From NCBI RefSeq assembly GCF_018139545.1, contig NZ_JAGSPJ010000002.1, positions 434,001 to 498,000 of the forward strand: 64,000 nucleotides of DNA, written 5' to 3'. Shown piece after piece: positions 1 through 64,000 of this stretch. The stretch is from Affinundibacterium fentianense (GTDB lineage: Bacteria > Pseudomonadota > Gammaproteobacteria > Burkholderiales > Burkholderiaceae_D). How positions within the stretch are numbered: the stretch's first letter is position 1; every line of letters begins with the position of its first letter. Below the pieces are notes generated by a model. That model had not been told where the DNA came from. It did no database searches and worked only from the letters and a program-made list of their open reading frames with translations. Made by a program: the position numbers and the translations under genes.

Positions 1-458
1 AGCTCCCCAAGTTTGTGGTGGATCAAATCATGAGAGAGGTATCTTGATCGAAACGAGATAATCCCCTGCTATGCTAGAAAATAGTTCGAAAAGTAATGCA
101 TGTTCGCATCAGCTTACCGCACCAAGCTGGGCGGAACAAATTGGGGGACGACACCACACTTTCGATGCATCAAGTTCTTCCCTTTTTGGTATTTTGCAAA
201 AATTTACGTTTCCATCGAAACGATGGAAAACGTTTCGCCGCTTGACTCTTGAGACGATTAGCAAAAATTACAAAGCCTGCGAAATGCGCAAAAAAGTTTC
301 CGCAAGTCAATATCTAAAGTATGCTTATCAAAGCTTTCATTGATCTCACATCAACGTTACACTGGATTTTTTGGAAGAATGAGAAAACGCGATCATAGAT
401 GGCTGTACCAACCAACTGAATCGAAATGAAACTTAATTTCTTGTACTAAAGGACAAGA
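1..458. other. Upstream non-coding region, no supported gene
   Basis: No recognisable gene lies here. An open frame of 90 codons (71-343) has no family resemblance, no convincing ribosome site and a composition typical of chance translation. The last bases carry the AAAGGACAAG ribosome-binding site of the sensor kinase that starts at 459. The promoter of that kinase is presumably in this stretch, but I cannot pick one clear box. Confidence 0.6.
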
Positions 459-3400
459 ATGCTCAGCACGAAAAAATATCCATTTAAACGCACCCTCTTC
501 TTGGCATTCGCCATTGCTTTAGCGGGCATCACAAGCAGCGCCATGTATGCGCGCCATCAAAGGGCGGCGCTCTTTAAAGAAGCGGAAGAAGACTTTGGAC
601 GTAGTGCAGAGCGAATTTCGAATGAGATCCAACAAAGGTTCAATTTACCTCTCTATGGCCTCACTAGCGCAAAAACACTGTTTGTCTCACGCGAACACGT
701 AGTCCGTGAGGAATTTCGCAAAGCAATTCACGCCCACAATATTGAAATGGAATTTCCGGGAATACGGGGATTTGGATTCATTCAATTAGTGGAAAAGTCT
801 GCGCTCGAAAAATTTATACAAAAAGAACGTCAAGATGGTGCCCCCCAATTCGCTCTCAAGCAATTGGATGACCACAGCCACTCCGACTTTTTAATCGTCA
901 AATACATCGAACCAGACACGAAGAATATGGGTACGATAGGATTAGACATTGGTTCAGAAAAAATCCGCAGACAGACTGCGCAGCTTGCCATCGACACTGG
1001 GCGCACCGCAATGACACCAGCAATCAACTTGGTGCAGGATGCTAAAAAATCTCCTGGCGTACTCATTTTTATGCCAGTTTACCAAGCAGATTTACCAACC
1101 TCGACGCCATCGGAACGACGCCAAGCCCTGCTAGGTTTGGTTTACACACCGGTCGTCATTGAAGAACTGATCAATCAAATACCGGATGTGCTGACGCATC
1201 GTATCGAATTCGACTTGTATGACAGCCCCACTGATAATTCGTCAAGGTCGATCATTTACGACTCTGACAAGCATGCACAAAACGCCGAGTTCGACACACA
1301 GTTTCGCGTCTTTCGACATTCGCGCGTACTCAACATTCACGGTCGTAGCCTATTATTGAATGTGAATAGTTTTCCGGGTGGCGTACGCCCGATTGACTAT
1401 CACACCCCCATTCTATTTTTTCTTGGAGGATCTCTCCTTAGCATTTTTCTCGCCATTTTTGTTTGGCGTCAATCGACGATGCGGAGGCGCGCAGAAATAT
1501 TAGCGAACAAGATGACTGATGAAACAGACCGCTTAGCTCAGGTTGTGAAGCACAGTTTAGACGCGATCATTTTCACCGACATGCAATTGGGTATCACTTG
1601 GGTCAACCAAGGTTTTACTCACACAACCGGGTATAAACTACATGAGGTCATTGGACGCCCAATCGATGAATTTATAGGGAATGCGTCAAACAAAGAAAAG
1701 ACTTTTCAACCTCTCGTCGACTTGCTCAGTGCCAATCTTGAATTGCGCCCTGTGACTTGCAATCAAAATAAAGACCGTGAACCAATACACTATGAAACCG
1801 AAATTCAAAATCTCTATGATGCACATGGAGTGCAAATCGGTTATCTTTTTATCGCTAGCAATATTACGGCGCAAGAACGAACTCGGGTGCAATTAGAAAG
1901 CGCATTACGAGACAGTACAGCGCTCCTATCCACGCTTAATAAACATGCAATCGTCTCGTTCACAGACAGGCGTGGAAGTATCCTTGAGGTCAATGACAAC
2001 TTTTGTGAGCTTAGCGGCTATACGCGTGAAGAGTTGATCGGCCGCAACCACAACATCATTAACTCAGGTACGCATAGCCTACAATTCTGGCATCAGATGT
2101 GGAAGACCGTGCTATCAGGTAAATCGTGGCACCAAGAAGTCTGTAATCGAAATAAGCAGCAGCAGCTATACTGGGTCGATACTATCATCGCCCCTTTCTT
2201 TGACCAGCAAGGTCACATCGTCAAATATATTGCGATTCGCACCGATATTACACAAAGAAAATTAGATGAGGCACGCTTGCGTGAAAATACGGCATCGATG
2301 GAAGATGCGCAAAAAATTGCACGCATCGGCTCCTATTCATCGGGGATTCACACGGGAAGTTGGCAATGTAACGCAATGCTAAATGAGATTCTAGGTGTCG
2401 AAACCGATGCGATTCGCTGCGTTGAAGATTGGAGTCAACTAATTACACCAAGATATCGCCAGATAGCGCTTGATATGTACTATCGATCGATCAACAGCGA
2501 TGGCAAGTTTTTGTACGATTATGAAATGCGTAGACCCTCCGATGGTCAACATATTTGGGTAACGATCCGCGGTCATTTTGAGTATGATGAAAACCAAACG
2601 CCCATCACACTAGTTGGTTCAATCCAAGACATTACCGATGTCAAAAATCGTGAACTAGAACTCACACGGTATCGCGATCACCTAGAAGACTTGGTCGCTA
2701 CCAAAACCAAGGATTTACAAAACAGTTTCATTGCGAACAAACGCGCGCTGAATGCTCTCAAACAGCAGAAATTTGTTTTGGATCAGCATACCATCGTCAC
2801 CACCTCAGGTTTGGATGGACTCATCCATTATGGGAATCAAAAATTCATCGAATTGAGTGGTTTTTCACATGAAGAATTCATCGGAAAAGATCATCACATC
2901 TTAAATTCAGGATTTCACCCTGCCGAATTCTTCCGAGAGATGTATGAAACGATCGCTCAAGGCAAAGTATGGCACGGTCAAATTTGCAATCGCAAAAAAA
3001 ATGGTGAACTATTTTGGATCGATTCAACGATAGTCGTGTACACAGATGCCGATACAGATGAAGCGGAGTACATTAGCATCAGTACGGACATCACCGCACG
3101 GAAAGTCAGTGAAGAAGCGCTAAGGCATAGCGAGGAACGTTTCGAGTTGGCCATTCAAGCTGCTGATGAAGGCGTCTGGGATCAAAATCTTGTCACCGGC
3201 GAGTTATACCACTCGCCGCGTATGGCTAGTATGTTGGGCTACACTGAAGCAGAAATGCCCGCTGTTCAGGAAAAATGGGAAACAATTTATCATCCCGACG
3301 ATGCCGCAGAATACAAGCGCCAAGTCAAAGAACATTTCACCGATCCGAGCAAAGAAATTCGTATCAGTGGTCGTATGCGGCACAAGGACGGTAGCTGGCG

Positions 3401-5492
3401 ATGGATCTTAGTGCAAGCGCGCAGCACCCGTGATGCAAACGGTAGACCAGTACGTCTGACGGGAACCAATAGCGATATCACCGCTATCAAGCAAGCGGAA
3501 GATGCGGCCTTTGCAGCCAATCGTGCGAAATCTGAATTTTTAGCCAACATGAGCCATGAAATTCGTACACCTATGAACGGTGTGATTGGCATGATCGATA
3601 TTTTGCAACAAACTGATCTGCAAAATTCACAAAGAAAAATGTTGGAGACGGTGCAAAACTCAGCCGTTTCATTGCTGAATATTTTAAATGACATTTTGGA
3701 TTTTTCGAAAATTGAAGCAGATAAATTGCAGATCGAACATATTCCAACGCAACTATGGGATGTAGTCGAAGATGTCAGCAAATTGATGCTCAATGTAGCG
3801 CTCAAAAAGAATTTGGGAGTTTCCGTTTTTATCGACCCAATTCTTCCCAATTGGATATGGTCAGACCCAACCCGCTTACGCCAAATTCTCTTCAATTTGA
3901 TCGGTAATGCTTTAAAGTTCACACCAGAAAATGGTACTGCAGTCAGCCTACATCTGAGCGCGGCGACAGGCAATGATGGATTGCAGAAATTAAGTATCAC
4001 AATTACGGATCGCGGTATCGGCATGAGTGAAGAAATGCTTGCGCATCTTTTTACCCCATTTACCCAAGCGGACGCGAGCACGGCGAGAAAATTTGGAGGA
4101 ACAGGACTTGGGCTATCAATTACACACCGTCTTGTTGGATTGATGCAAGGCCAAATCCGAGTGGAAAGTCAGCCGGGCGAAGGATCGAGTTTTCATATTC
4201 AACTTCCTCTACAAATCGCTGAGGCACCACCGGAGATGGCACATCGCCGCATACCAGATATTAGTCAAATTGAAGTACTTGTGGTAACCCAACGCACCCT
4301 CGCAATTCACCAGCTTCAAGCCTATCTGCAGCATGCTAAAGTACCGTTCAAATTTTTTGATACCGTCGCGAAAGTATGTAGCGAACTAGCCGCAGAAAAA
4401 CGAGAAGTTGTGGTTCTACTCGATCATTTTGATCCTGAAATTGTGCAAGAAATTCAGCAATGTCCTATCCTGCCGACATTGAAAACTGCCTATCTCTGTC
4501 GACGTTCGGCACAAGAAGTATCAAACCCATGGCAAAGTACAGCGATTGAAGCTGAACCCTTATTTTATCGCGATCTTATCGAAGGTATTGCGATTGCTAG
4601 CGGCAAAGTACGCGACGTAAAACAGGGACAAAACCAAATTGCCAAGTCTGTTGAAAAGTCAGCCGTCGTCGAGCAAAAGCGGTCGCAACATCCCATTCTC
4701 TTAGCTGAAGACAACGAGACAAATCGAGAAGTGATTCTCGAGCAATTGCGCCTACTTGGCTATTCTGCAGAAGCTGCGGAAGATGGAATCAGGGCTTTCG
4801 ACATGTGGCAAAAAGGTAGCTTCTCTCTGCTCCTAACCGACTGCCATATGCCGAATATGGATGGCTTTGAATTGACAGCTGCCATCCGAGCGAAAGAACA
4901 AACAAGGGGGAATGGTGTTTCTCACCTACCCATCATCGCCGTCACAGCCAATGCGATGCAAGGGGAAGCTGAGCAATGCCGTGAGCGTGGCATGGATGAC
5001 TATCTCTCTAAACCTTTAAGGTTGCATGAACTTAAAGATATGATGGAAAAATGGCTGCCTGCAATACCAACCGATAAGGATGCGGAATCACAAGCTTCTG
5101 GGGTGACGACGAACATGAAAGAGAACACAGTTGCTGCTCACGTCACAATTCTAGAATCGTTTAATTCAACCACACTTATTGATTTAGTTGGGGACAACCC
5201 AAGCTTGCATCAACGATTACTCAGAAAATACTTGGAAAAAGGTCATAACGAGATCGCAGCCATCATGCAAGCTTGCAAAGCGCAAGATATTGCCGCGATA
5301 GCCAATCTGGCGCATACTTTAAAGTCTGCATCACGTTCGGTCGGCGCGCTTCAGCTAGGAGATTTGTGCCAACGTATTGAGCACTGTAGTCGTCAACAAC
5401 AAGCTGAAGAGGCCATTCAGCTGTGTGAACAATTAACCGAAATTTATGAACACGCTGTCCATCGCATACAGGCTCACCTCAGCAAGCTATAA
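459..5492 (+). CDS. CHASE/multi-PAS hybrid sensor histidine kinase with receiver and Hpt domains
   Basis: A very large (1677 residue) inner-membrane hybrid sensor kinase that should autophosphorylate and pass phosphate along an internal His-Asp-His relay. Order seen: transmembrane helix at about 10-30; extracytoplasmic CHASE domain at about 35-310 (GIRGFGF and IGLDIGSE motifs); second helix at about 318-337; about five PAS/PAC modules between 355 and 1020, with a coiled linker near 740-765; HisKA with H1033 in NMSHEIRTP; HATPase with N1146/N1150 and GTGLGLS; a degenerate receiver-like stretch at about 1265-1345; a true receiver with D1461 in LLLTDCHMPNMDG; and a C-terminal Hpt domain with H1619 in AHTLKSASRS. 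The ATG follows AAAGGACAAG. A single-receiver gene lies 108 bp downstream and is a likely output partner. The signal sensed is unknown; CHASE domains bind small extracellular ligands. Confidence 0.93.
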   Translation: MLSTKKYPFKRTLFLAFAIALAGITSSAMYARHQRAALFKEAEEDFGRSAERISNEIQQRFNLPLYGLTSAKTLFVSREHVVREEFRKAIHAHNIEMEFPGIRGFGFIQLVEKSALEKFIQKERQDGAPQFALKQLDDHSHSDFLIVKYIEPDTKNMGTIGLDIGSEKIRRQTAQLAIDTGRTAMTPAINLVQDAKKSPGVLIFMPVYQADLPTSTPSERRQALLGLVYTPVVIEELINQIPDVLTHRIEFDLYDSPTDNSSRSIIYDSDKHAQNAEFDTQFRVFRHSRVLNIHGRSLLLNVNSFPGGVRPIDYHTPILFFLGGSLLSIFLAIFVWRQSTMRRRAEILANKMTDETDRLAQVVKHSLDAIIFTDMQLGITWVNQGFTHTTGYKLHEVIGRPIDEFIGNASNKEKTFQPLVDLLSANLELRPVTCNQNKDREPIHYETEIQNLYDAHGVQIGYLFIASNITAQERTRVQLESALRDSTALLSTLNKHAIVSFTDRRGSILEVNDNFCELSGYTREELIGRNHNIINSGTHSLQFWHQMWKTVLSGKSWHQEVCNRNKQQQLYWVDTIIAPFFDQQGHIVKYIAIRTDITQRKLDEARLRENTASMEDAQKIARIGSYSSGIHTGSWQCNAMLNEILGVETDAIRCVEDWSQLITPRYRQIALDMYYRSINSDGKFLYDYEMRRPSDGQHIWVTIRGHFEYDENQTPITLVGSIQDITDVKNRELELTRYRDHLEDLVATKTKDLQNSFIANKRALNALKQQKFVLDQHTIVTTSGLDGLIHYGNQKFIELSGFSHEEFIGKDHHILNSGFHPAEFFREMYETIAQGKVWHGQICNRKKNGELFWIDSTIVVYTDADTDEAEYISISTDITARKVSEEALRHSEERFELAIQAADEGVWDQNLVTGELYHSPRMASMLGYTEAEMPAVQEKWETIYHPDDAAEYKRQVKEHFTDPSKEIRISGRMRHKDGSWRWILVQARSTRDANGRPVRLTGTNSDITAIKQAEDAAFAANRAKSEFLANMSHEIRTPMNGVIGMIDILQQTDLQNSQRKMLETVQNSAVSLLNILNDILDFSKIEADKLQIEHIPTQLWDVVEDVSKLMLNVALKKNLGVSVFIDPILPNWIWSDPTRLRQILFNLIGNALKFTPENGTAVSLHLSAATGNDGLQKLSITITDRGIGMSEEMLAHLFTPFTQADASTARKFGGTGLGLSITHRLVGLMQGQIRVESQPGEGSSFHIQLPLQIAEAPPEMAHRRIPDISQIEVLVVTQRTLAIHQLQAYLQHAKVPFKFFDTVAKVCSELAAEKREVVVLLDHFDPEIVQEIQQCPILPTLKTAYLCRRSAQEVSNPWQSTAIEAEPLFYRDLIEGIAIASGKVRDVKQGQNQIAKSVEKSAVVEQKRSQHPILLAEDNETNREVILEQLRLLGYSAEAAEDGIRAFDMWQKGSFSLLLTDCHMPNMDGFELTAAIRAKEQTRGNGVSHLPIIAVTANAMQGEAEQCRERGMDDYLSKPLRLHELKDMMEKWLPAIPTDKDAESQASGVTTNMKENTVAAHVTILESFNSTTLIDLVGDNPSLHQRLLRKYLEKGHNEIAAIMQACKAQDIAAIANLAHTLKSASRSVGALQLGDLCQRIEHCSRQQQAEEAIQLCEQLTEIYEHAVHRIQAHLSKL

Positions 5493-5600
5493 AGCTATCA
5501 TGACAAACAAAATGGATTTCAATAAATCCTTCTACTGATAGCCAATACGGGACTAGCGAAATTTGATAACACTTACTTGATCAATTAAGGAAAAAGAAAA

Positions 5601-6002
5601 ATGACGACTACAAGCAACACGACCAAATCGGTCTTTGTCCTTGACGACGACGATTTTAGTCAGGATGTCATGGCGGGCATGCTGAGCGAACTTGGTATCA
5701 CCGAAGTGACTACCGCGCTGAATGGCAAAAACGCCCTTCAACAGCTCGCGAATATGAGTACGCCTCCGGATTTACTGATTTGCGATATCTTGATGCCAGA
5801 TATGGATGGAATGGATTTTCTGATGGAACTCGGGAAACTGCATTACAAAGGAAAAGTGATGCTAGTCAGCGGCATAGCAGAAGATGTCTTAAAAATTGCA
5901 GAAGATGTCGTACGCGCAGATGGCATTCAATTACTGGGAGCGTTTATCAAGCCGATTAAGCTCGAAGACCTACGTCGAGCAATCACGCAAGATTCTCCCT
6001 AA
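5601..6002 (+). CDS. Single-domain response regulator (CheY-like receiver)
   Basis: A 133-residue protein that is essentially one receiver domain. The acidic pocket is seen in VFVLDDDDFS, the phosphoacceptor Asp in LLICDILMPDMDGMDF, and the conserved Lys in GAFIKPIKLEDL. There is no DNA-binding or enzymatic output domain, so it must act by protein contact or as a phosphate carrier. It lies just after the hybrid kinase in the same direction, which makes it a likely target of that kinase's Hpt domain (inference from position). The start is chosen at the ATG that follows AAGGAAAAAG. Confidence 0.9.
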   Translation: MTTTSNTTKSVFVLDDDDFSQDVMAGMLSELGITEVTTALNGKNALQQLANMSTPPDLLICDILMPDMDGMDFLMELGKLHYKGKVMLVSGIAEDVLKIAEDVVRADGIQLLGAFIKPIKLEDLRRAITQDSP

Positions 6003-6196
6003 GTCGTTGTATTGCTAGATGACTTCCCGCTTACGTTAACATAAGGTCCCGCGTTGGGTATTTGACCACGATTTTTAGATTGTGAATCCTGCGATAAAAT
6101 TCTGCGACAGATGGGGCGAACAGGGAAAGCGCCTCATCTGCAGTGAGTTGACTTGAGCGCACCCTATGACTTTTCGATAAAATAGCGCCCTCTTGA

Positions 6197-7378
6197 TTGC
6201 TTTTTTTGGTGCATATTTTGGAATTATTACATATAGATTGTCTAGGACATCCGCTACGTCTCGAAGCTTCTTTGGCTGGATGGCAGCAGTTATTTTGGAA
6301 CGGCGAATTAGTTTCGCAGCGCGATGCTGCTGCTGAACACGAAGGCAAATTTACCCATGCATTTACCTTGCACCTCCAAAATGCGGTAGCCAAAGAAGAA
6401 ACGCAGGCGCTTTCCACCGATAAGACCGAGTTGAGCAATGCGCAAATGCAAGCCAATGAGGCAATTATCCAGATCCAACTCGAAACTGATTTGCATTGGC
6501 AGCCATTTCAATTTCGCTACACACTAGTCATCAATGGCGAGCAAGTGTGTGCAGGCGAACGAAATAGCAAAGACATCGAGCGTCAAACGCCCACTGTTCA
6601 ATCTGGAGTGAAGGAAAAGCCCAGCCTATTAGGTTTAGGTTCGCTCGCGTTTAAATTGATCAAGAGTGCGAAGTTCATTAAAGCATTGTTTGCAGCTGCG
6701 ACCTTGGCTGCTTATTCTTGGCTATTTTCATTTCAATTTGCGATCGCCTTCGTCGCCTGTTTAGTGATTCATGAATATGGTCACATTCGTGCAATGCAAT
6801 ATTTTGGAATGAAAACCAAGGGCATTTATCTGATTCCATTTATGGGTGGTTTGGCACTGTCTGAAGACAAAATTAATACCCGCTGGCAGGACGTCACGAT
6901 TTCGATCATGGGACCAACTTTCGGCTTACTTTTATCGATAGGCTTGCTTATCGTCTATTGGATTACTGGGAGTCTATTTTTCGCCGCACTGGCAAATTTT
7001 AACGCGCTAATCAATCTCATTAATCTATTGCCTATACTGCCGCTCGATGGCGGTCATGTCGTCAAGAGTATCGGATTCTCAGTCAACGGGAAATTTGGCT
7101 TGATTGCCATGATTGTCGGCTCTGTTCTAGGGATAGTCGGTAGCTATAGTCTAGGTCTAAGTTTTCTTGCGCTATTTATGTTAATCGGTACGTTTGAAAT
7201 CGTCGGGGAATGGAAATTACGCCATTTCAGCCATCTCTTACCACTCGATCGCTATGGACAAATATTCTCCACCGTTTGGTATATCCTTACAATCGCCAGC
7301 CTCGTTGGCATCATGTGGTACTTCTCGCACAGCGGCGATCCCTTGCTCGCGGCACCGATGGGTATTTTGCGCGGATAA
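6197..7378 (+). CDS. M50-family (site-2 protease-like) membrane metalloprotease
   Basis: Predicted zinc intramembrane protease of the M50 type. The zinc motif HEYGH (H192, E193, H196) lies in a membrane helix, and the second motif, LPLDGGH with D284, lies about 90 residues later, as expected for this family. Residues 1-150 are soluble and unlike common site-2 proteases; 150-390 hold about six hydrophobic segments. No PDZ domain is seen, so it is not RseP. The start is uncertain: the frame opens with TTG at 6197, with GTG at 6209 and TTG at 6218 as alternatives; none has a strong ribosome site and no early ATG exists. It ends just before a bidirectional terminator. The substrate cannot be told from sequence. 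Confidence 0.85.
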   Translation: MLFLVHILELLHIDCLGHPLRLEASLAGWQQLFWNGELVSQRDAAAEHEGKFTHAFTLHLQNAVAKEETQALSTDKTELSNAQMQANEAIIQIQLETDLHWQPFQFRYTLVINGEQVCAGERNSKDIERQTPTVQSGVKEKPSLLGLGSLAFKLIKSAKFIKALFAAATLAAYSWLFSFQFAIAFVACLVIHEYGHIRAMQYFGMKTKGIYLIPFMGGLALSEDKINTRWQDVTISIMGPTFGLLLSIGLLIVYWITGSLFFAALANFNALINLINLLPILPLDGGHVVKSIGFSVNGKFGLIAMIVGSVLGIVGSYSLGLSFLALFMLIGTFEIVGEWKLRHFSHLLPLDRYGQIFSTVWYILTIASLVGIMWYFSHSGDPLLAAPMGILRG

Positions 7379-7406
7379 TCAATAGTGAAAATATGATTGC
7401 AGCAAT

Positions 7407-7443
7407 AAAAAAACCACTGACTATCACAAGCAGTGGTTTTTTT
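7407..7443. terminator. Bidirectional intrinsic terminator
   Basis: Hairpin with arms AAACCACTG and CAGTGGTTT around an 11-base loop, flanked by A and T tracts on both sides. It sits between two convergent genes (the M50 protease on + and the S9 peptidase on -) and can end both transcripts. Confidence 0.9.
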
Positions 7444-7468
7444 ATTGCAATTCCAACTTTCGATCAGT

Positions 7469-10400
7469 TTATTTTGTCTCTGGCATCTCGACCGATTTTG
7501 CTCCAGACTTCTCACCGATTTTTGCGGGAATAAATTGTCCCATCACATCGCGCTTACCGCGCTCCAAATAAGGAATAGGAATATCCATCCAATCTGGTCT
7601 AGGCTTGTTCAACAAGTAATGATCAAAGAATTCGCCCATGTGCACCGTGAAATGTTTGATGTTATCGCGGTCACGTAAGCCATGTTTTTCGCCGTTATAG
7701 TTGAACCAATAAGCTTCTTTGTTGAGTCGACGCAAAGCCGAAAAGAATTCAATCGCTTGGTACCAAGGTACCGCATCATCATCGTCGTTATGCACCGTCA
7801 AGAATGGTGTCTGGACTTTATCGACTGCAAAAATCGGTGAGTTCTCAACATACTTGCTAGTGCTATCCCAAGGCGTGCCTCCAATCCGACTCTGTCCACG
7901 TTCATATTGAAATGCGCGACTAATCCCCGCGCCCCAACGGATACCACCATAACCACTGATCATGTTTGCCATGGAAGCGCCTGCCTCCGCGGCTCGGAAA
8001 ATATTCGTGCGAGTCAATAAATAGTTAATTTGATAGGCACCCCAACTGTGCCCTTGTATTCCTACTCGTTTAGGATCGACATAGCCTTTTGCAATCACTT
8101 GTTTAACCGCCGGCACGACAGTATCCAACGCACTTTTCCCTGGATAGCCTGTTTTGTAAACGATGTCGGGACGCAGCACGATATAACCATTACTGACATA
8201 ACGAGCGACATTGATATTCTGACCCGGTGCAGGCGTCACATATCGATACATATTGTCGGTCATCTTCTCGTAGATGTAGACCATCATAGGATATTTTTTC
8301 TTGGGATCGAAATTCTCCGGCTTCGCTATCAATGCCCGCAGTTTTTTACCATCAGCACTTATGTACTCAATCATTTCTTGAGTACCCCATTGGTAATCGG
8401 CTTGCTGCGGATTGGCGTTAGAAATCCGTTGCACGTTTTTAAAACTTAAATCGGTTTGCCAGAGATCAGGAAATTCGGTAAAAGTCTGTTGAGTCAATAA
8501 GACTGCGTCTCCCTCTTTCGCCTTCATCAGATTACTCAGATGCTTATCAGCGTGCATCAATTTTTGCGGTTCCACGCAAGCCGCAGCGCGTGGATCAATA
8601 CGATAGTAGCCGGTCGACTGATTGACGTCATGGGTCGCACTTAATATCCACGCTTGGTCTGTATTTAAGGGCTTGGTGATTGGAGATTGTTTACTATCAC
8701 CTAAATGTAAGTAGCGTAATTCCAATTGATTTTTACGACCAAAACCGGCGCTCAAGTTACGCGCCGATTTACTCGCTAATTTCACTTCCCACAAATCAAA
8801 CTGATCGTAAAGCACGACACTCTCATCATCGGCAGTCCACCCCGCAACACCAAATGCGTTCTTTGGCTCTGGCGTATCGCGCTGTTCATCTTCAAAATGC
8901 GTTTTGATATGAGAAGTCAAATTACTCTTCTTCCCATCGATGGTCGAATAGGCCCACCAAGCGCTCTTTTCTGGCTCAAAATTCAGCAAGTATTTTCCAC
9001 TGGGGGAAATTTGCGGCATGAAGCGCGCTTTTTCCAACAGCATCTTTGCTTGCCCGCTCTGTAAATCGATTGCATAGGCGTCGTAGTGCAAGCTGTCCCA
9101 TGATAGAAGTTGGCGATATGGAAGGCTGCTAATACCCATCGCAAATTGCGCATTATCATTCACGATGATTTGCGGGATTAATTTGTTCGCCAATTGAACG
9201 AATTTACCGTCTGCCAAGTGCAATACTGCTCGGTAATTTTTTTGCCTATCGCGCTCTGCATTGGCCTTTTGCATGGATTGCAGTTCAGGATCTTTCCAGT
9301 GCCATAAATCAACTTTCATTGGTTCGGGCGCGTTTTTGATAGGCGTTTTTGGAATTTCTGCCGTACTAAAAAATAACCTTTGTCCATCTTTGCTAAAGAC
9401 CAAATCCCCGTGTTCGCTGGGTGCCCAAGCTTTCTGCATACCCAGCGAGTCCGCATTCACGTTCCATTCTTTGCCGCTACTTAGGTTCCAGTAATACAAT
9501 TGAAAAACATTGGTGTCGAGATTCGCATCAGTTGTCTTTGCATCGGTCGCTTTCTTCTTTTTGGCGACTTGATCACGATTCGACAAAACAGCAAATTGTT
9601 CACCTTGTTCATCAAACCGAAGATGCTTATAACTACCAGCACCAATCAGTAAGCTTCGAGTTTGCTGTGTTGACGAAGTCCATAGATAAATTCCTTCGCT
9701 CGCCAAAGGATCGGCTTTTTCTACTGGTTCTGTTTTGATCGACGCTGATTCACCAGATGTAGTGCTAGCGACTGTCTTTGTGACCTCTTTTGTCGGCTCT
9801 TTGGTCGGCTGATCTTTCAAGGAAATGGAATAGGCAAGAGCACTTCCTGACTTATTCCACACCGCTTCCCAAACGTCTTTGATCGACTGTTTTTTATTCT
9901 CAGCTAAATTCCAAATGATGAGTTCTGTACCCACATCCTTCTTCTTCGCAGGAATGTTCGCTGCGGGGTTCGGTGCCGATTGATCCGTATCGTCATCCAA
10001 CGATCCCCAATCTGAAAATGCCTCATCCAATAGCTCATGATCTTTGCTTCCATCATTTTCTTTAGAAACAGATTTCTTCACTTCCTTTGGCGCTTCCAAT
10101 AGCACTGCGAGCAAACTCTGACCATCTTCTGGGAAACTAAAACGCTTTACACGTTCGATCATCTCTGTGTGACCTGTTTGCAATTGCATTACACCAACAC
10201 CTGCTTTGGGTGCGTCTTCAGTTTTGACTTTGTCCTTTTTTGCTTTATCGAGTTCAATACGGCTTGGAGCACGCGCAAAAGCAACATATCTTCCATCGGC
10301 GCTAAACACGGGAGAATGTCCACGTGGTGCGCGCCATTCCCGACCGTCGATCAAATTGCGCACAACGATTTCGCCGTCAGACTCTTGTCCAACCAGAGCA

Positions 10401-10657
10401 TAGGCTGCCCATTGTCCATCGCGACTCAATTGCGTATTTTGAATGCTACGCCAATTCGCGTAGACATCATGTGTAATCATTTTTTTTGCATTGAGCTTTT
10501 GTTCGCTACCTTGCGTTTCTTGGCTAAGCTTGGTCTGTGCGATCACAGCTTGTGGCACACTCAAAGCCTGCAGACCGAGTACCAAAACGAGGGCGGTAGT
10601 CGGTCTAAACAAACGACTCAAATGAACTAACCCACTTATGCTTCTTTTTTTATACAT
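7469..10657 (-). CDS. Secreted S9-family (prolyl oligopeptidase/DPP-like) serine peptidase
   Basis: A 1062-residue exported serine peptidase. An N-terminal signal sequence ends near VPQAVIAQ (about residue 41). The middle is a WD/beta-propeller-like region, and the C-terminal third is an alpha/beta hydrolase with nucleophile S871 in GHSWG, acid D961 in DDDDAVPW and H992 in GEKHG, the usual order for S9 enzymes. The propeller carries long Lys/Glu/Pro-rich low-complexity inserts at about 190-250 and 285-335, which make the protein longer than ordinary family members. The start is supported by GGAG seven bases before the ATG. It probably cleaves peptides in the periplasm or outside the cell; the exact substrate is not predictable. 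It is transcribed alone and ends at a shared terminator. Confidence 0.9.
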   Translation of the reverse strand: MYKKRSISGLVHLSRLFRPTTALVLVLGLQALSVPQAVIAQTKLSQETQGSEQKLNAKKMITHDVYANWRSIQNTQLSRDGQWAAYALVGQESDGEIVVRNLIDGREWRAPRGHSPVFSADGRYVAFARAPSRIELDKAKKDKVKTEDAPKAGVGVMQLQTGHTEMIERVKRFSFPEDGQSLLAVLLEAPKEVKKSVSKENDGSKDHELLDEAFSDWGSLDDDTDQSAPNPAANIPAKKKDVGTELIIWNLAENKKQSIKDVWEAVWNKSGSALAYSISLKDQPTKEPTKEVTKTVASTTSGESASIKTEPVEKADPLASEGIYLWTSSTQQTRSLLIGAGSYKHLRFDEQGEQFAVLSNRDQVAKKKKATDAKTTDANLDTNVFQLYYWNLSSGKEWNVNADSLGMQKAWAPSEHGDLVFSKDGQRLFFSTAEIPKTPIKNAPEPMKVDLWHWKDPELQSMQKANAERDRQKNYRAVLHLADGKFVQLANKLIPQIIVNDNAQFAMGISSLPYRQLLSWDSLHYDAYAIDLQSGQAKMLLEKARFMPQISPSGKYLLNFEPEKSAWWAYSTIDGKKSNLTSHIKTHFEDEQRDTPEPKNAFGVAGWTADDESVVLYDQFDLWEVKLASKSARNLSAGFGRKNQLELRYLHLGDSKQSPITKPLNTDQAWILSATHDVNQSTGYYRIDPRAAACVEPQKLMHADKHLSNLMKAKEGDAVLLTQQTFTEFPDLWQTDLSFKNVQRISNANPQQADYQWGTQEMIEYISADGKKLRALIAKPENFDPKKKYPMMVYIYEKMTDNMYRYVTPAPGQNINVARYVSNGYIVLRPDIVYKTGYPGKSALDTVVPAVKQVIAKGYVDPKRVGIQGHSWGAYQINYLLTRTNIFRAAEAGASMANMISGYGGIRWGAGISRAFQYERGQSRIGGTPWDSTSKYVENSPIFAVDKVQTPFLTVHNDDDDAVPWYQAIEFFSALRRLNKEAYWFNYNGEKHGLRDRDNIKHFTVHMGEFFDHYLLNKPRPDWMDIPIPYLERGKRDVMGQFIPAKIGEKSGAKSVEMPETK

Positions 10658-10754
10658 TTTTGTACTCCATCACAATGATTATCGACGATCACGTCTTTGA
10701 TTTCTAAACTGCGTAATGCATACACATTAGCTGGCATACGATGTCACCAAATGA

Positions 10755-11525
10755 CTACAAGGCTTGTACTTGCAAAGTCTTAATCACTTTGCTTTCGCCC
10801 TTTTCTCCCATTCCCGACCCGCTGTTTTTACTTTCCTTTTTTACAGCGACCAAGCGGTCCCCGATCGTTGTATAAATCCACTCTTCTTCGTTTTTCATTT
10901 CAAAACTAATCACCACAAACGCACGCCCAGAAACAATTTGTTTAGTCCTACTCGCCAAAGGTGTGCCATCGGCCGCAATCCAAACGTCAATTTGACCGTC
11001 AAATTTTTTCATGTATTTACGTTCTTTTTCAGTCAATTTATCGATCGACATTTCAAAATTAAGCACGCGAGCAGGTTTACCAGCAAATAAATCTTCACGT
11101 TCGCTCTTAAAATTCGCTTTCTCCAAGATCCTGCTCAAGCCTCCTGCTGCTGAAAGCATGGGGCGTAGAGCGGATGAATTGACTTCACTCAATGCGGCAA
11201 GCGTGGGGGTCTTCGCCTTGCTGTCTTTTTCTTTGAGTTTTTCCTCACTGTCCAGCTTGGCTAACATCTCTTTACTGTAAGAGACATGTAAGCCACGCGG
11301 ATTCTCCTCGACGCTGACACTCGCGCTACCATGCGTTTCTTCCAACTCTTTGCCTTCCCCTTGGCGATTCCACGTTTTTGCTTCGATCTGGGCTTTTAAA
11401 GGAGTTTGCCCCTGCAAACGTGTGAGCGCCGATTTCAATTCATTCAGGCCATCAGCACGTACCGGCAGAGTGCTAACACAGAGGCAAAGAGCAAAACTTG
11501 GGATTAGCGCTTGGAGAAATTTCAT
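10755..11525 (-). CDS. Secreted hypothetical protein, Lys/Glu-rich
   Basis: A 256-residue protein I do not recognise. It has a clear signal peptide (MKFLQALIPS to about LPVRADG) and then a soluble, charged domain rich in Lys, Glu and Ser. Residues 85-105 are strongly charged, and the C-terminus ends in a Gly/Ser/Lys-rich tail. The ATG is well supported by AAAGGAAG upstream. The sequence reads like a periplasmic factor with a beta-rich C-terminal half (for example DGQIDVWIAADG, typical of DUF-type outer-membrane or lipid-associated proteins), but no function should be assigned. It lies 97 bp upstream of the S9 peptidase gene in the same direction and might be co-transcribed with it. Confidence 0.75.
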   Translation of the reverse strand: MKFLQALIPSFALCLCVSTLPVRADGLNELKSALTRLQGQTPLKAQIEAKTWNRQGEGKELEETHGSASVSVEENPRGLHVSYSKEMLAKLDSEEKLKEKDSKAKTPTLAALSEVNSSALRPMLSAAGGLSRILEKANFKSEREDLFAGKPARVLNFEMSIDKLTEKERKYMKKFDGQIDVWIAADGTPLASRTKQIVSGRAFVVISFEMKNEEEWIYTTIGDRLVAVKKESKNSGSGMGEKGESKVIKTLQVQAL

Positions 11526-11639
11526 TGGCTTCCTTTTTATAAAAATGAATCGATTATTCGACCTTTGGCTGATTCAAGAGTTCCTACGATTTTCAAATCA
11601 AAATGTCTAAGCCGAGAATAAACGAGAACTTGAGGGCAT

Positions 11640-11655
11640 TGATCAACGTTGATCA
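11640..11655. promoter_or_regulatory. 16-bp perfect palindrome between two minus-strand genes
   Basis: TGATCAACGTTGATCA reads the same on both strands. It lies about 60 bp downstream of the exonuclease gene's stop and about 115 bp upstream of the secreted hypothetical protein's start, so it could be an operator for the latter. The match to any particular regulator is unknown. Confidence 0.35.
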
Positions 11656-11718
11656 TCACGGACTCGATTTACGCCATAAACTTGGACTTTTGGGCTCTTA
11701 ATTTGGACCTATTTCGAG

Positions 11719-12330
11719 TTACCTTTGCGATGCGAGATAAACGAGCAATGCGGATTGTGCATCATCTGCAGCATATTTCAGTTGTCGTTCATTCAGATGC
11801 TCGGCTGCCCAATTCGACGTCGAGACACGCTTTGATTTTTGTAAAATTTGTCCGAAATATTTTTCGACTGCTCGCTTTGCACCCATTTGTCTTTTTTTAC
11901 TCTCACTCAAACTACGTGAAAGATCAATCACCTTTGCGATCCGAATACCGAGTTTACGCATTAGCATTTGATTATCATCCGACAAACCAAATCCGACTTT
12001 CAAAATATCTTGTGATTCGAGGACTTGTTTGAGGCAATCCTTCGCATTTTGCTGTTGAAGGAGCGACACGATGGGAAATAGATAAGCATGTGTGCTGGTC
12101 GCGAGTTGGACTAAATGGGGACCATCGTTGATTTGCCCCCGGGAGAAAATTGGTTTTGACTCGGTGTCATATCCCAATACAGTTTCCCTACTCAACTCTT
12201 GACGAGCCTCAATTGCATCTTCAAGCGTTTGGATGAGCTTAATTTGTTTCAGAGCGATACCGGGATAAGCAGGCAAGTCGATTGGACCACTTGGAACTGC
12301 ATTATCTGAATCGGAAGACAACAATGCCAT
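11719..12330 (-). CDS. DEDDy-type 3'-5' exonuclease domain protein (RNase D/WRN-like)
   Basis: A 203-residue protein made almost entirely of one DnaQ-like exonuclease fold. Exo I is LGYDTESKP (Asp and Glu), Exo II is KVGFGLSDDNQ, and Exo III is YAADDAQSA, giving the Tyr-x3-Asp that marks the DEDDy class. There is no HRDC domain, so it is not full RNase D; small stand-alone proteins of this kind occur in many proteobacteria, and their role in RNA or DNA trimming is not settled. The ATG has only a weak upstream GGGAT. It is transcribed alone, between two secreted-protein genes. Confidence 0.85.
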   Translation of the reverse strand: MALLSSDSDNAVPSGPIDLPAYPGIALKQIKLIQTLEDAIEARQELSRETVLGYDTESKPIFSRGQINDGPHLVQLATSTHAYLFPIVSLLQQQNAKDCLKQVLESQDILKVGFGLSDDNQMLMRKLGIRIAKVIDLSRSLSESKKRQMGAKRAVEKYFGQILQKSKRVSTSNWAAEHLNERQLKYAADDAQSALLVYLASQR

Positions 12331-12470
12331 AATATTCGATCCCCTAATTGATCAATTTTTGATTGGGAAAAAGCGCATAAAGTGAGAAGTGTAGAGTATC
12401 CACAGTCGATCCAAGTGACTATTTAGAGAAACGGCTGCCAAATCAGGCCAATGTTCGATCCTATTCCATC

Positions 12471-12510
12471 AAAAACAAACGGCACATCATGTGCAAGACA
12501 TGATGTGCCG
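12471..12510 (-). terminator. Intrinsic terminator of the GIN-domain gene
   Basis: A perfect 13-bp stem (CGGCACATCATGT with ACATGATGTGCCG) around the loop GCAAG. On the minus strand it is followed by TTTGTTTTT. It lies 59 bp after the stop of the GIN-domain gene. Confidence 0.88.
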
Positions 12511-12568
12511 TCACTTCCCTCAAATTGAATTACAGCCAATCAACTAAAGTACGAATGACTCACCTTTT

Positions 12569-13333
12569 TTAGGGTTGTGCGCCTTTACGCGTCACGCTAC
12601 CCGAGCCACCGATCGACTTAGAGACGCGGGGGTCTCCGTAATAATTCACATTTCCAGAGCCACCGATGCTGACATTTAAATTGTCACTTACCCAAGTCTG
12701 AACCGATCCCGATCCACCGATACTGACACGTACATCTTTCGCTGCTAATTTCGCCAAATCTAAACTACCCGAACCACCTATCGAGCCAGATATCTGTGGG
12801 ACAGTTCCGCGAGCAGAAAAATTTCCACTCCCACCAATCGATACTTTCAAAGTCTCGGCACGTAAATCCGCAACATCCATTTCTCCCGAACCGCCAATTC
12901 GCAATTTAAGGTCGGTACTATTAATCTTATCTGCTTTCACATTGCCCGAACCTTCCAATGCAAAGTCGTCGAGGTCTTTGAAATTGACAACGATATGCAT
13001 TGTGCGGGTCTTGGTTTGAAGGTTCTTTTCTTTCGTACGAATTTTCAATGTTTCTCCCTCAACGACAACGTCTAAGATCGCTTGTATGTTGTCGTCGGTT
13101 TCGATCCAAACGCCTTCTGTTCCACCTTGTTTCAGCTCAATCTTGCCGGGGACAGAAATCTGAATCGCACGAAAATTTCTCGCTCCTCTCTCTTGTTTCA
13201 CAATTTTGCCTGAACCTTGAACACTTTTCCCCCACCAATCTCCCCAATCGGCGGATGCGGGTAATACGACCATCGCTGAAGTGACAAGCAAACCCAATGC
13301 TATGACGTAATGGCGGGTGTTCAATTTAGACAT
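12569..13333 (-). CDS. Secreted head-GIN (DUF2807) domain protein with IGGSG repeats
   Basis: A 254-residue exported protein. The signal peptide ends near LPASADW. A DUF2807 (putative auto-transporter adhesin head, GIN) domain follows: an N-terminal part with FRAIQISVPG, then a repeat region from about residue 120 to the end in which GSG or IGGSG recurs roughly every 18-20 residues (at least six times). This spacing fits a right-handed beta-helix with one turn per repeat. The family is widespread but its function is unknown. The start is supported by GAGGAAAAC before the ATG. It ends at a strong terminator, and the small membrane-protein gene lies 69 bp upstream in the same direction, so the two probably form an operon. 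Confidence 0.85.
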   Translation of the reverse strand: MSKLNTRHYVIALGLLVTSAMVVLPASADWGDWWGKSVQGSGKIVKQERGARNFRAIQISVPGKIELKQGGTEGVWIETDDNIQAILDVVVEGETLKIRTKEKNLQTKTRTMHIVVNFKDLDDFALEGSGNVKADKINSTDLKLRIGGSGEMDVADLRAETLKVSIGGSGNFSARGTVPQISGSIGGSGSLDLAKLAAKDVRVSIGGSGSVQTWVSDNLNVSIGGSGNVNYYGDPRVSKSIGGSGSVTRKGAQP

Positions 13334-13402
13334 GTTTTCCTCACAAAAGTTAGCTTATCGTGCATTTCAATATCTTTAATTTCTTGCATACCGTCCCGTC
13401 GA

Positions 13403-13756
13403 TCAAGCATGGTTTCTGCGTGAATTACGTGTGATCAGCGCATACAAACCATACAAAATCAAGAACGGAATCGCGAGTGGTAACAATGCAAGGACGAATG
13501 AACCGAGCACAGCACCTAAAACAACCACCAAAATTAAACCAACTCCTGCCAAGACTAACCCGGTCACACTGAGTGCAAAGAAAAGAGCGAAAAATCCGAT
13601 AACACATGCCAGTAAAAAGCCTGCAAATCCACCGATATCGCCGATCTCTTCACCGTGAATCACCACGTGTGAAGTATCAAATGAAAGATAAGTACCAAAT
13701 AACAAAGCCAAAACTACAGCAACTGCGATCAGTACATTACGTTGATTGGTTTTCAT
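13403..13756 (-). CDS. Small multi-pass membrane protein, unknown function
   Basis: A 117-residue hydrophobic protein with three or four membrane segments (about 8-28, 44-65, 66-88 and 90-110) and a short basic tail. A longer reading frame begins at 13942, but the ATG at 13756 is preceded by AAAGGAGAA at good spacing and leads straight into the first membrane helix, so that start is preferred. No family is recognised with certainty. Its position directly upstream of the GIN-domain gene suggests co-transcription and perhaps a shared envelope role (inference). Confidence 0.7.
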   Translation of the reverse strand: MKTNQRNVLIAVAVVLALLFGTYLSFDTSHVVIHGEEIGDIGGFAGFLLACVIGFFALFFALSVTGLVLAGVGLILVVVLGAVLGSFVLALLPLAIPFLILYGLYALITRNSRRNHA

Positions 13757-13957
13757 TTTATTTCTCCTTTGATTGATTATGCTTATTGGACTACCCAAAG
13801 TGCTTCTCGAATGATTGCAGTGTAGTGACTCAATTGCTGAACAACCAGCGGATTGCGACAAACTGCAAAAACCGAGGATCAGGGCGTCAATAGCACGGAA
13901 TGGTGTCATACCGAGCTTCAAATCAATGGATTCACCGCACATCGATTCAGTGATCGC

Positions 13958-14830
13958 TTATTGACGCTGTTTGGCCATTTGCTTCAAATAAAGGATTAAG
14001 TTATCCATATCCCGTTCAGAGATACTCTCTTGATCAAATCCAGGCATCGCAGATTGTTTCCAAGTTCGAACAGAGGAAGGCTGCCGAATTAATTGCCGAA
14101 GGTACTTCAATTGAAAGTACTCCGTGGGATTAACAGGTAAATTCAGATCAGGACCTAGTGCCGCGTCCCCACCACCATTGACCGTATGGCAAACCGCGCA
14201 ATTTTTCAGAAAAACGTCTAGACCTCGGATTGCTTGATTTTGCTGTGAAGCTAGCATTGATTTGGGGAGAATTTGTGGAAAACGTGCCGTTAATGGCAAC
14301 ACGACTTTAATTTGTGCCACTTGATACGGCCATTGTTCGCTTACAATTTCGCCAGCTTTGGGATCGAGCCACACCAAGTAAAACGGCCCTGCGGTAATTG
14401 GCTTCGCATTCGCCGTAGTCTGCTCAGGCTTCAATGAAGGCCAAACCTCTGCCGGATCTTCAATCGCCAAATAGGGCTTGCCCTTCCCTGCCAGAACCGC
14501 GCCAGAAATATTTGCCACAAAGCCATCTAACGCTACGAACTGCACGGTTTCAACACCTTTAAGTTCAGGCAGCAGTAAAGTAAGCGGCACTGCGCGAAAA
14601 ACCATCGGCCTTTGGTAAGCAGTATCCTTTTCAAGTTTTATGGAAACTGCTTTTTGCAAGAGTGCGGACCTCGTCCATACTGCGATCTGGCCATTGGCCT
14701 GTACTTCTAAACTTGGCTCCTGCACCTGTGCAGTCGCTGGTAACTGGCCCCAAAAAGGCAAAATCAAAACCCAAACGAATAAACGGAAAATTCCCCTGCC
14801 TACCCGGTTACACACACGATTTATTTGCAT
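13958..14830 (-). CDS. Exported monohaem cytochrome c with a molybdopterin-domain-like N-terminal half
   Basis: A 290-residue periplasmic protein. After a signal sequence ending near LPATAQ, residues about 35-170 resemble the non-catalytic part of a sulfite-oxidase-type molybdopterin domain (pattern VPLTLLLPEL, then FVALDGFVANI), but the cofactor-binding Cys is not evident. Residues about 200-290 form a class I cytochrome c with haem site C211-x2-C214-H215 and a likely axial Met in SAMPGF. The start at 14830 is chosen because GGGAG precedes it and because it puts the signal peptide at the N-terminus; an upstream start at 14905 would add 25 residues. It stands alone and probably shuttles electrons in the periplasm; the partner is unknown. 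Confidence 0.8.
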   Translation of the reverse strand: MQINRVCNRVGRGIFRLFVWVLILPFWGQLPATAQVQEPSLEVQANGQIAVWTRSALLQKAVSIKLEKDTAYQRPMVFRAVPLTLLLPELKGVETVQFVALDGFVANISGAVLAGKGKPYLAIEDPAEVWPSLKPEQTTANAKPITAGPFYLVWLDPKAGEIVSEQWPYQVAQIKVVLPLTARFPQILPKSMLASQQNQAIRGLDVFLKNCAVCHTVNGGGDAALGPDLNLPVNPTEYFQLKYLRQLIRQPSSVRTWKQSAMPGFDQESISERDMDNLILYLKQMAKQRQ

Positions 14831-15140
14831 AGACAACTCCCAACTTTGAATGACGAGCTTACTTTTTTCTTCGCACTGACATGTGACAAACTTTCGAAAT
14901 TCCACAAGTTGATCCTTGGGTCAAACTTCAGCAGCAATAAAAATAACACGTCTCCAAGCTGAGCGCCCCTACCACTCCGAAAAAAGCGGACAATTAGAAC
15001 GAAAACCTCAGTGAAAGCCAGCGATTTCGAGCAAAAAAAGGTTAAAATCGAAGGTTTATAAAATTCTCAATTCCTTGCAGCAACAGATAAATTTTTAGCA
15101 TTGAATTGAAACCATCCATTAGCACAAAGGCAGAAGAGCT

Positions 15141-16124
15141 ATGCTCACTTTTCAACAAATCATTTTGACATTGCAAGATTACTGGGACAAACAAGGTTGT
15201 GCCTTGTTGCAGCCTATCGATATGGAAGTTGGTGCAGGTACTTCGCACACGGGTACTTTCTTACGTGCGATTGGACCTGAGCCTTGGCGCGCTGCCTATG
15301 TACAACCATCACGCCGCCCGAAAGATGGCCGCTATGGAGAAAATCCTAATCGTTTGCAACATTACTATCAATACCAAGTGGTGTTGAAACCGGCGCCTGA
15401 AAATATTCTCGATTTGTACTTGGGCTCATTGAAAGCCTTAGGTCTCGATCTACAACAAAATGATATTCGTTTCGTCGAGGATGACTGGGAAAACCCGACC
15501 TTGGGCGCATGGGGCTTGGGCTGGGAAGTTTGGTTGAACGGTATGGAAGTGACACAATTCACTTACTTCCAACAAGTCGGCGGCTTAGATTGTAAACCGA
15601 TTCTAGGCGAAATTACTTACGGTATCGAACGTTTGGCGATGTATTTGCAAGGTGTAGAAAACGTCTATGACTTGGTGTGGACTGAACGCGAAGAAAACGG
15701 CAAGACTGTACGCCTCTCTTACGGTGACGTGTTCCATCAAAACGAGGTCGAGCAATCGACTTTCAATTTTGAATATTCCAATACCGATTTCTTATTCTCT
15801 CTGTTCACCAATTACGAAGCAGAAGCAAAACGTTTGTTGGAAATTACAGAGAAATCCTTGGCTTTGCCTGCCTACGAAATGATTTTGAAAGCAGCCCATA
15901 CCTTCAACTTGCTGGATGCACGCGGTGCAATCTCAGTCACCGAGCGTGCGGCTTACATCGGTCGTATTCGTAACTTATCACGCGCTGTCGCGGCAGCGTA
16001 TTTGTCGGCGCGCTATCAATTGGGCTTCCCTATGTGCGCAGAAGACGACCAACATAAACGTGAAGTTGTCGCTGCGATCGAAGCACAGCTCGCGAAAGCT
16101 ACAGCACAAGCAACGGCAGCTTAA
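15141..16124 (+). CDS. glyQ: Glycyl-tRNA synthetase alpha subunit
   Basis: The catalytic alpha subunit of the bacterial alpha2beta2 glycyl-tRNA synthetase, which activates glycine with ATP and charges tRNA-Gly in the cytoplasm. The 327-residue protein is close to full family length and shows the family signatures [56 protein letters not shown] and [15 protein letters not shown]. The ATG at 15141 aligns with the expected N-terminus and follows AGAAGAG. The beta subunit gene follows after 43 bp, so the two subunits are co-expressed. I see no T-box or other leader in front of it. Confidence 0.98.
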
Positions 16125-16167
16125 GCACTTTGCGCAGCCATAGACAAGTACAGAATTGAGATTGAAC

Positions 16168-18252
16168 ATGAACCAAACACTTTTAGTTGAATTGTTTACC
16201 GAAGAATTGCCACCCAAAGCCCTCGCCAAATTAGGCGAAGCGTTTGCTGCAGGCATCGTCAATGGTTTGAAATCACGTGATTTCTTAGAAGCGGATTCCG
16301 TTGTTACTAGCTTTGCGTCACCACGCCGTTTGGCCGTGAGTATCAGCAAAGTACGCGATACTTCTCCTGACAAACAAATGCGTGAAAAAGTATTGCCGGT
16401 ATCCGTGGCAATCGACGCGAATGGCAATGCAACCGCGCCTTTGGCCAAAAAACTCGCGGCACTGGGTTTCCCGAATTTGCGAGTATCCGACTTAGAACTC
16501 GCCGTCGACGGTAAAGCCGAAAGCTTCTTCTATAGCTACACCGCACCTGGCAGCGCATTGGCTAGCAGCTTGCAATCGGCACTCGAAGACTCGATCAGCA
16601 AATTGCCAATTCCTAAGGTCATGAGCTATCAACGTCCTGACGGCTCAACCGTGCATTTTGTACGCCCGGTGCACAGCATCATCGCCTTGCATGGCAAAGA
16701 CATTGTCCCTCTCAGCGCGCTCGGCTTAACCGCTGGACGTATCACACAAGGTCACCGTTTCTTGTCCGCAGGCCAAGTGAATATCGCTGATGCCGAAGAC
16801 TACAACCGCGCCTTGAAAGAAGAAGGCAAAGTTACGGCTAACGTGGCCGAACGCAAAGAACAAATTCGTCAAGCTTTGCTGTCAAAAGCGAATGGCGATC
16901 AAGTGTTGATGCCAGAATCTTTACTCGACGAAGTGGCGGCCTTGGTCGAATGGCCTGTGGTTTACGAATGCCATTTCGAAGAGGAGTTCTTGGCCGTGCC
17001 GCAAGAATGCTTGATTTTGACCATGCAAACCAATCAGAAATATTTCGCTGTAACGGATGCGGCTGGCAAATTGCGTTCACGCTTTTTGATCGTCTCAAAC
17101 TTAGCGACCGACACGCCAGAACACATCATTCAAGGGAATGAACGTGTAGTCCGCCCACGTTTGTCCGATGCGAAATTCTTCTTCGAACAAGATAAGAAAA
17201 AATCTTTAGCCGACCGTTTGCCTTTGTTGGCTAACGTCGTGTATCACAATAAATTGGGTAGCCAAGCCGAACGTACACAACGCGTTCAATCGCTGGCTGG
17301 CGCGATTGCTAAATTAATCGGTGCCGATGTTGCCCTCGCAGAACGCGGTGCTTTATTGGCAAAGGCTGACTTGTTGACCGACATGGTCGGCGAATTTCCT
17401 GAGCTGCAAGGCATTATGGGCACCTACTATGCCAAGCATGACGGCGAACACGATGACGTCGCCGCGGCTGCTTCCGAACACTATCAACCACGTTTCGCGG
17501 GTGACGCTTTGCCGGCCACGGCAACGGGTACTGCCGTCGCACTTGCCGACAAGCTCGAAACTCTGGTCGGTATCTGGGGCATCGGTTTGCAGCCAACAGG
17601 CGATAAAGATCCATTCGCCTTGCGTCGTCATGCTTTGGGTATTTTGCGTATGTTGGTTGAAAAACGTTTGGCGATTTCACTGCAATCCTTGATTGCTGAG
17701 GCCGCCACACTATTTGCTGGCAACGCCAACTTCAAAGATCCGAGCGCTGATGTACTGACGTTCTTGTATGACCGTTTACGCGGTCAATTACGTGAACGCG
17801 GTTTCTCACAAAGTGAAGTGGAAGCGGTGGTTGCACAAAACCCAGATAGCTTGGACAACATTGTGGAACGCCTACAAGCAGTGCAAAGCTTCGCAGCCTT
17901 GCCAGAATCTGCTTCTTTAGCGGCAGCGAACAAACGTATCACCAACATCTTGAAAAAAGTGGAAGGCACACCAGGCGAGATTAACGCTAGCCTGTTGCAA
18001 GAAGCAGCAGAACAAGCATTGTACAAAGCGATGGTCGATGTTAAACCTAACGTTGATGCCGCGTATGCAGCGGGTGACTTCACAGGCGCTTTAAAAACCT
18101 TGGCAGCCTTGCGCGAAGGTGTCGATGCGTTCTTTAATGATGTGATGGTCAACGCCGAAGACTTGGCATTGCGTAATAACCGTTTAGCTTTATTGGCTTC
18201 TTTGCATGGCATGTTGAACCAAGTGGCGGATATTTCTAAGTTGGCGGCGTAA
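16168..18252 (+). CDS. glyS: Glycyl-tRNA synthetase beta subunit
   Basis: The tRNA-binding beta subunit of glycyl-tRNA synthetase, 694 residues. The N-terminus [15 protein letters not shown] is diagnostic; other family stretches are [37 protein letters not shown] and [14 protein letters not shown], with the DALR-like anticodon-binding region at the C-terminus. The reading frame is also open from a TTG at 16156, but the ATG at 16168 gives the normal N-terminus and is preferred. It works only together with the alpha subunit encoded just upstream. A REP-like inverted repeat begins 13 bp after the stop. Confidence 0.98.
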
Positions 18253-18264
18253 GAGAAAATAAAA

Positions 18265-18349
18265 TGTAGGGCGGGTGCAACCCACGCGGCTTCGCTCTCA
18301 AAGCAATGTCGAGCAATGTAATGGCGGCGCGGGTTGCACCCGCCCTACG
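18265..18349. repeat. REP-like palindromic intergenic element
   Basis: Two perfect 18-bp arms, at 18266-18283 and 18331-18348, read GTAGGGCGGGTGCAACCC and its reverse complement, with a 47-base spacer. It lies directly after glyS. The right half, starting GCGGCGCGGGTTGCACC, is repeated in degraded form at 21454-21477. This is the look of a REP/BIME element of the kind moved by RAYT (TnpA-REP) transposases; it could also act as a weak terminator. Confidence 0.75.
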
Positions 18350-18380
18350 AAGAAAGCGCTTAGTCTTGGAAGTCGATTCA

Positions 18381-18578
18381 ATGCAAACAGACAGTAAAGC
18401 AAGAAAAGTAATGTATGTGCTTTCTACCCTATTCGCCATTGCCGCCGTGGTCAGTCTCCTATCAGGGGGAATATCGGTGACGAGCTTGCTACTTGTCGCA
18501 TTCACGTTTCTAGCTCTGTTTCTTGCTGTCACCACACCGAAACAGCTTCAAGATTTTATGGATATTTTGTCGGATTGA
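18381..18578 (+). CDS. Small two-helix membrane protein, unknown
   Basis: A 65-residue protein with two hydrophobic segments (about 10-28 and 32-53) and a short polar tail. The frame is open further upstream but would then translate through the REP-like repeat, so the ATG at 18381 is preferred; the upstream GGAAG is a weak ribosome site. It ends three bases before the gmhB start, which suggests co-transcription with the gmhB-plsC group. No family is recognised. Confidence 0.6.
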   Translation: MQTDSKARKVMYVLSTLFAIAAVVSLLSGGISVTSLLLVAFTFLALFLAVTTPKQLQDFMDILSD

Positions 18579-18581
18579 AAA

Positions 18582-19142
18582 ATGACACCACCAAAACTCA
18601 TCATCCTCGACCGCGATGGCGTCATCAATCATGACTCCGACGCCTTCATCAAATCAGCTGATGAATGGCAAGTCATTGCTGGTTCGGCACAAGCGATTGC
18701 GCGTTTGAATCAAGCGGGCTATACCGTGGTAGTGGCGACTAACCAATCAGGTGTAGCACGTAAGCTGTTTCCGATGACCACGCTCAATGCGATTCACCAA
18801 AAAATGCACGCGACTGTCGAGCAAGTAGGCGGCTTAATTGACGCAGTGTTTTTTTGCCCGCACAGCGCGGATGATAATTGTGACTGCCGCAAACCCAAAC
18901 CCGGCATGCTGCAAGAGATCGCAAGCCGCTACAATGTCTCGCTCAAAGGTGTGCATTGTGTCGGCGACTCTTTACGTGATTTGCAATCGGGTTTTGTAAT
19001 GGGCTGCATTCCGAATTTAGTGTTGACTGGCAAAGGTCAAGGAACGATGAACAAAGGCGGCTTACCGCCGGGAACACAAATCCATTCCGACCTCGCGGCG
19101 ATGGTGGATGCTCTACTCAATGCAGAAGCAGCCGCCGACTAA
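18582..19142 (+). CDS. gmhB: D-glycero-beta-D-manno-heptose 1,7-bisphosphate 7-phosphatase
   Basis: A HAD-superfamily phosphatase (186 residues) that removes the 7-phosphate from heptose bisphosphate on the way to ADP-heptose for the lipopolysaccharide inner core. The catalytic motif is IILDRDGVIN with D10 and D12; TNQSGV is motif II; KPKPGML and CVGDSLRDL are motifs III and IV. The zinc-binding loop CPHSADDNCDC is present, as in the GmhB family. The gene sits between glyS and plsC, the usual order in Burkholderiales, and overlaps neither neighbour. Confidence 0.94.
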   Translation: MTPPKLIILDRDGVINHDSDAFIKSADEWQVIAGSAQAIARLNQAGYTVVVATNQSGVARKLFPMTTLNAIHQKMHATVEQVGGLIDAVFFCPHSADDNCDCRKPKPGMLQEIASRYNVSLKGVHCVGDSLRDLQSGFVMGCIPNLVLTGKGQGTMNKGGLPPGTQIHSDLAAMVDALLNAEAAAD

Positions 19143-19178
19143 TTTTTTCATTTGATTTCTTTCGCTTCAGGATTATTC

Positions 19179-19913
19179 ATGTATTCAGCATTGTGTTTTA
19201 TCCGCTCTTTGCTTTTCACGATTGTGATGGTCATCGCCACCGTGATTTGGGCACCTATTTGTTTTTTGTTCGCGCCTCTCCCTTACAATCAACGCTATTG
19301 GGCAACCGCACGCTGGAATGTTTTCATCATCTGGGCGGCGAAAGTAATTTGTGGGATTCGTTATCAAACTCGCGGATATGACAATTTCCCTGACGGTCCT
19401 GTGATCGTTTTATCCAAGCATCAATCTGCGTGGGAAACCATTTTTTTATTGATGTCGACTCCGCGTCCCTTGGTGTTTGTATTTAAAAAATCGATTACCT
19501 ACATTCCCTTTTTTGGTTGGGCAATTTCTTTAATGAAAATGATCCCGATTGATCGTAGCAAAGGTAAAGACGCCTTCGCACAAGTTGTAACGATTGGACG
19601 CAAGCGTTTGGCAGATGGTCAATGGGTCATCATGTTCCCCGAAGGCACTCGCATTCCCGTTGGACAAAAAGGTAACTACAAAGGTGGTGGCACGCGACTG
19701 GCGATCGAAACCAATACACCTGTGATTCCGATTGCCTTAAATTCGGGCGAATGCTGGCCAAAGAATTCATTCATCAAACGTCCTGGCCTGATCACGGTCT
19801 CAGTCGGAAAACCTATTGCGCCTGGCGATATGAATGCGACAGATTTAATGGCCAAAGTCGAAGAATGGATAGAAGCAGAAATGCGGGTCATCTCGCCTCA
19901 AGCCTACAAATAA
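19179..19913 (+). CDS. plsC: 1-acyl-sn-glycerol-3-phosphate acyltransferase
   Basis: An inner-membrane acyltransferase that converts lysophosphatidate to phosphatidate in phospholipid synthesis. With the start at 19179 (CAGGA six bases upstream) it has 244 residues; a longer frame from a TTG at 19152 is less likely. A membrane helix occupies about 5-30. Motif I is KHQSAWET, where H81 is the catalytic histidine and the usual Asp of the HX4D motif is E86; motif III is MFPEGTR. The Glu variant is seen in other beta-proteobacterial members as far as I recall, so I keep the assignment. The last codons and stop lie inside a 12-bp tandem repeat. Confidence 0.9.
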   Translation: MYSALCFIRSLLFTIVMVIATVIWAPICFLFAPLPYNQRYWATARWNVFIIWAAKVICGIRYQTRGYDNFPDGPVIVLSKHQSAWETIFLLMSTPRPLVFVFKKSITYIPFFGWAISLMKMIPIDRSKGKDAFAQVVTIGRKRLADGQWVIMFPEGTRIPVGQKGNYKGGGTRLAIETNTPVIPIALNSGECWPKNSFIKRPGLITVSVGKPIAPGDMNATDLMAKVEEWIEAEMRVISPQAYK

Positions 19914-19938
19914 GCCTACAAGTAAGTCTACAAGTAAG
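19900..19938 (+). repeat. 12-bp tandem repeat spanning the plsC stop codon
   Basis: Three consecutive 12-base units (AAGCCTACAAAT, AAGCCTACAAGT, AAGTCTACAAGT), followed by the start of a fourth. The plsC stop codon lies within the first and second units. The unit is a multiple of three, and each copy carries an in-frame TAA. Confidence 0.85.
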
Positions 19939-20040
19939 CCGCTCAATCAAAGCCATGCTAAACTCTTGAGCTAGACCTGATTGCTTGGTTCCAGAGTGAC
20001 TAAGCAAGCAAGTGCTATAGATTAGATTGAGAGATTTGTG

Positions 20041-20931
20041 ATGTCCTTTGGAAACTCTAAAAAAGCTGCGCCTGCAGCGCAAGCAAGCTTAATCCAAGGA
20101 TTGCAGCGTGCATTGCAATTAGATTTTTTCAACGATTTATTTGGCGGAAACGAGCAAGTAGTCACGCCTCACCGTCCGCCAGGCACAGTCGATCCCGCCA
20201 ATGGCACACGCAAGCGCCAAATCCTGATTCAAGACCAAGTCCTTGACTATGAATTGCGTCGCTCAAAACGACGTAGCATCGGCTTTTTGATTGGCGATGA
20301 CGGCCTACGTATCACGGCACCTCGCTGGGTAACGATTGCCGACATCGAACAAGCGATATGCGAAAAGCAACAATGGATCATCGCGAAACTACGTGAGAAA
20401 CGAACACAATCGGAACGTCGTCTACAGGCGACTATGCGCTGGGAAGATGGTGCACGCTTGCCGTACTTAGGGCAGCACTTACATCTGCGCATTGTGCATC
20501 ACGGTCGAACTGCGGTAACGCACGACATCGAGCAAGCCACCCTCAACATCAGCCTGCCACCAGAATTTACTGAACAACAACTCAAAGACCGAGTACAGAG
20601 TTGGTTGCAGCAAGAGGCTAAACGTGTTTTCAATCAACGTATGCCCTTATACGCAAGCAAGTTGGGAGTAAGCTACCACTCAATGAGCTTGTCGTCTGCC
20701 GGGACGCGTTGGGGGTCTTGCACAGCACAAGGAAAAATCCGCCTCAATTGGCGCTTAATTCATTTTTCGCTAGATATCATTGACTACGTCGTTGCGCATG
20801 AACTCTCTCATCTGCGTGAGATGAATCACAGTGCTGATTTTTGGGCCACGGTCGAATCGATTTATCCTAATTACGAAAACGCTAAACAGCAATTGCGCCG
20901 TCACGCCAGCGCTGACTTGCCTGTTTTTTAA
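20041..20931 (+). CDS. YgjP-like zinc metalloprotein (M48/DUF45 family)
   Basis: A 296-residue cytoplasmic protein of the YgjP/DUF45 (WLM-like) group. The zinc site is VVAHELSHLREMNHSADFW, with H253, E254 and H257 and a third His further on, as expected. The family stretch RWGSCTAQGKIRLNWRL is present. A GTG directly before the ATG is also open, but the ATG at 20041 is preferred. Some family members help to trim or protect other proteins, but the substrate is not established. It follows plsC, as in other Burkholderiales, and precedes glyoxalase. Confidence 0.85.
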   Translation: MSFGNSKKAAPAAQASLIQGLQRALQLDFFNDLFGGNEQVVTPHRPPGTVDPANGTRKRQILIQDQVLDYELRRSKRRSIGFLIGDDGLRITAPRWVTIADIEQAICEKQQWIIAKLREKRTQSERRLQATMRWEDGARLPYLGQHLHLRIVHHGRTAVTHDIEQATLNISLPPEFTEQQLKDRVQSWLQQEAKRVFNQRMPLYASKLGVSYHSMSLSSAGTRWGSCTAQGKIRLNWRLIHFSLDIIDYVVAHELSHLREMNHSADFWATVESIYPNYENAKQQLRRHASADLPVF

Positions 20932-21012
20932 TCACGTCGTACGCGAGTTAGCGTATCAGCGAATTTTTAACTGAACAGGTACAATCGACGCTTTTCTATT
21001 TTCGAGGATATT

Positions 21013-21417
21013 ATGCGCTTACTTCACACGATGCTGCGCGTTGGCAATTTACAGCGCTCTATTGATTTCTACACCGAAGTATTGGGTATGAAATTGCTCC
21101 GCACTTCTGATAATCCAGAATATCAATACACACTTGCTTTCTTAGGCTTTGGCAGCAATCCCGACCACGCCGAATTAGAATTGACGTACAACTATGGCGT
21201 CGAATCCTATGAGATGGGAACCGCCTATGGTCATATCGCTATCTCAGTTCCAGACGCAGCGGCTGCTTGTGCTGCGGTCAAAGCGCGTGGTGGCAACGTC
21301 ACACGGGAGGCTGGTCCAGTCAAAGGAGGTAAAACCGTGATCGCGTTTGTGCAAGACCCAGATGGCTATAAAGTGGAATTGATTGAACGTGAATTTGATA
21401 CGCCCGTGACTTTATAA
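21013..21417 (+). CDS. gloA: Lactoylglutathione lyase (glyoxalase I)
   Basis: Glyoxalase I isomerises the hemithioacetal of methylglyoxal and glutathione to lactoylglutathione, a detoxification step. The 134-residue protein has the vicinal-oxygen-chelate fold with the expected metal ligands: His5 in RLLHTMLRV, Glu in AELELTYN, His in GTAYGHIAI and Glu in YKVELIER. Length and motifs match the bacterial nickel-type enzyme. The ATG follows GAGGATATT. It is the last gene of the plus-strand group before the convergent pgi. Confidence 0.95.
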
Positions 21418-21423
21418 AATTCG

Positions 21424-21478
21424 TGCAAGCCGCGCCATGCAAATATTCAATGTGCGGCGCGGATTGTGCCCGCCCTAT
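21424..21478. repeat. Degraded second copy of the REP-like element
   Basis: The stretch GCGGCGCGGATTGTGCCCGC, continuing to CCTA at 21477, matches the right arm of the 18.3 kb element with three changes in about 24 bases. A short inverted repeat, CCGCGCC at 21430-21436 with GGCGCGG at 21456-21462, remains. It lies between the convergent gloA and pgi genes. Confidence 0.6.
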
Positions 21479-21497
21479 CAAGACAAAAAGTCACGTT

Positions 21498-23144
21498 TCA
21501 ATTATTCCCGTACCGCCGGAAATAAGAAATCAAACCGCGGGTAGAATCATCAAGCTGCGCATCGTAAGCTTGGTCACCATTTAAGGCCGGTAATAAGCTG
21601 TTCGCTAATTGTTTGCCCAATTCCACCCCCCATTGATCGAAAGAATTCAAACCCCACACTACACCTTGCACGAACACTTTGTGTTCATACAGCGCGAGTA
21701 GCATGCCGAGTTGGAATGGATCTAAACTCGTCATCAATATCGTGGTCGATGGTTGATTCCCAGCGAACACTTTATGCGGCAATAATTTGGCAATCTCAGC
21801 TTCCTGCAAGCCAGCCGCCGCCAACTCTATACGTGCTTGTTGTTCCGTTTTGCCGAATGCCAGTGCCGAACTTTGTGCTAAACAATTCGCCAACAGTGGC
21901 GCTTGATGGCCAGGCAAAGGATAATCGCTACTTGCAGCCACCACAAAGTCGCAAGGGATCAACCAACCGCCTTGATGCAATAATTGGAAGAAAGCGTGTT
22001 GACCATTGACGCCAATCTCACCCCATACAATAGGATTGGCGCGACAACTTAAGGGTGCGCCGTCACGTCCAACGGTTTTGCCATTGGATTCCATTTCCAA
22101 TTGTTGCAAGAAGCCAGGTAAGTGGCGCATCGATTCGTTATAAGGCAATACGGCGGTGGTTTCTGCACCCAAGAAATTAGTATTCCAAATCGACATCAAT
22201 GCTAAAAGCACCGGCAGATTTTTATCTAATGGCGCATTACGAAAATGGGTATCCATTGTTTCTGCGCCTTCGAGCAAACGCTCAAAGCCGCGCATGCCAA
22301 TCGCCAAAGCCACAGACAATCCTACCGCTGACCACAGGGAATAGCGCCCGCCGACCCAATCCCAAATCTGCAAAATATTCGCCTCGGGAATACCGAATTC
22401 TTGCGCCTTGCTTGGGTTCGAAGTGACCGCGATAAAGTGCTTAGCAATCGCCCATTCTTCCATCGCAGCAGCCATCAACCATGTGCGTGCGGTATGTGCG
22501 TTAATGCTAGTTTCTTGGGTCGTAAAAGTTTTGGATGCAACAATAAACAAGGTCGTATGCGGATCGAGCTTTTCTAGCAATGGTGCTAAATGCGCGCTAT
22601 CTAAATTAGATACGTAATAGAAATTCAATCCTGGATGCTGCAAGGCAGACAAAGCGCGCGTCGCTAACTTAGGACCAAGATCTGAACCACCGATCCCAAT
22701 GTTCACGATATTCTGGATTGCATCGCCTTTAAAGCCACGCCATAAACCGCTACGTACGCGCTCGACGATATCGCGCATTTGTTTGCGTACTGCGTGGACT
22801 TCCGGCATGACATCATGTTCTACACTCGGGAAAGGAGTGAAGTCGGTGTGACGTAAGGCCGTATGCAAGACCGCGCGATTCTCGCTGAAATTGATTTTCT
22901 CGCCAGCAAACATGCGATCACGCCAGCTTTCAACTTCAGAATGTCGTGCTAATTGAATCAAATCATTCAGCGCTGCTGTATCAATTCTTTGCTTGGAATA
23001 ATCGACCAACAGGCCATCTAACTCCAAAGAGAAATGTTGAAACCGCTGCACATCATCCGCAAACAAATCACGCAAATGCTGAGTTTGCAAACGCGCTTTA
23101 TGTCCCAACAAAGCTTGCCATTCTGGAGTATTGGTCAGATTCAT
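21498..23144 (-). CDS. pgi: Glucose-6-phosphate isomerase
   Basis: A cytoplasmic enzyme interconverting glucose 6-phosphate and fructose 6-phosphate. The 548 residues match the normal bacterial length. Signatures seen: IGIGGSDLGPKLA (phosphate site), VASKTFTTQET, GGRYSLWSAVGLS (family signature 1), MESNGK, and FDQWGVELGKQLAN (signature 2) with the catalytic Lys region near the C-terminus. It is the last gene of the minus-strand run lptD-surA-pdxA-rsmA-pgi and lies 29 bp after rsmA. Confidence 0.97.
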   Translation of the reverse strand: MNLTNTPEWQALLGHKARLQTQHLRDLFADDVQRFQHFSLELDGLLVDYSKQRIDTAALNDLIQLARHSEVESWRDRMFAGEKINFSENRAVLHTALRHTDFTPFPSVEHDVMPEVHAVRKQMRDIVERVRSGLWRGFKGDAIQNIVNIGIGGSDLGPKLATRALSALQHPGLNFYYVSNLDSAHLAPLLEKLDPHTTLFIVASKTFTTQETSINAHTARTWLMAAAMEEWAIAKHFIAVTSNPSKAQEFGIPEANILQIWDWVGGRYSLWSAVGLSVALAIGMRGFERLLEGAETMDTHFRNAPLDKNLPVLLALMSIWNTNFLGAETTAVLPYNESMRHLPGFLQQLEMESNGKTVGRDGAPLSCRANPIVWGEIGVNGQHAFFQLLHQGGWLIPCDFVVAASSDYPLPGHQAPLLANCLAQSSALAFGKTEQQARIELAAAGLQEAEIAKLLPHKVFAGNQPSTTILMTSLDPFQLGMLLALYEHKVFVQGVVWGLNSFDQWGVELGKQLANSLLPALNGDQAYDAQLDDSTRGLISYFRRYGNN

Positions 23145-23173
23145 AGCTTTACGTGTATTCGTTTAATTCGATT

Positions 23174-23959
23174 TTAATTCGATGGATTCAGATCTAACAA
23201 ATTCGCCAGCGCCACATAGTGTTCCAAGGGAATTGCCTCGGCGCGCAATTGCGGGTCAATGCCGACATCGATTAATTGTTGATCAGTGAACAGCCCCGCA
23301 ACACAATTGCGGATGGTTTTACGACGTTGTGAAAAAGCCTTGGTGACCACTTGTTCCAACAGGGGCAATTTACAGGGCAATTTTTCTTTTTTGGGAATCA
23401 TGCGCACAATCGCCGAATCGACGCGCGGTGGTGGATCGAACGCAGTAGGCGGAACAATAAATAGTAATTCCATGTGATAACGCCATTGCAGCATCACTGA
23501 CAAACGCCCATATTCCTTACCACCTGGCTCAGCCACCATGCGTTCAACCACTTCTTTTTGCAGCATGAAATGTTGGTCTTCAACTTGCTCCGCATATTCG
23601 GCAAGATGAAATAACAAGGGACTAGAAATATTGTAAGGAAGATTGCCAACGATACGCAGTTTCTTCCCTTGATTGACTGGAATCGTTGCAAAATCAAATT
23701 GCAGCGCATCACCTTCGTGGATAATCAACTTACTTTGATCAAAATTTTTCTTCAAACGCGCAACTAAATCACGATCAAGTTCAACCACATGTAATTGATC
23801 CAAGCCTTCTAATAGCAAACGTGTCATCGCTGCTAATCCCGGTCCGATCTCCACCATGCTCTCGCCCGGTTTAGGATTAATCACCTGAATGATGTCACTC
23901 AAGACCTGTTGGTCTGTGAGGAAATTTTGACCAAAACGTTTTCGCGCTATGTGTTTCAT
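23174..23959 (-). CDS. rsmA: 16S rRNA dimethyladenosine transferase
   Basis: RsmA (KsgA) dimethylates two adjacent adenosines near the 3' end of 16S rRNA during small-subunit maturation, using S-adenosylmethionine. The 261-residue protein shows the family N-terminus [10 protein letters not shown], the AdoMet motif [11 protein letters not shown], the acidic VVELDRD and the catalytic [10 protein letters not shown], with the basic C-terminal domain in its normal place. It follows pdxA after 55 bp in the conserved surA-pdxA-rsmA order. Confidence 0.97.
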
Positions 23960-24014
23960 ATTATTTGTGTTGTTGCGTTATGGCGTAGCGAATCATTTCG
24001 CACGCGGTAATAAC

Positions 24015-25079
24015 TTAATGATGGCGAGTTGCCGAGTTCGTGGCAGCATGTTGGCGTGCGACCATTTCTGCGGCAATCCGAATCGCCACTTTCATACTTC
24101 CTGCGTCTGCTAAGCCTGTACCTAATTTTGCCAGATCCAAGGCGGTACCGTGATCGACTGAAGTTCGTATCAGCGGCAAGCCAAGAGTAATGTTCACACC
24201 CAAACCAAAACTCGCATGCTTCAATACCGACAAACCTTGATCGTGATACATCGCCAGCACACAATCTGCGTCTTTCAAATATTTTTGTTGGAACAAAGTG
24301 TCAGCTGGAAAAGCACCATGCACATCCATACCCAAACCACGGGCATGCAAAATTACAGGATTAATGACATCAATTTCTTCCTGCCCAAGGTAGCCATTTT
24401 CCCCCGCATGCGGATTTAAACCTGCCACATAAATCTTTGGTTTGGCGATACCAAACTTGACCTGCAAATCATCATGGATAATCTGCAAGCTAGTCAGCAA
24501 ATGATCAAATTGAATTGCGTCTGGAACTGCACGCAATGGCAAATGTGTCGTTGCTAAGGCTACCCGCAATGGTTGCGGCAAATGTGCCGATGCTTCGCAT
24601 GCCAGCATCATCACCACTTGTGGCGTCTTCGTTTGTTGCGCTAAATATTCCGTGTGTCCGGTAAAGGCGACACCTGCATCGTTGATGGTACTTTTTTGCA
24701 GCGGCGCCGTGACCATCGCATCGCACCAGCCTTGTTGTATACACTCAATCGCTGAATCCAACGTGGCTAAGACCGCACGGCCATTCCGTGGATCGAGCTG
24801 TCCCGCCACCACATGCGCAGCAAGCGGGCAATCGATCACGGTGATTTGATCTCTGCCACAGCCAGGCAAACCATTGTTGCGCAGGGCTTGTTGCGAGATG
24901 GCCATTAAACGGATATTTTTATCCAAATCCTGAGCCAGCATCGCCAAATAGGCCGCGTCACCAATAAGTACTGGACGAATCTGGGAACGTAAATCCCAAG
25001 CTGCCAACAGAGAAATTTCTGGACCGATTCCGGCAGGTTCTCCAACCGTGATGGCAATGACAGGTAAACGGGATAGCAT
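24015..25079 (-). CDS. pdxA: 4-hydroxythreonine-4-phosphate dehydrogenase
   Basis: An NAD-dependent, metal-requiring enzyme of the DXP-dependent pathway to pyridoxal 5'-phosphate. Its 354 residues include [11 protein letters not shown] at the N-terminus and the three histidine metal ligands in [18 protein letters not shown] and MYHDQGLSV. Further family signs are [10 protein letters not shown] and DHGTALD. It lies between surA and rsmA, the usual order in beta- and gamma-proteobacteria. The 123 bp to surA hold no separate gene. Confidence 0.96.
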
Positions 25080-25202
25080 TATGTGACACTCCTCAGCCGA
25101 CTATGTATCGTATTCACACATAAGATCTCTCGGCCTCCTGAATTTAGCGATGCTTTGGCAAATTCAGATGGCTTAGGATCTTCGATCAGCTGGATGATCA
25201 AT

Positions 25203-26636
25203 TTATTTTTTTTCGTTACGAAATTCGACATAGGCGCGATCACGCAATTGGCGCAACCAGTCCTGCAAGGCTTCTTCTGATTTACGTGCGCGCACTGCAT
25301 TTCGCGCTGCTACGCGCTTACGCTCCTTCGAATCATCACTGACTTTACGGTCAAGCACTTGCAAAATATGAAAACCCATTTGTGTTTCCACTGGGTCGCT
25401 CACTTCATTCACCGCTAGCTTATTCATTACCGCTTCAAATTCAGGGAAGGTAACGCCAGGTAGGACCCACCCAAGATCACCGCCTTTGCTTGCCGAGGTG
25501 TCGATAGAATTGGTTTTTGCAAGTTCTTCAAAGCTTGCTGATTTACTCACGATCTTTTGCTTTAAATCTACCAATGTGCTTTTCACTTGCGCCGCAGTCA
25601 TGATTTGTGTCGGGCGCATTAAAATATGCCGCACATTGGTCTCTTGCACAGTACTTGCCGCAGCAACAGGAGCCAAGTCTCGCTTGCCTAATAGTTTAAA
25701 AATATGGAAACCGTTTGGACTACGAACAATTTCAGAAAAGCCACCGACAAACGTAATTTTATTCACTGCGTCACTAAAAATAGTCGGAATTTTATCTTGT
25801 TCACGCCATCCGACTTCGCCACCTTTTAATGCTTCGTTTGAGTCAGAGTAGGTTGCCGCCAATTTTGCGAAATCATCACCAATCCGCAATTTTTTATAGA
25901 CTTCTTGCACCCGAGCATTACGTTGCGCGATGACTTCCGGTGTCGCATTTTCTGGGATCCGAACCATGATATGTCCGAGATTGATCTCTTGATTCTTATT
26001 CGGTGCGGCTTCTTGTGCAGCGATAAAATTATCGACTTCGAGCTCAGAAACTTGTAGTTTGCTATCGACTTCGCGCTCACGAATTCGCTGCGTCATAATG
26101 TCATCGCGAATTTCTTCACGGAACGCCCCAAACGAAGTACCTTCACGTTCAATTTGGTTACGCATCTCTTGCAATGAAGTTTTGTTTTGCTCAGCCATTC
26201 GTTGCAATGCGCGGTCAAGCATAAGGTCATCCACCCGCATCCCTTGCTCTTTGGCTAATTGGATTTGCAAGCGGTCAATGATCATACGTTCAATAATTTG
26301 TTTTTCCAGATCCGCCCTTGCTGGTAACGGCGTTCCTTGGGCTTTCAAACTCCGTTCAATATTATTGATGCGCTCTGCCACTTCCAAATTCGTGATCACT
26401 TCATCGTTCACAACCACCGCGATGCCATTGATTGTTTGCGCCTTGGCTACTTTTTTCGGTACAGCTTTATTCCCTGTTGCGGGTTCTTCTAAAGGCGCAA
26501 CCGGAGAAGTCGTTTGCGCGGCTGTTTGGGCGGCTGCGATGCCAGACAAAGACAAGCCAAATAATGCAGTCAAACAAACTGACAAGCAGATTGCGGTCGG
26601 ACGTTTCAATTGATTCATGTGCAAATTGTGTCGCAT
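25203..26636 (-). CDS. surA: Periplasmic chaperone and peptidyl-prolyl isomerase SurA
   Basis: SurA escorts unfolded outer-membrane proteins, including LptD, across the periplasm to the BAM complex. The 477-residue protein has a signal sequence (to about SGIAAAQ), a SurA N-terminal domain (INGIAVVVNDEVITN onward), and two parvulin PPIase domains, the first around INLGHIMVRIP, the second around VRHILMRPTQI, each ending in a GFHI motif. The frame starts at ATG 26636; an internal ATG at 26618 is an alternative, and both leave the signal peptide intact. The gene lies 96 bp downstream of lptD, its main client. Confidence 0.95.
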   Translation of the reverse strand: MRHNLHMNQLKRPTAICLSVCLTALFGLSLSGIAAAQTAAQTTSPVAPLEEPATGNKAVPKKVAKAQTINGIAVVVNDEVITNLEVAERINNIERSLKAQGTPLPARADLEKQIIERMIIDRLQIQLAKEQGMRVDDLMLDRALQRMAEQNKTSLQEMRNQIEREGTSFGAFREEIRDDIMTQRIREREVDSKLQVSELEVDNFIAAQEAAPNKNQEINLGHIMVRIPENATPEVIAQRNARVQEVYKKLRIGDDFAKLAATYSDSNEALKGGEVGWREQDKIPTIFSDAVNKITFVGGFSEIVRSPNGFHIFKLLGKRDLAPVAAASTVQETNVRHILMRPTQIMTAAQVKSTLVDLKQKIVSKSASFEELAKTNSIDTSASKGGDLGWVLPGVTFPEFEAVMNKLAVNEVSDPVETQMGFHILQVLDRKVSDDSKERKRVAARNAVRARKSEEALQDWLRQLRDRAYVEFRNEKK

Positions 26637-26732
26637 AGTGATCCAAAATTCATAATAAAAATGAGGCGCTTAACAATTAATTCGGAAAGCGTCTGTTTTC
26701 GCCATATTTTGACGAAAGCTGCAATATACACG

Positions 26733-29186
26733 CTAATTGGTAGCCTGATAACCTGAAATACTCTTTTTCAAGGTTTCTACAGGATTTGAGCCAAATCCAA
26801 TTCTCGCCAAGCCATTTAACTCTAACTGTATTGAAAACCCTGAATTATTTGACAAATTTGTCGTGGCAAAACGATGGCTGACAAACCTTAACGCCCAACA
26901 ATCGGCACGATATTCAAATCCCGCCAATCCTTCAACCAACTTATTATTTTGCAAAGAATAGTTGCTTTTGCCAACAACGTACCAACGATGGGCCAGTGGC
27001 CATTGACCGGATAATTCGAGCTGTTTCAAGACTTCGCGTTGAAATTGGTACTGCAAATTCAAAATCTTTTTCGGTGCTGGCTGCCAGCGGACCGCATAGT
27101 TAGAACGGACTGATTGACGATCACTCTGACTTACTTGGAGCGCCGCTTCAACATTGAGCGTATCGGAAATTTGCCCGCTGCCTGCCAATAAGAGATCAGA
27201 GCGACTTGGATTGGTTTTTCCGTCCAAACTCACTTTTTGCGTATTGAAATAGAATCGCTGTCCAAGAGCAAACTTAAACCGCTCCACCCCATTGTCTTCA
27301 ATAAAGCGTGAAACGACGCCCGCGGTGACCTGATTCGAGTCGCCGATTCGATCATGTCCGGTGAACCGATTCTCACTAAAAATCTGCGCAAAATTAAAAT
27401 CTGCCTGAGCCGTATCAAAAAGTGGGAAATTCGTTTGGTCACGATAAGGCGTATTCACGTAGAACAAACGCGGCTCTAGCGTTTGCGTCATTTTTTCACC
27501 GAGTAAACTGGCGCGCCGCTCAAAGATCAAACCGCTGTCCAAGGAAACACTGGGGACTGTCCTTTGCAAGCGCTCTGGTTGTCCAACTGCTGGATTATCG
27601 ATTTGATAGCTTGTCGCATGAAAAGAAATTTTGGGGACAACAAAAAATGCTGGCTGTATCCAAGGTAAGGATAACTGTGGATTAATCACCGCACGTTGGC
27701 CACGAATGAGCGTCGGATGCCAGAAGCGCGTCATCAATGCATCAACCGACCAATCGAATCCAAGAATATCACTCTGTCCAGCGTGCACACTGAACTGAGG
27801 CAAACGTTCGTAAGGTAAAGTAATCGGCGCCGTAATATCTTGCAGAACTTGGTAGCTTGTCGATCGCAATGCGGCATTCCAGAATGAGCCGTAGTAGTCG
27901 AAACCCACTTCACGTAGCAAAAGTCGTTGTGCGGTTTTGGTCGTCGAATTAGAAAAATCCGCAGGGTAATCGTTGTCTGAGGCCTTATTCATGTTCCACG
28001 AAAAGACCAATTCAGGTGTCAGATTTTGGCGATGCACCGAGGTTCCAGCATAGCGTGTCGAGTCCGTCAATTTGTCGCGAATCACTTCAATCGCGGTCTC
28101 GCCCGCATAGGTTTCACCGAGATAGCGACCTTCCATCCCTAACTGTAATCCGCGTCGAGCGATCATTTTAGGATGCAATGTAAAATCGCGATTAGGTGCA
28201 ATATTAAAATAATAGGGAACACCGAACTCCACCCCACCCTTGTTCGAGTGGCCGACCGTTGGCGGCAAAATACCAGAGTGACGTGCGCCAGACAAAGGGA
28301 AACTAAAATTCAACCATGACGGCGTTCCCATAATCGGAACACCTTTAAAGTACAAAACTGACTTACCAGCAATCCCGGTATCGAGCCCGGTGTCTAATCG
28401 CATCGTGTCGGCTTGCAAATACCAATCAGGATCTAATCCTTCGCATGTACTGTAAGTGCCATTGCTGATCGTTGCTTTTTCTTCATTCTCAAACGCTATT
28501 TGGTCAGCGCGACCTTGCCCCTTATTCTTGGCAAAAAAATAGCTTGGATTTTGAACAAATCCGGCACCGGTTTCTAAGACAAAACGCATTAAGTCACCGC
28601 TGTAACAGTCGCCATTGCGTTTTAAACTGACTTTACCTGTCGCATCAATTTGGTCTTCGATCGGTAAATACCTTGCCTTGTCCGCGTTAAATAGCAGATT
28701 TCCCCGCTGGACTTCCACGCCGTGATCGAGGTGAATAACCCGATCCGGTTGCCCTGTAACCAACTCAGCCTGAATCAAAGTCGGTCCCACATCATTTTTT
28801 TGATCATCTTTATTATTCGATTTAGTCGAAACTTTTGTTTCCACGATGAGGGGCTTGGGCGTACTTTCAGTTTGCCCGACTGCCGCAGTCAATGATGACG
28901 TCTTATTATTTTGTGCCGTCGTTGGTGGCGTATTTTGATGTGCAAGAGATTCTTGTGCATGTACGGGCGCAAAAGCCGTGAACAATACACTAGCGAGAAT
29001 AGTTTGCTGCAGACCAGACTTTGCCGCAAACGTAGCTGTATGTGACGATGAGTGCGATAATACGTCTTTGATCCGATGACTGTACTGGCACATGGAATGG
29101 TTATTTAATGACATTAAGTTAACTGCTTCGCAAGCATTTTGGGTTGATTGACCACACGGTCGGCACCTTAAGCGATACATTTGCAT
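26733..29186 (-). CDS. lptD: LPS-assembly outer-membrane protein LptD
   Basis: The outer-membrane barrel that, with LptE, inserts lipopolysaccharide into the outer leaflet. The protein (817 residues from 29186) has an OstA/LptD N-terminal jellyroll (HLDHGVEVQRGNLLFNADKARY) and a large C-terminal barrel (LptD family; PSWLNFSFPL, QLSLPWIQPAF, FEYRADCWALRF). The start is doubtful: before the signal peptide (hydrophobic run LQQTILASVLFTAF, cleavage near PVHAQ) there are some 60 residues, and ATGs at 29180, 29114 and 29093 are alternatives; 29093 would give the most normal leader. It is divergent from amgK and heads the lptD-surA-pdxA-rsmA-pgi run. Confidence 0.93.
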   Translation of the reverse strand: MQMYRLRCRPCGQSTQNACEAVNLMSLNNHSMCQYSHRIKDVLSHSSSHTATFAAKSGLQQTILASVLFTAFAPVHAQESLAHQNTPPTTAQNNKTSSLTAAVGQTESTPKPLIVETKVSTKSNNKDDQKNDVGPTLIQAELVTGQPDRVIHLDHGVEVQRGNLLFNADKARYLPIEDQIDATGKVSLKRNGDCYSGDLMRFVLETGAGFVQNPSYFFAKNKGQGRADQIAFENEEKATISNGTYSTCEGLDPDWYLQADTMRLDTGLDTGIAGKSVLYFKGVPIMGTPSWLNFSFPLSGARHSGILPPTVGHSNKGGVEFGVPYYFNIAPNRDFTLHPKMIARRGLQLGMEGRYLGETYAGETAIEVIRDKLTDSTRYAGTSVHRQNLTPELVFSWNMNKASDNDYPADFSNSTTKTAQRLLLREVGFDYYGSFWNAALRSTSYQVLQDITAPITLPYERLPQFSVHAGQSDILGFDWSVDALMTRFWHPTLIRGQRAVINPQLSLPWIQPAFFVVPKISFHATSYQIDNPAVGQPERLQRTVPSVSLDSGLIFERRASLLGEKMTQTLEPRLFYVNTPYRDQTNFPLFDTAQADFNFAQIFSENRFTGHDRIGDSNQVTAGVVSRFIEDNGVERFKFALGQRFYFNTQKVSLDGKTNPSRSDLLLAGSGQISDTLNVEAALQVSQSDRQSVRSNYAVRWQPAPKKILNLQYQFQREVLKQLELSGQWPLAHRWYVVGKSNYSLQNNKLVEGLAGFEYRADCWALRFVSHRFATTNLSNNSGFSIQLELNGLARIGFGSNPVETLKKSISGYQATN

Positions 29187-29424
29187 CGAACTTTGTGAAC
29201 AAATCTTGAAAGAAACTCAGTAAGTAACTCAAGAAAGCACCCAGTAAAAGCAAGCTATTATAGGCGCAAACGCCGCAAAAGTTGACTTTCACCCAAGGAC
29301 AATTGCAGAAAGCCCAAGCGATTTTTCAACCGCATTCGAGTTTTCTAAGCGGCAAAAACTACCATAAACGACGTCAATCAGATTTTGAATCTTTTAAACT
29401 CGCATCCTATTTCATTGTAAGACT

Positions 29425-30465
29425 ATGACCACAATCAATTCCCCCCAAGATCCCCAACGTCTACAAGACCTCAAGCAATGGCTTTCCAGCTTGAAGACAC
29501 CGCAATTAGCAGTCGACACAATGCGCGTTGCTTCTGCCGACGCTAGTTTTCGACGCTACTTCAGAATTGACGGTCAGTTGAATCAAGAATCCATGAGCTT
29601 CATTGTCATGGATGCACCGCAACCGCAAGAGGATGTCAAACCATTTATCCAAATAGCGAATTTATTTGCCCAGTTACACCTCACAGTACCCCAAGTATTG
29701 GCTGAGGATACAGAACGCGGATTTTTGCTGTTGAGTGATCTCGGGTCAACCATGTATTCCCATGTACTGAATACGGACACCGCGCATAAATTGTATTTGG
29801 ATGCAATCGACTCACTTGTTTTACTCCAATCGCAGAGCCAAGCCGATGTCTTGCCCGAGTATGATCGCGATTTCTTACTGCGCGAACTGATGATTTTCCC
29901 TGAGTGGTACATACAAAAGCATTTGGGGGTCAATTTGACCGAATCCCAAACTGCGAGCCTTCAAAAAGTATTTGATGCTCTTCTAGCAAATATTGTTGCT
30001 CAGCCCCAAGTTTATGTTCATCGTGACTTCCACTCCCGAAATTTGATGTTAATGGACAAAGGCAATCCAGGAATTCTAGATTTCCAAGGCGCCTTATACG
30101 GACCAATCACCTATGACCTAGTTTCATTGCTAAGAGATGCCTATGTGCAATGGGACGAAGAAATGGTCTTGGATTGGGCTATCCGATATTGGGAAAAGGC
30201 CCGTAAAGCTGGGCTTCCTGTGGCACCAGATATCGACAGTTTTTATCGAGACTTTGAATTCATGGGATTACAACGCCACCTCAAAATCTTGGGTATCTTT
30301 GCACGCTTAGCACATCGCGATGGCAAACAGCACTATCTAGATGACATGCCGACAGTGCTTGACTATGTGCGTAAGACTGCCAATCGTTACAAAGAACTGG
30401 TGCCCTTATTGCGCTTACTCGATAGTCTTGAAGACGCAGCACCGCAATTTGGGTACACCTTTTAA
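29425..30465 (+). CDS. amgK: Anomeric N-acetylmuramate/N-acetylglucosamine kinase
   Basis: An aminoglycoside-phosphotransferase-fold sugar kinase of 346 residues. The catalytic loop is VHRDFHSRNLML and the metal-binding Asp is in ILDFQGALYGP, as in this superfamily. In Pseudomonas and relatives AmgK phosphorylates the anomeric hydroxyl of recycled MurNAc so that MurU can make UDP-MurNAc, bypassing de novo synthesis. The assignment rests on the family plus the adjacent murU and the conserved divergent lptD-surA-pdxA-rsmA block, the same neighbourhood as in Pseudomonas. The gap to murU is 50 bp. Confidence 0.88.
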   Translation: MTTINSPQDPQRLQDLKQWLSSLKTPQLAVDTMRVASADASFRRYFRIDGQLNQESMSFIVMDAPQPQEDVKPFIQIANLFAQLHLTVPQVLAEDTERGFLLLSDLGSTMYSHVLNTDTAHKLYLDAIDSLVLLQSQSQADVLPEYDRDFLLRELMIFPEWYIQKHLGVNLTESQTASLQKVFDALLANIVAQPQVYVHRDFHSRNLMLMDKGNPGILDFQGALYGPITYDLVSLLRDAYVQWDEEMVLDWAIRYWEKARKAGLPVAPDIDSFYRDFEFMGLQRHLKILGIFARLAHRDGKQHYLDDMPTVLDYVRKTANRYKELVPLLRLLDSLEDAAPQFGYTF

Positions 30466-30515
30466 TTGCGCTACCTATCGACTTCTGATCCATTCAACCA
30501 CAGGTTAATTACTGC

Positions 30516-31250
30516 ATGAAAGCAATGATCCTTGCCGCAGGTCGCGGTGAACGTATGCGCCCTCTTACCGATACTTGCCCCAAGCCCTTGCTCAAAGTGC
30601 GTGGACGCCCTCTGATCGTTTGGCACATCCTCAATTTGGTGAAAGCAGGAATCAATGAGATTGTCATTAACCACGCCCATCTAGGCCATCTCATCGTTGA
30701 CGCTTTAGGCGATGGCAGTCGATTTGGCGCGAACATCCAGTATTCTGCAGAAGAGCAAGCTTTGGAAACCGCAGGAGGCATCGCGCTGGCTTTGCCCATG
30801 TTAAGTGATGGAATAGACCCTTTCTTGGTGGTTTCAGGTGATATCTACATTCCCCATTTCGACTTCAAAGAATGTTTTAATACACTTGAAGACAAGGATA
30901 TGTGGGGCAACCCACATCCGCTCGACAAACGTGACGTGGCCTGGCTGTATATGGTGAAGAATCCTAGCTTTCATCCGGAGGGAGACTTTGCACTCAATCT
31001 AATGGGGCTGAGCAATCAAGACAACGTCGGCTCAGTACGTTTGACGTTCGGGAATATCGGCGTGTATCGACCCGAGATGTTTGCTGGCATTAAGCCAGGT
31101 AGCCATGCGAAACTTGCTCCCATATTGCGCGATTATGCTGATCGAGGTCAACTCGGAGGGGAGCTATATCGTGGAGAATGGCACAATGTTGGCACACCCG
31201 ACCAACTTGCTGATTTAAACGCGCCTTTTCAGCCAAGTACCCATCAATAA
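30516..31250 (+). CDS. murU: N-acetylmuramate alpha-1-phosphate uridylyltransferase
   Basis: A 244-residue nucleotidyltransferase of the sugar-phosphate type. The N-terminal signature is AMILAAGRGERMRPLTDTCP followed by KPLLKV; the substrate-binding region is LETAGGIALALP and the metal-binding Asp is in VVSGDIYIP. MurU makes UDP-MurNAc from MurNAc 1-phosphate and UTP in the cell-wall recycling shunt. The pairing with amgK supports MurU rather than a mannose-1-phosphate guanylyltransferase, to which this fold is also related. Confidence 0.88.
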   Translation: MKAMILAAGRGERMRPLTDTCPKPLLKVRGRPLIVWHILNLVKAGINEIVINHAHLGHLIVDALGDGSRFGANIQYSAEEQALETAGGIALALPMLSDGIDPFLVVSGDIYIPHFDFKECFNTLEDKDMWGNPHPLDKRDVAWLYMVKNPSFHPEGDFALNLMGLSNQDNVGSVRLTFGNIGVYRPEMFAGIKPGSHAKLAPILRDYADRGQLGGELYRGEWHNVGTPDQLADLNAPFQPSTHQ

Positions 31251-31335
31251 ATCGAACTTGAAAAGACATTCGGAATTCGAAAGTTATCCAAGCAAATAAT
31301 CTCTATTCGCCCTATGCAACTGCACTCTCGCTAAG

Positions 31336-32514
31336 ATGAAACTCCAGTCATTCACTGCTTCCTCCTCACGTATTGCTATTTGTGGTGCAGGTCCTGTTGG
31401 GCAGGCGCTTGCTCTCATGTTGTATCGATGTGGCGTCGCTGCGCACGACATGGTGTTATTTGATGCAAAGACGACAGAACAAGCTAGCCACGACGCTCGA
31501 AGTATTGCACTTTCATTTGGTAGCGAACAACTCTTGAAACAGCTGGGAGCGCCGACAGAACGAGTGACTGCGATCGAGGAAATCCACGTTTCACGTCGCA
31601 AACACTTTGGTCGCAGCTTACTACGCGCATCTGACTATGCGCTACCAGCACTCGGTTACGTTGCGCGATACGGGGACATTGTCGCGCCCTTGGAAGCCGC
31701 GCTCAATTCGGTCGGAATACAATCCATTAGACCTGCCCTAGTCGAACATATCGAGGAACAAAACCAGCACGTTTTACTTCATTTACAAGACGGCCGACAA
31801 TTTGCTGCGGAGTATGTCATTCAAGCTGAGGGCGGCACATTCGCGGAGCAGGAACAAGGAATCCGACACCACGATTATCAACAAACCGCATTAATCGCCC
31901 ATGTCACGACTTCGCATCCATTAGCAGGCCGTGCATTCGAACGCTTCACCGAACAGGGTCCACTCGCCTTGCTGCCGCAAGACACAGGCTATGCTTTGGT
32001 ATGGTGCATGCGACCAAGCCAAGTTGATCAACACCTTGCGATGGGTGATCAAGAGTTCCTAACTGCATTACAAATTCAATTTGGCGACCGCTTAGGACAA
32101 TTCATACACAGTACCAAGCGCGTCAGCTTTGCACTCGGACTCAACACTCAAGCCTCTGCCACCAGGCGGACAGTTAGAATCGGCAATGCCGCACAAACTT
32201 TGCATCCCGTAGCGGGTCAAGGATTGAATCTTGGTTTACGCGATGCAATTGGACTTGCGCAATTTTTCAGTACACAAATGAGTAATCTTGCAGTCAACAA
32301 TGACACAATCGATTTACACGACTTCTTGAATACTCGGCGTATCGATCGGCAATGGACGATCAAATTGACTGACACAATGGCGAGGATTTTCGCCAGCAGT
32401 GCGGATGGATCACTCTTGCAAAGTCTGCTTGGATTGGGATTGTGCGCAATTGATTTGGTTCCGCCACTCAAACAAAGTTTAGCCGAACAGATGATGTATG
32501 GCGCTCGCCACTAA
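31336..32514 (+). CDS. ubiH: UbiH-type ubiquinone biosynthesis FAD monooxygenase
   Basis: A flavoprotein hydroxylase (392 residues) of the UbiH/UbiF/COQ6 family, acting on the polyprenylated ring in ubiquinone synthesis. The FAD-binding Rossmann motif is IAICGAGPVGQALAL; the third FAD motif reads GNAAQTLHPVAGQGLNLGL. The GNAAQTLHP form, instead of GDAAH, is characteristic of UbiH as opposed to UbiF. It is the last of three genes on this strand after murU, and converges on the M61 peptidase. A second family member (36502-37722) lies nearby and could act at another ring position. Confidence 0.82.
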   Translation: MKLQSFTASSSRIAICGAGPVGQALALMLYRCGVAAHDMVLFDAKTTEQASHDARSIALSFGSEQLLKQLGAPTERVTAIEEIHVSRRKHFGRSLLRASDYALPALGYVARYGDIVAPLEAALNSVGIQSIRPALVEHIEEQNQHVLLHLQDGRQFAAEYVIQAEGGTFAEQEQGIRHHDYQQTALIAHVTTSHPLAGRAFERFTEQGPLALLPQDTGYALVWCMRPSQVDQHLAMGDQEFLTALQIQFGDRLGQFIHSTKRVSFALGLNTQASATRRTVRIGNAAQTLHPVAGQGLNLGLRDAIGLAQFFSTQMSNLAVNNDTIDLHDFLNTRRIDRQWTIKLTDTMARIFASSADGSLLQSLLGLGLCAIDLVPPLKQSLAEQMMYGARH

Positions 32515-32547
32515 GCCCTTGATTCGCCACTATCAAAATCCATCGGT

Positions 32548-32570
32548 GCCCGAAGAGTGTTCTCTCGGGC
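32548..32570. terminator. Possible hairpin between two convergent genes
   Basis: GCCCGAAGAG pairs with CTCTCGGGC around a TGTT loop, with one bulged base. There is no T-tract on either side, so it may only slow polymerase. It lies between the convergent ubiH and M61 peptidase genes. Confidence 0.4.
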
Positions 32571-32597
32571 ATGCTCGATTAGAATCCGTCAATGCGT

Positions 32598-34454
32598 TCA
32601 ACGCTGTGATGGGCGCTTCAACGTGCTAGCTTTATCCAATGGCGCCTGCCTCTTTTTGCTGCCAGCTTGGTCTTTTGTTAAATCGATTTGCAAACTCAGA
32701 GATGGTGCATCCTCAGGCTGCAGTTTTAACTGAAAACGATGCAGCTCATCACGTCGGAACGCATGAACCTCAACCGTTTCACCAACACGGTAGGGATTGA
32801 ATAAAGTCGACAAATTATTTGCCACGTCACTCGCGCTCACCCGCAATCCATTAATGGCAACGAGTATGTCCCCCGCCGACATTCCGGCCTTCTGTGCAGC
32901 GCCTGAATCAAAGACTTGGAGCAATTTACAATCGGCACCGCTCTTACCCAAACGCGCATTCATTGACGGCTTTTTCGCTGTTGAATCCTCCACCATTGAG
33001 ACGCCAAAATCCGCATAGAGTTTTGCCAAAGGAAGATCTTCAGTTCCTTTGACAATACGATCAATGAAACGGGCGACCGACACCCCTGTCACCTGTTCCA
33101 CTAATTCGGCAAAGCCATCTTCACTCAAGCCTTGCTGCATACCGGACTTCTGCTTTAGATAAAAATCTTTTCCGTATTTTTTCCATAGCGCACGCATCAC
33201 ATCATCGAGTGATTTCTTCCCAGCTGTTTCCGCGCGGATCATCAAATCGAGACCGAGCGCAACTAAAGAACCCTTTGCGTAATAGCTCACAATCGCGTTG
33301 GGTGCGTTTTCGTCTTGGCGATAATACTTCGTCCACGCATCAAAACTGGAATCCGCTAGGCTTTGTTTCTTTCTTCCCGAGCCGCGCTGTACTGAATTGA
33401 TCGTCTTCGCGACCAATTTCAAATATGCAGCCTCGTCGATGATCTCACAACGACGTAAAAACAAATCATCGTAGTAACTTGTAAATCCCTCAAACAGCCA
33501 TAACAAACTAGTGTAATTTTCTTGCGCTAAATCATAGCTTGCAAAACTCGCAGGTTTGATCCGTTTGACATTCCATGTATGAAAATACTCATGGCTACAC
33601 AAGCCCAAAAAGCTGCGATATGCCTCACTCATATTCGCATCATTTTTGGTTGGTAAATCGTTGCGACTACAAATTAACGCTGTCGAAGCTCGATGTTCAA
33701 GTCCGCCATATCCCTCGCCAACCGCCATCGTCAAGAAAACATAGCGCTCCATCGGCGCCTGCTTGGTTCTCGGCTCAAAGAATGCGATTTCAGCTTCACA
33801 AATTTTTTGAAGGTCTTTCGCCAATCGAGACAAATCCAGATTAGGTACTCGACCTGTCACGACTACATCATGCGGTACGCCATGCGCCTTAAACGTCACG
33901 AGGGCGAAATCCCCCATCTCAACTGGGTGATCGACTAATTCATCATAGTCACTCGCAACGTAGGTGCCAAACCCATACCGCTTTGCCTTCAATTCTGGCA
34001 ATGAAGTGGCAACACGCCAATTTTTAGCAGCAGGATCAAGCGGCTGCTGAATATCGACAACGTGTGAGATTTGTTCTTGTCCATGTACTTGTAAAAACAC
34101 ACTAGTTCCATTGAAGAATCCATGTGTTTGATCAAGATGAGCTGCACGTACAGATAAATCCCATGCATAGACTTGATAAACTATTTGCAAGGGGCTGTCA
34201 CATGGGCTTGCTTGCCAGCTTGATTTATTCAACTTCTTTAAACCCAGCTTTTTACCTTTAGCAAAAGCAGAAATTTGCACAATATTGCGCGCGAATTCAC
34301 GCACCATGTAACTACCAGGTATCCAAACGGGCAACGATACTATTTGGCCATTGAGATCAGGATTCGCAACTGTTAACTCAATCTCAAATAAATGAGCACT
34401 CAAGTTCAGTGCCTTGATTTGATAAAAAAGTGCATGCTTTGTTTGCGCGACCAT
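32598..34454 (-). CDS. M61 family (glycyl aminopeptidase-like) peptidase with PDZ domain
   Basis: A 618-residue metallopeptidase. The zinc motif is SHEYFHTWNVKRIKP (HEYFH) in the typical M61 setting, with a jellyroll-like N-terminal domain (residues 1-190) and a C-terminal PDZ domain at about 490-580 (GAAQKAGMSAGDILVAINGL). No signal peptide is visible, so it is probably cytoplasmic. The frame is open from a GTG at 34460, but the ATG at 34454 has GAGG at a better distance. It is seven bases downstream of the DUF3429 gene, so the two are almost certainly co-transcribed. Substrate unknown; the type member cleaves N-terminal Gly or Ala. Confidence 0.88.
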   Translation of the reverse strand: MVAQTKHALFYQIKALNLSAHLFEIELTVANPDLNGQIVSLPVWIPGSYMVREFARNIVQISAFAKGKKLGLKKLNKSSWQASPCDSPLQIVYQVYAWDLSVRAAHLDQTHGFFNGTSVFLQVHGQEQISHVVDIQQPLDPAAKNWRVATSLPELKAKRYGFGTYVASDYDELVDHPVEMGDFALVTFKAHGVPHDVVVTGRVPNLDLSRLAKDLQKICEAEIAFFEPRTKQAPMERYVFLTMAVGEGYGGLEHRASTALICSRNDLPTKNDANMSEAYRSFLGLCSHEYFHTWNVKRIKPASFASYDLAQENYTSLLWLFEGFTSYYDDLFLRRCEIIDEAAYLKLVAKTINSVQRGSGRKKQSLADSSFDAWTKYYRQDENAPNAIVSYYAKGSLVALGLDLMIRAETAGKKSLDDVMRALWKKYGKDFYLKQKSGMQQGLSEDGFAELVEQVTGVSVARFIDRIVKGTEDLPLAKLYADFGVSMVEDSTAKKPSMNARLGKSGADCKLLQVFDSGAAQKAGMSAGDILVAINGLRVSASDVANNLSTLFNPYRVGETVEVHAFRRDELHRFQLKLQPEDAPSLSLQIDLTKDQAGSKKRQAPLDKASTLKRPSQR

Positions 34455-34461
34455 AATCACC

Positions 34462-34923
34462 TCATGCGTAATTACGAACTGTAAAAGTCACGAACATCAA
34501 AACTTGGGTTGTCACTACCACGCAAGTCAGACGATAACGCAACTCCACAAACCATGATGGCAAATCAAATCGCTGATACATGCGCTTGTCATACTGGTAG
34601 GAGAAAACGAAGGCAATCATCTGCACTAAAAAGGCAGTTCCGGAAATATAGGCCAAGGAAAACCAAGCAACAATGGTTGGTACGACGCCCCAGATCAAAT
34701 CCCGTTTCAAATCATGCGTACTACGCTTACTCTCAATAAATGAAAGCCCCCAATGCAAACCACCAACAAATCCAAGGATCGCGACGCCATAGACTAATTG
34801 TGCTTCAACAAAAAATGCAGCCACTTCCAATGGCACTAGCCAACACAAGATCATTAGTAAGACGAACGGTGCCAAAGCGATCATGCCTAGACGCGTGGCA
34901 AATTGTTTATCAAGATTATCCAT
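34462..34923 (-). CDS. DUF3429 integral membrane protein
   Basis: A 153-residue protein with about five membrane helices, among them a GVAILGFVGGLHWGLSFIES segment typical of DUF3429. The frame extends to a TTG at 34932, but the ATG at 34923 is preferred. Members are thought to be small integral membrane proteins of unknown function. It lies immediately upstream of the M61 peptidase in one transcriptional unit. Confidence 0.75.
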   Translation of the reverse strand: MDNLDKQFATRLGMIALAPFVLLMILCWLVPLEVAAFFVEAQLVYGVAILGFVGGLHWGLSFIESKRSTHDLKRDLIWGVVPTIVAWFSLAYISGTAFLVQMIAFVFSYQYDKRMYQRFDLPSWFVELRYRLTCVVVTTQVLMFVTFTVRNYA

Positions 34924-35100
34924 ACCAGCCAAAAAAAGAAAATCGCCGTTGGGCGATTGGTAAATTCGTCAAAGAAAACAGTATTTTAGGCGAAAATCTC
35001 GAGGAAAGCCCTAAATCGCACTGAATTTCTCGTGTCGCAAGACTAAATTGAACAGACGATCGATCATCCATCAATCAAATCGTCGCTTACATTCATCCAT

Positions 35101-35694
35101 TCATCGAGAAAGATCTGCCGGATAATCAATATCACGCAAAATTCCAGGATCATTCACGGGCAATTCCGTCACTGGCAAATCACGCAATAATTGACGTGCG
35201 CCTTGATCGCCACTTAATTGCGATAACAAAGAAAAGTAATGTCGTCGAAATCCTACCGGATTGCCGCGCTGTCCTGCGTAAGTCGGTACGACAACGCTTG
35301 CACCTGCACGCATGGACGCGACCATCGCATGAATAGTGGTCGGTTGCACGAACGGCATATCGCCGAGAGCAATCACCACAGCATCGCAGTCAACTGACAA
35401 ACAGGCTAAGCCAGCGCGTAACGAATGCGCTAGGCCTAGACTTGCATCGTCACAATCACAGATTGTCAACTTGGTCAGTGACAACGTTTCCCTCAGTTGC
35501 TGGCTGTGTTGACTTTTTGCGGAAATCACCACCATGCTTTCGGGTAAAACCGCATTCAGGTTTGCACTACTCGTCGCAAGAATGGAGCGTCCATCAGCTA
35601 AACTACTTAATAACTTATGCTTACTGCCTGAAGAATCAAACCGCTCGCCACGCCCAGCGGCGAGCAACATACCGCAGCAACGAAAGGTTTGCAT
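35101..35694 (-). CDS. MobA/MocA-like nucleotidyltransferase
   Basis: A 197-residue nucleotidyltransferase of the MobA-like NTP transferase family. The P-loop-like GMLLAAGRGERFDSSGSKHK and the Mg-binding stretch VVIALGDMPFV are seen. Related proteins attach CMP or GMP to the molybdenum cofactor (MocA/MobA), but no molybdenum-cofactor genes lie beside it, so only the family can be assigned. The ATG at 35694 is preferred to a TTG at 35709. The gene follows dsbC after 17 bp, so the two are probably co-transcribed. Confidence 0.82.
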   Translation of the reverse strand: MQTFRCCGMLLAAGRGERFDSSGSKHKLLSSLADGRSILATSSANLNAVLPESMVVISAKSQHSQQLRETLSLTKLTICDCDDASLGLAHSLRAGLACLSVDCDAVVIALGDMPFVQPTTIHAMVASMRAGASVVVPTYAGQRGNPVGFRRHYFSLLSQLSGDQGARQLLRDLPVTELPVNDPGILRDIDYPADLSR

Positions 35695-35711
35695 ATTCAC
35701 TTCGTGCAAAC

Positions 35712-36446
35712 TTATTTTGCTACGATCGAAGGGTTCTTCAAACTGGCAAATTTATCTTCCAAGCCTTTGACATCGACCATCCCCGGCAAGCGGGAACCGT
35801 CGGTAAAGATCACGGTCGGCGTCCCCGTTACTCGTAATTTCTTACCGAGCGCCAAAATTTTATCATTGGGGGCATTGCAATTTGCAGGTGCAGTCGCAGC
35901 CACTTTGCCATTCATCATCCACTCGTCCCAAGCTTTGCTACGATCGGCTGAACACCAAATATCGCGTGATTTCACCGCAGAATCTTCCGCCAAAATGTTA
36001 TACATAAAAGTGTAGATCGTCACGTTGTCGACAGACTGCAAAGTTTTGCGAAATTTCTTACAGTAACCGCAATTCGGGTCTTCGAAAATAGCAATGACGC
36101 GTTTGCCATCCCCTTTCACATACTTCAACGCGGATTCCAAAGGAAGCTCAGAGAAATTCACCCGATTCAGTTCGTCCGTACGCTGCTTGGTGAAATTGAC
36201 TGTCCCCTTCACATCAATGATGCTGCCGACGAATACATACTTGGCTTTTTCATCCGTGTACACAATCTCGCTGCCCATGCGCACTTCATACAAACCGCCA
36301 TAGGGAGTTTTCGTCACAGAATCAACCTTCGCACCGCCACCGATATTTGCCGATATTGTTTTCTTTATATAGGCCTCTGTCGGTGTTTCTGCCTGAGCAA
36401 ACGTACCCACTCCGGCAAGTACAAGCGCAATTAATATTTTTTTCAT
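35712..36446 (-). CDS. dsbC: Periplasmic disulfide isomerase DsbC
   Basis: A 244-residue periplasmic thiol-disulfide isomerase. A signal peptide (MKKILIALVLAGVGTFAQA) is followed by the DsbC/DsbG dimerisation domain and the thioredoxin domain with active site C126-G-Y-C129 in FEDPNCGYCKK, and cis-Pro TGTPTVIFTDGS. It reshuffles wrong disulfides in exported proteins, kept reduced by DsbD (not in this window). The ATG is well placed, with a purine-rich ribosome site upstream. Confidence 0.93.
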   Translation of the reverse strand: MKKILIALVLAGVGTFAQAETPTEAYIKKTISANIGGGAKVDSVTKTPYGGLYEVRMGSEIVYTDEKAKYVFVGSIIDVKGTVNFTKQRTDELNRVNFSELPLESALKYVKGDGKRVIAIFEDPNCGYCKKFRKTLQSVDNVTIYTFMYNILAEDSAVKSRDIWCSADRSKAWDEWMMNGKVAATAPANCNAPNDKILALGKKLRVTGTPTVIFTDGSRLPGMVDVKGLEDKFASLKNPSIVAK

Positions 36447-36501
36447 TTATTTTCCTTCTTTTGATTCGATACAAATTTAAGAGGCCAAGCCTGGTAATAC
36501 G

Positions 36502-37722
36502 CTAAGTTGCTTTTCCCATTGCATGGGAGATTAATTTTCTTTTTAGGACTGGTAAGTGATTCAGTAAGTTCATTCCCGCACCCCGCACCAGACGAACGGC
36601 TGGAAATGCGCTACCGAAGAGACGTGCCAAGCCGTCCGTCGTTATTTGCATCAACGCGACCTCTTCGCTGCGAGCCCTTTGATAACGGCGCAACAATCGA
36701 CGATCGCCACAATCACGATAAGCCTCACGCTGCGTCAAAATTTGTACCAATGCCTGAACATCACCAAAACCTAAATTCATTCCATGTCCCGCCAATGGAT
36801 GCACGGCATGCGCCGCATCACCGATCAAAGCAACGCGCTCTGCCACCATGCTATGAGGACGGATCAAACGCAGAGGAAAAGCCTTAATCGTCGCTGGCTC
36901 CAAAGGCGTCAACTCGCCCAGTGAGTCGTGAACATAGATCGATATTCGCTGTGCTAAATCCGTCAAACTCATTTGCAACAATTCAGACGCAAGTGCATCA
37001 GGTGCTGACCAAACCAATGACACCAAATTTCCCGGCAAGGGTAACAAAGCAATAATTCCCTGCTCTTCCACAAACCATTGCCGTGCAATTCCTTGATGCG
37101 GCTTAGTACATGCAAAATTCGTCACCACGCCTTGTTGACCATATGAACGATAATCGAGACCTATATCCGCTTGTCCTCGTACCCACGACTGTGCACCATC
37201 GGCACCAACAATTAATTCTGCCTGTATAGTTCGCCCATCATGTAATTGCAAACTTGCGTAGCTCTCCTGAATACTCATACCTGTAGCGGTGCCAACATAT
37301 TGCTGAATATTCGGAGCAAATCGCAGTGCCGTATCGAGAGCACGATTTAAATTGCTATCTTCGACTATCCACGCCAATTCATTAATGTAAGCACCATAAG
37401 CATCAAAATGTAGTAGACCCTTTGCATGTTCCGATGCATCAGCGACATGCATGGCGCTCACTTCAGCAATGCGACTCTTATCCAATGCACCCCAAACTTT
37501 CACGCCATCAAGTAAGCGATGGGCTACATGGTTTAACGCAAACACCCGCACGTCCCATTCCGCGGGAAGCGCACTAGTGGAAAAAAGTGCCGCATCTTTT
37601 GTACTGCTCGCACTTAAGAGACTCACAGATAAGCCAGCTTGTGCCAATGCCAATGCCGCTGCTTTTCCAACCGCCCCATCACCGACGATACAGACATTCG
37701 TACGACTGAATTGTTGGTTCAT
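36502..37722 (-). CDS. UbiH/UbiF/COQ6-family FAD-dependent monooxygenase
   Basis: A 406-residue flavoprotein hydroxylase of the ubiquinone biosynthesis family. The Rossmann motif is VCIVGDGAVGKAAALALAQ and the last FAD motif is GDAAHAVHPLAGHGMNLGF, so it is nearer the UbiF/UbiI form than the UbiH protein at 31336. The start at 37722 is chosen because AAAGG precedes it; the frame also begins at a TTG six bases further upstream. It probably hydroxylates a different ring position of the ubiquinone precursor. The gene is alone before tRNA-Phe on the other strand. Confidence 0.83.
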   Translation of the reverse strand: MNQQFSRTNVCIVGDGAVGKAAALALAQAGLSVSLLSASSTKDAALFSTSALPAEWDVRVFALNHVAHRLLDGVKVWGALDKSRIAEVSAMHVADASEHAKGLLHFDAYGAYINELAWIVEDSNLNRALDTALRFAPNIQQYVGTATGMSIQESYASLQLHDGRTIQAELIVGADGAQSWVRGQADIGLDYRSYGQQGVVTNFACTKPHQGIARQWFVEEQGIIALLPLPGNLVSLVWSAPDALASELLQMSLTDLAQRISIYVHDSLGELTPLEPATIKAFPLRLIRPHSMVAERVALIGDAAHAVHPLAGHGMNLGFGDVQALVQILTQREAYRDCGDRRLLRRYQRARSEEVALMQITTDGLARLFGSAFPAVRLVRGAGMNLLNHLPVLKRKLISHAMGKAT

Positions 37723-37843
37723 ATTCAACCTTTGTTGAGAGAAACACAGAATCTCCGCATTATACGTGAGCGCCCAAATTTATCCGTGGAAGCAAAATCC
37801 TCAACTGATTTCCCTCAAACTCGGAGATCAATTCACAAATAAT

Positions 37844-37872
37844 TTGCTTTTTTCCGAATATGTGTCTATAAT
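37844..37872 (+). promoter_or_regulatory. Sigma-70 promoter of tRNA-Phe
   Basis: TTGCTT at 37844-37849, a 17-base spacer and TATAAT at 37867-37872. The predicted start is a few bases before the tRNA's first G at 37883. Confidence 0.85.
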
Positions 37873-37882
37873 TCTTGGTCTT

Positions 37883-37958
37883 GGCCTGGTAGCTCAGTCG
37901 GTAGAGCAGAGGATTGAAAATCCTTGTGTCGGTGGTTCGATTCCGCCCCGGGCCACCA
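37883..37958 (+). tRNA. tRNA-Phe (anticodon GAA)
   Basis: A 76-base gene that folds as a complete cloverleaf: acceptor arm GGCCTGG with CCGGGCC (one G-U pair), D arm, anticodon loop TTGAAAA with anticodon GAA, T-arm GGTGG TTCGATT CCGCC, discriminator A and an encoded CCA. It has its own promoter and an intrinsic terminator directly downstream. An AT-rich accessory stretch begins about 100 bp beyond it. Confidence 0.97.
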
Positions 37959-37974
37959 AGAAATTCGTATTAAA

Positions 37975-38010
37975 AATAAGGGCTTACAGCGATGTAAGCC
38001 CTTATTTTTT
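37975..38010 (+). terminator. Intrinsic terminator of tRNA-Phe
   Basis: Stem AATAAGGGCTTAC with GTAAGCCCTTATT around the loop AGCGAT, followed by a T run. It is 17 bp past the tRNA 3' end. Confidence 0.93.
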
Positions 38011-38119
38011 GCGCCGTCAGTTCTACAATATGGGTCTAACTCTACAATTCCTTTGGCTTAGGGAAGTTTACGATATTGTATGAGTGTCGAAAAATTGACT
38101 ATTGAGTGAACTTATCTTT

Positions 38120-38881
38120 TTATTCTGCGATTTCTGTTTCGTATTCGAAAGTTAGTTTCGCATCATTTCCCCAACTTTGGTCGTAGATTGGGGGGACATA
38201 TCTATTTACGGCCTTTCCTTTATATACAAAGATTTTTCGTTCCCCCTCCTCTAGGCTAACCGAAGTAAATCGACGAGGCTCAGCAAATGCGATCGCTACC
38301 TTTTTTGATTGACATACGCTAGCTCCCATTGACAGTGACACTTTCATTAAAAAAGTTAAGTCTCGCTTGTTCATCGCCCAATCCATTTCACATTGAAGAC
38401 GGAGATCTCCTAATCTCTTCTCGTTTACTAGTAAATTTGGGGATCGAACCGCGGATTGAAATCTGGTGGTCCCTGATTTCGTGGATACTATTACTTCAAT
38501 GTCCTCTTGTTGCCCTTTACTCATGTTTTTATCTAAGCGAAAGAATCCGTCTTCTTCCATAGGAATTACAGCTTCGGCATCGGAAGAAACCAAGCGCAAG
38601 TTCAAGCCTTGAATATTAACTCTTACATTTTGTTGAGGAAGTAATTGAAAACCGACATCCGCTTTTGGCGCAAACGACTGAAATTTTTCAGCGGCTTCAA
38701 GGCCATAAAGAAAAGATTGTAGGGGACGACGGTCAGGATTTTTTATTGCCAAAATCTTAACTTTTCGCGTGATGTCATGTTCTTGGAATGAGGTGGTTAC
38801 AGATGCATAGGCATCTTTTTGAATTCCAGATGTTATGAAAGCTGTTAGTAGCAATAATAAATAATTTGACTGATATTTCAT
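38120..38881 (-). CDS. Secreted hypothetical protein, tRNA-Phe-linked
   Basis: A 253-residue protein that I do not recognise. It has a signal peptide (about MKYQSNYLLLLLTAFIT to AYASV) and a mature part with many beta-type stretches; two Cys residues (in RLQCEMDW and GASVCQSK) could form a disulfide. The ribosome site AGGATGG supports this start. It lies in AT-rich DNA between tRNA-Phe and a broken gene, so it may be horizontally acquired. The sequence has the look of an exported adhesin- or inhibitor-like domain but nothing that justifies a name. Confidence 0.7.
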   Translation of the reverse strand: MKYQSNYLLLLLTAFITSGIQKDAYASVTTSFQEHDITRKVKILAIKNPDRRPLQSFLYGLEAAEKFQSFAPKADVGFQLLPQQNVRVNIQGLNLRLVSSDAEAVIPMEEDGFFRLDKNMSKGQQEDIEVIVSTKSGTTRFQSAVRSPNLLVNEKRLGDLRLQCEMDWAMNKRDLTFLMKVSLSMGASVCQSKKVAIAFAEPRRFTSVSLEEGERKIFVYKGKAVNRYVPPIYDQSWGNDAKLTFEYETEIAE

Positions 38882-38899
38882 GTTTCCATCCTAAATTTC

Positions 38900-39451
38900 T
38901 CAAATTAGAATTTGCTTTTGTATTAGATTTTCGATTAGCGATGCGCTTACGCCCGGCCTATTTACGATTTCTGAATAAGTCATCGAGTTTGCTCTAATAG
39001 AATTAAGCAATAAATAGAAATTCACGCTAATTGAGTTAGTTAAATAATGTTTTCGATCAAAAAGAACATAATTTGAAATAGTGTTTTTATTAACTTCAAA
39101 CATGATGTATCTTTTTTCATTCAACTAAAATGTTCTAAGTGCATTGTTATATTTGTCGATGGTATTTACTTCAGTTTCTTCATCAACAAGCACGTGATTA
39201 ATATACCGCCAACACTTCCATTGCTCATAGCTATTTACCAATTAATTTTCCAAATGATTATATATTTTATTAATTTCATTTGTAATATACAAATCACGTA
39301 ACTGCCCTTTTTGAAGATGTACCATGGAGAAGAACGTTATTTTATTTTCCATTAAATTTGTGGGTAAACGTCGAACCACTGCTGGGATTAATGTGGTTTG
39401 TGTCAAATAAGAAAGAAATGGAATCCCCGTACGAACACTAATTTTCTTCGC
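38900..39451 (-). pseudogene. Decayed or stop-interrupted gene of unknown function
   Basis: One reading frame on the minus strand runs from about 39451 to 38900 and is broken twice, by TAA at 39242-39244 and TAG at 39125-39127, into pieces of roughly 70, 38 and 74 residues. The pieces read like one Asn/Ile/Lys-rich protein (for example RLPTNLMENKITFFSM; LVNSYEQWKCWRYINH; FEVNKNTISNYVLFD). Both stops are one base from Gln codons. The upstream end is also damaged: no good start codon with a ribosome site is visible. I cannot name the family. The alternative is three separate small genes, but none has a convincing start. Base composition is clearly more AT-rich than the neighbouring core genes. 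Confidence 0.5.
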
Positions 39452-39983
39452 CAAAAATTGACTTGGATAAGATTACCAGAGTCTTTTTTGTTGTTACCTT
39501 TTCCTTTATTGCCATCTAAGAATGCAAGTATTGATCTTTTTTCTTTACTGCTCCCCGTACCACCAATGCCATAGGCTGAGTTGACCGACGCGGCATTTAA
39601 GACTATATAAAAACAGCGATAGGAAAAGTTTTGAGGAGTAAAGGACGTATCGTCAATACGCGCTTTTTTGCGATAACAGCGTATTACCAGTTTGATCCTG
39701 ACTTCAGTAATGGTGCCTCTGGCTGGAAGAAATGGATTGCTGAAAAGAGAGTACTAGATTGTCGCCGCCGTGTTTGGCATAAGGCTACGCTGGAAAGGAG
39801 TGGTAGCTTGGCCGAACCCAATGCGCAATTGGGCACACAGTACAACCGATTTTGGAGCGAGTATTGCCACCCGGACTACCCTAATTTACCAGCCGCTGAT
39901 TTACTTGGACAACAAAAAGTATCGCAAAACTCGATGTCTTCCAATCGACGATACTTTCATATTGCAAAATAAATACCAAAACC
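39452..39983. other. Gene debris and small inverted-repeat element, no intact gene
   Basis: This stretch has open frames of about 100 codons on both strands, none with a recognisable family or good start, so I treat them as debris. Between 39629 and 39969 the two ends resemble imperfect inverted repeats: TTTTG near each outer edge and GTATCGTC (39647-39654) versus GACGATAC (39947-39954). This could be the shell of a small mobile element (MITE or IS remnant) of about 341 bp, but no transposase is present and the match is short. Confidence 0.4.
39916..39957 (-). terminator. Possible terminator of the DUF2130 gene
   Basis: Arms AAAGTATCG (39916-39924) and CGATACTTT (39949-39957) can pair; on the minus strand the hairpin is followed by TTGTTG. 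It lies 27 bp after the DUF2130 stop. The 24-base loop makes it weak. Confidence 0.4.
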
Positions 39984-41393
39984 TTACTCCAATAAATCCC
40001 CACTCCCTTCACGCAAATCTGCGAACTTCTTCGCCATGGTCGGATTCCCTTTGGTCAGACGCTTAATTGTCACATCCTGCGCCTTATCATTCGCTAAGCG
40101 CAAATTGCGATCAGTGCCCAACAAGGCGTCTTTGGTCTTTTGCAGATGATCGATGGACTTGTCGATTTCCTCGATGGCTTTTTGGAACTTCGCGGAAGCC
40201 AACTCATAATTTCTACCGAACGCAGCCTTAAAGTTATCGAGCTCACTCTCAAAATTGGTGATATCAATATTCTGCGACTTCACCAGCGCTAGCTCGTTCT
40301 TGTACTGCATAGAATTCATCGCCGCATTGCGCAACAATGTGATCATGGGGATAAAGAACTGCGGGCGCACTACATACATTTTGGGATAGCGGTGGAAGAC
40401 ATCAACGATGCCCGAATTGTAGAGTTCGTTTTCTGGCTCAAGCATCGATACCAAGATCGCATATTCGCACTGCTTTTCATGGCGATCTTTGTCGAGCTCT
40501 TTCAAGAAATCTTCATTCTTTTTCTTGGTCGCGGTCTCTTCGTTTTCGTTTTTCATCTCAAACATGATCGAGACAATCTCGGTACCCGATTCATCAAAAT
40601 CACGGAAAATAAAATCGCCCTTGCTGCCGTTGCGCGCGTCATTGTCTTTTTCAAAGTCTGCACGCGGAAATGCCATCGAACGGATCTTGTTAAACTCGAT
40701 CTCGCAATGCTGCTCCAAAGTCTCGCCCACCATCTTGGTCGACAGCTTGGCCTTCATATCCTTCAAACGCTCAATCGCTTCATCGCGGTCTTTCAACTGC
40801 GTTTCGTATTTCTCTTTCAACGCACTTTCAGCCAAACTACGTTCCAGCTGCGAACGTTCTAAACCGCTCCTCAATTCATCACGCTGTTTCTCAACTGTCG
40901 TAATCGCCTCTTTAATCGCCAATTGCTCGCTGATGGCCTTGGCATCCAACTGCGCTTTCAAACTCTGAATCTGCGCCTCTTTCTCTGCCGCGACTTTCTG
41001 CATCTCGGTTTGCAATTTCGCTTCCAACAAAGCCGCTGCTGCTTCGCGATCACGCTTGGCTTGCGCCAATTCATTCACCAAGGTATCACGTTCTTTTTGC
41101 ACCTGACTCAAAGCCTCAGCCACCGCCAACTGCTTCTCAACCCCCACAGCATCAAGCTTAGATTTCAGCGCCACGATCTCAGCATCCTTACTCGCCGCCA
41201 CCCGCTGCACCTCACTCGCACTTTTCGCCTCCGCCAACTGCACCGCCGTCTGCTTCTCTTGCGCAGCCAAGCTCAAACGCTCATGCAAAGCCTGCTCAAA
41301 CTCAGCATCATGCACCTGCCGCACGATATCGGCATAACCAGTTTCATCGATCTTGAAAGCTTTACTGCAATGGGGGCAAATGATTTTGTTCAT
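39984..41393 (-). CDS. DUF2130 protein with zinc ribbon and long coiled coil
   Basis: A 469-residue protein. Residues 1-20 hold a short zinc-ribbon-like CPHC motif, about 30-210 are a charged coiled coil (repeating Ala/Glu/Lys/Gln), and about 220-400 form the DUF2130 domain ([53 protein letters not shown]), whose conserved acidic and Lys residues recall restriction-type nucleases. The family's role is not established. The start follows AGGT. It is transcribed in the same direction as, and just downstream of, the nuclease-helicase operon (295 bp gap), so a DNA-related role is plausible but not shown. Confidence 0.8.
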
Positions 41394-41687
41394 AAAAAGT
41401 ACCTGAAAATAGTATTACTCGCACTATACACAAACAGCATGACATAGGCTGTCGCAATCTCGGCGCAAGATTTAAAAAGTCTTAAAAATTAATACGTAGC
41501 TTGCACAAGCACATCAGTCATTCAAACACTGCCAACGCTAACGACATGAAATACGGTAGCGACGATATGCAGCTAACTCCCTCGATTTTTTAGCGTGCAT
41601 AAGTCGAGGCATTCCCGATACGAATGTGTCCTGCCGGTACCATTGCAAGAAGCAAACGTGATTACTCGCACGGTCTGTTCTTATCCA

Positions 41688-43982
41688 TTATCGCTTCCAC
41701 CAACGCGGCAATAATGCTTGAATTTGGTCTTGTTGAAATCGATCGTCAATTAAGTAAATCACACCGCGATCTGTGTTGGTCCGAATCACGCGCCCCGCAG
41801 CTTGTACCACTTTTTGCAATCCAGGATACAAGTAGGTGTAATCATATCCAAACCCAAATAGTTGATACATTCTTTGCTTGATTTGTTCGTTGATAGGATT
41901 GATTTGCGGCAGTCCTAGCGTTGCTATAAAGGCGCCTATCAAACGCGTACCAGGCAAATCAATTCCTTCGCCAAAAGCGCCACCCAACACCGCAAATCCT
42001 ACGCCTTGACTGTCCTCAGTGAAATTGGCAATAAACCGATTCTTCGAAGCTTCGTCCATCTTTCTAGTCTGCACCCAAGTGCTGATGTGTGGAAAACGCT
42101 GCGTGAACAAGCTCGCGACTTGATCCATGTATTCAAAACTACTGAAGAAAGCAAGATAAGCACCTGGCGTTTGATCGAATTGGTTTGCCATCAGATCCGT
42201 GATCGGCGTCAGAGATTGATGCCGATCTGCATAACGGGTGGATACTGTTTCAACGACATGGACCGCTAACTGTTCAGGATCAAATGGGGATTCGACATCA
42301 ACCCATGCGGTTTTCTCTGGCATGCCGAGGAGATCACTATAATAATTCCACGGCGTCAATGTCGCAGAAAACAAAGCACTTGTGTGACTTGCTTTAAATC
42401 GTGCTTGTAAAAACGGTGCAGGCACAATATTTCGGATACAGAGAATAGATCCATTTTGCTTCATCGACACGTCGAATATCGAATGCTCTCCAAAACATTC
42501 ACTTAGTCGAATAAAGATCAAAGCATTGAAATAGAACTCTTGCAAACCGGAATTATTCGCCGAGGGATGGTCGACAAAATAGCTACCAATTTCGGCACAA
42601 AGACTTATCAATGTTTTAGTCAATTTATCGGGAAGTTGTGCGTGAACTTGATACGAATCGATACCCTTGCTTTGTATTAGATCTGACTTCTCAAGCATTC
42701 GCCACTGTCGCCGTACTTTATCGCACGCCTTTTTTAGTTCGGGTGGCGCTTGTCTTTGCATCTCCTTAAAACGTGCAGAATGCAATTCTATTGTGTACAT
42801 CTCACGCGCACGCGCCACCATATTGTGCGCCTCATCAATTAGGACGCTGATCTTCCAGTTATTATTCAGTGCCAAACCGTACAACATCGCATTTAAATCA
42901 AAATAATAATTATAGTCACCGACAACGATGTCACTCCATTTGGCCATTTCGATACTCAAATAATACGGACAAATTTGATGAGATAAGGCAACCTCTCGCA
43001 ACTGTGCCTGATCAAGGATCGCAATCCCAGCGGCAGCCGCGCGCGCCTCGGGTAGGCGATCATAAAACCTTTTTGCTAAAGGGCATGCTTCGCCATGGCA
43101 GGCGTTTTCTGGAAATTCACATGCATTCGCTTTCGCGACTAACTCCAGTGCTCTTAATGATGACGGCGGTAGTTTCTCCTGCATGGTGGCGATCGCATTC
43201 AACGCTACTTTCCGCCCAGAAGTTTTGGCGGTCAAAAAAAAGAGCTTATCAAGTTGGTGTTCCGCGATCGCTTTGAGCATAGGAAAAAGGCTGGCGATAG
43301 TTTTGCCAATTCCTGTTGGTGCCTGTGCTAATAAACAGCATGCACGATTGCTTGCTTTGAACATGGCTTCGGCTAGTTCGCGCTGACCAGCTCTAAAACT
43401 AGGATGAGGAAACGGCATCACACGTAAAGCTTGGTCGCGCTGTCGACGATGCGTCGATTCGTGTCTAGCCCATGCCAAAAAACGCCTGCAAGTTTGCTCG
43501 AAAAAATGAGCCAATGTGGCGATATCGAAAGTCTCAGTGAGTGGGATTTCGGTCAGCCTATCGATATCGTAATAGATCAACGCCAGACTCAATTCTGGTA
43601 GTGCGTGCTGTTGACACAATAAATATCCGTATATTTTTGCTTGCGCCCAATGAAGCTGATGATGATTCTCGGGAATCGCATGAAAGTCACCACGATAAGT
43701 TTTGATTTCCTCCAGTTGAACTCGATCAGGGTCAAACCCATCCGCACGGCCTTTAATTACTAATTCCTCATAGCGTCCTTCTAGTCGAATTTCTCGTTGG
43801 TAGTTAGGCTTTCTGCGCGCAGCAACTTGTTGATGTCCTTCTATTCCCTCTAGTCCCGATGGTGAAGGTGTAAAGCGGAAATCCAAATCTCCTTGCTTTG
43901 CTGTGAACTCGACCAAGCTACGCACCGCGACCACATAGGAACTCGAATTCACAAACTCACCTCGCACCATTCGAGATAGCAA
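41688..43982 (-). CDS. Cas4-like nuclease fused to XPD/DinG-type DNA helicase
   Basis: A 764-residue protein. Residues about 20-165 hold a PD-(D/E)XK-type core: D81 in KGRADGF and E92-I-K94 in LEEIKTYRG. The rest is a superfamily 2 helicase of the Rad3/XPD/DinG group: Walker A with K227 in PTGIGKT, an FeS-cluster-like set of Cys residues (CEFPENACHGEAC and a later Cys), the DEAH box D383-E-A-H in LIDEAHNM, and C-terminal motifs GGAFGEGIDLP and QAAGRVIR. It overlaps the end of the upstream nuclease gene by 34 bp (an ATG at 43970 would shorten the overlap), so the two are translationally coupled. It should unwind damaged DNA with 5'-3' polarity. Confidence 0.9.
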   Translation of the reverse strand: MLSRMVRGEFVNSSSYVVAVRSLVEFTAKQGDLDFRFTPSPSGLEGIEGHQQVAARRKPNYQREIRLEGRYEELVIKGRADGFDPDRVQLEEIKTYRGDFHAIPENHHQLHWAQAKIYGYLLCQQHALPELSLALIYYDIDRLTEIPLTETFDIATLAHFFEQTCRRFLAWARHESTHRRQRDQALRVMPFPHPSFRAGQRELAEAMFKASNRACCLLAQAPTGIGKTIASLFPMLKAIAEHQLDKLFFLTAKTSGRKVALNAIATMQEKLPPSSLRALELVAKANACEFPENACHGEACPLAKRFYDRLPEARAAAAGIAILDQAQLREVALSHQICPYYLSIEMAKWSDIVVGDYNYYFDLNAMLYGLALNNNWKISVLIDEAHNMVARAREMYTIELHSARFKEMQRQAPPELKKACDKVRRQWRMLEKSDLIQSKGIDSYQVHAQLPDKLTKTLISLCAEIGSYFVDHPSANNSGLQEFYFNALIFIRLSECFGEHSIFDVSMKQNGSILCIRNIVPAPFLQARFKASHTSALFSATLTPWNYYSDLLGMPEKTAWVDVESPFDPEQLAVHVVETVSTRYADRHQSLTPITDLMANQFDQTPGAYLAFFSSFEYMDQVASLFTQRFPHISTWVQTRKMDEASKNRFIANFTEDSQGVGFAVLGGAFGEGIDLPGTRLIGAFIATLGLPQINPINEQIKQRMYQLFGFGYDYTYLYPGLQKVVQAAGRVIRTNTDRGVIYLIDDRFQQDQIQALLPRWWKR

Positions 43983-45598
43983 ACCGCGATCGGCATTTGA
44001 TGTGTAAGGCAGTATTCCATCATCCTTTTCTGATTATCTTGCAAGCGATCACCTGGCCCCTTTACTTCAATCATGTTGTAGCGCTTTTCTTGAGGCCAAA
44101 ACTGAATCAAATCAGGGAAACCATTTCGATTCAATTTCACGTCAGACAAAATTCGCGTAAACCACAGTTTGAGATGTGATGCAGGAATACAGGTTAAAGC
44201 AAGATCAATTAACGTATGGTCTAGCAGGCTCCAAAATACAAATGGAGACTGCATGCCTTGTTTCTCAACATAGGTTTGTAAAATCGTCGTCGCGTATTCG
44301 CCAGTCTCTAGCTGATTGAAACATTGTTCGAAAATATCTTGGCGCCTAGCATAAAAATCCACACTTGTTAGATCAACTGGGCCTCGATGAAAGGGATGAA
44401 AAAAAGCACCAGAAACAGGTTTGAAAATCGCTTTCCAACACAATAATCCGAACAATGAATTAATGAGAGAATTCTCAACATAAAACACCGGGGCATCATC
44501 TCGATGGAGAAAATCTCTGACCACATTTTCCACGGAATAGGCTTCACCTGGATAGGGCAATTGCAGATCCATTCTTTCCACACTAGATGGGTTCGCTACT
44601 CCAACTTGCTTATGTCCGAGCCTACGTTGCAAGCGTGGCGCACTACGCTGTAATTGCTGCAGCTCTGCTTCATTTTCCGGTGCAGTCAAAGCTTCATTGA
44701 GTAAATCTAAAGCTTGCAAACTCTGTCCATTTTTCTCGAATGTGCGGATCAGGCGTGCACGCACGCCTGGGTAAAACGTGCGTTGATAAATGTGGATTGC
44801 CAAATCCCAATCCTTGCACTTTTCCGCTGCCTGTCCAAGCTGAAACATGAATTTATGTCGGCGCCGATCTATCCACTTATTCTGAATATGAAGACTGAGC
44901 GCATGAGAACAGGCAATCGAAATTTGCGCATCCTGTTCAAACAAATCCCGATATTGTTGCAAGCGCAAATAGTCATCGATGTCACCCCTCGTCTGAAAGC
45001 CGCGTGACTCCAAAGAAATCTCGACCGATTCATAGCGATAAATACCTAAGTCTGACAAAACAAATTCCGACCAGTCTTGATGACAATTTCCAAAGAAAAT
45101 CAAACGCAAGCGATCACATAGCGCTTGATTCGTAATCTGAACAAGGGTTTCTTGCGAACTGGAGTGCCAACAAGAATAGCGCTTTGCTGGGCCCACACGA
45201 TCGCGTAGGTAGCATAATTGTTCGGCTTTTTTCGATTGCTTGATTGGTGCGGTCAGATCGAATATCGAAGTGATTTCCGGCTTCGACAAGACCTCAAACA
45301 ACTGATCAATCGAAAGCATGGGATCAGACTCGACCCAACCAGCTGCGATCAGTGGAGCAATCGCCATTTGCGGGTCACCAATTTCTGCATAGTTCAATTT
45401 CGTGAGGCGAAAAAATTCTCCCTTGCGCATCACCATTCGAACGAACAAAGCTTGCGCGTTACTTGGCAAACTTTGAAAAGACGCGATAAATTCACGCTCG
45501 TCCGCAGTCAATAAATCGTTATAACGCGTAGTCAGCCAATCGAGAACCAACTGAAAATTTTCGAGATAGTACAACGGGTTGTCGAGAATGGGTTTCAT
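43949..45598 (-). CDS. FAN1-like VRR-NUC domain nuclease
   Basis: A 549-residue protein of the FAN1 type. The C-terminal VRR-NUC domain has the catalytic triad D496 (FPDLIQF), E511 and K513 (MIEVKGPGDR), as in the PD-(D/E)XK fold. The N-terminal half matches FAN1-like proteins (ALFVRMVMRKGEFFRLTKLNY), with a helical middle like a TPR/SAP region. Bacterial and human FAN1 cut branched DNA and help repair interstrand cross-links. The start is the first ATG; no strong ribosome site is seen. It is the first gene of the operon and the helicase gene overlaps its 3' end. A LexA-type dyad lies 72-97 bp upstream. Confidence 0.88.
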   Translation of the reverse strand: MKPILDNPLYYLENFQLVLDWLTTRYNDLLTADEREFIASFQSLPSNAQALFVRMVMRKGEFFRLTKLNYAEIGDPQMAIAPLIAAGWVESDPMLSIDQLFEVLSKPEITSIFDLTAPIKQSKKAEQLCYLRDRVGPAKRYSCWHSSSQETLVQITNQALCDRLRLIFFGNCHQDWSEFVLSDLGIYRYESVEISLESRGFQTRGDIDDYLRLQQYRDLFEQDAQISIACSHALSLHIQNKWIDRRRHKFMFQLGQAAEKCKDWDLAIHIYQRTFYPGVRARLIRTFEKNGQSLQALDLLNEALTAPENEAELQQLQRSAPRLQRRLGHKQVGVANPSSVERMDLQLPYPGEAYSVENVVRDFLHRDDAPVFYVENSLINSLFGLLCWKAIFKPVSGAFFHPFHRGPVDLTSVDFYARRQDIFEQCFNQLETGEYATTILQTYVEKQGMQSPFVFWSLLDHTLIDLALTCIPASHLKLWFTRILSDVKLNRNGFPDLIQFWPQEKRYNMIEVKGPGDRLQDNQKRMMEYCLTHQMPIAVCYLEWCEVSL

Positions 45599-46301
45599 GA
45601 GAAAAAATTGCTGCGGCGACTGCGAGATTCACGACATTTGAAAGTATTGATTGATTATTGCCTGACATATTACACTGATTAAATATACAGTGTAAATGTC
45701 GTTTCAGCCTGCGTCGAAAAATCTCTCGTTCGAACAATGCAAACACCAATTCTTGGCCCGCACTATCTCTTGGCATTCTCTTATTTTGAGCGGTGACACT
45801 CGACGATCTACGCATTGGAAATCGATTCATTTGTAGAACAAGTAACCTCAGCGTAGTCATGGTCCCTGCCACCCACTTGCCTTTTGCATTTTTAATTTTA
45901 TATTTACATTAGTTAATGTTGACACACTCAGCACTTGAAAGTGCTTAATTGATTGTTGACGGCGTCTATCAGATACACTCCACGGTCGACCGACTACGAC
46001 GCTACCATCCAATCAAATCAGCATTGATATCTGCCGCAACGGAACCTTTCCCTTTTTATAGAAATAGAAGAGACATCCTCGCAAAACTTCATCCTACTTT
46101 GCGTCTCAGCGCACGCCAATTCACGCATTTAGGAAAGGAAAAGATAAAATCGTGCCCATTAACCACGACAGGTTCGCGCTTCCTTGGAGACACTCAAATA
46201 GTGCGCTATGATGTTTCTTAGTATTCAGTCTCTAGACATCGGATCGCTGGTCACAAGTGATGACCATCTCGGTTGGTTTTTTGTGATTCACGGATAAAAA
46301 T
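45599..46301. other. Divergent intergenic region (703 bp) with regulatory dyads
   Basis: No gene is supported here. An open frame of 90 codons at 45949-46221 has no known relatives and no ribosome site. The region carries the predicted SOS box and promoter of the FAN1-like operon at its left end, and a 16-base dyad, AGCACTTGAAAGTGCT, at 45930-45945. The promoter of the GGDEF/EAL gene should also be here. Confidence 0.6.
45670..45695 (-). promoter_or_regulatory. LexA-like SOS box over the FAN1-like operon promoter
   Basis: The sequence TTACACTG-ATTAAATATA-CAGTGTAA has an 8-base perfect dyad and contains the LexA core CTG-N10-CAG with an all-A/T spacer, the hallmark of gamma- and beta-proteobacterial SOS boxes. 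On the minus strand TTTACA and TAATAT can serve as -35 and -10 elements with the box between them, so LexA binding would block the promoter. The VRR-NUC start is 72 bp away. Confidence 0.72.
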
Positions 46302-48758
46302 ATGGTGCGCATTCGCAAACTGCACACACGGATCATCTTCGCATTTTCTGTCTTGCTTTCGATGGTGCTGATCGTCGAGCTAGCGGTGGTGAATAGCGTC
46401 GTCTCACAAAGTGCAAATGAGGCTATTGAGCGCAACTTGCTGGCTGGCGAACGCTTGTTCAATTCGATCCGAGAAGACAATATCAAACGACTTTCACAGT
46501 CTGCAGGGATCTTGACATCCGATTTTGCTTTTATTAAAGCGACTGCAACCGGCGATCACAACACCATAGTCTCTGTATTACTCAATCATGGTGGTCGCAT
46601 CAACGCCGATATGGCAATGCTCGTCGCGCCCGATAATCGCGTTATCGCTGACACCCTAAGAAAAAGTGTCAACGATCAAGCATTTCCGTTTCCAGAGTTA
46701 ATCAAACGCGCCGAACTGAAAGGACAAACCACTTCCATCGTGACCTTAGATGGCAAGCTATATCAACTGATCGTGGTACCCGTTATGGCACCGCTACCCG
46801 TCGCTTGGCTGGCGCTGGGATTTGTGATCGATGACAAATTCGCGAGAAACTTGAAAGGCGTTACTGGCCTTGATGTATCGTTTCTGACGCCGATCACTGG
46901 TTCAGATCGCCTTAACGTTTTAGCGACAACATTAAACGCCGACCGCGCTGCGGATTTATCCAGCGATGTCAACAAAGTGTCAGAAACCGTTGGAGCGACG
47001 ACCAAGGTTTTAAAGCTCAGTAGCGAAGAATACCTAGCCCGCATCGATCACTTAAAAATCGATGATGGTACAGAAGCGATCACAGTATTGCAGCAGTCCC
47101 TCGATATCGCATTGGCACCATTATTCCACTTGCGCTGGATACTGACAGGTTTAGGTTTTTTCGCTTTAATAGCGACGCTCGTCGCAGGCTATCAAATTGC
47201 GCGTAACATTTCCAAACCTTTGGTGGACCTTAGCCAAGCCGCGCAAGACATTGAAGCGGGTCACTACTATACGCAAACTACCGTGATTGCGCGTGATGAC
47301 GAAGTCGGTCAACTTGCTACTGCCTTTCAAAATATGTCAAAAGGAATTGCAAGCCGCGAAGATAAAATTAGTGAACTTGCTTACCGGGATCGTCTCACTG
47401 GCTTGGCTAACCGCACTTTGTTTAGCATTTCCATCAATGACAGAATCAACAAAATAACATCACTGGGAAACGATAAAGCGAGCGCTAATAGCTCTGACTT
47501 TCCATTCGCGATCTTGCTGATCGATATCGATCGATTCAAAGAAGTGAACGATATTTTAGGTCATCATATTGGCGACCTACTCTTACAGGAAATCGCCCAA
47601 AGACTTCAGGTAGTAGTGGCGCAAAGTGATGCGATGGTGGCGAGACTCGGGGGCGATGAATTTGGCATATTAACAAAGGCTGTCGATCAAACTGTTTCAA
47701 TGGCACTCTCCCAAGCGATCTTAGCTGCCTTGGATAAACCTATCTTATTGGAAGGCCATCAACTAATTGCAAGTGGGAGTATCGGGATCGTTCATTTTCC
47801 AACTGATGGCAATGACATCAATGCCTTACTTCGTCACGCTGAGTTGGCAATGTACACTGCGAAACGTAACAACAGCGGCAGCGCTAGATATGACACCAGT
47901 CTTGAGAGTGCGAGCCAGCAGAATCTGTCGCTGATGGCAGAACTTAAACAAGCGATAGAGCACAATGAACTGCAACTCTACTATCAGCCCAAAGTCGATC
48001 TTCACAGCAACACGATTAGTGAAGTCGAAGCATTAATACGCTGGATTCATCCTAAACGCGGTGTGATTCCACCTGATCAATTTATTCCTTTTGCTGAGAG
48101 TACAGGATTTATCGCGGCAATTACTGAATGGGTAATCGCTCGAGCACTTGAACAGCGAGCTGTTTGGCAAACGCAAGGATTTCCCTTATCGATTTCGGTG
48201 AATATTTCTGCACGTGACTTACTGAACGCCAAACTACCAGGAAATTTTGCACAGTTGATGGAAACACACAACGCCAGCACCGACTGGCTGAGTTTGGAGA
48301 TTACCGAGAGTGCGATCATGACAGATCCAGAAGCAGCGATGCAGGTTCTCAATCAATTAAGAGAAAATGGTTTAGCCATGTCTATTGATGATTTTGGGAC
48401 GGGATATTCGTCCTTAGCTTACTTAAAAAAATTACCTGTGACCGAATTGAAAATTGATAAATCTTTCATCACAGAGATGGAAAATAATCCTGATGATGCG
48501 ATCATCGTTCGTTCAACAATCGATCTCGGACACAACATGGGATTGCGTGTGATAGCAGAAGGCGTAGAAAACCAAGCAACTTGGGATGCTCTTGTGGCGA
48601 TGGGTTGCGATTCTATCCAAGGTTATTTTGTGAGTCGCCCTCTCGCAGCTGAAAAACTGATGACTTGGTTACAGCACTCGCAATGGAAATTTAAAGAAAA
48701 ACCACAATCATATCGACTTACAGGCAAAGAGAATGTCATCACTTCAGCATCCACTTAA
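46302..48758 (+). CDS. Membrane sensor GGDEF-EAL protein (c-di-GMP metabolism)
   Basis: An 818-residue inner-membrane protein that should make or break cyclic di-GMP. Membrane helices at about 10-32 and 272-296 enclose a periplasmic Cache-like sensor domain; a HAMP linker follows (NISKPLVDLSQAAQDIEAG), then a GGDEF domain with intact G450-GDEF-F454, and an EAL domain with E576-A-L578, plus DDFGTGYSS. Both catalytic motifs look intact, so its net activity cannot be told. Its stop overlaps the next gene's start by 26 bp, and a cupredoxin gene follows, so the three form an operon. Confidence 0.93.
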   Translation: MVRIRKLHTRIIFAFSVLLSMVLIVELAVVNSVVSQSANEAIERNLLAGERLFNSIREDNIKRLSQSAGILTSDFAFIKATATGDHNTIVSVLLNHGGRINADMAMLVAPDNRVIADTLRKSVNDQAFPFPELIKRAELKGQTTSIVTLDGKLYQLIVVPVMAPLPVAWLALGFVIDDKFARNLKGVTGLDVSFLTPITGSDRLNVLATTLNADRAADLSSDVNKVSETVGATTKVLKLSSEEYLARIDHLKIDDGTEAITVLQQSLDIALAPLFHLRWILTGLGFFALIATLVAGYQIARNISKPLVDLSQAAQDIEAGHYYTQTTVIARDDEVGQLATAFQNMSKGIASREDKISELAYRDRLTGLANRTLFSISINDRINKITSLGNDKASANSSDFPFAILLIDIDRFKEVNDILGHHIGDLLLQEIAQRLQVVVAQSDAMVARLGGDEFGILTKAVDQTVSMALSQAILAALDKPILLEGHQLIASGSIGIVHFPTDGNDINALLRHAELAMYTAKRNNSGSARYDTSLESASQQNLSLMAELKQAIEHNELQLYYQPKVDLHSNTISEVEALIRWIHPKRGVIPPDQFIPFAESTGFIAAITEWVIARALEQRAVWQTQGFPLSISVNISARDLLNAKLPGNFAQLMETHNASTDWLSLEITESAIMTDPEAAMQVLNQLRENGLAMSIDDFGTGYSSLAYLKKLPVTELKIDKSFITEMENNPDDAIIVRSTIDLGHNMGLRVIAEGVENQATWDALVAMGCDSIQGYFVSRPLAAEKLMTWLQHSQWKFKEKPQSYRLTGKENVITSAST

Positions 48759-49683
48759 GTTTAAGGTCAAGCTCAAAGCACAAAAGCTACAAATCTTAAA
48801 GCGACGTTGGCTAGATCTCGCCATTGCTAGCGCATGTAGCATCGCTGCGATTTATCCAGCGCAAAGCCATGCGGAAGACTTCGCGCAACTGGACACACGT
48901 CTCAGATACGACAGTAATTTGGGCAATGCTAAAGCACCTTACATCGTCAGTGACTCTAGCTGGTTGACTAGTTTGATTTTGGGCAAGCAGCATTTTCTCG
49001 GCGAAAGCAATGTCAATTTATCGTATGCGGCAAAACTCTCGAATGAAAGCTTCAATCGGCTACCCGGATTGAGCCACACTGGCGCAGGAATACAAATAAG
49101 TGGTAAGCATAAACTTGGCATAGGTCCGTACGCACCCAACTTCACTCTCACCGCTGCACTAGAACGTCAAGCTTTTCGCGATCAAATCCGCAATGCGACC
49201 CAACACCAGATTGAACTCAAAATGGGCAAACGTCTTTCAGAGCGTCTATCAGTTTGGGCTGCAATGTCGAGCGAGAAAAATCACTCAGATCATCAAGAAA
49301 AGGTCGAATATTACATTTCCGGCGCAACCTATGAAACCAGCAATCGCAATTACAAATTGAATCTTGATTTCGCACAGCGAGAAAACATCATCTGGAACCT
49401 AAGCTATTCCATGCGGCGTGGCGACGTTTTGGTCACCACGATGGCTGATCTCGACTACAACTATGATATCGCGCGCGCAATTCGCCCTGATCCGAGTTTT
49501 GGGCCAGAACGCGATATTTATCGCCTCAATGGCAGCACACAAACTATTGCAACTGGCATCACTCACAGCATCAACACAAACTGGACTTTGCATATGCATC
49601 TGCAAAAAAACTGGACCATCATACCGGGCGGTGTGAACTATCAACGGCATGGTTTTTCGATGTCGGCGAGTTACCAATTTTAA
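48733..49683 (+). CDS. Predicted outer-membrane beta-barrel protein
   Basis: A 316-residue protein with an N-terminal leader (about 1-46, cleavage near AQSHAED) followed by alternating beta-type strands (LDTRLRYDSNLGN; NVNLSYAAKLSNE; NYKLNLDFAQRE) and a C-terminal Phe in FSMSASYQF, the classic sign of an outer-membrane barrel. No named family is recognised. The start overlaps the end of the GGDEF/EAL gene, and AAAGAGA precedes the ATG. It lies nine bases before the cupredoxin gene, so a shared envelope role is likely. Confidence 0.72.
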   Translation: MSSLQHPLKFKVKLKAQKLQILKRRWLDLAIASACSIAAIYPAQSHAEDFAQLDTRLRYDSNLGNAKAPYIVSDSSWLTSLILGKQHFLGESNVNLSYAAKLSNESFNRLPGLSHTGAGIQISGKHKLGIGPYAPNFTLTAALERQAFRDQIRNATQHQIELKMGKRLSERLSVWAAMSSEKNHSDHQEKVEYYISGATYETSNRNYKLNLDFAQRENIIWNLSYSMRRGDVLVTTMADLDYNYDIARAIRPDPSFGPERDIYRLNGSTQTIATGITHSINTNWTLHMHLQKNWTIIPGGVNYQRHGFSMSASYQF

Positions 49684-49692
49684 AAGAGTGTG

Positions 49693-50352
49693 ATGATGAA
49701 AATGACATGTCTAAATGCAATGAGCGTAATCCTTTTCAGTCTATCGCTCCCGATTCACGCAGGAGAAATTCGCGTGAACGTGAAAGACCAACACGGCAAA
49801 GCAGTCGAAGATGCGGTGCTTTTGTTGACACCAGTCGATCCGTCCAAGATACCCAAACTAAAACCCAAAGATGAAGTCGTCGACCAGATTGACAAGGAAT
49901 TTGTTCCTTATGTCAAACCGATTGTCACCGGGTCACGTGTTTTTTTTCCCAACAAAGATAATGTCAGGCACCACGTCTACTCGTTCTCTCAAGCAAAGTC
50001 ATTTGAGATTCAACTTTATTCTGGCAAATCTGCGGCACCTGTTGTACTCGATAAGGCCGGCATCGTTGTCTTAGGTTGTAACATTCATGACTGGATGCTT
50101 GGATATATTTATGTTGCCGACACGCCTTACTTTGGCAAATCCAAGTCTGATGGCAACATTACTGTTGCTGCACTGCCAGATGGAGAATATACGCTCAAAA
50201 TATGGCATCCTGGAATGGGGATGACGGCAGGAGAAAACGGCAAACGGGTCACCATTAGCGAATCCAATGTTGCACAACTTAACTGGCAAGTGAACTTGAA
50301 ACCTATCATACGCATCCCGCGTAAGACCTCAGGTCAGGGACCGGGCTACTAA
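49693..50352 (+). CDS. Periplasmic cupredoxin-domain protein (plastocyanin-like)
   Basis: A 219-residue exported protein. The signal peptide ends near SLPIHAGE. The mature part starts with a carboxypeptidase-regulatory-like beta domain (KDQHGKAVEDAVLLL) and then a type-1 copper fold whose ligands are visible: H93 or H94 in VRHHVYSF, and C129, H132 and M135 in GCNIHDWMLG, the plastocyanin pattern. It should bind copper in the periplasm and carry electrons or sense metal. Similar proteins are often labelled methylamine-utilisation proteins, but there is no mau operon here. The start is one of the two adjacent ATGs at 49693 and 49696. Confidence 0.85.
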   Translation: MMKMTCLNAMSVILFSLSLPIHAGEIRVNVKDQHGKAVEDAVLLLTPVDPSKIPKLKPKDEVVDQIDKEFVPYVKPIVTGSRVFFPNKDNVRHHVYSFSQAKSFEIQLYSGKSAAPVVLDKAGIVVLGCNIHDWMLGYIYVADTPYFGKSKSDGNITVAALPDGEYTLKIWHPGMGMTAGENGKRVTISESNVAQLNWQVNLKPIIRIPRKTSGQGPGY

Positions 50353-50462
50353 CAAGGTCTCATGATCACAATAAAGAGTTGACATGATGATGCCATGCAG
50401 ATTCAAGACTTTTCTAAACGAATTCTTATCCGCTTATTCATTCAGCTTGCGGTGCTGAACGT

Positions 50463-50768
50463 TCAACGTGAGGCGCGTAACTTTTGCAAGAGTTGATCAA
50501 CCTCTCGACTCAACGGAATCCGATGTTCGCGCATCAATTGCACATGTAAAACAAGATTTTCCAATACAAGCTTTGCAGCAACAGCTAACAAAGTAAGGTG
50601 CTTATCTTCTTCACTGAAATTAATCATTTTTTCCGCAATCTCGCATAAATGAAGCGCGACAATCTCACGCAATTCATCTTCTTTAAATGGCAAATCGGCA
50701 AAGTCGATAGGATCATCTTTTTCGACTTCTTTCATTAGGACCTGCAACAAATCTGGCGTGATTGTCAT
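50463..50768 (-). CDS. Small helical hypothetical protein
   Basis: A 101-residue, mostly alpha-helical protein with no signal sequence or membrane segment. It is rich in Leu, Glu and Lys (for example DELREIVALHLCEIAEKM and LLAVAAKLVLENL). AAAGGATGATGTC precedes the ATG, which supports that it is a real gene. I do not recognise a family. It is followed on the minus strand by a region that contains no further gene. Confidence 0.6.
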   Translation of the reverse strand: MTITPDLLQVLMKEVEKDDPIDFADLPFKEDELREIVALHLCEIAEKMINFSEEDKHLTLLAVAAKLVLENLVLHVQLMREHRIPLSREVDQLLQKLRASR

Positions 50769-50963
50769 GACATCATCCTTTCAGAAACAACAGCAATTCA
50801 AGCAAACGATGCGGAAACTTTAAATGAAAAAGAAATTCATGCCAACCTCACTATTTCGAGTATGGCAAGTCCAAAAAATTTTCAACAGAAATTGCTTTCA
50901 TCAAAAGGGTAGTCGATCGACGTCTTGATCAAGTTTCACAACACAACGCACTCCTCAAAAGCA

Positions 50964-50991
50964 AAAAAGCTGATCAGTCGATCAGCTTTTT
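50964..50991. terminator. Bidirectional intrinsic terminator
   Basis: A 12-bp stem (AAAAAGCTGATC with GATCAGCTTTTT) and the tetraloop AGTC, with A and T tracts on either side. It lies 60 bp past the stop of the OmpA-like gene (minus strand). Confidence 0.9.
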
Positions 50992-51050
50992 ACTATCACT
51001 ACACCGATTGTCTGAGAAGCGCTAATTCGCACGCTCGGGACGGCAAGTCT

Positions 51051-51623
51051 TTAAAACTCAGATTGAATACCAATCGTAAAGTTGGTCACGCCAGATGTTG
51101 TCTGTGGATATCCAGTTACTTTCACATTGCGGTGATCAACCTCGGCACGAATTGCGACTTTTTTATCCACTTGGTACATCACGCCAAATCCAATCAAAGG
51201 TTGTCCGGAATAATGCGTTTCTCCTCCGTTAAATCCATTCACACTAGCGACCACTTCACCTTTCATAAAGGCTACACCTAACTTCGCGAAACCAACGAAA
51301 TTGTTGATTGGTGCTGTGCGCGCTACGCCTGCCAAATCAATGCCACGTCCATTAAATGTCGCATTTAAAGGTGCCACTGTCGCACCAACTTCATTCAAGA
51401 AAACATAGCTACCTTCCACACCAAAATTAGGAGAGAAGTCATAACCACCAAAGAGCTTCCAACTACCTGCCGCTGTATGGCAACTGGTCGCACCAGAGCA
51501 ATCAAAATTCCATTTTGCGCGACCAACTGCACCGCCAAAATAACTCGTTTGCGCTGCAGCGTGAGCACTCAATACAGCGCTACCCAGCACAAAGGCAGCT
51601 GCCAATACATTTTTCTTTAACAT
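51051..51623 (-). CDS. OmpA-like beta-barrel outer-membrane protein
   Basis: A 190-residue exported protein with signal peptide MLKKNVLAAAFVLGSA to AHAAAQ, then about eight beta strands of the OmpA/opacity-protein type (SYFGGAVGRAKWNF; SWKLFGGYDFSPNFGVEGSY; FAKLGVAFMKGEV; VAIRAEVDHRNV) and a terminal Phe. Two Cys residues near the N-terminus (DCSGATSC) may form a disulfide in the first loop. There is no C-terminal peptidoglycan domain, so it is a small pore or adhesin-like barrel. The upstream AAGGTG supports the start. It is transcribed alone. Confidence 0.8.
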   Translation of the reverse strand: MLKKNVLAAAFVLGSAVLSAHAAAQTSYFGGAVGRAKWNFDCSGATSCHTAAGSWKLFGGYDFSPNFGVEGSYVFLNEVGATVAPLNATFNGRGIDLAGVARTAPINNFVGFAKLGVAFMKGEVVASVNGFNGGETHYSGQPLIGFGVMYQVDKKVAIRAEVDHRNVKVTGYPQTTSGVTNFTIGIQSEF

Positions 51624-51827
51624 GAAGGATCACCTTTCAAGGATGTTTTAAAAAGCTCGCTACCTAATTTGCAAGCAGTCTCTCCAACGATGTCATAAAG
51701 CAGGTTTATGATTTCGTATTAATTTGGCATTCTACCTGCATGCGATCTGCTTGCGCAGCAATTCTTTACGAAATCCCAGAAATCGTTGCATACAGGTTCG
51801 CAGCAACAATAGATTGCAATCACTCGA

Positions 51828-52283
51828 CTAGCGAATCGGCAAACTACTCACTGGCTTAATTTCTTCCATACAGATCATAGAGCGCAAGTTACCGACGCCG
51901 GGTACTTGCATGAGTTTATCCGTCAAGAACTGCGATAAGCTTTTCAAGTCATTGGCAACGACTTTCAACAAATAGTCAAAATCACCGGAAATCGTGTGGC
52001 ATTCGATAATGTCAGGAAACGCCATTAAGCTGCGTTCCAGTTCGCGTGCATTGCGATATTGTTCGCGGTCCAGTGATAAACTGACGAATGCCATGACACC
52101 CAATCCAATCGACTCGGGCGCAACTTGGGCAGTATAAGCACGAATCACCTTCGCCTCTTCCAATGCACGCACTCTTCGCAAGGTTTGTGGTGGAGATAAA
52201 TGGATTTTTTCTGCCAGCTGCAAATTGCTGATTCGGCCATCTTCCTGCAAATGCCGCAAAATGTTTAAATCGTAGCTATCCAT
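51828..52283 (-). CDS. Lrp/AsnC family transcriptional regulator
   Basis: A 151-residue regulator. The N-terminal helix-turn-helix is DLNILRHLQEDGRISNLQLA followed by EKIHLSPPQTLRRVRALE, and the C-terminal domain (SLSLDREQYRNARELERSL) is the amino-acid binding RAM domain. The start at 52283 is preferred to a TTG 15 bp upstream. It is divergent from arginase, with 322 bp between them, so it probably controls arginase and itself in response to arginine or a related amino acid (inference). Confidence 0.9.
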   Translation of the reverse strand: MDSYDLNILRHLQEDGRISNLQLAEKIHLSPPQTLRRVRALEEAKVIRAYTAQVAPESIGLGVMAFVSLSLDREQYRNARELERSLMAFPDIIECHTISGDFDYLLKVVANDLKSLSQFLTDKLMQVPGVGNLRSMICMEEIKPVSSLPIR

Positions 52284-52605
52284 ATCCTCACCATTCAAAT
52301 TATTACTTAATAACTGCTATTTTATACTTAAATTTCACCAAAATAACAATTTAAGAAATTTAATTTCCAAAAGATTGGGTTTTCACTAAAATAACGCAAT
52401 CATTTTTTTTGCTCGACAGCTATAATTTGCCTGCTTGAACAACGATGATTTTAGGCCGATTCAGTTTTTCGGTCGATCAGAAATATCTTGGTCGAGTGAC
52501 GCTGCAAGCTTTACTATTCGGCTGTCAGATCAATCAAGATTTGATTTTTTGCGCTAAGCGAACGCAAATCAGTCTCGCTATTTTTTGGAAAGTACATATT
52601 CGGAT
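52284..52605. promoter_or_regulatory. Divergent control region between the Lrp regulator and arginase
   Basis: A 322-bp AT-rich gap that must hold the promoters of both genes and the likely Lrp/AsnC binding sites. A TATAAT is at 52421-52426, but without a good -35 at the right distance. No riboswitch or hairpin is clear. Confidence 0.5.
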
Positions 52606-53526
52606 ATGAAAACCATTTCACTTATCGGTGCACCTACAGATGTTGGCGCAAGCGTCAAAGGTGCCGGCATGGGTCCCGATGCGTTACGCGTTGCGGGTTT
52701 AGTACAGGCGCTTGAAGCGCGAGAACTCTCCGTAATAGATCACGGAAATCTACATGGCCCCGCCAATCCGTGGCAAGCACCTGTAAATGGATTGCGTCAT
52801 TTAAATGAAGCGATTGATTGGAATCAAGCGGTGTATGACGAAGTGAGTAGCGCATTACAACTCGGTCACATGCCAATGATGCTCGGTGGTGATCACTGTT
52901 TAGCGATTGGTTCTATTAGCGCCGTTGCTAAACATTGCAAAGATCATGGAAAAAAATTGCGAGTCCTTTGGTTTGATGCACACGCCGACAGCAACTTATC
53001 GACCATCAGTCCAACTGGCAATATTCATGGCATGCCTGTTGCGTGCCTGATGGGTCATGGCCCAGAGCAGTTAATTGCGTATGGAGGCTACACGCCTGCA
53101 ATGCAAGCAAACGAAATTCGTCAAATCGGCATTCGTAGTGTTGACGACGGTGAACGTCAATTCATTCACGACATGGGAATTCCTGTATTCGATATGCGCT
53201 ACATCGATGAACATGGAATGCGTGCTGTCATGTTGAAGGCGCTAGAGGGAATCGACGAGAATACCCATATTCACGTGAGCTTTGATCTTGACTGTTTGGA
53301 TCCAGATATCGCACCCGGAGTCGGAACAGCTGTGTTGGGTGGACCGACTTACCGCGAAGCACAATTGTGCATGGAAATGATTGCCGACACAGGTTTACTA
53401 GGGTCACTCGATATTGTAGAACTCAATCCCGCCTTGGACCTGCGCAATCAAACGGCTATTCTAGCGGTCGATTTAATTGAAAGTTTGTTCGGTAAATCTA
53501 CACTAGTCCGTATGGCGAACAAATAG
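52606..53526 (+). CDS. rocF: Arginase
   Basis: A 306-residue arginase that hydrolyses arginine to ornithine and urea with a binuclear manganese site. Metal ligands seen: H97 in GGDHCLAIGS, D124-A-H126-A-D128 in DAHADSN, and D227 and D229 in SFDLDCLDPDIAPGVGT. It begins at the ATG in MKTISLIGAPTDVGAS; a longer frame from a TTG at 52585 would add seven residues. Its divergent Lrp/AsnC neighbour is the probable regulator. An intrinsic terminator follows. Agmatinase is a less likely alternative. Confidence 0.93.
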   Translation: MKTISLIGAPTDVGASVKGAGMGPDALRVAGLVQALEARELSVIDHGNLHGPANPWQAPVNGLRHLNEAIDWNQAVYDEVSSALQLGHMPMMLGGDHCLAIGSISAVAKHCKDHGKKLRVLWFDAHADSNLSTISPTGNIHGMPVACLMGHGPEQLIAYGGYTPAMQANEIRQIGIRSVDDGERQFIHDMGIPVFDMRYIDEHGMRAVMLKALEGIDENTHIHVSFDLDCLDPDIAPGVGTAVLGGPTYREAQLCMEMIADTGLLGSLDIVELNPALDLRNQTAILAVDLIESLFGKSTLVRMANK

Positions 53527-53547
53527 ACCGTCAGGAAATTGATAAGG

Positions 53548-53579
53548 AAGCCCGCTGATCGAGATCGCGGGCTTTTTTA
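53548..53579 (+). terminator. Intrinsic terminator of arginase
   Basis: Stem AAGCCCGC with GCGGGCTT, followed by T6, starting 22 bp after the arginase stop. It lies between this gene and the convergent proB, so it may serve both. Confidence 0.9.
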
Positions 53580-53599
53580 TGTACAAACATCATCAAGGA

Positions 53600-54721
53600 T
53601 TAGCTGACCAAAACCAGATTGTCTCGATGAATCAATTCGGGCTCTTCGACAAAACCAAGAATACTTTCAATGTCGGACGAGCTGCGACGCATAATGCGAC
53701 GCGCGTCTCCGCTACTATAGTTTGTCAAGCCTTTTGCAACAATTTGACCAAGCTGATCAACGCAGCTGAGTACAGCGCCTCGCCCAAATTCTCCCCTAAC
53801 CTCGCACACACCGATCGCAAGCAACGATTTACCTTCATCACGTATTTTAGTCACTGCACCCGCATCAAGGACTAACTGTCCCGACGTCTGCAAATGATCC
53901 ATCATCCATTGTTTACGTGCTGCTAATGGCGCCATATCGGAGCTCAATTCGGTGCCGATAGCCTCGCCTTTTGCCAATCGAATCAAGACATTGTCTTCAC
54001 GCCCCGAAGCGATCACCGTATGCGCACCAGAACTCGCTGCTCGCTTTGCAGCGATAATTTTGGTAATCATCCCGCCCGTACCAACATTGCTTCCGGCCCC
54101 ACCTGCCATCATCTCGAGATTAGGATCTCCAGCGCGCGCTCGGTGCACAAATTGCGCTTGCGAATTCTTACGTGGATCCGCTGTATAAAGACCTTGTTGA
54201 TCAGTTAATATGATCAGCGCATCAGCCTCAACTAAATTTGCAACCAAGGCCGCTAAGGTATCATTATCACCAAACTTGATTTCATCAGTAACAACCGTGT
54301 CATTCTCATTGATCACTGGCACAACACCCAATCCCAACAAAGTCGTTAAAGTTGAGCGTGCATTCAAATAACGCTCACGATCAGCCAAGTCAGCGTGCGT
54401 CAACAGAATTTGCGCAGTACCTAGTTGGTGAGCACGAAAGCTAGTTTCATAAATCTGTGCTAATCCCATCTGCCCTACCGCCGCACACGCTTGCAACTCA
54501 TGCACTCCAGTTGGCCGTGTTTCAAAACCCAAACGCTGCCGCCCCTCCGCAATCGCCCCCGAACTCACCAACACGACCTCTTTCCCCATCGATCTAAGTG
54601 TGGCAATTTGTTGCGCCCAGTTAGCGATGGCAAAGCAATCAAGGCCTCGACCGTCGTTTGTCACCAATGACGAACCAACTTTAATAATTAAACGTTTCGC
54701 ATTCAGGATGAGAGATTGCAT
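53600..54721 (-). CDS. proB: Glutamate 5-kinase
   Basis: The first enzyme of proline synthesis, phosphorylating glutamate. The 373 residues comprise an amino-acid kinase domain ([56 protein letters not shown]) and a C-terminal PUA domain at about 280-360 ([20 protein letters not shown]). It follows obgE on the same strand in the conserved order rplU-rpmA-obgE-proB, but a 534-bp gap separates them, so it likely has its own promoter. Confidence 0.96.
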
Positions 54722-54911
54722 AAAAGACTAGTTACCGTATATTTACTTGGATAATTTTCATCAAATTATACATTATTCTGACTTAATTAATATTTTCAGA
54801 ATTTTATTTCGAGTCGACTTCATCTCGTATATTCAAGCACAGCTTACTTGTTCCAAACATGCAATAGTGCTAAGCTCATTACTCTATTTCAACAGAAAAC
54901 CACACGAAAAC

Positions 54912-55235
54912 ATGTTTATCGAAAAGCGTCAATCGTTTCAAATTGCGATAGGCATCCTCAGCTTATGTCTCTCGCTTGTTTGCTGGTTAATTCTGCGCCC
55001 TTATGTTCCGAAAACCGACTCGCTCAGCCAAATCGCATTCGCCGTCTTGTTGCTCGCAGCCTCACACGGTTTTGTGTCTATTTTCAAACTCATTCTTCCT
55101 ATAGGAATAGGCAAAATTTGGCCGCAGCTGAATTCCACAATGGGTACCGTGAAGAATACAGGGTGCGAATCATCGCAAAGCAAAAACAGTCTCGACAAAA
55201 AAAGAGCCGAACGAGTCGGCTCTTTTTTTACTTAG
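54912..55235 (+). CDS. Possible small two-helix membrane protein
   Basis: An open frame of 107 codons in the 534-bp gap between proB and obgE, on the opposite strand. The translation has two hydrophobic segments (FQIAIGILSLCLSLVCWLI and SQIAFAVLLLAASHGFVSI). It is a weak call: the C-terminal part reads through the obgE terminator and no good ribosome site precedes the ATG. The rest of the gap (54722-54911) shows nothing but A/T-rich DNA and the proB promoter area. Confidence 0.35.
   Translation: MFIEKRQSFQIAIGILSLCLSLVCWLILRPYVPKTDSLSQIAFAVLLLAASHGFVSIFKLILPIGIGKIWPQLNSTMGTVKNTGCESSQSKNSLDKKRAERVGSFFT
55197..55229. terminator. Bidirectional terminator downstream of obgE
   Basis: Stem AAAGAGCCGA with TCGGCTCTTT and loop ACGAG, with A and T tracts. 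It lies 27 bp after the obgE stop (minus strand). Confidence 0.9.
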
Positions 55236-55255
55236 ATCGCTATATCAACTTAGCT

Positions 55256-56365
55256 TCAGTCAATCACTTTGAATCGTGGATCATCGGGATCAATAGACAG
55301 AATGCCTTGCGCCTCTTCTTTCATTTGCGTCTCTTGCGAACGTTGCTCTGCTGTGCGCTTCTCTTCGAGATGCACGTAAATATCGTTCACCAAGGCTTGG
55401 CAACCCTCATGATTTAACGCGGAAATTTCGAACACGGGGCCTTTCCAACCGAAGCGCTTAACGAAGTCCTTGACGCGCTTTTTACGCTCGTCTTCACTCA
55501 ACACATCAAGTTTATTTAAGACTAACCAACGCGGTTTATCTGCCAGCGTTTCATCGTATTTTTGCAATTCTTTAATCAAAGCTTTTGCATCTTTAACTGG
55601 GTCTGCGCCCTCGTCAAATGGTGCTAAATCAACGATGTGCAAGAGCAAACCAGTGCGCTGCAAATGCTTCAAAAACTGGACACCTAGGCCCACACCATCC
55701 GCCGCCCCTTCGATCAATCCTGGGATATCTGCAATGACGAAACTCTTTTCGTGGCTGACGCGTACCATGCCCAAATTCGGGTGCAGAGTGGTAAATGGAT
55801 AATCAGCAATCTTGGGACGCGCATTCGATACTGCGGTAATGAATGTCGATTTACCCGCATTCGGTAAACCCAATAATCCCACGTCGGCCAAGACTTTTAA
55901 TTCAAGTTTGAGTTCGCGGCGTTCGCCATCTTTACCATCGCTGCGTTGGCGTGGTGCACGGTTCGTCGACGATTTAAAATGGATATTACCCCAGCCACCC
56001 TCACCGCCACGCGCCAATAAAACCTCTTGACCGTGCTCAGTAATATCAGCAATCACCTCATCTGTATTACGATCAATAATCAAGGTACCAACAGGCATAC
56101 GCAAACGAATATCATCTGCGCCTTTACCATAGCAATCAGCGCCACGACCGTTTTCGCCATCTTTGGCTTTGTGTAATTTGGAGTAACGGAAGTCAACGAG
56201 TGTGTTGATGTTACGGTCACCTACGGCATAAATACTGCCACCTTTACCGCCATCGCCACCATCAGGGCCGCCAAATGGACGGAATTTTTCACGACAGAAT
56301 GAGGCAACACCGTTGCCGCCATCACCTGCAATGACTTCGATTCTTGCTTCGTCAATAAATTTCAT
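55256..56365 (-). CDS. obgE: Obg-family ribosome-assembly GTPase
   Basis: ObgE/CgtA, an essential GTPase of large ribosomal subunit assembly and stress signalling. The 369 residues start with the glycine-rich Obg fold ([20 protein letters not shown]) and then a TRAFAC GTPase domain: G1 [10 protein letters not shown]3 [10 protein letters not shown]4 LNKLD. There is no OCT domain, and the C-terminal tail is a short acidic stretch, as in many beta-proteobacteria. It is downstream of rpmA in the conserved order, but a terminator lies between them, so it has its own promoter in the 338-bp gap. Confidence 0.96.
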
Positions 56366-56703
56366 GTTTTGCCGCCTAAACGAAAGGGCTTTTCAGCCTT
56401 AAATCCCAGTCTTTCTTTTGGTGGCATCTACTAGAGACAGACGCGCTTCACACCGAATACTGGGGAACTACGAATTGGGAGTCGGAACAGATTATTGTGC
56501 TGTTTTATTTTACGCGCAACAATAGACAATGTTCTAAGACAAAATAAGCTAGTGGCAACTACCGCTAGCATGAATGATTAATACAATCATTTAACTAAGT
56601 AGGGATCAACTTATCTCCCATACCTTTTCTGAAAACTAAAAAGGCTCTACCTATGGCAGAGCCTTTTTTTAAGCTTGCGCTTACAGCAAGTTGTCAGCTT
56701 AAA
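56366..56703. other. obgE-rpmA gap with terminator, no gene
   Basis: A 338-bp gap. The right part holds the rpmA terminator; the rest should carry the obgE promoter, but I cannot pick a clear pair of boxes. No open frame here is convincing. Confidence 0.6.
56638..56671 (-). terminator. Intrinsic terminator of rplU-rpmA
   Basis: Stem AAAAAGGCTCT with AGAGCCTTTTT and a nine-base loop, with A/T tracts on both sides. It lies 32 bp after the rpmA stop. Confidence 0.92.
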
Positions 56704-56961
56704 TTAAGCGGTAACAACAGTTACTGTTTGACGCTTCAACGCGCCTTTGATTGCAAATTGTACTTTGCCTGTTACCAAAGCGTACAAAGTGTGATCTTTA
56801 CCCATACCAACGCCTTCGCCTGCGTGTACTTTAGTACCGCGTTGACGAACGATGATACCGCCAGCATTGATAGCTTGGCCGCCGTAAACTTTAACGCCTA
56901 AGCGTTTTGACTCTGAGTCACGGCCGTTGCGCGTGGTGCCGCCGCCTTTTTTATGTGCCAT
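56704..56961 (-). CDS. rpmA: 50S ribosomal protein L27
   Basis: Ribosomal protein L27 of the 50S peptidyl-transferase region. The 85 residues begin [20 protein letters not shown], with the family stretch [21 protein letters not shown]. Full length for the family. It follows rplU on the same strand after 53 bp. Confidence 0.98.
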
Positions 56962-57014
56962 TTAATAGCTCCTTGAAATCTAGTGAAATTGCTTACGTTA
57001 ATGAACAGTTAAGA

Positions 57015-57326
57015 TTAACCGTTGATAGAAACGATTTGCAGTTCAGTGTAATTTTGGCGATGACCTTGGCGCTTTTGGTAATGCTTACGACGACGCATTT
57101 TGAAAATGCGAACTTTGTCGTGACGACCGTGGTCGATTACCTTAGCCAGCACCGTAGCACCTGCGACCAATGGAGTACCAAATTTAATTGTTTCTCCAGC
57201 ACCCATAGCGAGTACTTGATCAATGGTGATTTCGGAGCCAATGTCTGCAGGTATCTGTTCTACTTTAAGTTTTTCACCAGCGACAACTTTATATTGTTTG
57301 CCACCGGTTTTTATGACCGCGTACAT
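57015..57326 (-). CDS. rplU: 50S ribosomal protein L21
   Basis: Ribosomal protein L21, 103 residues, the usual length. [14 protein letters not shown] is the family N-terminus and [14 protein letters not shown] the rRNA-contact region. A longer frame upstream to 57395 is not used: the ATG at 57326 follows GAGG at proper spacing. It is the first gene of rplU-rpmA and has a near-consensus promoter. Confidence 0.98.
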
Positions 57327-57406
57327 GTGAAACCTCATCAAATAAATAATAGGAATTCCCCGAAGCTCTTCTTGACATCGCCAACAAAAAATCAAGGGAA
57401 CTGCGG

Positions 57407-57435
57407 ATTATACATAACTTCAGAAGTAGGGTCAA
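57407..57435 (-). promoter_or_regulatory. Near-consensus sigma-70 promoter of rplU-rpmA
   Basis: On the minus strand TTGACC, a 17-base spacer and TATAAT, the last matching the consensus exactly. The -10 begins 86 bp before the rplU start. Confidence 0.92.
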
Positions 57436-57503
57436 AAGAAATTTGCATAAAAATTCAGCAATCGAATGCAAACTTGTATGCAAAGTAAATAAAAATATCA
57501 AGC

Positions 57504-58508
57504 TCATTTCACGCGTTGATTTGCCTTCCTTTGGTGCAACTGCGTCAACGCCTTCATTTCACGCCAAATTCTCGCGTTGCGCCAACCTGGTGCAGCCAGC
57601 TGCAAATCCCATAACGCAACACCGACACCCAATTTACTAGCATCACTCAAATGGGAAGAGATATCAGTACCGGTCCCACCCTCACCCCACTTAGCCATCC
57701 AAGTTGGCATCCCCATCAATATCTGATCCTTGCGAAAGCCAGCTCGTTCTGCGTAAGAAAGTTGCCAACTATACTTGAAGATCGCAGCCCCTCCTTCACA
57801 TGCTAGCTTCCCTTCAGGTCTGAAACTCACAGTACTCGCTTCAAATAAATCTTGATAGCCCATGCTATGAATTGTATCAACGTAATCTTTCCAATCGCTC
57901 CACCAACTCATGTTAGGCGCGTTAGCACAGGGACTATGAAAACTATCAACCGTTAATAATTTACCATTATTGCGCAATTTCAAGCCGAGTCTACGCACGA
58001 AATCAGCGTATGCAATACGATCGCTGTCGAATTCACCCTCTCCCTCCAAATCTAAATCAACCCCATCGAGGCCGTACTCATGGACGTTCTTCACCAACGC
58101 ATCAATAAATTCACTAGGATTATCCCGAAAGGCGCGACGTGCCAACTCCCAATCCCATTTTTTTGTTAACTGTGAATTATTATAGACAGTGAGTAATACT
58201 TTGATTTTACGTGCCTTAAGCCACGCCACCACCTGCTTCACTTGCCGTTTTTCAACACTTTGGCCAGTTTCGTTCTTAGGCGCCAACTGAATGCTCTTAC
58301 CGTCTATCGTCGGATTCCAAAATTGCAATCCAACTCGACTTAAGGTCGCCCCTATAAATGGATGAGTTGTCAAAATTTGCATCGACTTATCGATGCCATA
58401 GGCAGGAATCCATGACATTACCTGGAGCGGCTTTCCATTCGTTGCAGCAGCACACGATAGAGAACAGAAAAAAAGGAAAGTGACCAACAGTGTTCGACAA
58501 AATTTCAT
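57504..58508 (-). CDS. Exported GH18-family glycoside hydrolase-like protein
   Basis: A 334-residue protein from ATG 58508, with a signal peptide (MKFCRTLLVTFLFFCSL to about CAAAT). The frame is open 27 codons further upstream, but the leader fits the ATG at 58508. The catalytic-site motif of glycoside hydrolase family 18 is present: DGVDLDLEGEGEFD, of the DGxDxDxE form. N-terminal LQVMSWIPAYG and C-terminal GVALWDLQLAAPGW also fit a GH18 barrel. It should hydrolyse chitin-like or peptidoglycan-like beta-1,4 linkages outside the cytoplasm; the exact substrate is not predictable. It is transcribed alone, upstream of rplU. Confidence 0.82.
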   Translation of the reverse strand: MKFCRTLLVTFLFFCSLSCAAATNGKPLQVMSWIPAYGIDKSMQILTTHPFIGATLSRVGLQFWNPTIDGKSIQLAPKNETGQSVEKRQVKQVVAWLKARKIKVLLTVYNNSQLTKKWDWELARRAFRDNPSEFIDALVKNVHEYGLDGVDLDLEGEGEFDSDRIAYADFVRRLGLKLRNNGKLLTVDSFHSPCANAPNMSWWSDWKDYVDTIHSMGYQDLFEASTVSFRPEGKLACEGGAAIFKYSWQLSYAERAGFRKDQILMGMPTWMAKWGEGGTGTDISSHLSDASKLGVGVALWDLQLAAPGWRNARIWREMKALTQLHQRKANQRVK

Positions 58509-58743
58509 AAGCGGGGGATTCTCAAGGGAAAAAGAAGAAAAATCCGATAGGCTTGCTATCTCAGGGACCATTCTGCCGAAATTCCTCAAGGAAACAATTG
58601 GGGTTTTAGCTTACTGTCGGGCAATTTGCATGGGCGCGAAATGATCTAAAATCGACGCTAGATAACAATTTAATTCAAATCAACTCAATCAAACATTTGA
58701 CCACCCACCTTTCAATTGCGATACGCTACGATGAGGACTTCTT

Positions 58744-58771
58744 TTGCAGCTTTGCATAGGCATCGTATAAT
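58744..58771 (+). promoter_or_regulatory. Sigma-70 promoter of ispB
   Basis: TTGCAG, a 16-base spacer and a perfect TATAAT at 58766-58771. The gene starts 36 bp further on. Confidence 0.75.
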
Positions 58772-58807
58772 CACGGCACATTTCATTTGCTTTTGCAGGA
58801 TATTCCC

Positions 58808-59788
58808 TTGTCTGCCACGCCCAATCAAAACACTATTAATCAATTAATCGCACCAGAAATGGATGCGGTGAACTTGGTTATTCGCCAACAACTTCACTCT
58901 GATGTTGCACTAGTTAGTCAAATCTCCGAATATATTATCAATGCTGGGGGGAAACGAATTCGTCCGGTTCTTGTCTTGCTGATGGCAAAAGCGTACTCGT
59001 ATCAAGGCAAACATCATTACGATTTGGCCGCGATTGTTGAGTTCATTCATACCGCCACTTTATTGCACGACGATGTTGTTGATGAATCATCGATGCGCAG
59101 AGGTCGGCAGACAGCAAATGCACTGTTTGGCAATGCAGCATCGGTCTTGGTGGGTGACTTTTTGTACTCACGCGCTTTTCAAATGATGGTGTCAATCAAC
59201 AGCATGCAAATTATGCAAATCCTCGCTGATGCAACGAACGTCATCGCTGAAGGTGAAGTGTTGCAATTATTAAACATGCACGATCCTGACGTCACTGAAG
59301 AACGTTATTTAGAAGTGATTCGCTGCAAGACAGCAAAATTATTTGAGGCCGCTGCTGAGATAGGGGCGTTAATTAGCGGTGCAACGGCGAACCAAATTGC
59401 TGCGGCGGGCGAATATGGACGCTCACTCGGCACCGCATTTCAATTGATCGACGATGTCTTGGACTATTCTGGCAAAGCGGAAGAAATCGGTAAAAATGTC
59501 GGTGATGATCTACGTGAGGGCAAGCCAACCTTACCGCTGATTTATTTGATGAAGAATGGATCACTAGATGAACAAGCTCTCGTCAAAGCCTGTATCGAGC
59601 AGGGAGACGAATCAAAGTTCGATGCCATTTTGAATGCCATTACGCAGTCTGGCGCACTTGCATACACGAAAAATGCAGCATTTCAAGCTGCAGAGCGCGC
59701 TGCACTTGCCATTAATGACTTACCGGCGAGCCCATACAAGCAAGCCCTACTTGATCTCGCATTTCTCTCGGTCAATCGGAATCATTAA
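58808..59788 (+). CDS. ispB: Octaprenyl diphosphate synthase
   Basis: A long-chain trans-prenyl diphosphate synthase that makes the side chain of ubiquinone; 326 residues from a TTG at 58808, chosen because AGGA lies seven bases upstream (other TTGs at 58787 and 58793 are in frame). The two aspartate-rich motifs are LLHDDVVDESSMRRG (first) and QLIDDVLDYSG (second), and GGKRIRPVL is the FPP-binding site. In beta-proteobacteria this gene typically sits next to the pil genes, as here. Chain length (C40 or other) cannot be read from sequence. Confidence 0.93.
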   Translation: MSATPNQNTINQLIAPEMDAVNLVIRQQLHSDVALVSQISEYIINAGGKRIRPVLVLLMAKAYSYQGKHHYDLAAIVEFIHTATLLHDDVVDESSMRRGRQTANALFGNAASVLVGDFLYSRAFQMMVSINSMQIMQILADATNVIAEGEVLQLLNMHDPDVTEERYLEVIRCKTAKLFEAAAEIGALISGATANQIAAAGEYGRSLGTAFQLIDDVLDYSGKAEEIGKNVGDDLREGKPTLPLIYLMKNGSLDEQALVKACIEQGDESKFDAILNAITQSGALAYTKNAAFQAAERAALAINDLPASPYKQALLDLAFLSVNRNH

Positions 59789-60108
59789 TTCAAAGCAAAC
59801 CTGGTCGAATGGTGCTTTCACCAGGTTCGTCAAGACGTTCCGATCTATCGCAATCGTACCTTTAAGACAACAGAAGCAGATTGAACTTAGGACGCCGGAC
59901 TCAAAGAGTCTCGATTGCAGCTTTAGAGCTATTTTTCTGTCGCTTGCCTTATAGCTTGCCTTATAAATACCTGTCAAATACCTGTCAAAGCTGACAGATC
60001 AGCGTTTTTATCATACACAAACAAAGTAAACTCCCTGTTTACAAAAGTCTTACTTAGTTGCATTATCACAAAGCAACCATTTTCACTCTTAATTTCTGTG
60101 CGAGAACT
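59789..60108. other. ispB-pilB intergenic region with short repeats
   Basis: No gene. It contains AACCTGGT with its inverted copy ACCAGGTT (59798-59827), which may help end ispB transcription; two adjacent duplications near 59941-59990 (GCTTGCCTTATA twice, then AATACCTGTC twice); and a dyad GTAAAC-N5-GTTTAC at 60026-60042. The pilB promoter should be here. Confidence 0.6.
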
Positions 60109-61836
60109 ATGTCAGCTGTCCCACCCAATTCTGCATCGACACCGCCTGCTTCGGGGCTTGCTCGTGCTTTAGCGCAAGCGAATTTACTTACCCCAACGCA
60201 ACTAGATGCGATACAGAAAAAGGTTCAACTTGAGAAAAGTCAGTTCCTCGATGCATTGCTTCAAAACGGTGCGATCAATGCGCGCGATCTAGCGACGTTC
60301 TGCTCCGAAACCTTCGGCTACCCTCAGCTTGATTTAAGTGTCTTTGACGAAGCAATGTTGCCAGAGAAAATCATCGATATGAAGATGATGCAAACCCAGC
60401 GTGTGGTTGCTCTGGCCAAAAAAGGCAATAAAGTTTCGATAGGCATCTCTGATCCGACTAATACGATAGCCATTGACCAGATCAAATTTCAGACTGGTCT
60501 CAGCGTCGATATCGTGATTGTGCAGCATGACATATTGCAAAAGCTGATCGATAAAATAAGTAAATCATCTGAGCAGTCCATTACCGATTTGGCGGGCGAT
60601 GATTTTGAAATTGAATTCAAAGAAGAAGATCTGAATTCAGGTGTAGCGGACACACAAGCGGCGGAAATTGACGACGCACCTGTCGTTAAATTTTTGCAAA
60701 AAATGCTGGTCGATGCAATCAATATGGGCGCATCCGATCTCCATTTCGAACCATTTGAGAAGTTCTACCGAATTCGCTTTCGTGTCGATGGTGAGCTAAG
60801 AGAAATTGCACAACCTCCCCTCGCGATTAAAGACAAGCTCGTATCACGGATTAAAGTCATTTCGAAATTAGATATTTCTGAGAAGCGTGTACCCCAAGAT
60901 GGGCGGATGAAACTTGTTTTGTCCGCGAACAAAGCAATCGATTTCCGGGTCAGTACTCTCCCCACATTGTTTGGCGAAAAAATCGTAATGCGTATTTTGG
61001 ATGGCTCCCAAGCGCAAATGGGGATTGATGCTCTCGGCTATGATCCTGATCAAAAAGAAATTCTTTTGGACGCTATTCAGCGCCCGTACGGCATGGTGCT
61101 TGTGACAGGACCAACAGGCTCCGGTAAAACCGTTTCGCTCTATACATGCCTCAACGTAATTAATAAGCCAGGGATCAATATTTCTACCGCTGAGGATCCC
61201 GCAGAGATCAACTTACCGGGGGTCAATCAAGTCAACATCAATGATAAGGCGGGCTTAACTTTCCCAGTGGCACTGAAATCATTCTTACGTCAAGATCCTG
61301 ACATTATCATGGTCGGTGAGATTCGTGACCTTGAAACCGCTGACATTGCGATCAAAGCGGCGCAAACAGGTCACATGGTTTTCTCGACCCTACATACCAA
61401 TGATGCGCCCTCCACTCTCACTCGCTTAATGAATATGGGCGTCGCTCCTTTCAATATTGCGTCTTCTGTAATCTTAATTACAGCACAACGACTGGCACGT
61501 CGCCTTTGCACGTGCAAGAAACCTGTTGACGTTTTAGATGAAGTCCTGTTGGCTGCCGGTTTCTTAGAAGATGAATTGGATGGGACTTGGAAACCCTACG
61601 GCCCAGTTGGCTGCGAGCGTTGCAGTGGATCCGGCTATAAAGGTCGAGTAGGTATTTATCAAATCATGCCGATTACTGAAGAAATCGAAAAAATTATTTT
61701 GGCCAATGGTACTTCCTTAGAAATCCGCAAGCAGTCTGAAGCAGATGGGGTTAAAGGATTGCGTCGCTCTGGATTAATGAAAGTCCGTCAGGGCTTGACG
61801 AGCCTTGAAGAAGTACTTGGCTGTACAAACGAATAA
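60109..61836 (+). CDS. pilB: Type IV pilus assembly ATPase PilB
   Basis: The extension ATPase that drives pilin polymerisation, 575 residues from ATG 60109 (a TTG at 60058 is in frame but less likely). Residues about 20-170 are an MshEN-type N-terminal domain and the rest the GspE/PilB core: Walker A with K340 in GPTGSGKT, the Asp box near LRQDPDIIMVGEIRD, Walker B and His box (AAQTGHMVFSTLHTND), and a tetracysteine zinc site (CTCKKP and CERCSGSGY). It is the first gene of the pilB-pilC-pilD-coaE run. Confidence 0.96.
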   Translation: MSAVPPNSASTPPASGLARALAQANLLTPTQLDAIQKKVQLEKSQFLDALLQNGAINARDLATFCSETFGYPQLDLSVFDEAMLPEKIIDMKMMQTQRVVALAKKGNKVSIGISDPTNTIAIDQIKFQTGLSVDIVIVQHDILQKLIDKISKSSEQSITDLAGDDFEIEFKEEDLNSGVADTQAAEIDDAPVVKFLQKMLVDAINMGASDLHFEPFEKFYRIRFRVDGELREIAQPPLAIKDKLVSRIKVISKLDISEKRVPQDGRMKLVLSANKAIDFRVSTLPTLFGEKIVMRILDGSQAQMGIDALGYDPDQKEILLDAIQRPYGMVLVTGPTGSGKTVSLYTCLNVINKPGINISTAEDPAEINLPGVNQVNINDKAGLTFPVALKSFLRQDPDIIMVGEIRDLETADIAIKAAQTGHMVFSTLHTNDAPSTLTRLMNMGVAPFNIASSVILITAQRLARRLCTCKKPVDVLDEVLLAAGFLEDELDGTWKPYGPVGCERCSGSGYKGRVGIYQIMPITEEIEKIILANGTSLEIRKQSEADGVKGLRRSGLMKVRQGLTSLEEVLGCTNE

Positions 61837-61854
61837 AAATAAGAGGAACCGGAG

Positions 61855-63087
61855 ATGGCTACATCATCAAACAGAAGTAATAAACCGTCTCAAGTCAAAG
61901 AGAATCTTTATTCTTGGGAAGGAAAAGACAAACAAGGCAAGTCTGTCAAAGGTGAATTGCGCGCTGGGGGCGAAGCGATCGTCAGCGCCACATTACGTCG
62001 ACAAGGCGTAATGGTCACCAAGATTAAGAAGAAAAGTTACAGCTCGGGAAAGAAAATTACCGACAAAGACATCACACTTTTCACACGTCAATTGGCCACA
62101 ATGATGAAGGCTGGCGTTCCCCTCTTGCAGTCTTTTGACATTGTCGGAAAGGGACATGCCAATCCATCCGTGTCTAAATTATTGTTGGATATCCGTTCAG
62201 ATATCGAAACTGGTACCAGCCTAAATCAGGCTTTCCGTAAATATCCTTTGTATTTCGACCCGCTATTTTGCAATTTAGTGGGCGCTGGTGAACAGGCGGG
62301 TATTTTAGAAGATTTGTTAACCCGGTTAGCGATTTACAAAGAAAAAACCCTTGCTATCAAAGCAAAAATTAAATCAGCACTCACCTATCCGATCGCGATT
62401 CTTTCGATTGCCTTCATCGTCACTGCAGTGATTATGATTTGGGTAGTTCCTGCCTTTAAGGAAGTTTTTAAGAGCTTCGGCGCGGATTTACCAGCACCGA
62501 CATTAATGGTGATGGCGATCTCCGATTTTGTCGTTGCCAATTGGTATTTTATCTTTGGTGGGCTGTTCGGATCATTGTATTTCTTCTTCCAATCATGGCG
62601 TCGCTCATTGGAAATGCAACGTTTCATGGATAGAGCCCTACTACAAGCACCGATTTTTGGTGAAGTCATTCGAAAAGCAACCATTGCCCGTTGGACACGG
62701 ACATTGGCAACCATGTTTGCCGCCGGGGTGCCACTCGTCGAAGCACTTGACTCCGTTGGTGGCGCATCGGGTAATGCCGTGTATTTAGACGCAACGATTA
62801 AAATTCAGACCGAAGTCACCACTGGCACAAGCCTGACAGTAGCAATGCAAAATGCTGGCGTATTTCCAAGCATGGTGACGCAAATGGTCGCCATCGGTGA
62901 AGAATCAGGTGCACTCGATGGCATGCTCGGCAAAGTTGCTGATTTTTATGAAGAAGAAGTTGACGATGCCGTTGCCAATCTAGCGTCATTGATGGAACCA
63001 ATGATTATGGCAATTCTCGGCGTCATCATTGGTGGTTTAGTTGTTGCGATGTACTTGCCTATCTTTAAATTGGGTGCGGTGGTTTAA
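61855..63087 (+). CDS. pilC: Type IV pilus inner-membrane platform protein PilC
   Basis: A 410-residue GspF-family protein with two T2SSF domains (around TLFTRQLATMMKAGVPLLQS and RWTRTLATMFAAGVPLVEAL) and three membrane segments near 175-200, 225-245 and 380-400. It anchors the PilB and PilT motors at the inner membrane. GGAACCGGAG precedes the ATG. Its stop shares one base with the pilD start, so the two are translationally coupled. Confidence 0.96.
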   Translation: MATSSNRSNKPSQVKENLYSWEGKDKQGKSVKGELRAGGEAIVSATLRRQGVMVTKIKKKSYSSGKKITDKDITLFTRQLATMMKAGVPLLQSFDIVGKGHANPSVSKLLLDIRSDIETGTSLNQAFRKYPLYFDPLFCNLVGAGEQAGILEDLLTRLAIYKEKTLAIKAKIKSALTYPIAILSIAFIVTAVIMIWVVPAFKEVFKSFGADLPAPTLMVMAISDFVVANWYFIFGGLFGSLYFFFQSWRRSLEMQRFMDRALLQAPIFGEVIRKATIARWTRTLATMFAAGVPLVEALDSVGGASGNAVYLDATIKIQTEVTTGTSLTVAMQNAGVFPSMVTQMVAIGEESGALDGMLGKVADFYEEEVDDAVANLASLMEPMIMAILGVIIGGLVVAMYLPIFKLGAVV

Positions 63088-63953
63088 TGGTCGACTTATT
63101 TCTTTTCACAGCACCTCAAAATGCACTCAGTGCTGGCTTTTTTGGCATTCTAGGCTTACTGATTGGTAGTTTCTTAAACGTCGTTATTCATCGCATGCCA
63201 ATCATGATGCAGCGAGAGTCGGATAATTATGTCGCCAGCGAATCGGGCAAAGAACTAGTCCACACCAGTCCGTACAATTTAATCGTTCCTCGTTCAGCTT
63301 GCCCACATTGCAAACACCCAATAAGTGCATGGGAAAATATACCTATTGTTAGCTACCTAGTCATTGGTGGAAAGTGCCGGGGATGCAAAGCACATATCTC
63401 AATTCGCTATCCGACAATTGAGGCTTTAACTGGATTATTGTCTGGATACATGATCTGGCATTTTGGTAGTGGCACAGCAGGAATGGCTGCCGTTGTTTTT
63501 GTTTGGTTTTTGATCGCAATGACATTCATCGATGCCGATACCCAACTACTTCCGGATGACTTAACGCTACCCTTACTCTGGGGAGGCCTTTTAGTCAATT
63601 TGTATAGCACCTTCACCTCTCTAGACAATGCAGTGATTGGTGCCGCAGCAGGTTACTTATCGCTTTGGTCCGTATATTGGGCATTTAAACTCATCACAGG
63701 TAAAGAGGGAATGGGCTATGGCGACTTTAAATTACTCGCCGCACTGGGTGCATGGATGGGCTGGAGCATGCTCCCTTTAATCATATTGCTATCCTCCGCG
63801 GTTGGCGCAATCATCGGTGTCAGCATGATCGTGCTCGGTAAGTTGGGTAAAGGGAAGCCAATACCATTCGGACCCTATCTTGCCATCGCAGGTCTTATCG
63901 CGTTTGTGTGGGGGCCGACGATCAATCGTCAATATTTAGGACTGATGGCCTGA
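63087..63953 (+). CDS. pilD: Prepilin leader peptidase/N-methyltransferase PilD
   Basis: An inner-membrane bifunctional enzyme that cleaves type IV prepilins and methylates the new N-terminus; 288 residues with about seven membrane segments. The N-terminal zinc loop is CPHCKHP (C72, C75) and CRGCKAH (C97, C100); the peptidase aspartates lie in FIDADTQLLPDDL and GYGDFKLLAALGA. The start overlaps the pilC stop by one base. Confidence 0.96.
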   Translation: MVDLFLFTAPQNALSAGFFGILGLLIGSFLNVVIHRMPIMMQRESDNYVASESGKELVHTSPYNLIVPRSACPHCKHPISAWENIPIVSYLVIGGKCRGCKAHISIRYPTIEALTGLLSGYMIWHFGSGTAGMAAVVFVWFLIAMTFIDADTQLLPDDLTLPLLWGGLLVNLYSTFTSLDNAVIGAAAGYLSLWSVYWAFKLITGKEGMGYGDFKLLAALGAWMGWSMLPLIILLSSAVGAIIGVSMIVLGKLGKGKPIPFGPYLAIAGLIAFVWGPTINRQYLGLMA

Positions 63954-63954
63954 C

Positions 63955-64000
63955 ATGTCTTTTGACGGCACACAACAGTTTTACATCGGTTTAACTGGTG
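63955..64000 (+). CDS. coaE: Dephospho-CoA kinase, N-terminal fragment cut by window end
   Basis: Only the first 15 codons are visible. They read MSFDGTQQFYIGLTG, and IGLTG is the start of the CoaE P-loop. The position directly after pilD, with one base between, fits the standard pilB-pilC-pilD-coaE order of beta-proteobacteria. CoaE does the last step of coenzyme A synthesis. Confidence 0.75.
   Translation, partial: MSFDGTQQFYIGLTG

Follow-up and report, generated by a model that had tools for sequence, protein, structure and literature searches.

A predicted LexA operator in front of a FAN1–EndoDinG operon in Affinundibacterium fentianense and its relatives

Introduction

The structure and chemistry of the FAN1 nuclease have been solved; of when and why bacteria make it, to our knowledge, little is known. 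In the 64,000-nucleotide stretch of the Affinundibacterium fentianense genome analysed here (the window), the gene for a FAN1-type nuclease and a linked helicase gene lie behind a palindrome that resembles the SOS box bound by LexA. A first-pass annotation had taken this palindrome for a LexA box and the two genes for a repair operon induced by DNA damage. Is the palindrome a LexA operator, and would FAN1 then belong to the SOS response? On the strength of sequence comparison we propose that the box in front of the FAN1–EndoDinG operon is very probably a LexA operator, and that the operon is predicted to be damage-inducible.

Results

The first gene of the operon (43949..45598, minus strand) encodes a protein of 549 amino acids in which FAN1_HTH, FANC_SAP and VRR_NUC are all found above the Pfam cut-offs, and which aligns with PaFAN1 of Pseudomonas aeruginosa (PA1865, PDB 4R89) over 542 residues. 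The metal ligands and catalytic residues of PaFAN1, given as D507, E522 and K524 in the accessible part of the source (PMC9635880), correspond at an alignment offset of 11 to D496, E511 and K513 of the window protein, which are invariant in 13 sequences. Among the best 80 of 582 loci, the relatives belong to Undibacterium and other Oxalobacteraceae, and the nearest named protein is that of U. seohonense, with 70% identity. The gene is patchily distributed, with matches in 49 of 116 genomes of a family sample and 18 of 43 of a genus sample, the source genome being counted in both. Existing knowledge of PaFAN1 and of human FAN1 suggests that the window protein may act in the repair of DNA cross-links.

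The second gene (41688..43952, minus strand) would encode an EndoDinG-type helicase of 754 amino acids. Its mechanical open reading frame begins earlier, at a TTG at 43982; the start is probably the GTG at 43952, which is preceded by GAGGTGAG and overlaps the FAN1 stop codon in the sequence GTGA, so that the two genes share four bases if this start is used. A domain search placed an XPD/DinG-type helicase directly after the FAN1 domains, and together with the overlap this bears out the two-gene arrangement described at first pass. The helicase gene follows FAN1 at 96 of 100 loci (80 named ones, which are the best 80 of 582, and a selection of 20 from other groups); of the four without it, three are of a fusion type with almost no DNA past the gene, and the fourth (L216) had 1458 bases there.

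Residues H40, E54, D71, E82 and K84, and likewise the four cysteines C278, C285, C290 and C328, are present in 79 of 79 aligned helicases, drawn from 78 of the 80 named loci (again the best 80 of 582) and the window. By our own assignment, the first five would be the PD-(D/E)XK residues (H, E, D, E, K) of EndoDinG, a subgroup described in the accessible text of PMC11981726, with which the window helicase shares N-terminal PD-(D/E)XK-type residues, four Fe–S cysteines and an XPD-like helicase; that paper mentions neither FAN1 nor VRR. A structural model of moderate confidence (pLDDT 76.6, pTM 0.65) found its best match in the DinG protein of Finegoldia magna (9kqh; 757 alignment columns, TM about 0.7), followed by XPD. 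The helicase also matched typeIV_DinG in a defence library, a hit that was set aside as probably reflecting the shared helicase fold. E. coli DinG and YoaA are described as DinG-like helicases under LexA control in the part of PMC11981726 available to us. The window helicase is DinG-like as well, yet it falls far under the NCBIfam cut-offs for both DinG and YoaA. We know of no N-terminal nuclease in either of the two E. coli proteins.

The palindrome upstream of FAN1 occupies 45670..45695 and consists of a perfect 8-base dyad, with TTACACTG at 45670–45677 and CAGTGTAA at 45688–45695, around the A/T-only spacer ATTAAATATA. Nested within the dyad is an exact CTG-N10-CAG core, the predicted LexA box, of 16 bases (45675..45690, minus strand; CTGTATATTTAATCAG on the operon strand), which is separated by 76 bases from the FAN1 ATG. 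In all of this, core, spacer, dyad and coordinates, our reading of the sequence agrees with the first-pass annotation. The bare CTG-N10-CAG motif is frequent, occurring 18 times in the window where shuffling predicts 11.06 (as many turned up in 4 of 100 shuffled sequences), and the stricter pattern CTGT-N8-ACAG does not match at this site, because one half-site is TCAG rather than ACAG. The core by itself is therefore no proof, and matches to the bare motif were dropped as evidence. Their frequency also lends something to the view that the site is a chance A/T-rich palindrome within a promoter, bound by no regulator. A divergent open reading frame begins at 46302; it is unlikely to be served by the box, at a distance of about 600 bases.

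We compared the site with the SOS sites of its own genome. This genome (4.23 Mb) holds one LexA match, over the TIGR00498 cut-off and carrying AAG, GLSM and TVKR, which we take to be the motifs with roles in self-cleavage, and the lexA gene is preceded by two tandem boxes, CTGTATATATAAGCAG and CTGTATTTTTATACAG. A matrix was built from six sites, two at lexA and one each at recA, recN, ruvA and imuA, with the FAN1 site left out. Scoring against a LexA matrix had been suggested as a check at first pass, and with these six sites it came out in favour of the box: the 20-mer upstream of FAN1 reached 19.43 bits, the highest score in the window and well above the runner-up at 14.48 bits, and in a Markov sequence simulated to the genome's 4.23 Mb no site reached that value. 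Left out in turn, the six known sites scored from 10.26 to 24.6 bits, a range that includes the FAN1 site, and the recA site, which has the TCAG end in common with it, scored 19.63 bits when left out. The FAN1 box thus has the same form, and falls in the same score range, as the boxes of the SOS regulon of Proteobacteria, represented here by lexA, recA, recN, ruvA and imuA. The runner-up, a second LexA-like site, lies within the helicase gene at 43321–43340.

Across the genome, the pattern CTGTAWWWWWWNNCAG gave 10 matches at 9 places, compared with 4 for the reversed control, and two of the 9 places (L038, L040) were without an evident target. Taken together, the pattern searches of this genome led to hits beside recA, recN, ruvA and imuA, and also beside the genes for an integron integrase and for a cytosine methylase that carries a MerR-type domain. 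The LexA-type box of the integrase, TACTGTACAAATATACAGTA, is situated at the gene start (L003, G000:C52:264022-264041), and another, TACTGTATTTTTATTCAGTA, precedes the gene for the protein with a MerR-type HTH and a C-5 cytosine methylase (L005/L044, G000:C62:55320-55339), near which a second methylase-like reading frame was recognised by eye.

Both promoters that can be predicted at the locus overlap the LexA-type box. A −10-like hexamer, TACACT, lies over the left arm (45689..45694, minus strand), at 17 bases from a weak and tentative −35-like hexamer, TCGACG, which agrees at 4 of 6 positions (45712..45717, minus strand). The first-pass annotation had instead proposed TTTACA (45696–45691) and TAATAT (45672–45667), spaced by 18 bases on the same strand (45667..45696). 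These hexamers do exist; their placement as the promoter is doubtful, since relatives favour TACACT as the −10. Of 75 distinct named Oxalobacteraceae sequences, from among the best 80 of 582 loci, 73 have TANACT in the −10-like place over the box's left arm, paired with −35 hexamers that are weak, and by this comparison the −10 is probably TACACT rather than TAATAT. No −10 of the TANACT type was seen in the Pseudomonadaceae-type loci compared. With either placement, LexA would cover the promoter.

In relatives, upstream regions from −350 to +60 around the match start were scored against TACTGTATATATATACAGTA, which we take to be the LexA-box consensus. One set comprised the named loci (the best 80 of 582), of which 79 remained after removal of L132, which has no upstream DNA. 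The other came from the family and genus samples, in which 66 genomes had a match and 63, the source genome included, could be scored; G091 (partial match), G101 (129 bases upstream) and G138 (no upstream DNA) were left out. The two sets overlap and their counts are not additive. Among the named Oxalobacteraceae upstreams, within the best 80 of 582, 76 of 79 scored at least 14/20 and 54 at least 16, against 0.75 and 0.0 loci expected from 200 permuted palindromes, and inside the same genes 0 of 79 reached 13 with the same consensus; 43 distinct boxes were found in this set. In the family and genus samples, 48 of the 63 scorable upstreams reached at least 14/20 (47 of 62 without the source genome). 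Because the sequences are related, box counts are not independent events.

Some relatives lack the box. U. seohonense, the nearest relative among the best 80 of 582 named loci, is without a box (11/20), and G130, whose gene was read as that of U. seohonense, has none in 1200 bases. Fifteen scorable genomes fall below 14; in six of them a box of 16–18/20 lies further upstream, where 0.01 was expected at 16 or more; nine of the 63, G130 among them, have no box of at least 14 even in 1200 bases. The gap in U. seohonense, like the frequency of the bare core, speaks for a chance palindrome, but the matrix score and the recurrence in relatives, measured against controls, argue the other way, and we regard this explanation as scarcely credible.

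The conserved positions bear on a different alternative: some other regulator, such as a repressor of the TetR type, would recognise TTACACTG-N10-CAGTGTAA as its operator, and the likeness of the dyad to a LexA box would be secondary. With its perfect 8-base arms the dyad is longer than the LexA core, which speaks for this view. However, 68 distinct sites from named relatives (best 80 of 582), all selected for a score of at least 14, keep the LexA core, with ACTGT and ACAG invariant, and strongly conserve the TA just to its left, whilst the right arm past CAGT is not conserved. What is conserved within the dyad is ACTGT and ACAG, not the whole of its 8-base arms, a point on which our reading departs from the first-pass annotation. 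The sites of FAN1–exonuclease fusions and of Pseudomonadaceae-type loci, described below, likewise have the LexA form and not the longer dyad. We consider control by another regulator to be very improbable, and return to the LexA reading.

At some loci another reading frame lies between the LexA box and FAN1. The box of G146 precedes an SRAP-domain gene (L047 3141-3845, minus strand), presumably of the HMCES/YedK type, whose stop codon shares one base with the ATG of FAN1, and gene order suggests a three-gene operon; the core, CTGATTAAATATACAG, equals that of the window in an orientation opposite to the operon. Four genomes of genus g15 (L035, L055, L058, L076) have similar reading frames of 73–103 amino acids in this position, two of which gave no match in a Pfam search, and G114 has one of 65 amino acids. 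In Sapientia aquatica (L007/L080) the box is found at −238 and a second, CTGTATAAAATCACAG, is closer to FAN1.

More distant loci were taken from three listings, the best 30 of 98, 115 and 118 genomes, ranked by protein likeness and not by box; from the best 30 of 98, 29 were scored together, and the remaining locus (L203, family f172) stood at 13/20. Among the matches listed, all 67 loci of family f146, which appears to be Pseudomonadaceae-type, reached at least 13 and 45 reached at least 14, where permuted palindromes gave expectations of 3.27 and 0.62. Family f207 had 3 of 5 at 13 or more, and f157, apparently Halomonas-like, had 10 loci of which 6 scored at least 13 and one at least 14, again among the matches listed. 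A class-wide sample yielded a FAN1 match in 17 of 370 genomes, including the source genome. Five of the 16 other loci reach 14 and 11 score 13 or less, two of the latter having little true upstream DNA (L169, with 177 bases, and L175, which begins inside the protein). Family f129 supplies three of the five; here FAN1 is fused to an RNase_T-type exonuclease, as judged from the domains of one protein, and 14 of 14 upstreams examined (L276–L289) scored at least 15, against 0.01 expected. Several right halves of the f129 boxes read ATAG. A search of related genomes for such a box before VRR-NUC genes had been named at first pass as a further check. It was clearly positive in Oxalobacteraceae, in Pseudomonadaceae-type loci and in the FAN1–exonuclease fusions; in family f186 it was found in 0 of 5 FAN1 upstreams among the matches listed.

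For the P. aeruginosa genes there are published expression data. In the accessible text of a 2026 paper (PMC12796719), PA1865, cited there as the unhooking nuclease, and PA1866 are among 18 UV-C-induced genes without known control by a LexA-like repressor; for PA1865 the paper further reports induction by ciprofloxacin and repression by peroxide. A relative (G995) has a FAN1 that is 93% identical to PaFAN1, with CTGTATGCATGAACAG lying over its start codon; on our reading of the 4R89 chain numbering, the ATG within CTGTATGCATGAACAG is residue 1. The box of this relative thus covers the start codon, in contrast to that of the window, which stands off from the ATG. Behind FAN1 in G995 comes an EndoDinG homologue that shares 53% identity with the window helicase over 493 columns, and from this gene order PA1866 is likely to be the helicase. 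The G995 genome contains 8 matches to the pattern CTGTATRNATNNNCAG, against 0 for the reversed control, and one match adjoins grpE, beside which we would expect recN.

The responses of PA1865, including the decrease with peroxide, would also fit an arrangement in which LexA binds but represses weakly, or acts jointly with another damage sensor, leaving the operon only mildly SOS-induced. The poorer boxes of the Halomonas-like family point in the same direction. In the window, however, the score of the site is close to that of the recA site in the same genome, and we consider weak or shared repression unlikely, though less so than the two alternatives above.

Discussion

By comparison, the reading of the box as a LexA operator is well supported: the assignment made at first pass has gained the matrix score, the recurrence in relatives and a single LexA gene with two boxes of its own. 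We infer that LexA binds the box in this organism, that the operon is induced by damage and that its two products act jointly in cross-link repair. In an undamaged cell, LexA would sit on the box and cover the promoter, keeping expression of the FAN1–EndoDinG operon low. RecA filaments formed on damaged DNA would bring about self-cleavage of LexA, releasing the operon so that both proteins are made together, and the GTGA overlap probably couples the translation of FAN1 and the helicase. FAN1 would then cleave DNA at 5′ flaps and release interstrand cross-links by unhooking, and the XPD-like helicase/nuclease may open or trim DNA alongside it.

In a literature search conducted mostly outside subscription journals, no bacterial FAN1 was named as a LexA target in the entries and passages covered, and the term LexA is absent from PMC5343134. 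The FAN1–EndoDinG operon appears to be a new predicted addition to the SOS regulon, one that recurs among the genomes compared, and bacterial FAN1 is, judging from the sequences compared, probably switched on by DNA damage. On balance we lean towards a wider reading, in which LexA control is widespread for bacterial FAN1 and has been kept or gained several times, with FAN1–EndoDinG, with the FAN1–exonuclease fusions and with SRAP–FAN1–EndoDinG, in which these genes form an SOS-induced module for cross-link repair, and in which LexA lies behind the UV induction of PA1865–PA1866. A LexA box offers a simple cause for that induction, which its authors, in the part of the paper available, could not place (PMC12796719). 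If the wider reading is true, human FAN1, an XPD/FANCJ-like helicase and HMCES would all have counterparts in the module, and the recurring LexA box would put FAN1 and its helicase partner into the SOS response of many bacteria.
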